This document shows, one piece after another, positions 1-30,513 of a DNA stretch of 30,513 nucleotides. The stretch comes from a virus: positions 1 to 30,513 of the IMG/VR virus record IMGVR_UViG_3300025617_000004; one strand, given 5' to 3'. The position numbers were made by a program, and so were the translations under genes. Position 1 is the stretch's first letter. Each line of letters opens with the position of its first letter. The notes below the pieces were generated by a model. It saw only the letters and a list, made by a program, of their open reading frames with translations. It ran no database searches and was not told the DNA's origin.

Positions 1-127
1 GCCGGTGCGGAATTGCCGGTGCTTCCGCCAGCTCCCGCGCCAGTACCACCCGAACCCGAACCGCTAGTTCCCGAACCGCCACCACCGCCACCGCGACCTA
101 CCGATGAACCTGTTACTGACGATGCTA
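1..127. repeat. Left copy of 127-bp terminal direct repeat (circular join)
   Basis: These 127 bases are identical to the last 127 bases of the window (30387-30513). The repeat lies inside a coding region, and joining the two copies keeps the glycine-rich reading frame open. 127 is a common largest k-mer in short-read assemblers, so this is most simply the overlap left by a circular assembly graph, not a biological terminal repeat. Confidence 0.93.
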
Positions 128-701
128 TGCCCGCCCCACCGTTACCGCCCGTGTTGCTACTGCCGTTCGAGCCGTTACCCCCGGTACCACCACCACCGCC
201 AGCACCGAAACCACTTGTGCCGTTACCACCATCGAAACCCTGATTCGCCGTCCCAGACCCGCCAGGACGGTTATTGTAAGAACCACCCGAACCACAACCA
301 CCATCATTACTATTTTGGTTCACTCTAGAACCGGCACCGCCACCCAGAGAAGTAATACTGCCGAAGGTGCTAGGGCTACCGTTAGAACCGTTATTGCTAG
401 CAGCAGGGGAAGGGCCACCGGCACCCACAGTCACCGAAAATGTGTCACCAGGGCCACCCACCAACTGGTCTTCAGCACTGGCACCGCGACCCGAACTCTC
501 GCCCGAAATGGATGCGCGATAACCGCCACCACCGCCACCGGAACCACCAACACCAGAACCATTAGTACCAGCACCGCCAGGTCCACCCCCAGCGAGAACC
601 AGGTAACTAAAATTGAACAGGATGCCGTTAGTCAATGCAGACATATTGCGAAACTTTGCCGAGTTCCCGATGGAACTCTTGCCCATAGAAGTAACAGCCA
701 T
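1..701 (-). CDS. Glycine-rich tail fibre/adhesin-like protein, N-terminal part (gene continues across the circular join)
   Basis: The ATG at 699-701 follows an AAGGGGGG ribosome site and opens with MAVTSMGKSSIG. After about 35 residues and the phrase FSYLVLAGGGPGG, the protein becomes almost pure Gly/Ser/Asn runs (GGGGGG, GGNGG). The frame is still open at base 1 and continues exactly in frame into 30386-30188 after removing the 127-bp overlap, giving 299 residues. Glycine-rich domains of this type occur in phage tail-tip adhesins, where they can form packed polyglycine helices and bind the host surface. A second glycine-rich protein lies at 2594-3547. The adhesin role is inferred from composition and from location among tail genes. 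Confidence 0.8.
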   Translation of the reverse strand, partial: MAVTSMGKSSIGNSAKFRNMSALTNGILFNFSYLVLAGGGPGGAGTNGSGVGGSGGGGGGYRASISGESSGRGASAEDQLVGGPGDTFSVTVGAGGPSPAASNNGSNGSPSTFGSITSLGGGAGSRVNQNSNDGGCGSGGSYNNRPGGSGTANQGFDGGNGTSGFGAGGGGGTGGNGSNGSSNTGGNGGAGIASSVTGSSVGRGGGGGGSGTSGSGSGGTGAGAGGSTGNSAP

Positions 702-713
702 CAGTTACCCCCC

Positions 714-1049
714 TTAGACGGTTACTTCGGCACCGAAAGCATTGACGCTGAGCGCGTTAGCGTCACCCGCCGAAACAGTCATCACATCGGTGGCAACCAT
801 CGTGATACCTAGAGTCAGCGTAGTCGAGTCATTCGCGGCAACCGGAACATCGTAAGCCAGGTAATGCTGATTCGAGATAGCGTCACCATCCACACGGATA
901 GCCAACCGGAACGTGGTGGAGCTTGCACTACGGTTAGCAATAATTACCGTAGACACAACTGTTTCCGTGGCAGACGGCACCGTGTAAAGATCCGTCAGCG
1001 AGGTAGTCGTGAGATCTAACTGCCCCAGTGATTTGTACGAAGTTGCCAT
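714..1049 (-). CDS. Small beta-rich tail/virion protein
   Basis: A 111-residue protein starting MATSYKSLGQ, with GGGAG upstream as a ribosome site. It has alternating hydrophobic and Ser/Thr strands (TVVSTVIIANRS, FRLAIRVDGD, TLGITMVATDVMTV), as expected for a compact beta-sandwich. Proteins with a KSLGQ...LYTVP start and an NQHYLAYDVPVAANDS middle recur beside tail fibre genes in environmental phages and usually have no assigned function. It sits between an 87-residue tail protein and the glycine-rich protein in the leftward tail operon. A small structural protein on the fibre or tail tip is the best guess. Confidence 0.65.
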   Translation of the reverse strand: MATSYKSLGQLDLTTTSLTDLYTVPSATETVVSTVIIANRSASSTTFRLAIRVDGDAISNQHYLAYDVPVAANDSTTLTLGITMVATDVMTVSAGDANALSVNAFGAEVTV

Positions 1050-1053
1050 ATTG

Positions 1054-1317
1054 TTATGCTCCCATCAGCAAAAAGTTGGTTTCAAATCCTCCGCCACCGG
1101 CACCGCCAGCAGCAACCCACGCCGAACCAGTATAGAACTGCAAGGCATCCGTATCTTGTAAGAAACAGTGCTGTCCCTGGCTAGGTGAGGTAATCGCAGC
1201 ATCACGGGCAGTCGCATCCGCAAACACCGGGATCGCCTGATCCATCAAGTAACCCTGAACATTAGTCGCAGTGAGCACTTCACCTGCAACGAAAGTACGA
1301 TAACCAGCGCCAGCCAT
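1054..1317 (-). CDS. Small tail fibre-associated protein
   Basis: An 87-residue protein. I place the start at the ATG 1315-1317 (MAGAGYRTF) because AGGGAGA lies just upstream and the previous gene ends at 1326; longer reading would run far into that gene. The pattern is FVAGEVLTATNVQGYLMDQ, then FADATARDAAI, PSQGQHCFLQDT, LQFYTGSAWV. This is a recurrent phage tail fibre module, often found as an N-terminal or free-standing piece. The C-terminus is glycine-rich (AAGGAGGGG), echoing the neighbouring adhesins. Exact role unknown. Confidence 0.68.
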   Translation of the reverse strand: MAGAGYRTFVAGEVLTATNVQGYLMDQAIPVFADATARDAAITSPSQGQHCFLQDTDALQFYTGSAWVAAGGAGGGGFETNFLLMGA

Positions 1318-1325
1318 TATTCTCC

Positions 1326-2591
1326 CTAGAAACCTAAGTGGTTCACGTCTATTGTACCGAATACATTGTCGTCTAATACAAGGAAAGTCCAATCAAGGGC
1401 AGACACACCGATTGTTACATCGTGTCGGATCTGTTCAATCTCGTGATCCAACTTGATGATCTCACCGTATTGCAGGATCTGGTTTCCGATCCCGTTGGGC
1501 GTGAACTTGATCACAATAACATCACCAAGCTCAAGCCCAAGAACAGTTGCTTTGTCTGGCGCGGACATTGTGTCAAGGTTCATAGACACGCTATCGAACC
1601 GGTACTCTGGGTCCGCATACTTGGACACAATAAAGTTGGCCATATTGTCGAGCTGTGCCTGCGAGTCAAGGAACGTGTCAAGATTTTCTGAGCTAATCCC
1701 GTACACTTTCTCCGAGCGCTCATTATTTGCTGTACCTACGCCCACGCCAGAGGACACGGTGACATTGTTTATGAGTAGCTCAATACCATAGTTCACATTG
1801 ACCCGTGTGTAGTCAATCCCTGTACCGTCATCTGCAAAGGTAACAAGCGAGTCACTTGTGGGCGTAGCAGCTGACCTGTCAAGGAATGTCAAATCCCCGT
1901 CCTTGCCAATAAACAGCGCACCCTGTTCAGACGTTTCGACTTTTTGTAAATACTCAAGCGCGTTACCGGAGAATGTTTCTGCCTCAAGCTCTGACACGCC
2001 CTGAGAGATGTCCCTACGGTCACTCGGCCACGCTACCCCACTAGAGTCAAGAACTGCGCTCACACGGGCACCTGAGGCTTGTGGGACGGATGTTCCGGCA
2101 TAGGTCTGTCTTGCCAGTAGCGTAAAGTCGTCTGTTGCAATGATCTCTGCCTTTGACTGACCACCAGGGTCGTAAGCAAAGTTCCAATCGTCAATCACAC
2201 CCGTGAACTGGCGCTGACCGCCCGTGGTGATCCTTACCGCACGCCTCGGAATAATGTTCCCGTATAGCGAACCGGCAGTGTATAACGGGTCAAACAACCT
2301 TGTTTCATTGTTCAACACAACATTTAGGGAACCAGACGAGAACCGGTCAAGGTCACGGGACTTGCCTCGCGCAATACTTAAGTCAATCATTTGGTCTGTG
2401 ATATCTGTGAACACAGACCCGCCAAGCGTGTAAACAGGGTTGTCTAGCACACCCGCTATAGGGTCGTCAAGGATAAACCCCTCAACCGTTTCAATCTCAA
2501 CTACTGTATTGAAACTTGGTGTTGCGTCTATTGTTTCCCAAGAGTCGCCAAGAATAATCCACGCTTCCTGAAGACCTGACCAAGTCGCCAC
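1326..2591 (-). CDS. Minor tail protein (distal tail/baseplate-like)
   Basis: A 421-residue protein with a GTG start two bases after the upstream glycine-rich gene ends. The region around residues 60-145 reads ITDQMIDLSIARGKSRDLDRF, LNVVLNNETRLFDP, YGNIIPRRAVRI and FTGVIDDW. That is typical of actinophage minor tail proteins resembling the beta-rich distal tail/hub family: a phrase naming a sub-plot region with start point, then a local offset. The middle contains ALEYLQKVETSEQGALFIGKDG and ends in a beta-rich C-terminal domain. It probably forms part of the tail tip that carries the fibres encoded on both sides. Family recognised from pattern only; no search was run. Confidence 0.75.
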   Translation of the reverse strand: MATWSGLQEAWIILGDSWETIDATPSFNTVVEIETVEGFILDDPIAGVLDNPVYTLGGSVFTDITDQMIDLSIARGKSRDLDRFSSGSLNVVLNNETRLFDPLYTAGSLYGNIIPRRAVRITTGGQRQFTGVIDDWNFAYDPGGQSKAEIIATDDFTLLARQTYAGTSVPQASGARVSAVLDSSGVAWPSDRRDISQGVSELEAETFSGNALEYLQKVETSEQGALFIGKDGDLTFLDRSAATPTSDSLVTFADDGTGIDYTRVNVNYGIELLINNVTVSSGVGVGTANNERSEKVYGISSENLDTFLDSQAQLDNMANFIVSKYADPEYRFDSVSMNLDTMSAPDKATVLGLELGDVIVIKFTPNGIGNQILQYGEIIKLDHEIEQIRHDVTIGVSALDWTFLVLDDNVFGTIDVNHLGF

Positions 2592-2593
2592 GA

Positions 2594-3547
2594 TTACACC
2601 GCAATCCTGTAACTAACAATAACAACACCGGAACCGCCAGCGCCACCGTTCTGCGTGTTGGTAGTTGTGGGGTTGCCACCCGCTCCACCACCACCGCCAC
2701 CGCGACCATCCGTGCCGTCCTGACCGTCATTCAAGTAAGCACCACCGTTACCGCTTACGCCGGAAGTTCCTAGACCGCCAGACCCACCGTTACCGCGACC
2801 ACCGCCACCACCGGCGGCATAAGTAAGCGAAGTGCCCGTTATAGCAGAAACATAACCAGACCCACCGTTACCCGCGGTTGCACCACCAGATGCATTACCG
2901 CCAGCGCTACCGGCACCACCACCACCACCGGAACCGTCCTGCACGCCACCCGCATACGCCGTACCGTCACCACCGGCGTTTCCAAGCCCGCCACTAGCAG
3001 ACCCAGGTTGCAGACCACTAGCGCCGGAATAGTATGCTGGGTCGCTCGTGTCGGAAGCCCCGCCACCGGAACCTCCGGCTAACGGACGCCTATTCCCCGC
3101 TTGCGTCGTGCTGTTCCAAGAGGCACCTGCACCGCCACCCAAAGCCGTCAGCCCAAACAGCGACGAATCATCACCCACCGTAGACCGCACACCCGAATCG
3201 CTACTGCCGGTACCGATACCGCCGACACCACCCGCACCCACAACCGCCGAATAACCCTGAACAGTAACCGCCGTACTGCCGTGAACAACACCACCCGCAC
3301 CACCACCCGCACCCGTTGTCGTGTTGCTGAAGCTACCGCCACCGCCACCGCCACCAGCAACAATCAAGTAATCCACAGTTTCCCCGTCAGGGGCACTCGT
3401 CACAGTGAACGTGCCGTCAGAAGTGAACTCGTGAACTTTGTAAGTAACGCCTGCATCCGTATAGGTGGACACAGTGCCACCCGTCGCCTCAATAAATTGT
3501 TGGGCGACAGAATTCAGAATCCCCCTACGCCGTAGGAAAGCGCTCAC
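2594..3547 (-). CDS. Glycine-rich tail fibre/adhesin-like protein
   Basis: A 317-residue protein if the GTG at 3545-3547 is used; this overlaps the upstream TGA as GTGA, a coupling pattern seen throughout this genome. An upstream GTG at 3571 would add eight residues. The N-terminal 60 residues contain QQFIEATGGTVSTYTDAGVTYKVHEF and the bridge FTVTSAPDGETVDYLIVAGGGGGGG, which is the usual entry into phage glycine-rich domains. About 220 residues of Gly/Ser/Ala/Asn follow, ending GGSGVVIVSYRIAV. The ending GGSG(I/V)VIVS is shared with the glycine-rich protein at the circular join, so the two are related. Likely receptor-binding tip component. Confidence 0.78.
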   Translation of the reverse strand: MSAFLRRRGILNSVAQQFIEATGGTVSTYTDAGVTYKVHEFTSDGTFTVTSAPDGETVDYLIVAGGGGGGGSFSNTTTGAGGGAGGVVHGSTAVTVQGYSAVVGAGGVGGIGTGSSDSGVRSTVGDDSSLFGLTALGGGAGASWNSTTQAGNRRPLAGGSGGGASDTSDPAYYSGASGLQPGSASGGLGNAGGDGTAYAGGVQDGSGGGGGAGSAGGNASGGATAGNGGSGYVSAITGTSLTYAAGGGGGRGNGGSGGLGTSGVSGNGGAYLNDGQDGTDGRGGGGGGAGGNPTTTNTQNGGAGGSGVVIVSYRIAV

Positions 3548-4047
3548 GATACAGACCCAGCGAGAACCCACTCATCCGTGGCGCGTTTGCGAAGTGACAC
3601 CTCACCATACTGCGCTAAGTCGCCAGCGTTACGAAGCGTCACGCCCGTATCGCCAGTAATCGTCAAGTCGGAAGCGTTAGCATTGTAGACGTTCACGACT
3701 GTGCCTATTGGGAAAGCAGCGGAAGCATCGTCGGGGACTGTAATCGTGCCGGCGCTGATGTTCGCTAAGACAACCTTGTAAGCATCTGCAAGCGCAAGTG
3801 TGTATGAGCTAGTTCGTTGAGTAGTTTCAGTCATCAAGCGATTAGCGACAACATCTGCCTGCAAGGTCGTGATGTCTGACTGTGCCGTTGTAACATCAGA
3901 CTGAAGCGTTGTAATGTCTGATTCGGCGGAAGTAATGTCAGACTGTGCCGTTTCAATATCTGTAGCCGTAGCGTTCCAGATAGCAGGGAACGTGCGCGGG
4001 TCAGCCCCATCTGCTGGTGTCAAACCGCCTGAAAGTCTAGTAACCAT
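3544..4047 (-). CDS. Tail fibre protein with N-terminal heptad coiled coil
   Basis: A 167-residue protein starting MVTRLSGGLTPADGADPRTFP. Residues about 32-66 are five near-perfect seven-residue repeats (TAQSDIT, SAESDIT, TLQSDVT, TAQSDIT, TLQADVV), typical of a short trimeric coiled-coil fibre shaft. The C-terminal half (TLALADAYKVVLANISAGTITVP, then GTVVNVYNANASDLTITGD) is a small beta-rich domain common in phage tail fibres. It lies directly downstream of the tape measure gene and upstream of the glycine-rich adhesin. It probably links the tail tip to the adhesin. The repeats are seen directly; the fibre role is inferred. Confidence 0.74.
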   Translation of the reverse strand: MVTRLSGGLTPADGADPRTFPAIWNATATDIETAQSDITSAESDITTLQSDVTTAQSDITTLQADVVANRLMTETTQRTSSYTLALADAYKVVLANISAGTITVPDDASAAFPIGTVVNVYNANASDLTITGDTGVTLRNAGDLAQYGEVSLRKRATDEWVLAGSVS

Positions 4048-4062
4048 ATCTACATTCTACCG

Positions 4063-6333
4063 TTACGCTTTAGCAAAGACAGGTCCAGACTGCCTCTCGT
4101 ACCGTTTGATTTCCTTGATAATTTGCTCACCGATACGGTTCCCATCAGATCCCATACCCGCGTTCACCGTAATGTTGTAGGTAGATCCCATCCGGTTTGC
4201 TTTGCTAAGCGGAATAATCGCTTCAGGTCCAGCCTCGCCCACCAATCCAACCGTAGGTCGGTTCACAATGCCACCCTTTGCAAAAGCAGGTATGGATGCT
4301 TGTGCCCCAAACAATCCGGTTACGCCGAAGCGATCTTGGAGTATGTTTTTTGCCAAAGTTGTTTGTAAGGCTCCGCCTAGTGTTTGACCCGCACCTGCCT
4401 GATATCCCTGTGAACCAACGATCGCTCCCGCCGAAGCCTTGTACCTTTCGCCCACATCACGAACACCGCTAACATCTACGTTGTCAAAACGCATACGGTC
4501 AAACCTGCCAGGCATCTCCATCCGGTCAAACGAAACCTCGGATGCGCGGAACTGTATCTCGACACCAGGTAACGAGTTTGCTTTTTCAATAAACCAGTTC
4601 AGAGCTTTGACCGATGTGTTTATGAAGAACTCAAGCTTGTCGAGCATATCGTTGAACGCCGTGGCAAAGAACACTCTAATGCCGTAAATAATGTCATCAA
4701 AGTCGTCCGAGAAGTCGCCTAACGCGAGCAGTAACCTGCCAAGACCAATCTCTTTGAACAGTTCCATCGCAGCGGGAAGCACTACCGCCATCATCTCGGC
4801 AAGCAACCCAAGTACCGGTAGCACCGCGTCGAGCAGGATTGTTTCTAGTAGCGGGAGAACGATGTCAAGTAACGGCAGGAACATCTCCACGAGTTCCAAC
4901 ACAATCGGGATCAGGGCATCGAGCATTTCAATAAAGATTGGCAACGCTGCTTGTAGGATCCGATCTACAGACTCAAAGATTGCTTCCAGAACAGGCACTA
5001 GCATTTCGACAAGTGGCGTGATTAGTGCCGCAAATGTTTCTACTAGAACCTGGACAACTGGCATTAGCGCATCCAGTAGCGTAATAAACGGTGGCAACAG
5101 TGAGGTAATGAGATCCACAACTATCGCAGCAATATCGCCCATAATCGGGAGCAGTGGCAGGAACGCATCTATTAGACCGGGTAGCAACTCGAACAACCCA
5201 TCGAGCGCCGGAGCGAAAGCCTCAAATGTTTCCTCGAAGATTGGCCCTAGTTTCTCGATTGTAGGCATGAGCGAGTCGAGTAGGTCGCCCGCGATACCGA
5301 TGAGGATATCCCCCACGGGTAGAAGCGAAGCCTTTGCGGTTTCCATAGCCCGATCAAACTTGAACTTGACCGTATCCGCTGTGACAGCAAGCGCCTCGTC
5401 GAGTACCCCAACCTCGTCGGTCATCTGCGCAAACAATTCGCGGTTGTCATCAACCGATGCGCCCATCAAGTCGAGGACACCAGACAAAGCTCGCACGTTA
5501 CCAAACACCGAAGTGGTTGCTTCGATATTGCCCTCGAATTTGTCTGTCAAAGTTTCAAGGGTAGAGAACAACCCCTTGTCTTTGATCTGGTTCCGCAATC
5601 CTTCAGCAGACAGACCCATTCCCGCAAGTGCTTCCTGAGCGCCAACGGTTGGCTTAGCAAGTGTGTTTAGGATCCCGCGGAGCTGGGTGGATGCGGTAGC
5701 AGCGTTTGTACCGGTCTTTGACATACCAGCCATCGCTGCGCCGACCTCTTGGAACGACACACCCAAGTTCGAGGCGATAGGTAGAACCTGACCCATAGAC
5801 TGGGCGAGTTCCTCTGGTTCGAGCTTACCGAGTCGAACAGCCTCAGCCAAAACATCAACAGCCTGAGCGCCACCAAGATTCGACTCACCGTAAGCGTTCA
5901 CCGCCGAAGTAGCAAGGTCAGCAATCGTCTTAGTGTCACCTAGACCAATAGCTGCACCCTTGAGCGAAGCCTCAAGAACCTCTGTCGCAGCAGCCCCGCG
6001 CAGACCGGCGGAGGTAATGAAGAACAGAGCCTCAGCAGCCTCGTTAGCGGATTTCCCGAACTGTGGTCCAAGTCGTCGCGCTGCTTCCTCAAGCTCGCCT
6101 AGATCCTTACCGGCAACACCCACCAAACCCTGGATCTTCGCAAAGTTCGTCTCAAACTCTGAGGACATCTTGACCGCAGCAGCACCAATACCGGCAATCG
6201 CAGCTGTGGAAGCAGCAGCAATACCGGCTATTGCCCCACCGAACTTGGCGAACTTGCTTTGTGCCTGACCAAGCGCCTTCGTGTTGGTGACGTACTTGAT
6301 CGGGATTGTGATCTGGGAAACGTTACGAGCCAC
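4063..6333 (-). CDS. Tail tape measure protein
   Basis: The longest gene here, 756 residues with a GTG start overlapping the upstream stop region. The N-terminus has a hydrophobic Ala/Gly/Ile segment (about 30-55), then a PhageMin_Tail-like domain (SSEFETNFAKIQGLVGV, ANEAAEALFFITSAGLRG, MSKTGTNAATASTQLRG). Residues about 340-520 are repeated amphipathic Leu/Pro/Ile stretches (LLPGLIDAFLPLLPI, LIPIVLELVEMFLPLLDIVL), as in the extended helical part of tape measures. The C-terminus has GGIVNRPTVGLVGEAGPEAIIPL, a very common tape measure ending. It sets tail length; using the usual 1.5 angstrom per residue gives a tail of roughly 110 nm, so a siphovirus morphology is expected. Confidence 0.95.
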   Translation of the reverse strand: MARNVSQITIPIKYVTNTKALGQAQSKFAKFGGAIAGIAAASTAAIAGIGAAAVKMSSEFETNFAKIQGLVGVAGKDLGELEEAARRLGPQFGKSANEAAEALFFITSAGLRGAAATEVLEASLKGAAIGLGDTKTIADLATSAVNAYGESNLGGAQAVDVLAEAVRLGKLEPEELAQSMGQVLPIASNLGVSFQEVGAAMAGMSKTGTNAATASTQLRGILNTLAKPTVGAQEALAGMGLSAEGLRNQIKDKGLFSTLETLTDKFEGNIEATTSVFGNVRALSGVLDLMGASVDDNRELFAQMTDEVGVLDEALAVTADTVKFKFDRAMETAKASLLPVGDILIGIAGDLLDSLMPTIEKLGPIFEETFEAFAPALDGLFELLPGLIDAFLPLLPIMGDIAAIVVDLITSLLPPFITLLDALMPVVQVLVETFAALITPLVEMLVPVLEAIFESVDRILQAALPIFIEMLDALIPIVLELVEMFLPLLDIVLPLLETILLDAVLPVLGLLAEMMAVVLPAAMELFKEIGLGRLLLALGDFSDDFDDIIYGIRVFFATAFNDMLDKLEFFINTSVKALNWFIEKANSLPGVEIQFRASEVSFDRMEMPGRFDRMRFDNVDVSGVRDVGERYKASAGAIVGSQGYQAGAGQTLGGALQTTLAKNILQDRFGVTGLFGAQASIPAFAKGGIVNRPTVGLVGEAGPEAIIPLSKANRMGSTYNITVNAGMGSDGNRIGEQIIKEIKRYERQSGPVFAKA

Positions 6334-6853
6334 TCTTGAGCCTCACATTCAATCGGCGGGCTAACCCGTTCAGTTCCCGCTCAACCTGGTCGTGCAACAA
6401 AGGACGGTACTTGAGGTATGCGCGGAAAGCATAACGACCACCCTTGCCCTTGACTAGCCTGTTCCGTTTCTGCAAAACACGGATCATCCGCTTACCGCTA
6501 TCCGTGAAACCAGAACTGCGGGAACCAGCACGCTCAGTGATAGCAAACATTCGCTTGTAACCGCTCTTACCCGATGCGGTAATCTGTGCCACAGCCTTGC
6601 CGGGACCAGCTGACAAACGGAGAGACGGCTTGACCGCAGGGGATCTCCACTGGTTTAGCTTGCTACCTGAGCTCATACCGCTCATCGGCGCATCAGGACG
6701 AATAGAGTCAATCTCGCCTTGCATACGCGAAGTCACAGAACCAAGCGACTTTTTGATACCAGCCTTTGTTTCTTTCTGAACACTCTTGTCTAGCTGACGG
6801 AACTCAGACTTGAGTTGCTTGAAAGACAGCGCATCAACTTTCTGATCTATCAT
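6323..6853 (-). CDS. Tail assembly/minor tail protein, HK97 gp10-like character
   Basis: A 176-residue basic protein beginning MIDQKVDALSFKQLKSEFRQLDKSVQKETKAG. The N-terminal helix pattern resembles HK97 gp10-type head-tail/tail completion proteins, and the later part is very rich in Arg/Lys (RSSGFTDSGKRMIRVLQKRNRLVKGKGGRYAFRAYLKYRP). Its place between the frameshifted chaperone and the tape measure is unusual for gp10, which normally precedes the major tail protein. It overlaps the tape measure gene by 11 bases. I would call it a tail morphogenesis protein of uncertain exact role. Confidence 0.6.
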   Translation of the reverse strand: MIDQKVDALSFKQLKSEFRQLDKSVQKETKAGIKKSLGSVTSRMQGEIDSIRPDAPMSGMSSGSKLNQWRSPAVKPSLRLSAGPGKAVAQITASGKSGYKRMFAITERAGSRSSGFTDSGKRMIRVLQKRNRLVKGKGGRYAFRAYLKYRPLLHDQVERELNGLARRLNVRLKSGS

Positions 6854-6889
6854 CTGACAGCCCCAATCCCCACAACTATTGTACCGCCG

Positions 6890-7296
6890 TCACCTGCGCT
6901 TGTTAGCTCGTTTGATCTCGCCTTCGCGCACTTTCTGCAACGTAAACAACATTCTCGGGGACAGATCCATTAGCTCGTTAGGCGAGATTTTCATTTCCCA
7001 CGCCAAAGTTGCGATCATCCAATGAGCTGACGCATCACCGAGCGGAACTATTTTTTTGGATCTACAGCCTCAATAGTTTCGACGGTCTCGACCCACTTGT
7101 CGAACTCAGCCTTTGTGGCACCAGAGCGTTTTTCTGTGTGCCAAGCCAAGAACAACAAGTGAGTCAGCCGAACCTCGTTTTGCAGATTTGCCATCGAGAT
7201 ATCGAACCGTTCCTCAAAAGCAACAATATCTGCTGCTTTCGCGGTTATCTCTTTGGTGGTGTTGTCGGAGTAGCTAACTTGTAGGTTGATAATCAT
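6890..7296 (-). CDS. Tail assembly chaperone GT, made by -1 ribosomal frameshift
   Basis: The 82-residue G reading frame (7296-7051) ends in DPKK at a run of seven A residues. Slipping back one base on A AAA AAA opens a 53-codon extension (7051-6890, stop TGA). It reads IVPLGDASAHWMIATLA, then KISPNELMDLSPRMLFTLQKV and ends KRANKRR. The WMIATLA...P.EL..L.P..L pattern is that of known T-domain extensions in actinophage chaperones. The product would be 135 residues. As in lambda, the minor GT form should bind both the tape measure and tail tube subunits during tail assembly. The extension has no start codon of its own, which strongly supports programmed frameshifting. Confidence 0.9.
7048..7296 (-). 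CDS. Tail assembly chaperone G (unshifted product)
   Basis: An 82-residue acidic-to-neutral protein starting MIINLQVSYSDNTTKEIT and ending ETIEAVDPKK at a TAG immediately after the slippery A7. Motif AADIVAFEERFDISMANL and the helix LTHLLFLAWHTEKRSG are typical of the G-like chaperones upstream of tape measure genes. Most ribosomes should stop here, giving an excess of G over GT. It lies three bases after the major tail protein gene, the conserved order for siphophages. Confidence 0.9.
   Translation of the reverse strand: MIINLQVSYSDNTTKEITAKAADIVAFEERFDISMANLQNEVRLTHLLFLAWHTEKRSGATKAEFDKWVETVETIEAVDPKK
7051..7057 (-). promoter_or_regulatory. Slippery heptamer for -1 frameshift (A AAA AAA)
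   Basis: On the - strand the bases are CC-AAAAAAA-TAG with the zero frame read CCA AAA AAA TAG. This matches the X XXY YYZ rule with all A, so both tRNAs re-pair after a one-base slip and the adjacent stop codon would help pausing. The new frame continues for 53 codons. Confidence 0.88.
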
Positions 7297-7299
7297 TTG

Positions 7300-7707
7300 T
7301 TACGCCGTAGCCCTCGTCACAGCACCGTTCACTGGCCAGGTCACAGACAGGGTTGCCAAGTCGCCCACCGAGGAAGCGAAGGGCTGGGTCTGTGTAACCA
7401 AAGCGTTGAACGAGTAGCTTGGGTTCGTGGCGCTAATAGCCTCTGACGTTGGCTTGATAACAATAGCAACATCGGTGCCGAGTGCAGCGAACAAAGTTTC
7501 GTCTACACCGCTAGCAGCAAAGTCCTGGTGAAAGTCGAGCGTAACCGAAGCATCTTTCAGACCACCGATACGGGTACGAAAGGCGTTCCCAAAAGCGGTT
7601 GTTTCTTGCTCGTCTACACTGACATCCAAAGTGACAGCAGCAAGACTCGTGCTAAAGTCTGTTGCGTCAATCGTGATCTCGTAATCTGTTGCGACAAATT
7701 TTGCCAC
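7300..7707 (-). CDS. Major tail (tube) protein
   Basis: A 135-residue protein with a GTG start at 7705-7707 and AGGGGA five bases upstream. It begins MAKFVATDYEITIDATDFSTSLAAVTLDVSVDEQETTAFG, a classic actinophage tube protein opening with V-x-L-x3-DEQ-x-TTAFG. Then come GLKDASVTLDFHQDF and NPSYSFNALVTQTQPFASSVGDLATLSVTWPV. This fits the tail tube fold that stacks as hexamer rings around the tape measure. Position between the tail terminator and the chaperones supports this. Expected to be among the most abundant virion proteins. Confidence 0.92.
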   Translation of the reverse strand: MAKFVATDYEITIDATDFSTSLAAVTLDVSVDEQETTAFGNAFRTRIGGLKDASVTLDFHQDFAASGVDETLFAALGTDVAIVIKPTSEAISATNPSYSFNALVTQTQPFASSVGDLATLSVTWPVNGAVTRATA

Positions 7708-7716
7708 GGTATTCCC

Positions 7717-8118
7717 CTAATCTGCGAAAACGTCTACCGAGAACTCGGCAGCTAAGTACATTGACTCATCTAATGATATCGTACCAATGTTGCCCATTTC
7801 AGTCACGCGGACATCAAAAGCAGCACCGCCCAAAGTTTTGTCAGACTCAATAGCGTTCTTCACGCTGTCGTCACCGTTAGAACAATAACCGTCTAACCGG
7901 ATCTGTGCCCAACGGTCAGATGCTCGTGAAGCGATGAGAGTCACAAGGAACCTGTAGATTGTTAGCCCACGCTGGAACGCCTGATCGAACTCGACTGTTG
8001 TCAAGCTAACCACAGCCATAGGCGGGTTCACCTGGTCAGGGATCTCCTCGCTAACACGCAAACCCGAGATAGTTCTCAAGTTGGTGCCGAGTCCGTCACG
8101 CATCTCCTGGATGGTCAA
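7717..8118 (-). CDS. Tail terminator/tail completion protein
   Basis: A 133-residue protein if TTG at 8116-8118 is the start: it forms a TTGA overlap with the upstream stop and gives LTIQEMRDGLGTNLRTISGLRVSEEIPD, the usual length and opening for this family. A GTG at 8139 would add seven residues and cannot be excluded. The body (MAVVSLTTVEFDQAFQRGLTIYRFLVTLIAS, then RWAQIRLDGYCS) matches the ring proteins that cap the tail tube and join it to the head. Gene order between the connector and tube protein supports the call. Confidence 0.78.
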   Translation of the reverse strand: MTIQEMRDGLGTNLRTISGLRVSEEIPDQVNPPMAVVSLTTVEFDQAFQRGLTIYRFLVTLIASRASDRWAQIRLDGYCSNGDDSVKNAIESDKTLGGAAFDVRVTEMGNIGTISLDESMYLAAEFSVDVFAD

Positions 8119-8726
8119 GCCATTCTCACTTTCCGCCACGGTGACACAAGAGCTTCCACGTCAGGGTCAAACTTGGTCACCCGCATCGCACCAAGATCTC
8201 CGAACCCTGCAACACCGAGCGGGGAGTCGTAGCGTTTGAACTGGCGCATAGACAGGAGGATTGTTGCCTGAACAATCTCGGTGGGTACTGAAGCGAAACC
8301 AAACACACCCTTGACCTGTACCGTCGCCTCGTAGGCATCAGTCACGCGCGGATTCCAGATAGGGAACACATAGTCGCCTATAGCGCGGATCCGTGTGTAG
8401 GGTGTGGGGATCCCACCAGCTTGCCCGTTCAAAGGCTCGAACTGGTAGTCAGTTTCTGTCCAAGTTTCTGTGAACCCGTCCCCGCTAGGCGAAGTCTTGA
8501 CGTGCTCAACACTTTGGAGATCCTCAATCTCGACGGTGAAACTATCCGTCGGAACATAGATCCTTGTATCGGTTCCAACATCGTAGAACACTCGGTCTGT
8601 GTAACCGTCAATCTCGCGTGAAGCAGACTCGATAGCAAGCTCGATGAGCGTGTCGTCAATGTTGTCCTCGATGCGGAGCGCCGATTTCACCTGGTCTAAA
8701 GTTGCGTACCCGTTTGTGATTGCCAT
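8115..8726 (-). CDS. Head-tail connector (HK97 gp6-like adaptor)
   Basis: A 203-residue protein starting MAITNGYATLDQVKSALRIEDNIDDTLIELAIESASREIDGYTDR. The N-terminal helical pattern with LIELAIESASREID is typical of gp6-like adaptors, which form a 12-13 subunit ring under the portal. The central part is beta-rich with Trp/Pro (FPIWNPRVTDAYEATVQVKG) and the end has EIVQATILLSMRQFKRYDSPLGVAGFG, a common tail of actinophage versions. It opens the joining gene block just after the GT2-like gene. Confidence 0.87.
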   Translation of the reverse strand: MAITNGYATLDQVKSALRIEDNIDDTLIELAIESASREIDGYTDRVFYDVGTDTRIYVPTDSFTVEIEDLQSVEHVKTSPSGDGFTETWTETDYQFEPLNGQAGGIPTPYTRIRAIGDYVFPIWNPRVTDAYEATVQVKGVFGFASVPTEIVQATILLSMRQFKRYDSPLGVAGFGDLGAMRVTKFDPDVEALVSPWRKVRMA

Positions 8727-8735
8727 TACACCAGT

Positions 8736-9404
8736 TTACCGCAGCCACTCGTTCCGTCTACGCCGAGTCAAAGACCAATATCCCGCGCTGTAATCGTTGC
8801 TTCGGATCTTCGCGTTGTGATATTCGAGATTGTCGCTATACACACGGTCAGCAATATTCTTAGTCGCTTCTGTCACACGGGTCGCCACGGACATATCGTA
8901 GGTTGCTCCCACCTCAATATGTTTCACGTGAAACCCGTTGTGTCTTGTACGGCGCAGATAGTCTTGATCCTCATGGTGTGTCGGAAAGAACGACTCGTCA
9001 AAAAGTCCGACGTGTCTAAGCACTTCCTCGCCTACACAGAACAGTTGGAAGAATGGTTCGGCATCAGAAAGTGTAAGCTCGTTTGTTTGTGCCTTAGACA
9101 TTTTCTCTAGATCCCCAGGCGCGAGGATTAGGTCACTTGATACGAAGAACCATCTGTCGTTATGTGGCAGGCATTTGATGCCGAGGTTCCACGACCCTGC
9201 CAACCCTAGATTTGCTGGCAGCGGAATGTAGTGAACGTTCTGAACCTTGTCGGGGAACTGTAGCGAGGTGACACCTGCACCGTTGTCTATAATGACGAGG
9301 TGCGATACTTTCATATCTATTGTGTCTAACAAGCGCTGTAGTAGATCGTAACGCCCGAACACGGGCACGATGAGGTTAGGGATCACCAGACAATCGTATT
9401 GCAC
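8736..9404 (-). CDS. GT2-like (GT-A fold) glycosyltransferase
   Basis: A 222-residue protein. Residues 10-30 (NLIVPVFGRYDLLQRLLDTID), IIDNG at 38-42, NLGLAGSWNLGI at 65-76 and the acidic FVSSD at 87-91 follow the GT2 nucleotide-sugar binding layout; SSD replaces the usual DXD. A later FDESFFPTHHEDQDYLRR resembles the GT2 ED acid-base region. The GTG start has no ribosome site, but a -10-like TAAATA sits seven bases upstream, so the mRNA may be leaderless. Lying between capsid and connector genes, it may glycosylate a virion protein; the acceptor is unknown. Confidence 0.82.
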   Translation of the reverse strand: MQYDCLVIPNLIVPVFGRYDLLQRLLDTIDMKVSHLVIIDNGAGVTSLQFPDKVQNVHYIPLPANLGLAGSWNLGIKCLPHNDRWFFVSSDLILAPGDLEKMSKAQTNELTLSDAEPFFQLFCVGEEVLRHVGLFDESFFPTHHEDQDYLRRTRHNGFHVKHIEVGATYDMSVATRVTEATKNIADRVYSDNLEYHNAKIRSNDYSAGYWSLTRRRRNEWLR

Positions 9405-9411
9405 GAGAGCG

Positions 9412-9417
9412 TATTTA
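9412..9417 (-). promoter_or_regulatory. Possible -10 element (TAAATA) for a leaderless GT2/tail mRNA
   Basis: TAAATA on the - strand ends seven bases before the GTG of the glycosyltransferase gene, so transcription would begin at or next to the start codon. No convincing -35 is seen. A promoter is needed somewhere here because the stem-loop at 9732-9766 should stop transcripts coming from the capsid gene. Weak call. Confidence 0.35.
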
Positions 9418-9466
9418 TGTGGTTATTTAGAGCTCAAAAGATTTTTGATTTTTTTTGTGTTTGGGC

Positions 9467-9495
9467 TAGACAAACTGATGGCTATCTAGTAGCCT
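9467..9495 (+). promoter_or_regulatory. Repeated promoter/operator, copy A (rightward)
   Basis: TAGACA (9467-9472), a 17-bp spacer and TAGCCT (9490-9495) match sigma-70 spacing. The inverted repeat GGCTA (9480-9484), five bases, TAGCC (9490-9494) overlaps the -10 box and is the likely operator. An A/T-rich tract precedes it, as at the other copies. It is followed by AGATATCAA and an AAACGGAGA ribosome site for the 60-residue gene at 9535. Copies B, C and D have the same geometry. Confidence 0.85.
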
Positions 9496-9534
9496 AGAGA
9501 TATCAAGGCAACACCACTAGAAACGGAGACAACG

Positions 9535-9717
9535 ATGTACAAGGTCACAGTAAACACAGTAACCTACGAAGGCAAGTCCAATTTTCTTAGCAGCTCTATC
9601 CAGCCCACCATCGAAGAAGCAAGCGACGCTATCAACGCAGAGATGCGATACCACCAAGCGCGCGGACGGGCAATCGGGCGGGATTTCAACATAGTCCTCA
9701 CTGAAGCGGAGAAGTAA
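9535..9717 (+). CDS. Small early protein of unknown function (rightward cassette A)
   Basis: A 60-residue protein starting MYKVTVNTVTYEGKSNFL, with a clear GGAGA ribosome site. It is alone in its cassette, between repeated promoter A and a strong terminator. The C-terminal layout, an Ala/Met helix then G-R-A-I-G-R-D-F-N-I-V-L-T-E, lines up by eye with NGYSHGDYTITLSE in the 63-residue protein at 27561-27752, which has the same promoter. They may be distant paralogues. No known domain. Position and promoter suggest early expression and a host-takeover or anti-defence role, which is speculation. Confidence 0.75.
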   Translation: MYKVTVNTVTYEGKSNFLSSSIQPTIEEASDAINAEMRYHQARGRAIGRDFNIVLTEAEK

Positions 9718-9731
9718 CCCCACAAACGAAA

Positions 9732-9766
9732 GATCCCCCGGACTAACCTACAAAGTCCGGGGGATC
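9732..9766. terminator. Bidirectional rho-independent terminator between cassette A and capsid
   Basis: GATCCCCCGGACT (9732-9744) and AGTCCGGGGGATC (9754-9766) form a perfect 13-bp GC-rich stem with a 9-base loop. On the - strand it is followed by TTTCGTTTG, a fair U-tract, so it should end capsid transcripts; from the other side it would end cassette A. It sits in the 68-bp gap between two convergent genes. Confidence 0.88.
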
Positions 9767-9785
9767 AATCTCGTTACGTCGGTAT

Positions 9786-10955
9786 TTAGCTTGCGCCTCC
9801 GACGAAGTGACGGACGTGACCGGCGTGGGTCAGGTCGCCATCAACCCGCATCGTGAAGCGGTAAGTGATGGTGTCCGTGTTGAAGGCGTAGTCAGACGAG
9901 GAAGCAACCTGCAACCCGCCAGCCATACGCACCTTGTAGCTGGGGAAGTGACCGAACAGAACCGACTTGGCGTCAATCGCCGGGGCAGCAACGTTCGGGT
10001 TTTCGATTACATCGAATCCAGCGAAGGTGTCAGGCTGTCCAACGCCGACCTGGTACAGGTAGTTGCCGGCAGTGTCTTTCAGCTTACGCATCGCACCGAT
10101 AGCCTGACCAGATGCCATATAACCGGTTCCGGGCAGACGGCGAACGAGTCCATCAACACCGGAGTATGCCAGGTCAATCAGCTCGTCAGCAGTGAACGCA
10201 CCAGTCACGCCAGTGCCACCAACGACACCCTCGGACGAAGCGGTAACAATACCGTTAGGCTTGCTCGATCCGTCACCGGTGGTCAGAGCAGCGTTCACAG
10301 CGGTACCGATTCCGTTACCAGCCTGCTCAGCCAAGTGCGACTCAATGTTGAAGCCAGCGTCTGAAACCAGTTCAGCAGCAACGGGGATCAACAGACCGTA
10401 CTTGTAAGCACCAAGCGTGATGCTTGAGTAGGTGGGCTCGGACTCGTCGAGAGCAGCACCAGCACCCTTGAGGGTTGCAGCGCTGTACGCGGTGAGAGTC
10501 GGGATTGTGAGATCTTCACCGGAGCTGGTGTTGATCATTTCGGAGACCTCAAGCATTGGGCCAACGAGTCGTGCTACATCGAACACCTGGTCGAAGAACG
10601 ACTTGGGTACGGTGTTAGCCGAGGGAACCAGCGTTGCACGCTGTTCAAACTCGTGTCCACGGATTTCGCCGGTTGCGATCTCACGAAGGATGTCGCCAGT
10701 GGAACGCTCCTCGCGTGCCTCGGCGGGAACAAAACCGCGAGCTGCTTCTTCGGCTTCGGAACGGCGTGCTTCGTTGCGGGTTGCAACAGCTACTGCCTCG
10801 TCAGCGCGAACGATGTCAGCCTCAATGCGGTTGATCTTTTCAAGTTCAGCAGAGTCAAGCCCACGGCTATCCTGCTCGGCACCCTCAATGACCTCACGGA
10901 TTTGCGAAGTCAGGTTGGCGCGAAGCTCCTGCTGAGTCTTTACGAACTCAGACAT
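9786..10955 (-). CDS. Major capsid protein (HK97 fold)
   Basis: A 389-residue protein with AGGAG upstream of its ATG. Residues about 1-75 are a charged coiled coil (SQIREVIEGAEQ, ELEKINRIEADIVRADEAVAVATRN), the scaffold-like delta domain that the phage protease removes during maturation. The rest has HK97 capsid features: FFDQVFDVARLVGPMLEVSEMINTSSGEDLTIPTL, then ESHLAEQAGNGIGTAVNAALTTGDGSSKPNGIV and a C-terminal FDVIENPNVAAPAIDAKSVLFGHF. Unlike most HK97 phages, it is separated from the protease by a rightward cassette and from the tail genes by a terminator, so it appears to be its own transcription unit. Confidence 0.96.
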   Translation of the reverse strand: MSEFVKTQQELRANLTSQIREVIEGAEQDSRGLDSAELEKINRIEADIVRADEAVAVATRNEARRSEAEEAARGFVPAEAREERSTGDILREIATGEIRGHEFEQRATLVPSANTVPKSFFDQVFDVARLVGPMLEVSEMINTSSGEDLTIPTLTAYSAATLKGAGAALDESEPTYSSITLGAYKYGLLIPVAAELVSDAGFNIESHLAEQAGNGIGTAVNAALTTGDGSSKPNGIVTASSEGVVGGTGVTGAFTADELIDLAYSGVDGLVRRLPGTGYMASGQAIGAMRKLKDTAGNYLYQVGVGQPDTFAGFDVIENPNVAAPAIDAKSVLFGHFPSYKVRMAGGLQVASSSDYAFNTDTITYRFTMRVDGDLTHAGHVRHFVGGAS

Positions 10956-11147
10956 ATTTTCTCCTGTTAGTTAGGTGTACAGATATCCGTGGCGGTTCCG
11001 CTCAACGGCGAGGTCGGTAGTGGCTCCACTTTCCCGACATATCTATGGTACCGAAAAAAATGTTTGGATATGGATTAGACAAATCGGTGGCTATGTAGTA
11101 GCCTAGATATATCAAGGGGAGATCCCCACAAAGAAACGGAGAAACCA
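10956..11147. other. Divergent control region between capsid and cassette B
   Basis: 192 non-coding bases. The right half holds repeated promoter B. The left half must hold the capsid leader: AGGAG lies 10965-10969 on the - strand, and a TACCATAGATAT element (about 11036-11050) is a possible -10 region, but no clear -35 is seen. An A7 tract at 11054-11060 lies between. No open frame with a ribosome site is visible. Confidence 0.6.
11076..11104 (+). promoter_or_regulatory. Repeated promoter/operator, copy B (rightward)
   Basis: TAGACA (11076-11081), 17 bp, TAGCCT (11099-11104), with inverted repeat GGCTA (11089-11093) and TAGCC (11099-11103). It continues AGATATATCAAGG, then a GGGGAGATCCCC palindrome in the leader and an AAACGGAGAAACCA ribosome site for the GTG at 11148. 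Geometry identical to copies A, C and D. Confidence 0.85.
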
Positions 11148-11297
11148 GTGAACACCAGCGAACAGATCCAACACCTAGAACGGAAGATCAAGCGGTTCTA
11201 CAAATTTCAAGCTCAGCACAAAGATAGCCGGGTCGGAATCGTGACAAGTTTCTATATTGACGAGCTATGGGCAGAGCTCGCAGAACTCAAGAAGTAA
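11148..11297 (+). CDS. Small helical protein of unknown function (cassette B, first gene)
   Basis: A 49-residue protein with GTG start, six bases after an AACGGAGAAA ribosome site. It opens MNTSEQIQHLERKIKRFYKFQ and ends LWAELAELKK, so it is mostly helix, very charged, with Leu spacing suiting a short coiled coil. First gene behind repeated promoter B. The next gene repeats the same ACGGAGAAACCAGTG leader, which suggests a duplicated translation signal. Function unknown. Confidence 0.72.
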   Translation: MNTSEQIQHLERKIKRFYKFQAQHKDSRVGIVTSFYIDELWAELAELKK

Positions 11298-11308
11298 CGG
11301 AGAAACCA

Positions 11309-11476
11309 GTGAAGATTTCAAAGTTCAACCTACTCAAGGGGACACTCAACGAACTGAACCTCAAGATCGCTACCCTTCAGGAACTGGAAGCGGATAGGGC
11401 AGATATAGACGAGCTAGTCCGCGAGCGCACCAAGATCCAGTGGGCAATCGCAGACGAGATCAGCAAGAACAGCTAG
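11309..11476 (+). CDS. Small coiled-coil protein of unknown function (cassette B)
   Basis: A 55-residue protein. I use the GTG at 11309-11311 because a CGGAGAAACCA leader precedes it and longer readings enter the previous gene. Sequence MKISKFNLLKGTLNELNLKIATL then LEADRADIDELVRERTKIQW shows clear Leu/Ile heptads, so a coiled coil is likely. It could pair with the equally small protein before it. No known family recognised. Confidence 0.72.
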   Translation: MKISKFNLLKGTLNELNLKIATLQELEADRADIDELVRERTKIQWAIADEISKNS

Positions 11477-11490
11477 AAACGGAGAACACG

Positions 11491-11916
11491 ATGCAAACAT
11501 TTCTACCAGACCACAGCTACTTCGTCAGCGCTAGGATCCTAGACCGACAAAGACTAGGGAAGCAACGAGTCGAGGCGTACCAGATCCTACGGGCGCTCCG
11601 TGGCGAAAGCAAGGGTTGGGTCAATCACCCAGCCACCAGGATGTGGCGAGGCTACGAGAATAGTCTTATCCTCTACACACAAGTTATGTGCGACGAGTGG
11701 ACAAGCCGTGGATACAAGGACAGCATCAAAGACAAGGTCGAAGCTATGCTTCCTGATTACCCCTACTACTATGCCCCCCCGTGGCTAACCTACGACCTCA
11801 TCAGAACACACCAATCTAACCTAGTAAGGAAAGACCCCACCTATTATCAACCTATGTTCCCAGGCGTGCCAGACGATCTCGCATACCTGTGGCCAGTAAC
11901 GGAGGACAACCGATGA
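11491..11916 (+). CDS. Pyrimidine dimer DNA glycosylase (MSMEG_6572-like, endonuclease V family)
   Basis: A 141-residue protein with ATG at 11491 after CGGAGAACACG. The start MQTFLPDHSYFVSARILDRQRLGKQRVEAYQILRAL and the motif WVNHPATRMWRGYENSLILYTQVMCDEWTSRGYKD closely follow the actinobacterial MSMEG_6572-type family related to phage T4 endonuclease V (DenV). Such enzymes cut the glycosyl bond at UV-made pyrimidine dimers and nick the abasic site. Length fits. In a 30-kb genome it points to life in sunlit water. It lies in cassette B with early-type control, consistent with prompt repair of incoming DNA. Confidence 0.86.
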   Translation: MQTFLPDHSYFVSARILDRQRLGKQRVEAYQILRALRGESKGWVNHPATRMWRGYENSLILYTQVMCDEWTSRGYKDSIKDKVEAMLPDYPYYYAPPWLTYDLIRTHQSNLVRKDPTYYQPMFPGVPDDLAYLWPVTEDNR

Positions 11917-12197
11917 GAGAACTATCAGACCAGACAATCAAGATGCTCGTGTTTAGAGATCCCACACTCAAGCAAGCAGCTGACCGATACAAGTATTGCT
12001 GGACACTATTACCAGATGCAGTCTACGAGTTAGACATAGCAGTCAAAAAGTCAATGCGGAACAACTACCTTGAGGACACACCACAGATCCAGTTCCTCAG
12101 AGAGAACGTGGAACTGATCACTCAGGAGATGGATATCTCCGAGGGGATCTTACGGGATGCTCTCAGTCTTGAGTATCAGCGGTTCGAGTTTCCATAG
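11913..12197 (+). CDS. Hypothetical helical protein (cassette B, last gene)
   Basis: A 94-residue protein whose ATG overlaps the stop of the glycosylase gene as ATGA, with GGAGGA just upstream. It is largely helical (TLKQAADRYKYCWTLLPDAVYELDIAVKKSM, then LRENVELITQEMDISEGILRDAL) and acidic. No family recognised. Its end overlaps the convergent leftward 63-residue gene by 35 bases, and I see no terminator between the two transcription units. Confidence 0.75.
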   Translation: MRELSDQTIKMLVFRDPTLKQAADRYKYCWTLLPDAVYELDIAVKKSMRNNYLEDTPQIQFLRENVELITQEMDISEGILRDALSLEYQRFEFP

Positions 12198-12354
12198 ACT
12201 CAACTACCCGCTTCTGCTTCCCACGGGTCGCATCCGGTTCGTCAAGCTTGTGGATCTCATCCGCCATCTGTGCAGCGAGTGAAGCGATGGAACCCGATAC
12301 AGGGTTGCCAGCAACTTTGAGAATAGTCTTTTTGATTTCGTCTACAGTAGCCAT
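12163..12354 (-). CDS. Small protein downstream of the protease
   Basis: A 63-residue protein, MATVDEIKKTILKVAGNPVSGSIASLAAQMADEIHKLDEP, then a polar tail. Its ATG overlaps the protease stop as TAATG. Similar short helical proteins follow the protease in other environmental siphophages. Function unknown; the place in the head operon suggests a virion or assembly role. Its last 35 bases run through the convergent cassette B gene. Confidence 0.7.
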   Translation of the reverse strand: MATVDEIKKTILKVAGNPVSGSIASLAAQMADEIHKLDEPDATRGKQKRVVESMETRTADTQD

Positions 12355-13652
12355 TAGAGTCCCATCAGTAGTTCGAGTTTCTTCTTTTTGAGCTCAAGCA
12401 TTTCAAGCGATGTGTCAGCCTTTGCTTCCTCATCAGTTTCCGGTGCCAGCTTGTCAAGCACACGCTCAAGTAGCTGGCGGTCATCCTCAGTAATGTTGTC
12501 GCCTAGCTCAACCTTGAGTAAAGCATCTGCCAGAGAGTCTGCATCAACATCGGTGCGCTCGGCTAATCTCTCTAACCCACGGACTGCTGTAGTCCCAGCG
12601 GTGGCTGTGTAGGCGGGGAAAGCAACAATACTGACCTCGTGTAGCCTCACTTCGCTCAAGGTACGCTCAGATCCATCCTCTGACCAGCTGTCACCGTTAC
12701 GGGGAACCGAGAAACCAAACGACATAGAGTCTACATCGCCACGGCGGATCAACTCGGATGTGTCCCGTCCTGTAGTCGTGTTAGGCAACATAGCCCACAC
12801 ACGCAACCCACGCTCGTCCTCAGACAGCTTGAGAGTGCCAGCCCTAGTAGATCCCAAGACCTCACCCGCGCTGTGGTTCCACAACAGTTTGATGTCATTA
12901 CGAGATTTCAGTGAACGAGTAAACGCGCCGGGTGCAATCTTCTCGGTGAACGGCAACGGTTGCGATGGAGAATCGAACATTGCAGCGTAACCCTCAAAGG
13001 TCATACCTTCGCTGGTTTCACGGATCTCAAACTCCGTCGGACTCATTCTTGTTTCTAGATCTGCCACAACATTCCCCACTGTTCTTTCGGCATTTTCTTC
13101 TTTCAGTCTACCAACTACACCTTGCGCATACGACAAGGCTCGCTCCGCCGCACGCTTACTTGGCCCACTGCCCCACAGCAAGTGCGCTACTACACCCGCG
13201 CTCGGGTAATCTTCGTTGTCGGGATCCGCAGCAGGAGCATCAAGGTCGCCCATATGACGGGCAATCCACGCTGCTAACCGAACCCATTTGTCAGCTGTGA
13301 CATTACCAGCTGCCATAGCGCGAGCTTCACGAACTGTCTGTGGACGTAATCCGCCACCTGATAACCCTTCCTCGTGGTATTTCAACCCTTGTCTTGCAGC
13401 TGCACGCATATACGCTGGTGGGGTCAAATCTACTTGTCGGCGTTCGCCGTCACGAGGCTGCCAAGCGTTACAGTACTGTCCGCCCTCAACATATTCGTCC
13501 CACCGCTCACAGAAAGCGCGACCTTCGCTATCAAGGTTTTGCTCGTCAAAGAATATGCAGTTACCGCAAGCACGCCCCTCGGGAACATCCTCGCTAGTTG
13601 CGGGACGAAAGTTGTCGGGGAGATCTCGGATTGCCTCGTCGCTTGTAGTCAT
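12354..13652 (-). CDS. HK97-family prohead protease with large N-terminal extension
   Basis: A 432-residue protein, about twice the usual size. The serine protease domain is near residues 205-360: FEGYAAMFDSPSQPLPFTEKIAPGAF, LLWNHS with His260, and VDSMSFGF with Ser309/311, the His and Ser landmarks of the family. It cleaves the capsid delta domain and itself inside the prohead. The N-terminal 200 residues add a four-Cys cluster (Cys29, 32, 48, 61), which could bind metal or an iron-sulfur centre. They also add a helical segment with YMRAAARQGLKYHEEGLSG and WVRLAAWIARHMGD. The C-terminus is an acidic then Lys-rich coil (LEMLELKKKKLELL). Confidence 0.9.
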   Translation of the reverse strand: MTTSDEAIRDLPDNFRPATSEDVPEGRACGNCIFFDEQNLDSEGRAFCERWDEYVEGGQYCNAWQPRDGERRQVDLTPPAYMRAAARQGLKYHEEGLSGGGLRPQTVREARAMAAGNVTADKWVRLAAWIARHMGDLDAPAADPDNEDYPSAGVVAHLLWGSGPSKRAAERALSYAQGVVGRLKEENAERTVGNVVADLETRMSPTEFEIRETSEGMTFEGYAAMFDSPSQPLPFTEKIAPGAFTRSLKSRNDIKLLWNHSAGEVLGSTRAGTLKLSEDERGLRVWAMLPNTTTGRDTSELIRRGDVDSMSFGFSVPRNGDSWSEDGSERTLSEVRLHEVSIVAFPAYTATAGTTAVRGLERLAERTDVDADSLADALLKVELGDNITEDDRQLLERVLDKLAPETDEEAKADTSLEMLELKKKKLELLMGL

Positions 13653-13930
13653 TAGTCGAGTTTCTGTATCCTAACGACGTGGACAGTCGGCGTACCCGAA
13701 CCTGCTATCGCCCAAAGCTTATCCCCTGGACCTAACGTCATTTGTATTGTTTCAGCGCTGTGCAAGTGCAAACCGTTAGCAGAGGTGACACTCTCATTGC
13801 CAAGAAACACGCTAGTAGACTCGGAGTGTTCCGCGTCGTGGATAATCACATCCTGTGGCATATTGTCAGCGCCAGCTATTAGCGTAGCGGTTGATGTGTT
13901 CAAAGTAACGTGGTGGTTGAGTATCGGCAT
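13652..13930 (-). CDS. Small beta-rich protein between portal and protease
   Basis: A 92-residue protein, MPILNHHVTLNTSTATLI, then STSVFLGNESVTSANGLHLHSAETIQMTLGPGDKLWAI and TPTVHVVRIQK. Its alternating strand pattern suggests a small beta-barrel or jelly roll. Both ends overlap neighbours by one base (TAATG), so it is fully embedded in the head operon. A head decoration or minor capsid protein is possible, but nothing proves this. Confidence 0.7.
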   Translation of the reverse strand: MPILNHHVTLNTSTATLIAGADNMPQDVIIHDAEHSESTSVFLGNESVTSANGLHLHSAETIQMTLGPGDKLWAIAGSGTPTVHVVRIQKLD

Positions 13931-15303
13931 TAGACAACCTCATCTTTGTAGACCGACTCAGGATCTTCAGGGTCAATCATCGAAACAGGTTGCAGCTGTG
14001 TAGACGGTACACCAGTGTGGTCAATACTCGGTAGGTCAAGTGCCTGCAACACGCTAGCCGGATCGAACCCTGCATACACAAGGTCACGAGCCATTGACAC
14101 TCGTTCCCTCTGCGCGTTTAGACGAGAGTCGCTTACATCCACATTTGCCAAAGGCACCCGCACCTTGCTTGCTGACTCGTCTACTTGTGGCGCTAGATCC
14201 TCAAGGGCACGAGCCTCGTTGATAGTGAGGAACCCTGACTGCATAGCCGTCGAGTATGCGGAGAACCGTGACTGAATATCGGCGCGGAGCAGCCCGTCAA
14301 GGTTGAACTTGAGGAACGCACCCGACCCGTTAGCGCCACGTTCTAGCAACGGGTTGAAAGCACCCTCGATTTTGGTGAGGATCGGGCGCAAGCCGTGTGT
14401 AACCCAAGCAAGGTTGTTCTGTTCAACGCTAGCGTAGCTGTTCGTGCCTGGTAGACCGAGCAGGTGCGGTGGAACATTGAAAGCGCGAGCAATATCCTCT
14501 ACCGCTAACCTACGAGCCTCAATAGCTTGGGACTGTTGTGGGTCAATCTGTGTAGATTTGAAAGTCGCGCCACCTGTGAGCACACCTGTCTTGTGCCCTT
14601 TACGCCAACCCTTGTGACGGTTATCAAACCCAGCTGTTAGCTGTTTTGCCTGTTCCTCGGTGAGGTTCCCTGGGAACTCAATAACACCGTTCAGGTTTGT
14701 GCCCTGCCCGAAGAACGTACTAGCAAATCTTTCGAGCGCGAGCGCCAGCCCGAACGACTCCTTGAGTGCCTTGACACGGGATACACCACGAACATTCCCT
14801 GGGGAGAGAACATCAGGAATGTAAACAATCTCGTCCGTGGTTAGTGGTTTGCCCTCACCCTCGACAGTAAACACTAAACGACCCACACTGTTCCGCTGTA
14901 CCTCTACAGTTTGCGGGTTCAATACGGTGAGGGTTGCCACCTCGCCACGAGTGTTGTAGTACGCGCGAATAAACGCATTACCCTCTAACAGCATCGAAAC
15001 AACAACCGAGTTCCAGAAAGCCTCAGCAGGAAGATCAGCGTCAGGTTTACGCAACCACTGTGGTCGTGGGGATAGCTCTACCCGTGTGTCAGCTTCGCGC
15101 TTGTAAGCGTGTAGGGGAAGCGTGGAGATAGTGTCAGCGATAAGCGACACCGCAGAGAACACAGCGTTTACGCCAAAGACTGTATCTGCATCTATGCGCA
15201 CACCTGACTCTGTGCCGATAGCTACATCATCACCCGCAGCAAATAACGACTGATATGAGATTGCCCTAGCCTCGCCAGGGTTGATAATACGATTAAGGAT
15301 CAC
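13930..15303 (-). CDS. Portal protein (HK97 family)
   Basis: A 457-residue protein starting at GTG 15301-15303 (MILNRIINPGEARAISYQSLF), which overlaps the TGA of the upstream membrane protein as GTGA. An upstream start would give a Cys-rich stretch unlike portals and read through that gene. Family features are VNAVFSAVSLIADTISTLPLHAYKR, WNSVVVSMLLEGNAFIRAYYN, VVYIPD-like EIVYIPDVLS, and the well-conserved RAFNVPPHLLGLPGTNSYASVEQNNLAWV. It makes the 12-subunit ring through which DNA enters the head, docking the terminase during packaging. Confidence 0.95.
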   Translation of the reverse strand: MILNRIINPGEARAISYQSLFAAGDDVAIGTESGVRIDADTVFGVNAVFSAVSLIADTISTLPLHAYKREADTRVELSPRPQWLRKPDADLPAEAFWNSVVVSMLLEGNAFIRAYYNTRGEVATLTVLNPQTVEVQRNSVGRLVFTVEGEGKPLTTDEIVYIPDVLSPGNVRGVSRVKALKESFGLALALERFASTFFGQGTNLNGVIEFPGNLTEEQAKQLTAGFDNRHKGWRKGHKTGVLTGGATFKSTQIDPQQSQAIEARRLAVEDIARAFNVPPHLLGLPGTNSYASVEQNNLAWVTHGLRPILTKIEGAFNPLLERGANGSGAFLKFNLDGLLRADIQSRFSAYSTAMQSGFLTINEARALEDLAPQVDESASKVRVPLANVDVSDSRLNAQRERVSMARDLVYAGFDPASVLQALDLPSIDHTGVPSTQLQPVSMIDPEDPESVYKDEVV

Positions 15304-15446
15304 TGGTTTTGCCCAACTACGAATCCGACAAGGATGGCTACCCCACCGGCTACAACAAGCCCGGCAGGAACAGACCACAAAAGAACGCCTATGGTGATAC
15401 CCGCAAATCCGGCTACCTGTAGAACACTAGCAATAACTCGTTTCAT
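15300..15446 (-). CDS. Small membrane protein between terminase and portal
   Basis: A 48-residue protein, MKRVIASVLQVAGFAGITIG then LLWSVPAGLVVAGGVAILVGFVV, ending GQNQ. It has two hydrophobic segments separated by WSVPAG, so two membrane helices with both ends probably cytoplasmic. Its stop overlaps the portal start (GTGA), which is good evidence that it is translated. Similar tiny membrane proteins sit at this exact place in other actinophages. Function unknown. Confidence 0.78.
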   Translation of the reverse strand: MKRVIASVLQVAGFAGITIGVLLWSVPAGLVVAGGVAILVGFVVGQNQ

Positions 15447-15453
15447 AACACGC

Positions 15454-16962
15454 CTATCCAAAGAACTGCGGAACCACTTCTTCCATTCTAGCGACTGTTG
15501 CCCGGTCTACGGCGAGAATTGCTGCAACAGCTGCGTCAATCTTCCGTGGACTACCCTTTTTGTCTTTCACGATACGAGGTCCAAGATTATCCACCTTTGT
15601 GACGGCGTTATCCAAGTGACGGGCAAGCACGGGATCCCCATCGTGAACGATGCGATTTTCGACAACTAGGTCATAAAAGTTGGCGCACGCTGGCACCATT
15701 CTTCGCGGTGACGTGGATGGCCATTCGACAATAGGTAGCCCTGCTTGTTCTAGGATCTCCATTGATCTTTGCCACCGGAACGGGTCACACGCTATTTCAC
15801 GGACTTTCGGATATTTTTGACAGAACTGGATAATGGTCTGCTCGACATCACCAATATCTACGCGCCAATCCTGGTCGTGTATAGCAACGTCCTTCTCCCA
15901 AGCTTTGACCATAAACACTTTCACATTTTCTTCGTCAGTCTTAGGAATGATTGCGCCGACTACAACCGTGGCATCTCCCGAGAACGACCCATCAAACCCG
16001 AGCACGATCTCATCGTCAGGGTCAGGAACAACCTCACCCGCACACTGTTCCCACGAACCGTCAGGCAACCAAGTGTTTTGTGACGAAACAAACAGGTTCA
16101 ACCGTTTCGTTTTGAACTCCGCTTCAGGTGTCCTACGGATAGCAGACCTAAAGTCCTCGGCATCGTTGATGTCACCGTACCCTGGGTTTGCGGTTTCCCA
16201 AGTTGCCTCGTCACGGTAATCGCCCTCTGACTCCCACCAAGCCTGAAAGAATGTGCTGTCATCTTCCTCGCCTCGCGCAATTTTTTGACCGTACTGGTAA
16301 AGCGTGTACGCAATAGAGTCCCGACCCGTCGAGTCAGAGCGAACACCCGCCGTTGTAATCGCTAACAGGGTTGCCTTGTTACCACGAGCACCCATAGCCA
16401 AAGACATAACATCGAACAAGTCACGGTTAGGTTGCGCGTGTAACTCGTCGAAGATCACGAAGGTCGGGTTCAGTCCCTCTTTGGAATATGCTTCTGCTGA
16501 CAGGGCGCGATACACAGAACCGTTCTCCGTGTTTTCCATAGCATCACGGTACAAGTTGATGTGTCCTAGATCCGGTGCAGCCTCAACCATCTTGCGGGCA
16601 TCACGGAACACAATCTTTGCCTGTTCCTTTTCCGCTGCAATCGAATACACCTCACCACCGCCAGGACCAAGCGCTAAGGAATACAGGGCTGTAATAGATC
16701 CCAGCGCAGACTTGCCATTCTTTCGTGGCATACCGACTAACTGTATCCGGTGGCGTAGCCCACCATTCTCCCAAGCGAAGATCCTTAGCAGTAGTTGTTT
16801 CTGCCAGTCACGGAGCACTAACGGTTCGCCCACGTTACCCGCAACGCTGTCCTTTGTGATTGTGCCGTATCGTTCCGCAAAACCAATAGCGATGTGTCCT
16901 TCGCCTGCCAGTAGTGCTTCCTCCGGTACAGGTGTCATCCAGCGCGGAGGCCAACTACTCAT
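15454..16962 (-). CDS. Terminase large subunit
   Basis: A 502-residue protein using ATG 16960-16962, with AGGTGG five bases upstream; it overlaps the small subunit gene by eight bases. The ATPase has Walker A GMPRKNGKS (about 77-85) and Walker B FVIFDELH (about 168-175). The C-terminal nuclease shows GFDGSFSGDATVV, then ACDPFRWQ and KIDAAVAAILAVDRA, the three acidic sites of the RNase H-like fold. It pumps DNA into the prohead and cuts the concatemer. P27-type partner and a nearby HNH protein suggest a cos-like system, but I could not find the cut site. Confidence 0.96.
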   Translation of the reverse strand: MSSWPPRWMTPVPEEALLAGEGHIAIGFAERYGTITKDSVAGNVGEPLVLRDWQKQLLLRIFAWENGGLRHRIQLVGMPRKNGKSALGSITALYSLALGPGGGEVYSIAAEKEQAKIVFRDARKMVEAAPDLGHINLYRDAMENTENGSVYRALSAEAYSKEGLNPTFVIFDELHAQPNRDLFDVMSLAMGARGNKATLLAITTAGVRSDSTGRDSIAYTLYQYGQKIARGEEDDSTFFQAWWESEGDYRDEATWETANPGYGDINDAEDFRSAIRRTPEAEFKTKRLNLFVSSQNTWLPDGSWEQCAGEVVPDPDDEIVLGFDGSFSGDATVVVGAIIPKTDEENVKVFMVKAWEKDVAIHDQDWRVDIGDVEQTIIQFCQKYPKVREIACDPFRWQRSMEILEQAGLPIVEWPSTSPRRMVPACANFYDLVVENRIVHDGDPVLARHLDNAVTKVDNLGPRIVKDKKGSPRKIDAAVAAILAVDRATVARMEEVVPQFFG

Positions 16963-17425
16963 CCCCGCCACCTCGCACGAGATCGTCTTTCATCTGTTGT
17001 AGCTCGACCAATCTAGATCTCCGAGCAACCTCGGCTAGACCAAGCCTTGACCTGTCCGATGGCGAGAACCCAAGCAAAGACAGGTTAGCTGCAATAATCC
17101 GTGACAGGTTGTCAAGCCTACGAGCCATCTGCATATTGTCTGTTTGCATCACTTTGATCCGCAAGTTCCAGCGCTCATCCACCATCTCGCAAGTCATAAG
17201 CAACAGCTCGATATCGGAAACAGGGCTGATCCAACCGATACCTGCTCCCCAGACTCGTTCCCAAAGCTTCTTGCCAGGCTCTAGCAGGGGTCGTGGTGGC
17301 TCAGGGATACTGTCGGCAGGTTCTAGTACCTCTAACTCGTTCTGATCCGGCAGAGGGCGTCTACCAGGATTGCCTAGTTTCCGTTTCTGCTCAATCGGTT
17401 TAGCGGGTCTACCGCGCCCACTCAT
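16955..17425 (-). CDS. Terminase small subunit (P27 family)
   Basis: A 156-residue protein opening MSGRGRPAKPIEQKRKLGNPGRRPLP, the basic P27-family signature. Then come PEPPRPLLEPGKKLWERVW and a helical region (DIELLLMTCEMVDERWNLRIKV, LDNLSRIIAANLSLLGFSPSDRSRLGLAEV). The last motif is typical of actinobacterial P27 members. It recognises the packaging start site and loads the large subunit. Its ATG overlaps the TAGT gene stop as ATGA. Confidence 0.93.
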   Translation of the reverse strand: MSGRGRPAKPIEQKRKLGNPGRRPLPDQNELEVLEPADSIPEPPRPLLEPGKKLWERVWGAGIGWISPVSDIELLLMTCEMVDERWNLRIKVMQTDNMQMARRLDNLSRIIAANLSLLGFSPSDRSRLGLAEVARRSRLVELQQMKDDLVRGGGDE

Positions 17426-18321
17426 TTGTCTAACCGCTTCCAGACACTTTCCTTGACAGGTTCCCGCGCAAGCTTGACTTTCGAGAAGTCCTGCGGAACA
17501 TAGTTCTTGTCCTTCACCAGCCCGTGTGTAAACCGCGAGTAATCAACTGTGTGATGCCACCGACTAAACTTGTACGACAGCTTCGCTACGTCAGGGTGCA
17601 TATCCACAAGCATCTTCGATTTAGGTAGAGTGCCCTCGCCTGCATAGAACGCCTCCGTGTTACCGCCCGTCATTTTCTGTGTAGGCATTTTGTATTGGTA
17701 GAACGCATTGAACTGGATTGTTACCCAGCCAGCTTTCATCATTACCAGCGACAAATCGGTGTCCTCGTTATACCGACCTCGCCACCGGAATGGCACGTCA
17801 TTACGGATTAGGTTGCAGGAATAGATCCTCGTGTTTGTAATGAACGGAGGTCGAGCGTTACGGGATGGCAGAAACATAAAGTAGTTGGGACCAGACATCG
17901 AAACATTCTTGTACCGTTGCGAGAAGTCTTCCATCGCGCGGAAACCAAACCCGTCACCTATGAGCAACCGCTGGTTCTTGTGCAACCTACCGAAGTTGAT
18001 AATGTTGTCATCCATTACCCAGTGCCACTTGTGACCTTCGGCAATCGAGTGCTCCCAGGCAAAGTTACGGGCAGCCCCTGGCCCTTTCGATTTCGTGTCG
18101 CCTAGATCATCAAATGTTTCGTAGTTGTCTAGGTACTCTTGTGGCAACACCAACAGTTTCGACTTATCAAAGTATTGGTTGTAATCGTCGTACTGGTCAG
18201 CCTCAACAACGATCCGGTACGGAACATTGATTATGTCTAGATACCGTGGCGTGAAAGCGGACTTTGCTCGTGACTTCGACGGTATGTATATCGGGAACTC
18301 AGGCTGTGTTATCAACGACAT
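17422..18321 (-). CDS. TET-associated glycosyltransferase (TAGT) domain protein
   Basis: A 299-residue protein starting ATG 18319-18321 (MSLITQPEFPIYIPSKSR). Signature pieces are IYIPSKSRAKS at 11-21, VPYRIVVE at 33-40, GPGAARNFAWEHSI at 80-93 and WVMDDNI at 101-107 (acidic metal site). FRWRGRYNEDTDLSL at 178-192 and MTGGNT at 217-222 complete the set. These are characteristic of TAGT, a family proposed to glycosylate oxidised methylcytosine in phage DNA. It overlaps the ParB-like gene and touches the terminase gene, so modification and packaging are co-expressed. No TET/JBP dioxygenase or base hydroxymethylase is visible in this genome, so the real acceptor is open. Confidence 0.9.
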   Translation of the reverse strand: MSLITQPEFPIYIPSKSRAKSAFTPRYLDIINVPYRIVVEADQYDDYNQYFDKSKLLVLPQEYLDNYETFDDLGDTKSKGPGAARNFAWEHSIAEGHKWHWVMDDNIINFGRLHKNQRLLIGDGFGFRAMEDFSQRYKNVSMSGPNYFMFLPSRNARPPFITNTRIYSCNLIRNDVPFRWRGRYNEDTDLSLVMMKAGWVTIQFNAFYQYKMPTQKMTGGNTEAFYAGEGTLPKSKMLVDMHPDVAKLSYKFSRWHHTVDYSRFTHGLVKDKNYVPQDFSKVKLAREPVKESVWKRLDK

Positions 18322-18940
18322 AGTGTTCGTGTTGCGTAGATCCCACAAGACCGTCAGACTCTGGCCACCAAAACGATTTCTTCGCGCTGATCTCAAGTAG
18401 CTCAAAGAACTTGTTTTTCGCATCCTCGTCCACGAAGTGAACTGTGCAACTAAACGCCGAGGTAGCATCGTTCTGCTCATACTCAGGCATCCCCGTCCAC
18501 TCGGCAAGCGCGTCTACCGTCTTACCTGAGCTTGTGCCATCCATCGTCGCAATCTTGCTGATCTCCGCTTCCGAGAAACCAAGCGCATCGAACTCGAACT
18601 CTGCAATCTCAAGCGAGGCGAGCTGTGCCTGCAAAACCGTAGGATCAAACTCAGAGAGATCCGCCGACCTGTTATCCGCAATCGCGTAGGCACGCACCAT
18701 TTCCTTAGACCAGTCCGCAGGTGCCTTCACCACAGCTACCTTGTCCCAGCCAAGCTCTGTCGCAGCAAGCAAGGTACCGTTACCCGCAATCACCGTCTTG
18801 TCCGCGGTAATCACAATCGGTTTGCGCTGACCAAATTTCTCTAAGCTCGCACGCAACACAGCTCGGTTCTCCGGCGGGTGGATCCTCGCGTTCTCATCAT
18901 CGAACCTGAGATCCGAAACTGACAGCATCTCTATTTTCAC
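18299..18940 (-). CDS. ParB-like nuclease/sulfiredoxin-fold domain protein
   Basis: A 213-residue protein with GTG 18938-18940, placed five bases after a strong AGGAGG. The ParB-N core is LSVSDLRFDDENARIHP, FGQRKPIVI (36-44) and VIAGNGTLLAATELGW (50-65), with GNG where partition ParB has GxxR, so true plasmid partition is unlikely. KEMVRAYAIADNRS (79-92) is the usual next helix in phage forms. The C-terminal part (EWTGMPEYEQ, then CTVHFVDEDAKNKFFELLEI) looks like a separate small domain. Paired with TAGT; may direct or prepare the modification. It could bind CTP or ATP like relatives. Confidence 0.86.
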   Translation of the reverse strand: MKIEMLSVSDLRFDDENARIHPPENRAVLRASLEKFGQRKPIVITADKTVIAGNGTLLAATELGWDKVAVVKAPADWSKEMVRAYAIADNRSADLSEFDPTVLQAQLASLEIAEFEFDALGFSEAEISKIATMDGTSSGKTVDALAEWTGMPEYEQNDATSAFSCTVHFVDEDAKNKFFELLEISAKKSFWWPESDGLVGSTQHEHYVVDNTA

Positions 18941-18956
18941 TTGATCCTCCTGGGTA

Positions 18957-18996
18957 GTAGGCAACCCAACATCTAGTTCGTAGGCGTACCCAACAT
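18957..18996. repeat. Pair of short direct repeats upstream of the late operon
   Basis: GTAGGCAACCCAACAT (18957-18972) and GTAGGCGTACCCAACAT (18980-18996) are nearly the same, 23 bases apart, about two helical turns. That spacing suits a protein bound on one face of DNA, such as a regulator, the ParB-like protein or the small terminase. Binding is inferred. Confidence 0.55.
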
Positions 18997-19106
18997 ATAG
19001 TATCGCGCCCAACCCCAAAAACGCGATTTTTGCGCCTTTTTATTTCTTCCTGAAAGCCACGGGTGAGGAGTAAAGCCTATTTAGGATGCAACCCCCTCTA
19101 CATATT

Positions 19107-19130
19107 GGGGTATAGGGGTAGGGGTATAGG
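19107..19130 (+). other. G-tract cluster (possible G-quadruplex)
   Basis: GGGG-TATA-GGGG-TA-GGGG-TATA-GG lies on the + strand, regularly spaced. It could fold as a two-layer G-quadruplex or be a set of protein binding repeats. It is just outside the HNH gene end. No other such run is seen in non-coding DNA of this window. Confidence 0.5.
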
Positions 19131-19141
19131 CGTGTGTCTGC

Positions 19142-19480
19142 CTAGATGTTGGGGTGTTTCCCGCCTTTGCGTAGATTGCACGACCTGTGGGCGGGGAGTA
19201 ACGGCGATTCGGGGTTGCCAGGATACAGGTGATCTGCTTGCCACGGATCCCCTGGTCTAGCTCCCCCACCACATAGGTGGCAGTGTGTAGCGTTAGCTCG
19301 AACTATTGCAGCCCGTTTACGGTAGTCAGAGTTGTATAGTGCCCGCTTCTTAGCAGCCCTCTGTGGTGATCCGGGTTTGCGGTATCTTTTGTTTGCTTCG
19401 GTCTGATGGGTCGGACATCTGTAACCTCGTGAGAGTACGCCACAGTCGAGGCAGGGTTTCATAAAGCTACTAGGGGACAT
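19142..19480 (-). CDS. HNH endonuclease
   Basis: A 112-residue protein using ATG 19478-19480, which overlaps the upstream TAA as TAATG. Two zinc-type Cys pairs are visible (CLDC at 10-13, CHLC at 67-70). The HNH core is DPWQADHLYPGN with His84 and LLPAHRSCNLRKGGK at 95-107, the standard beta-beta-alpha metal layout. Phage HNH proteins next to terminase genes often help cut DNA during packaging; a free-standing homing nuclease is the other option. Location directly upstream of the non-coding region and the terminase operon favours the packaging role. Confidence 0.88.
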   Translation of the reverse strand: MSPSSFMKPCLDCGVLSRGYRCPTHQTEANKRYRKPGSPQRAAKKRALYNSDYRKRAAIVRANATHCHLCGGGARPGDPWQADHLYPGNPESPLLPAHRSCNLRKGGKHPNI

Positions 19481-20439
19481 TATTGTTTGTGTAGCTCGGG
19501 CAGGATTGTCCGCCACCTATCCCCCACAATTCTTTGCGCGAGGATCCCTAACAGGCTGTTTCGTGGGATCTCATACCAGAATGTGGCTGGGTTCAGGTCT
19601 TGTGTTACGCCCTGGAAAGCTGACTCAAAGAAATGTTGCACGATGAACGACTGTTCGAGGATCTCGGTAATGCTTGGAAGCGGGTAACCGAATACAGTAT
19701 TGGTTCCGTCTAACCTTGTTGGTTGTTCTACCGAGTAGCATTTGCCTGCTCCCATCCACGACGGTACAGGGCAGGTCTTGATAGGTGGAAAGATCTTTGC
19801 GTCAGGGTAGTTGCGGGACAGTTCTTTGATAGTCCATAGGACGTAGTTCCAGGCTTTGCTATCTCGCTTTGGTGCGATGGATAGGGTTTGTTCGATCTTG
19901 TCGGATAGCGCCAGGATTGGTTCCGCTAGGTCTTGGTCTACCTTGACCGGGAAAGCGGAGAGTGCCTTGCCATCCCAGCTACCGTCGTGGACTGTGAACG
20001 GCGGGTGTGCGGTTCCCCACTGTGGCGCGACACCTCCGGTTGCTTTGGCAGGCATAGTGCAAAAATACTTGGTTAGTGCTGGTAACTCGTTGATGACAAT
20101 GGCATCCATATCGAGTACGAGTCCCCCGTCAATAGCTGATGCTCGGAACCGAACAAGGTCAGATATGTGGGCAATACTGTGTCCCTGGTTTAGCGCTGAC
20201 CAGGCAGACTCGGCGGGGAATAGTTCACCAGCATCGTAGACTGTGACCTGTTCTGGGATCCCCTGACTGATTGTCTGATAGGTGTATAGGTGTACCTCGT
20301 GCCCACGGTTTAGGTGAGCTTGTAACGATAGGGAATGTGACGGGTTTAGCCGGATATCCGTGGTACGCCAGTCCTCAAGGTTTTCGTGTTGTCCCCGACT
20401 GTATTTTGACCAGAACAGCAGGATCCTGTCCCCGCGCAT
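19480..20439 (-). CDS. GT32-like (Och1/DXD sugar-binding) glycosyltransferase
   Basis: A 319-residue protein, start overlapping the upstream TAA (TAATG). Residues 90-112 read AHISDLVRFRASAIDGGLVLDMD: the S-D-x-x-R-x3 helix followed by G-G and the DMD metal motif are the hallmark of the Gly_transf_sug/GT32 family. The region IPEQVTVYDAGELFP and a later VQHFFESAF are typical of phage versions. It transfers a sugar from a nucleotide donor; the target is unknown. This is the third glycosyltransferase in the genome, placed with replication genes, unlike the GT2-like gene near capsid. Confidence 0.87.
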   Translation of the reverse strand: MRGDRILLFWSKYSRGQHENLEDWRTTDIRLNPSHSLSLQAHLNRGHEVHLYTYQTISQGIPEQVTVYDAGELFPAESAWSALNQGHSIAHISDLVRFRASAIDGGLVLDMDAIVINELPALTKYFCTMPAKATGGVAPQWGTAHPPFTVHDGSWDGKALSAFPVKVDQDLAEPILALSDKIEQTLSIAPKRDSKAWNYVLWTIKELSRNYPDAKIFPPIKTCPVPSWMGAGKCYSVEQPTRLDGTNTVFGYPLPSITEILEQSFIVQHFFESAFQGVTQDLNPATFWYEIPRNSLLGILAQRIVGDRWRTILPELHKQ

Positions 20440-21599
20440 TAGATCTTGTAGACGGTGCCGGTGAACGGTTTGTTTTTCTCCATAACAAGGTAAGCAAGTC
20501 CAGGCGGTGCCTCGTCCCCTGAGATGTTACGCCACCAGTTCGATCCGTTATCCAGGGTTGGTGCTCCGACAACAAAGCGCGAGTTACCGTTGTGTGTTGC
20601 CCCGTGTTCTTCAATACGGAGATGGTGGAAATGCCCGTGAACAAGGGTTGTGACGGGCGCAAGTGGTTGGTTACCGAAAGCCTGTTTCTTCCACCAGTCA
20701 GCGACAGCGTTTGAGTTTCGTGCCTGGTGCCCGTGAACGATACCGAGGATGTGGTAGTTGTCACCGAATACGTCAATAGCGAGCGACTCATCGTGGGGCT
20801 GTGGCTCGGTGAACGAGATGTTTGTGGCGTGCGTTTCAGAGGCTAGGCGTGCAAGCTGACGACCAATAAATACGCCCCAGTCATCGGTTGCTTTGCCTAC
20901 GACCTGACCGTTCTTCCGCCATTGACAGTGGTTAGATCCTACCGAGGCGTATGTTACGGTGGGCACACGCTCTGCAATAGCAGACAGGGTTTTCCACGCT
21001 AGGGTCGTGGCTAGATCCAACTGATCCATAATGCTCAAGTCGTTGCTGTAAAGCTGTTGCATACTAGCCTTGTTGTCAAAGTTCTCCACGGTGTCGCCTA
21101 GATCCGCAAACACAACCCTGCTCGGCTTTGTTTCCTCGATCACCTGAACCAGTTTTGTGTGAGTGTCAGCAACCCGCTGATACAGCTCTGCCACGCCACC
21201 GTTTATGTCCACCTTGCCAACCTGTAGATCCGACCAGAGGACAACAAGCGCAGAGTCGCTCCGTTTGCCCTTAGATGGCTTCCTGAGCTTCGCTTCCGCT
21301 TCTTTAGCTAGTAGCGGTAGGTCAATACCTTTTGCGTGCCTGCGGAACGTGAACCGGTACGAGGTTAGCCAAACAAGTTCCCCGTCTTTCTGCTGTTGCC
21401 AGCGTGAGGTTCTCACCGGCGGGATAACCTCTACACCATCAGGGTCAAGACCTGCATCCCTGAGGAACTCGTCAAAGTTCTCTGGCTCAGACTCATATCC
21501 AGGGGTAGTCGCTGAGCCTTCATTACCGTCAAACTCGATCCCTACCCGAGCGTGTGCTTGCTGGGTAATCTTTTCGGCAGGTGTCAGATTTTCAAGCAT
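20439..21599 (-). CDS. Calcineurin-like metallophosphoesterase (probable nuclease)
   Basis: A 386-residue protein. Residues 1-115 are a phage-specific N-terminal part (FDEFLRDAGLDPDGVEVI, then SYRFTFRR). The catalytic domain has WSDLQVGK (D124, Q126), ADLGDTVEN (G168, D169), GSNH at 221-224, HGH at 289-291 and HGHFHH at 321-326. The first motif has Gln where most members have His, as in several phage Mre11-like proteins. Expected to use two metals to hydrolyse phosphodiester or phosphomonoester bonds. It lies beside SSB and the winged-helix protein, so DNA processing is likely. Substrate unknown. Confidence 0.85.
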   Translation of the reverse strand: MLENLTPAEKITQQAHARVGIEFDGNEGSATTPGYESEPENFDEFLRDAGLDPDGVEVIPPVRTSRWQQQKDGELVWLTSYRFTFRRHAKGIDLPLLAKEAEAKLRKPSKGKRSDSALVVLWSDLQVGKVDINGGVAELYQRVADTHTKLVQVIEETKPSRVVFADLGDTVENFDNKASMQQLYSNDLSIMDQLDLATTLAWKTLSAIAERVPTVTYASVGSNHCQWRKNGQVVGKATDDWGVFIGRQLARLASETHATNISFTEPQPHDESLAIDVFGDNYHILGIVHGHQARNSNAVADWWKKQAFGNQPLAPVTTLVHGHFHHLRIEEHGATHNGNSRFVVGAPTLDNGSNWWRNISGDEAPPGLAYLVMEKNKPFTGTVYKI

Positions 21600-21811
21600 T
21601 TACAGAGATTTCGTCTGTGGTTGATAATCGGGTGGATGCTAATTGAAACGCCCCGTTCTTTCAGCGCGTACATTAGCGCGTTCGATGACCACCTGACCTG
21701 ATCGTCAAGAGCATCCTTTAGGATCACTTGATCCGCCTCGTCAAGTTCAGACAACAGGTGCCCGACACGACAGCTCCGGCTTGAGGGTGGTGGTGTCAAT
21801 CCTTCGAGCAT
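21584..21811 (-). CDS. Small helix-turn-helix-like protein
   Basis: A 75-residue protein, MLEGLTPPPSSRSCRVGHLLSELDEADQVILKDALDD, then WSSNALMYALKERGVSISIHPIINHRR. The second half (choose helix SSNALMYALKERG, turn, ISIHPIINHRRN) resembles a winged helix-turn-helix used by small actinophage DNA-binding proteins, and the tail has Cys residues (CKCLKI). Starts with TAATG overlap and ends 16 bases inside the phosphoesterase gene. DNA binding is inferred. Confidence 0.72.
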   Translation of the reverse strand: MLEGLTPPPSSRSCRVGHLLSELDEADQVILKDALDDQVRWSSNALMYALKERGVSISIHPIINHRRNLCKCLKI

Positions 21812-21963
21812 TATTTTCTCCGTATCGTTCCGGCAATAAGGGCGAGGATTAGGATACCGGCTGCCACATAGGCGAGTGTTCCGGTCACTGGTTCTGCTTG
21901 CAGCCCGAGCAGGACGAATAGCGAAGCCAGTAGCGTGATCAGCAGGTAGTTAGCAATTTTCAT
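21811..21963 (-). CDS. Small two-helix membrane protein
   Basis: A 50-residue protein, MKIANYLLITLLASLFVLLG, QAEP turn, then AYVAAGILILALIAG and TIRRK. Two membrane helices with a short outside loop and positive inner end. Both its start and its stop make TAATG overlaps with neighbours, so it is certainly within the operon. Not a recognised family; perhaps a membrane anchor or superinfection factor, but there is no direct evidence. Confidence 0.78.
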   Translation of the reverse strand: MKIANYLLITLLASLFVLLGLQAEPVTGTLAYVAAGILILALIAGTIRRK

Positions 21964-22307
21964 TAGAACGGCGCATCCCAGCTAGCAGTCACAGGATTTG
22001 TGGCGGACTCCGGTGCTCCCGCAGGCATATCCACAAGGGTAATCTTAGGTCGGTTTACGCTAATCGAAGCAAACCGGATTAGTTCCTTCTCATCGTTCTC
22101 AAATTCCTGCATCCTGACGGATAGAGCACCAGAAACATTTACGATTACGCCTTCGCCAGGAATATCAGCTGCGTTGTCAGTCCAGATCGTGTATTTAGTT
22201 TCCTTGTCCTCGCCATCACGGGTCTTGTAGCTCTCGACAGCCACAAACCCTGCGTTGTTTCTGAGGATCCTATCCACTCGGGCGTTTTGTACATTTACGA
22301 AAGCCAT
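21963..22307 (-). CDS. ssb: Single-stranded DNA-binding protein
   Basis: A 114-residue OB-fold type protein, MAFVNVQNARVDRILRNNAGFVAVESYKTRDGEDKETKYTIW, then GEGVIVNVSGALSVRMQEFENDEKELIRFASISVNRPKI. The KYTIW and GVIVNVSGALSVR pieces match the beta strands of SSB-like phage proteins; the last 25 residues are a Pro/Ala tail ending DAPF, close to the usual acidic DxPF tip that binds partner proteins. It should coat single strands in replication and recombination. Confidence 0.88.
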   Translation of the reverse strand: MAFVNVQNARVDRILRNNAGFVAVESYKTRDGEDKETKYTIWTDNAADIPGEGVIVNVSGALSVRMQEFENDEKELIRFASISVNRPKITLVDMPAGAPESATNPVTASWDAPF

Positions 22308-22498
22308 TAGTGCTCTCCATTCTCGTGTGCGGTTCGGCAGTTACGGCAAAGCAACTCGTTCGTGTCCTCGTTAATGAACGGGGCTGGTACGGGGAACCCG
22401 CAACATCCACAGGGCGCAATAAAGTTGTGTGTAGACAATTCGGTCAAGAATGTTTCCACAATGTTGGCTAACTCAAGTGCATTAGTGCTGATTGCCAT
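22307..22498 (-). CDS. Small zinc-ribbon-like protein
   Basis: A 63-residue protein with CGCCG near the middle and CRNC near the end, the four Cys knuckle of a zinc ribbon (also PCGCC before PVPAPFINED). The N-terminal half is helical (LELANIVETFLTELS). It overlaps both neighbours by one base. A regulatory or replication accessory role is possible; unknown. Confidence 0.7.
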   Translation of the reverse strand: MAISTNALELANIVETFLTELSTHNFIAPCGCCGFPVPAPFINEDTNELLCRNCRTAHENGEH

Positions 22499-22716
22499 TA
22501 CTGTCCGTTCTTTTTGTTGGTTATTATCTTACCGTCAGCAAGCCTACCGGAAACATTTGCTCCGGTGTGTCGCGGATTAGGATCTTGTTCGCTATACCAC
22601 GCCTTGACCCGTTTGTTATGCTCCCGCAACATTCTCCAATGACCGGGATGCAAGAACGACTCCTCGCGTAGTTTCTGGATGTCTATCCCGTACAGTTCCG
22701 CATAGTTCAGTTCCAT
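22498..22716 (-). CDS. Hypothetical protein in replication operon
   Basis: A 72-residue protein, MELNYAELYGIDIQKLREESFLHPGHWRMLREHNKRVKAWYSEQ, then a basic polar tail. It overlaps the probable helicase loader gene by ten bases and the zinc ribbon gene by one. The compact His/Trp/Arg-rich middle suggests a small helical fold. No family recognised. Confidence 0.68.
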   Translation of the reverse strand: MELNYAELYGIDIQKLREESFLHPGHWRMLREHNKRVKAWYSEQDPNPRHTGANVSGRLADGKIITNKKNGQ

Positions 22717-23153
22717 ATTGGCACCGGGACTGTCCAGCCCACCTTGTCTGCTGATTGCTGTATCCGTCTATCTAGCTCCGCCCCGTAAGCCACAACATTT
22801 CCTGTGTAGGGATCCCACGGAGCCACCTTGTACAGTTCACGATAGAACGTCAAGATCTCCGCATAGTTCTTTGGTGGCGGTGATGGGTTGTACCGTTGCT
22901 CGTCAGGGATTGACTTTTTCGCCTGTTCCTGGTTCAGCTCCATAATCGCATCCCGTGACTTGCCAAGAATGTGCTTCGGCTCAAGCCAGTTGATACGAGG
23001 ATCCTGTCTTGCTAGAACAAGCGCTCGCTCCGCAACTTGATAGCTAATCCCGCTAATCACCTCGTACCAAGCTTTTGCTGTCATCTCCGACAGGTCACGG
23101 TTATCCACAGCTGCAATCTTTGCAAGCAGTTCCTTCACCTCAGTTAGTGTCAT
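22707..23153 (-). CDS. Probable helicase loader/replisome organiser
   Basis: A 148-residue protein beginning MTLTEVKELLAKIAAVDNRDLSEMTAKAWYEVISGISYQVAERALVLARQDPRINWLEPKHIL. The pattern D-x-R-x5-T-x-x-AW-x-x-x-L/I, then A-x3-H/A..., PxHI, is found in actinophage proteins annotated as replisome organisers or DnaC-like loaders, next to a winged-helix initiator as here. It probably brings the host DnaB helicase to the origin, since the phage has no helicase of its own. Confidence 0.68.
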   Translation of the reverse strand: MTLTEVKELLAKIAAVDNRDLSEMTAKAWYEVISGISYQVAERALVLARQDPRINWLEPKHILGKSRDAIMELNQEQAKKSIPDEQRYNPSPPPKNYAEILTFYRELYKVAPWDPYTGNVVAYGAELDRRIQQSADKVGWTVPVPIWN

Positions 23154-29249: not shown

Positions 29250-29785
29250 TACCGGAGCGCCCGTCTAATATCAAAGAACCGGCGGAGCCTAGCGCTCATC
29301 GGCTTAGCAGCCCTCACTGGCGGAGTCGGTACAGGTGTAGGTTCCACGGGCGCGGGTACAGGCTCAACCATCACAGGCTCAAAGAATGGCATAGGATCCA
29401 CCGTCTGACCCCAAGTCCGTGTCGGGTGACGAACCTCAAAATGTAGATGCGGTCCGGTACTCGCACCCGTATTACCTGACCAGGCAACCCGTTCCCCACG
29501 CTTCACCCGCGTACCCTTGTTCAAATGTGATGGTTCCCGCAGGTGATAGTAAACCGTGAACAGATTTGCGTCGTGACCGAGGATAAGAACATACCCGCCA
29601 GAGGCACCAGACCCCTTGTGAACCACTTTCCCGTCAGCAGGAGCTGTTAGGGGAGTGCCCACAGGCATAGCTACGTCAATACCGTGGTGGAACTTGCGCT
29701 TGCCGGAGATCGGGTGAACACGCCAACCGTATGGGGATCTAGCGTTTACCGTGTATTGCTCTGGCCAGGGTTCACTCAGCTTCAT
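29249..29785 (-). CDS. Endolysin, M23 family peptidase
   Basis: A 178-residue protein with ATG 29783-29785, overlapping the tail gene by 14 bases. The M23 domain (about 8-133) shows SPYGWRVHP, FHHGIDVAMP with His33/34 and Asp37, VYYHL with His81, and GPHLHFE with His113/115, the zinc site of lysostaphin-like enzymes. It cuts peptide cross-links in the cell wall. A Pro-rich linker (about 137-157) leads to a short basic tail (MSARLRRFFDIRRALR) instead of a known wall-binding domain. No signal peptide, so it needs the holin. Confidence 0.92.
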   Translation of the reverse strand: MKLSEPWPEQYTVNARSPYGWRVHPISGKRKFHHGIDVAMPVGTPLTAPADGKVVHKGSGASGGYVLILGHDANLFTVYYHLREPSHLNKGTRVKRGERVAWSGNTGASTGPHLHFEVRHPTRTWGQTVDPMPFFEPVMVEPVPAPVEPTPVPTPPVRAAKPMSARLRRFFDIRRALR

Positions 29786-30188
29786 CCGGCACCACTACCC
29801 ACTCACCGGCATCCTCATCCCAATGATACATCACTGTGTCAGCATCATCCGGCAAAGCAACTGGCGCTACATATAGGCAAGTGTCCTCATCGAGAACCCA
29901 CGACTCAAAAGGCTTAGGGGGGATGAAAGCATCCCTGCCCTCATCGTATGTGTAGCCGATACCCGCATAGTTGAACCGGAACGCTTTGGTTTGGTCATCG
30001 CTAGGCTCACCATCCGTGTAGTGAACCCCGCCGAGCGTGTTATATGAAGTGCGAAGGCAAGTCTGTTCACGGAAGTCCCCGTAGTGTGTTTCCCAATCGG
30101 TAACACCCTCAACTAGGTCATCCTCGTCTTTACCGACAATGACCTCAGTCACAATGTTGTTGTCGTCAATGAAAGCGTAGTGTGCCAT
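29772..30188 (-). CDS. Tail/virion-associated protein of common environmental phage family
   Basis: A 138-residue acidic protein, MAHYAFIDDNNIVTEVIVGKDEDD, DWETHYGDFREQTCLRTSYNTLGGVHY, FRFNYAGIGYTYDEGRDAFIPPKPFESWVLDEDTCLYVAPVALPDD. The opening (AxIDxxNIVTxVIV), then the C..TSYNT..G.H and GYTYD...DAFIPPKPF.SW..D motif, recurs beside tail fibre genes of very many marine phages. It lies between the glycine-rich adhesin and endolysin genes. Function unknown, probably structural or fibre assembly. Confidence 0.78.
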   Translation of the reverse strand: MAHYAFIDDNNIVTEVIVGKDEDDLVEGVTDWETHYGDFREQTCLRTSYNTLGGVHYTDGEPSDDQTKAFRFNYAGIGYTYDEGRDAFIPPKPFESWVLDEDTCLYVAPVALPDDADTVMYHWDEDAGEWVVVPDEAE

Positions 30189-30513
30189 TAGTTCACCGTC
30201 ACCGTCCCTGTTCCGCTCGTGAAAGAATAGACCCTGTTGTTTCCGTTGAGTGTTTGGCTCGAAGTCAAGCCTGCGCCAACTGTTAGGGTTCGGTCAGCGG
30301 GGATGCTAACAATGACAATGCCAGAACCACCTGCACCGCCGGAAGCGTACTGGTTGGCGGAACCGCCACCCCCGCCCCCGCGATTAGCCGGTGCGGAATT
30401 GCCGGTGCTTCCGCCAGCTCCCGCGCCAGTACCACCCGAACCCGAACCGCTAGTTCCCGAACCGCCACCACCGCCACCGCGACCTACCGATGAACCTGTT
30501 ACTGACGATGCTA
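30188..30513 (-). CDS. Glycine-rich tail fibre/adhesin-like protein, C-terminal part
   Basis: Open from the window end on the - strand to TAA at 30188-30190, which overlaps the next ATG (TAATG). It ends the glycine-rich gene begun at 701: glycine-rich until YASGGAGGSGIVIVSIPADRTLTVGAG, then a 30-residue beta-rich finish NNRVYSFTSGTGTVTVN. Bases 30387-30513 only repeat the start of the window. The GGSGIVIVS join matches that of the 317-residue adhesin. Confidence 0.85.
   Translation of the reverse strand, partial: ASSVTGSSVGRGGGGGGSGTSGSGSGGTGAGAGGSTGNSAPANRGGGGGGSANQYASGGAGGSGIVIVSIPADRTLTVGAGLTSSQTLNGNNRVYSFTSGTGTVTVN
30387..30513. repeat. Right copy of 127-bp terminal direct repeat
   Basis: Exact copy of bases 1-127. 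Trimming one copy gives a 30,386-bp circle in which the glycine-rich frame is continuous (701 + 199 = 900 bases, 299 codons and stop). Confidence 0.93.

Follow-up and report, generated by a model that had tools for sequence, protein, structure and literature searches.

A TAGT glycosyltransferase and its constant partner domain in phages without a phage-encoded base oxidase

TAGT glycosyltransferases without a phage-encoded base oxidase recur in unrelated phages, and comparison of their loci indicates that TAGT is inseparable from a small domain that we call X, the ParB-like N-terminal domain (ParB-N) that often precedes X being optional. The window analysed here, from a small virus of marine bacteria, is a 30,513-nucleotide stretch making up IMG/VR virus record IMGVR_UViG_3300025617_000004; an exact 127-bp repeat at its ends confirms that it is a complete genome, of 30.4 kb, as a prior sequence-only reading of it had stated. 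Its TAGT gene (17422-18321, reverse strand) lies between genes on the same strand for a ParB-like protein ending in X, ParB-X (18299-18940), and for the terminase small subunit, TerS (16955-17425; phrog_83, with a PF25673 match below that family's cut-off), which is followed by the large subunit, TerL (15454-16971, reverse strand; TerL_ATPase and TerL_nuclease). The likely TAGT start codon is the ATG at 18321, which falls within the last codons of the ParB-like gene, and the TAGT stop codon shares an ATGA with the start codon of TerS, so that ParB-like gene, TAGT, TerS and TerL form one tight gene string.

TAGT and domain X

The identification of TAGT from sequence alone was correct: PF20691 matches 17422-18297 on the reverse strand with 145 bits (E 3e-42) against a cut-off of 27.5 bits, and phrog_842 matches with E 5e-47. 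A DxD-type motif (WVMDDN) and a catalytic-type motif (RGRYNEDTDLSL) are kept across 64-69 relatives, whose alignment has invariant columns D198, D199, N200, N279 and D281 and a near-invariant E280. Searching PDB sequences with TAGT gave no useful match, and for the AlphaFold2 model of a relative the nearest PDB folds are COLGALT1 and other GT-A enzymes. From its motifs and the predicted fold of that relative, the window protein combines a GT-A fold with a DxD-type and an acidic (ED) catalytic motif.

The 213-residue ParB-X matches phrog_620 (E 3e-35) and phrog_498 (E 4e-32, 112 bits), the latter match being confined to ParB-N (residues 1-132; 18545-18940, reverse strand), which is modelled with a ParB/Srx fold (AlphaFold2 and Foldseek) whose closest PDB structures are ParB-CDP complexes. 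All 55 ParB-X proteins tested match phrog_498, a family whose members fuse the same ParB-N to a DNA methyltransferase. The window protein has no methylase family match in Pfam or PHROGs and ends instead in X (residues about 147-210; 18311-18502, reverse strand; EWTGMPEYEQ...TVHF...FFELLE...KKSFWWP). Pfam scans of the window proteins gave no family match to a ParA partner ATPase. Domain X is about 65 residues long, follows the family pattern W..MPEF ... VHF ... F..L.GQ..T.KTKSIWFP, and has no match in Pfam, PHROGs or NCBIfam.

X takes three forms: ParB-X next to TAGT, a lone ORF of 71-90 residues before TAGT, and a fusion to the TAGT N-terminus. An HMM built from the ParB-like C-termini alone recovers the extra N-terminus of about 100 residues that TAGT carries in several phages (best E 1e-23, weakest about 1e-5) as well as the lone ORFs directly before TAGT. 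(A 22-row X alignment was too diverse for use as a search profile, and a mixed alignment, A5, that placed lone X on the TAGT core did so by chance and was left out.) Among 80 TAGT clusters, 44 have ParB-X and TAGT, 24 have X and TAGT, and 7 have the X-TAGT fusion; in the remaining five X had been missed by ORF picking and was present when the locus was inspected. The median distance from the X stop to the TAGT core is 11.5 nt. An independent search with X alone points the same way: among 98 loci, comprising 79 additional ones in IMG/VR, the best of more than 500, and 19 in bacterial genomes, TAGT lies downstream of X in 96, nearly always immediately, and the other two stop at contig ends.

In most IMG/VR loci a ParB-like gene does immediately precede TAGT, in phages that otherwise have unrelated genes, and to this extent the ParB-like partner described earlier is real and recurrent; the constant partner, however, is the C-terminal domain X and not the ParB part. 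ParB-N is absent from about a third of TAGT clusters, and an obligate role for ParB is rejected given that X occurs without ParB-N and also fused to TAGT. The invariant columns of X are aromatic residues, Met-Pro and Lys, with no conserved metal ligands and no nucleophile, on which ground we reject X as an enzyme; its conservation suggests binding rather than catalysis. With ParB-N often absent and X devoid of such residues, the earlier suggestion that the ParB-like protein is a new kind of modification enzyme finds no support. In AlphaFold2 models the X part was not confident and an X-TAGT interface was not seen. ParB-N, on the simplest reading, may be an optional module by which modification enzymes are recruited to DNA.

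Among loci retrieved using the TET and TAGT genes of Nonlabens phage P12024L, nine contained TAGT and none contained X or a same-type ParB, so X and TET look like alternative partners of TAGT. In a phylogenetic tree, X-type TAGTs stand apart from the TET-type and T6 enzymes only by saturated branches, and their branching order is therefore not settled by the tree. Among the relatives and MAG contigs are Bacteroidota, Pseudomonadota, Planctomycetota, Mycoplasmatota and actinobacterial-type phages, and X is found in sequenced type strains, such as Chryseobacterium gambrini DSM 18014 and C. daeguense DSM 19388, and in cultured phages, such as Vibrio phages 1.076.O and 1.124.O. The type-strain genomes of two Chryseobacterium species (L181, L183) are identical over 12,186 bases that include ParB-X, TAGT and a terminase-like gene, reflecting either a recent shared phage or cross-contamination. 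Several loci depart from the usual arrangement. One (L006:692-2425) encodes a 577-residue protein with two tandem TAGT domains, the second just 27% identical to the window TAGT; Vibrio phage Kuja (L086:6209-8921) has two X-TAGT fusions side by side and, a few kb off, a thymidylate-synthase-like gene; in phiAS5 a small ORF right after the fusion (L087:8888-9088) has a weak X match (E 1.5e-5) and is perhaps a second copy; and in Vibrio phage henriette 12B8 (L084:7636-8816) X and TAGT are partly unannotated, lie in separate frames and have no clear TAGT start, perhaps a frameshifted fusion.

Base-preparing enzymes and gene neighbourhood

To our knowledge, the only forms of phage DNA glycosylation that are understood begin with a phage enzyme that puts a hydroxyl on the base. 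Pfam scans of the approximately 50 window proteins found no dioxygenase, methylase or thymidylate-synthase-like protein, and searches of the record with profiles for TET/JBP (PF12851), thymidylate synthase (PF00303) and C5-cytosine methyltransferase (PF00145) were all negative, while the positive controls, TET in P12024L and the dCMP hydroxymethylase gp42 in T6, were both found. We accordingly reject the idea that the window hides a TET, hydroxymethylase or C5-methylase, in agreement with the sequence-only reading, which had seen no such enzyme: by these profile searches the window lacks both the dCMP hydroxymethylase of the T-even pathway and the TET/JBP and C5-methyltransferase of the 5-methylcytosine oxidation-glycosylation pathway.

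That reading had also proposed a survey of TAGT-ParB pairs without TET in other phages. Relatives were gathered as 73 IMG/VR loci plus named phages, and in none of 86 records with the X-type TAGT does TET/JBP (PF12851) score above cut-off. PF00303 occurs in only five X-type phages, all of at least 107 kb; in the thymidylate-synthase-fold genes of phiAS5, henriette and POP12 the visible motif, judged by eye, retains the thymidylate synthase asparagine. PF00145 is found in 6 of the 86. Many of these records are fragments, which makes absence in any single one weak evidence, but two, the window and G040, are complete. G040 (35.8 kb, 127-bp end repeat) encodes TAGT, FkbM, GT34 and other methyltransferases and has no TET, C5-methylase or thymidylate synthase.

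The link between the ParB-like/TAGT pair and the terminase genes, proposed from the window alone, recurs among relatives, with TerL near TAGT in 30 and TerS in 22 of the 80 clusters. Modification before or during packaging, as the sequence-only reading suggested, is a conjecture from gene order. Genes that stand between X and TAGT or overlap the TAGT stop encode mostly sugar enzymes: GT32-like and GT4-like glycosyltransferases, FkbM and other class I methyltransferases (the latter between X and TAGT in L094 and L161), and NAD-dependent sugar epimerases. Methyltransferases and epimerases each appear in just 4-6 of the 80 clusters, and across those clusters no gene family besides X and the terminase genes accompanies TAGT widely enough for an obligate partner. 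The location also varies, X and TAGT lying within the DNA-replication operon in henriette and near rII, as in T6, in POP12.

In the window a GT32-like gene (19480-20439, reverse strand) is probably a second sugar-adding enzyme of the cassette. It has no family match of its own, and its product is 46% identical over 315 residues to a protein (L157:3430-4425, with a weak PF04488 match) that stands between ParB-X and TAGT in its phage, which makes membership very likely. Its counterpart was absent both from the cultured Pontimonas phage phiPsal1 and from 50,697 phage records. The earlier reading had named a single glycosyltransferase; that identification holds, but the genome has at least three, including this gene, which had not been listed, and a GT2-type enzyme (8736-9404) between major capsid and neck genes. 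The latter is rejected as a cassette member because it sits in the capsid/neck module and is shared, at 41% identity, with the TAGT-less phiPsal1; its position and sharing suggest virion glycosylation independent of TAGT.

A natural empty site is offered by phiPsal1, a circular genome of 31.1 kb that is collinear with the window (TerL 61%, major capsid protein 66%, portal 62% identity). It keeps the phosphodiesterase and HNH genes bordering the window's cassette, and it has no ParB-X, TAGT or GT32-like gene by BLAST and no X, TAGT or same-type ParB by HMM. The HNH nuclease (19142-19516, reverse strand; phrog_144) is therefore rejected as a cassette member: its phiPsal1 counterpart (49% identity) is kept beside TerS without ParB-X or TAGT, which assigns it to the packaging module. 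phiPsal1 instead encodes an N6 DNA methylase, phiPsal1_045, to which no window gene corresponds, an exchange that suits a shared DNA-protection role for cassette and methylase in this one comparison. Elsewhere in the window, a protein of the MSMEG_6728 family (Pyr_excise, pyrimidine-dimer DNA glycosylase type; 11440-11916, opposite strand) lies within the structural module and is not in phiPsal1, and two long glycine-rich putative tail proteins are encoded at 1-701, 2594-3571 and 30188-30511, one of them crossing the circular junction of the record.

A candidate DNA-modification cassette and its alternatives

We lean, by no great measure, towards reading the locus as a mobile cassette for sugar modification, built around a two-component glycosyltransferase of TAGT and X that acts on phage DNA, is recruited by ParB-N and has no phage-made acceptor. 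X, supplied by ParB-X in the window and by a lone ORF or fusion elsewhere, would be a subunit on which TAGT depends for specificity or docking. ParB-N would direct the pair to phage DNA, a task that it may also perform for phage DNA methyltransferases, and TAGT would transfer a sugar to that DNA after replication, onto an acceptor that probably pre-exists, either as a canonical base or as a group made by the host. The GT32-like enzyme, or elsewhere epimerases, FkbM-type methyltransferases or other glycosyltransferases, would make or elaborate the sugar, and the product would shield the phage genome against restriction or another defence that senses DNA, replacing the methylase of phiPsal1.

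DNA is the suggested target because the T2/T6 TAGTs modify DNA (PMC13216743, PMC13390438) and every ParB-X tested matches phrog_498, because a ParBc protein accompanies another DNA hypermodification (PMC12783734) and X and TAGT lie in the replication operon or near rII in henriette and POP12, and because the collinear, cassette-less phiPsal1 encodes an N6 DNA methylase missing from the window. Elaboration of the sugar is suggested by the GT32-like, GT4, FkbM and epimerase genes that lie between X and TAGT or overlap them, as well as by FkbM and GT34 in G040. Against this reading, we know of no nucleoside analysis of any cassette-bearing phage, nor of any glycosyltransferase whose substrate is an unmodified DNA base. 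A stricter version, in which X-TAGT glycosylates a canonical base directly (for example at an exocyclic amine) in one ParB-directed step without prior oxidation or hydroxymethylation, is possible but on the whole unlikely; if true, it would be a kind of DNA modification not yet described.

The case for DNA is weakened by the presence of protein glycosyltransferases such as COLGALT1 among the nearest PDB folds, and it is conceivable, though we think it improbable, that the substrate of X-TAGT is a virion or packaging protein (terminase, capsid or portal) and that ParB-N just brings the enzyme to the packaging complex. TerS or TerL adjacency in 22-30 of 80 clusters fits such a target, as does Vibrio phage 1.076.O, where a fused X-TAGT gene between portal and head-morphogenesis genes would suit virion glycosylation and runs against the DNA reading; the accompanying glycosyltransferase and FkbM sets would also fit the building of a surface glycan. 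Yet ParB-N is shared with DNA methyltransferase fusions, X-TAGT lies among replication genes in some large phages, the characterised PF20691 enzymes act on DNA (PMC13216743), and the window already has a separate GT2 in its capsid/neck module, in common with phiPsal1.

If the target is DNA, the missing acceptor could still be made by other means. An ordinary pathway whose first step falls to an unrecognised phage enzyme, which might be among the many window proteins without a family match, has a low probability in our judgement; the class I methyltransferases between X and TAGT in L094 and L161 could be read in its favour, but the profile searches found their positive controls, the window's non-structural proteins of this kind are small, and no family except X (and terminase) recurs widely, methyltransferases and epimerases reaching only 4-6 of 80 clusters. 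We give still less weight to a host-modified base as acceptor, with a cassette functional only in certain hosts. This would account for the missing phage enzyme and for sporadic presence among related phages, phiPsal1 being without the cassette, but the relatives range from Bacteroidota through Pseudomonadota, Planctomycetota and Mycoplasmatota to actinobacterial-type phages, and we know of no hydroxylated base common to these host groups.

The X loci form a widespread class in which a glycosyltransferase and a dedicated partner domain occur with no hydroxyl-making enzyme: either DNA is glycosylated in an undescribed way, or the true target of a family catalogued as DNA-modifying lies elsewhere. 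X-type proteins are often annotated 'beta-glucosyl-HMC-alpha-glucosyltransferase' in phages without a recognisable hydroxymethylcytosine pathway. Domain X is a simple marker for the class, and the type strains and cultured phages that carry it make the question testable now.

Relation to known systems

A TAGT without TET is not in itself unexpected, contrary to the emphasis of the sequence-only reading, being known already from T2/T6 (PMC13216743, PMC13390438), and Aeh1ORF087c has been listed as a glucosyltransferase presumably modifying an unknown DNA base (PMC8056088, citing Iyer et al. 2013). Our literature search on modified bases in Aeh1, phiAS5, PTm1 and Kuja gave no relevant report. What appears to be new, in the sources searched, is domain X, which pairs with TAGT alone and alternates with TET, together with its joined form ParB-X and the presence of a sugar-enzyme cassette in small phages.

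The P12024L TAGT, from a TET/JBP-TAGT-methyltransferase operon, resembles the window enzyme as a phage-encoded PF20691 protein with DDx and ED motifs, but is only 25% identical, is separated from the X class by a very long branch, and has a TET/JBP partner in a class from which X is absent. The T2/T6 TAGT (beta-glucosyl-HMC-alpha-glucosyltransferase) likewise belongs to PF20691 (38 bits for T6) and has no TET. Its substrate is DNA (PMC13216743), where it adds a second glucose to glucosyl-hmC, the hydroxymethylcytosine coming from dCMP hydroxymethylase (PMC13216743, PMC13390438). T6 differs from the window in that its TAGT adjoins that hydroxymethylase, gp42, and in having no X. Two systems resemble the cassette in their ParB part. 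Phage ParB-DNA methyltransferase fusions (phrog_498) share ParB-N with ParB-X, which in place of a methylase domain has X and a separate glycosyltransferase. The CmoX/CmoY cytosine hypermodification of phages is likewise accompanied by a ParBc-domain protein but uses carboxymethyltransferase and ligase chemistry and no glycosyltransferase (PMC12783734). Aeh1ORF087c and its homologues in Aeromonas phages 65, phiAS5 and Ah1, by contrast with the P12024L enzyme, fall in the subfamily of the window TAGT at 52-55% identity; in phiAS5, as in the window, the profile search found no TET, but X is fused to the TAGT N-terminus without ParB-N, the Aeh1 ORF has the same length, and these are large T4-related phages.
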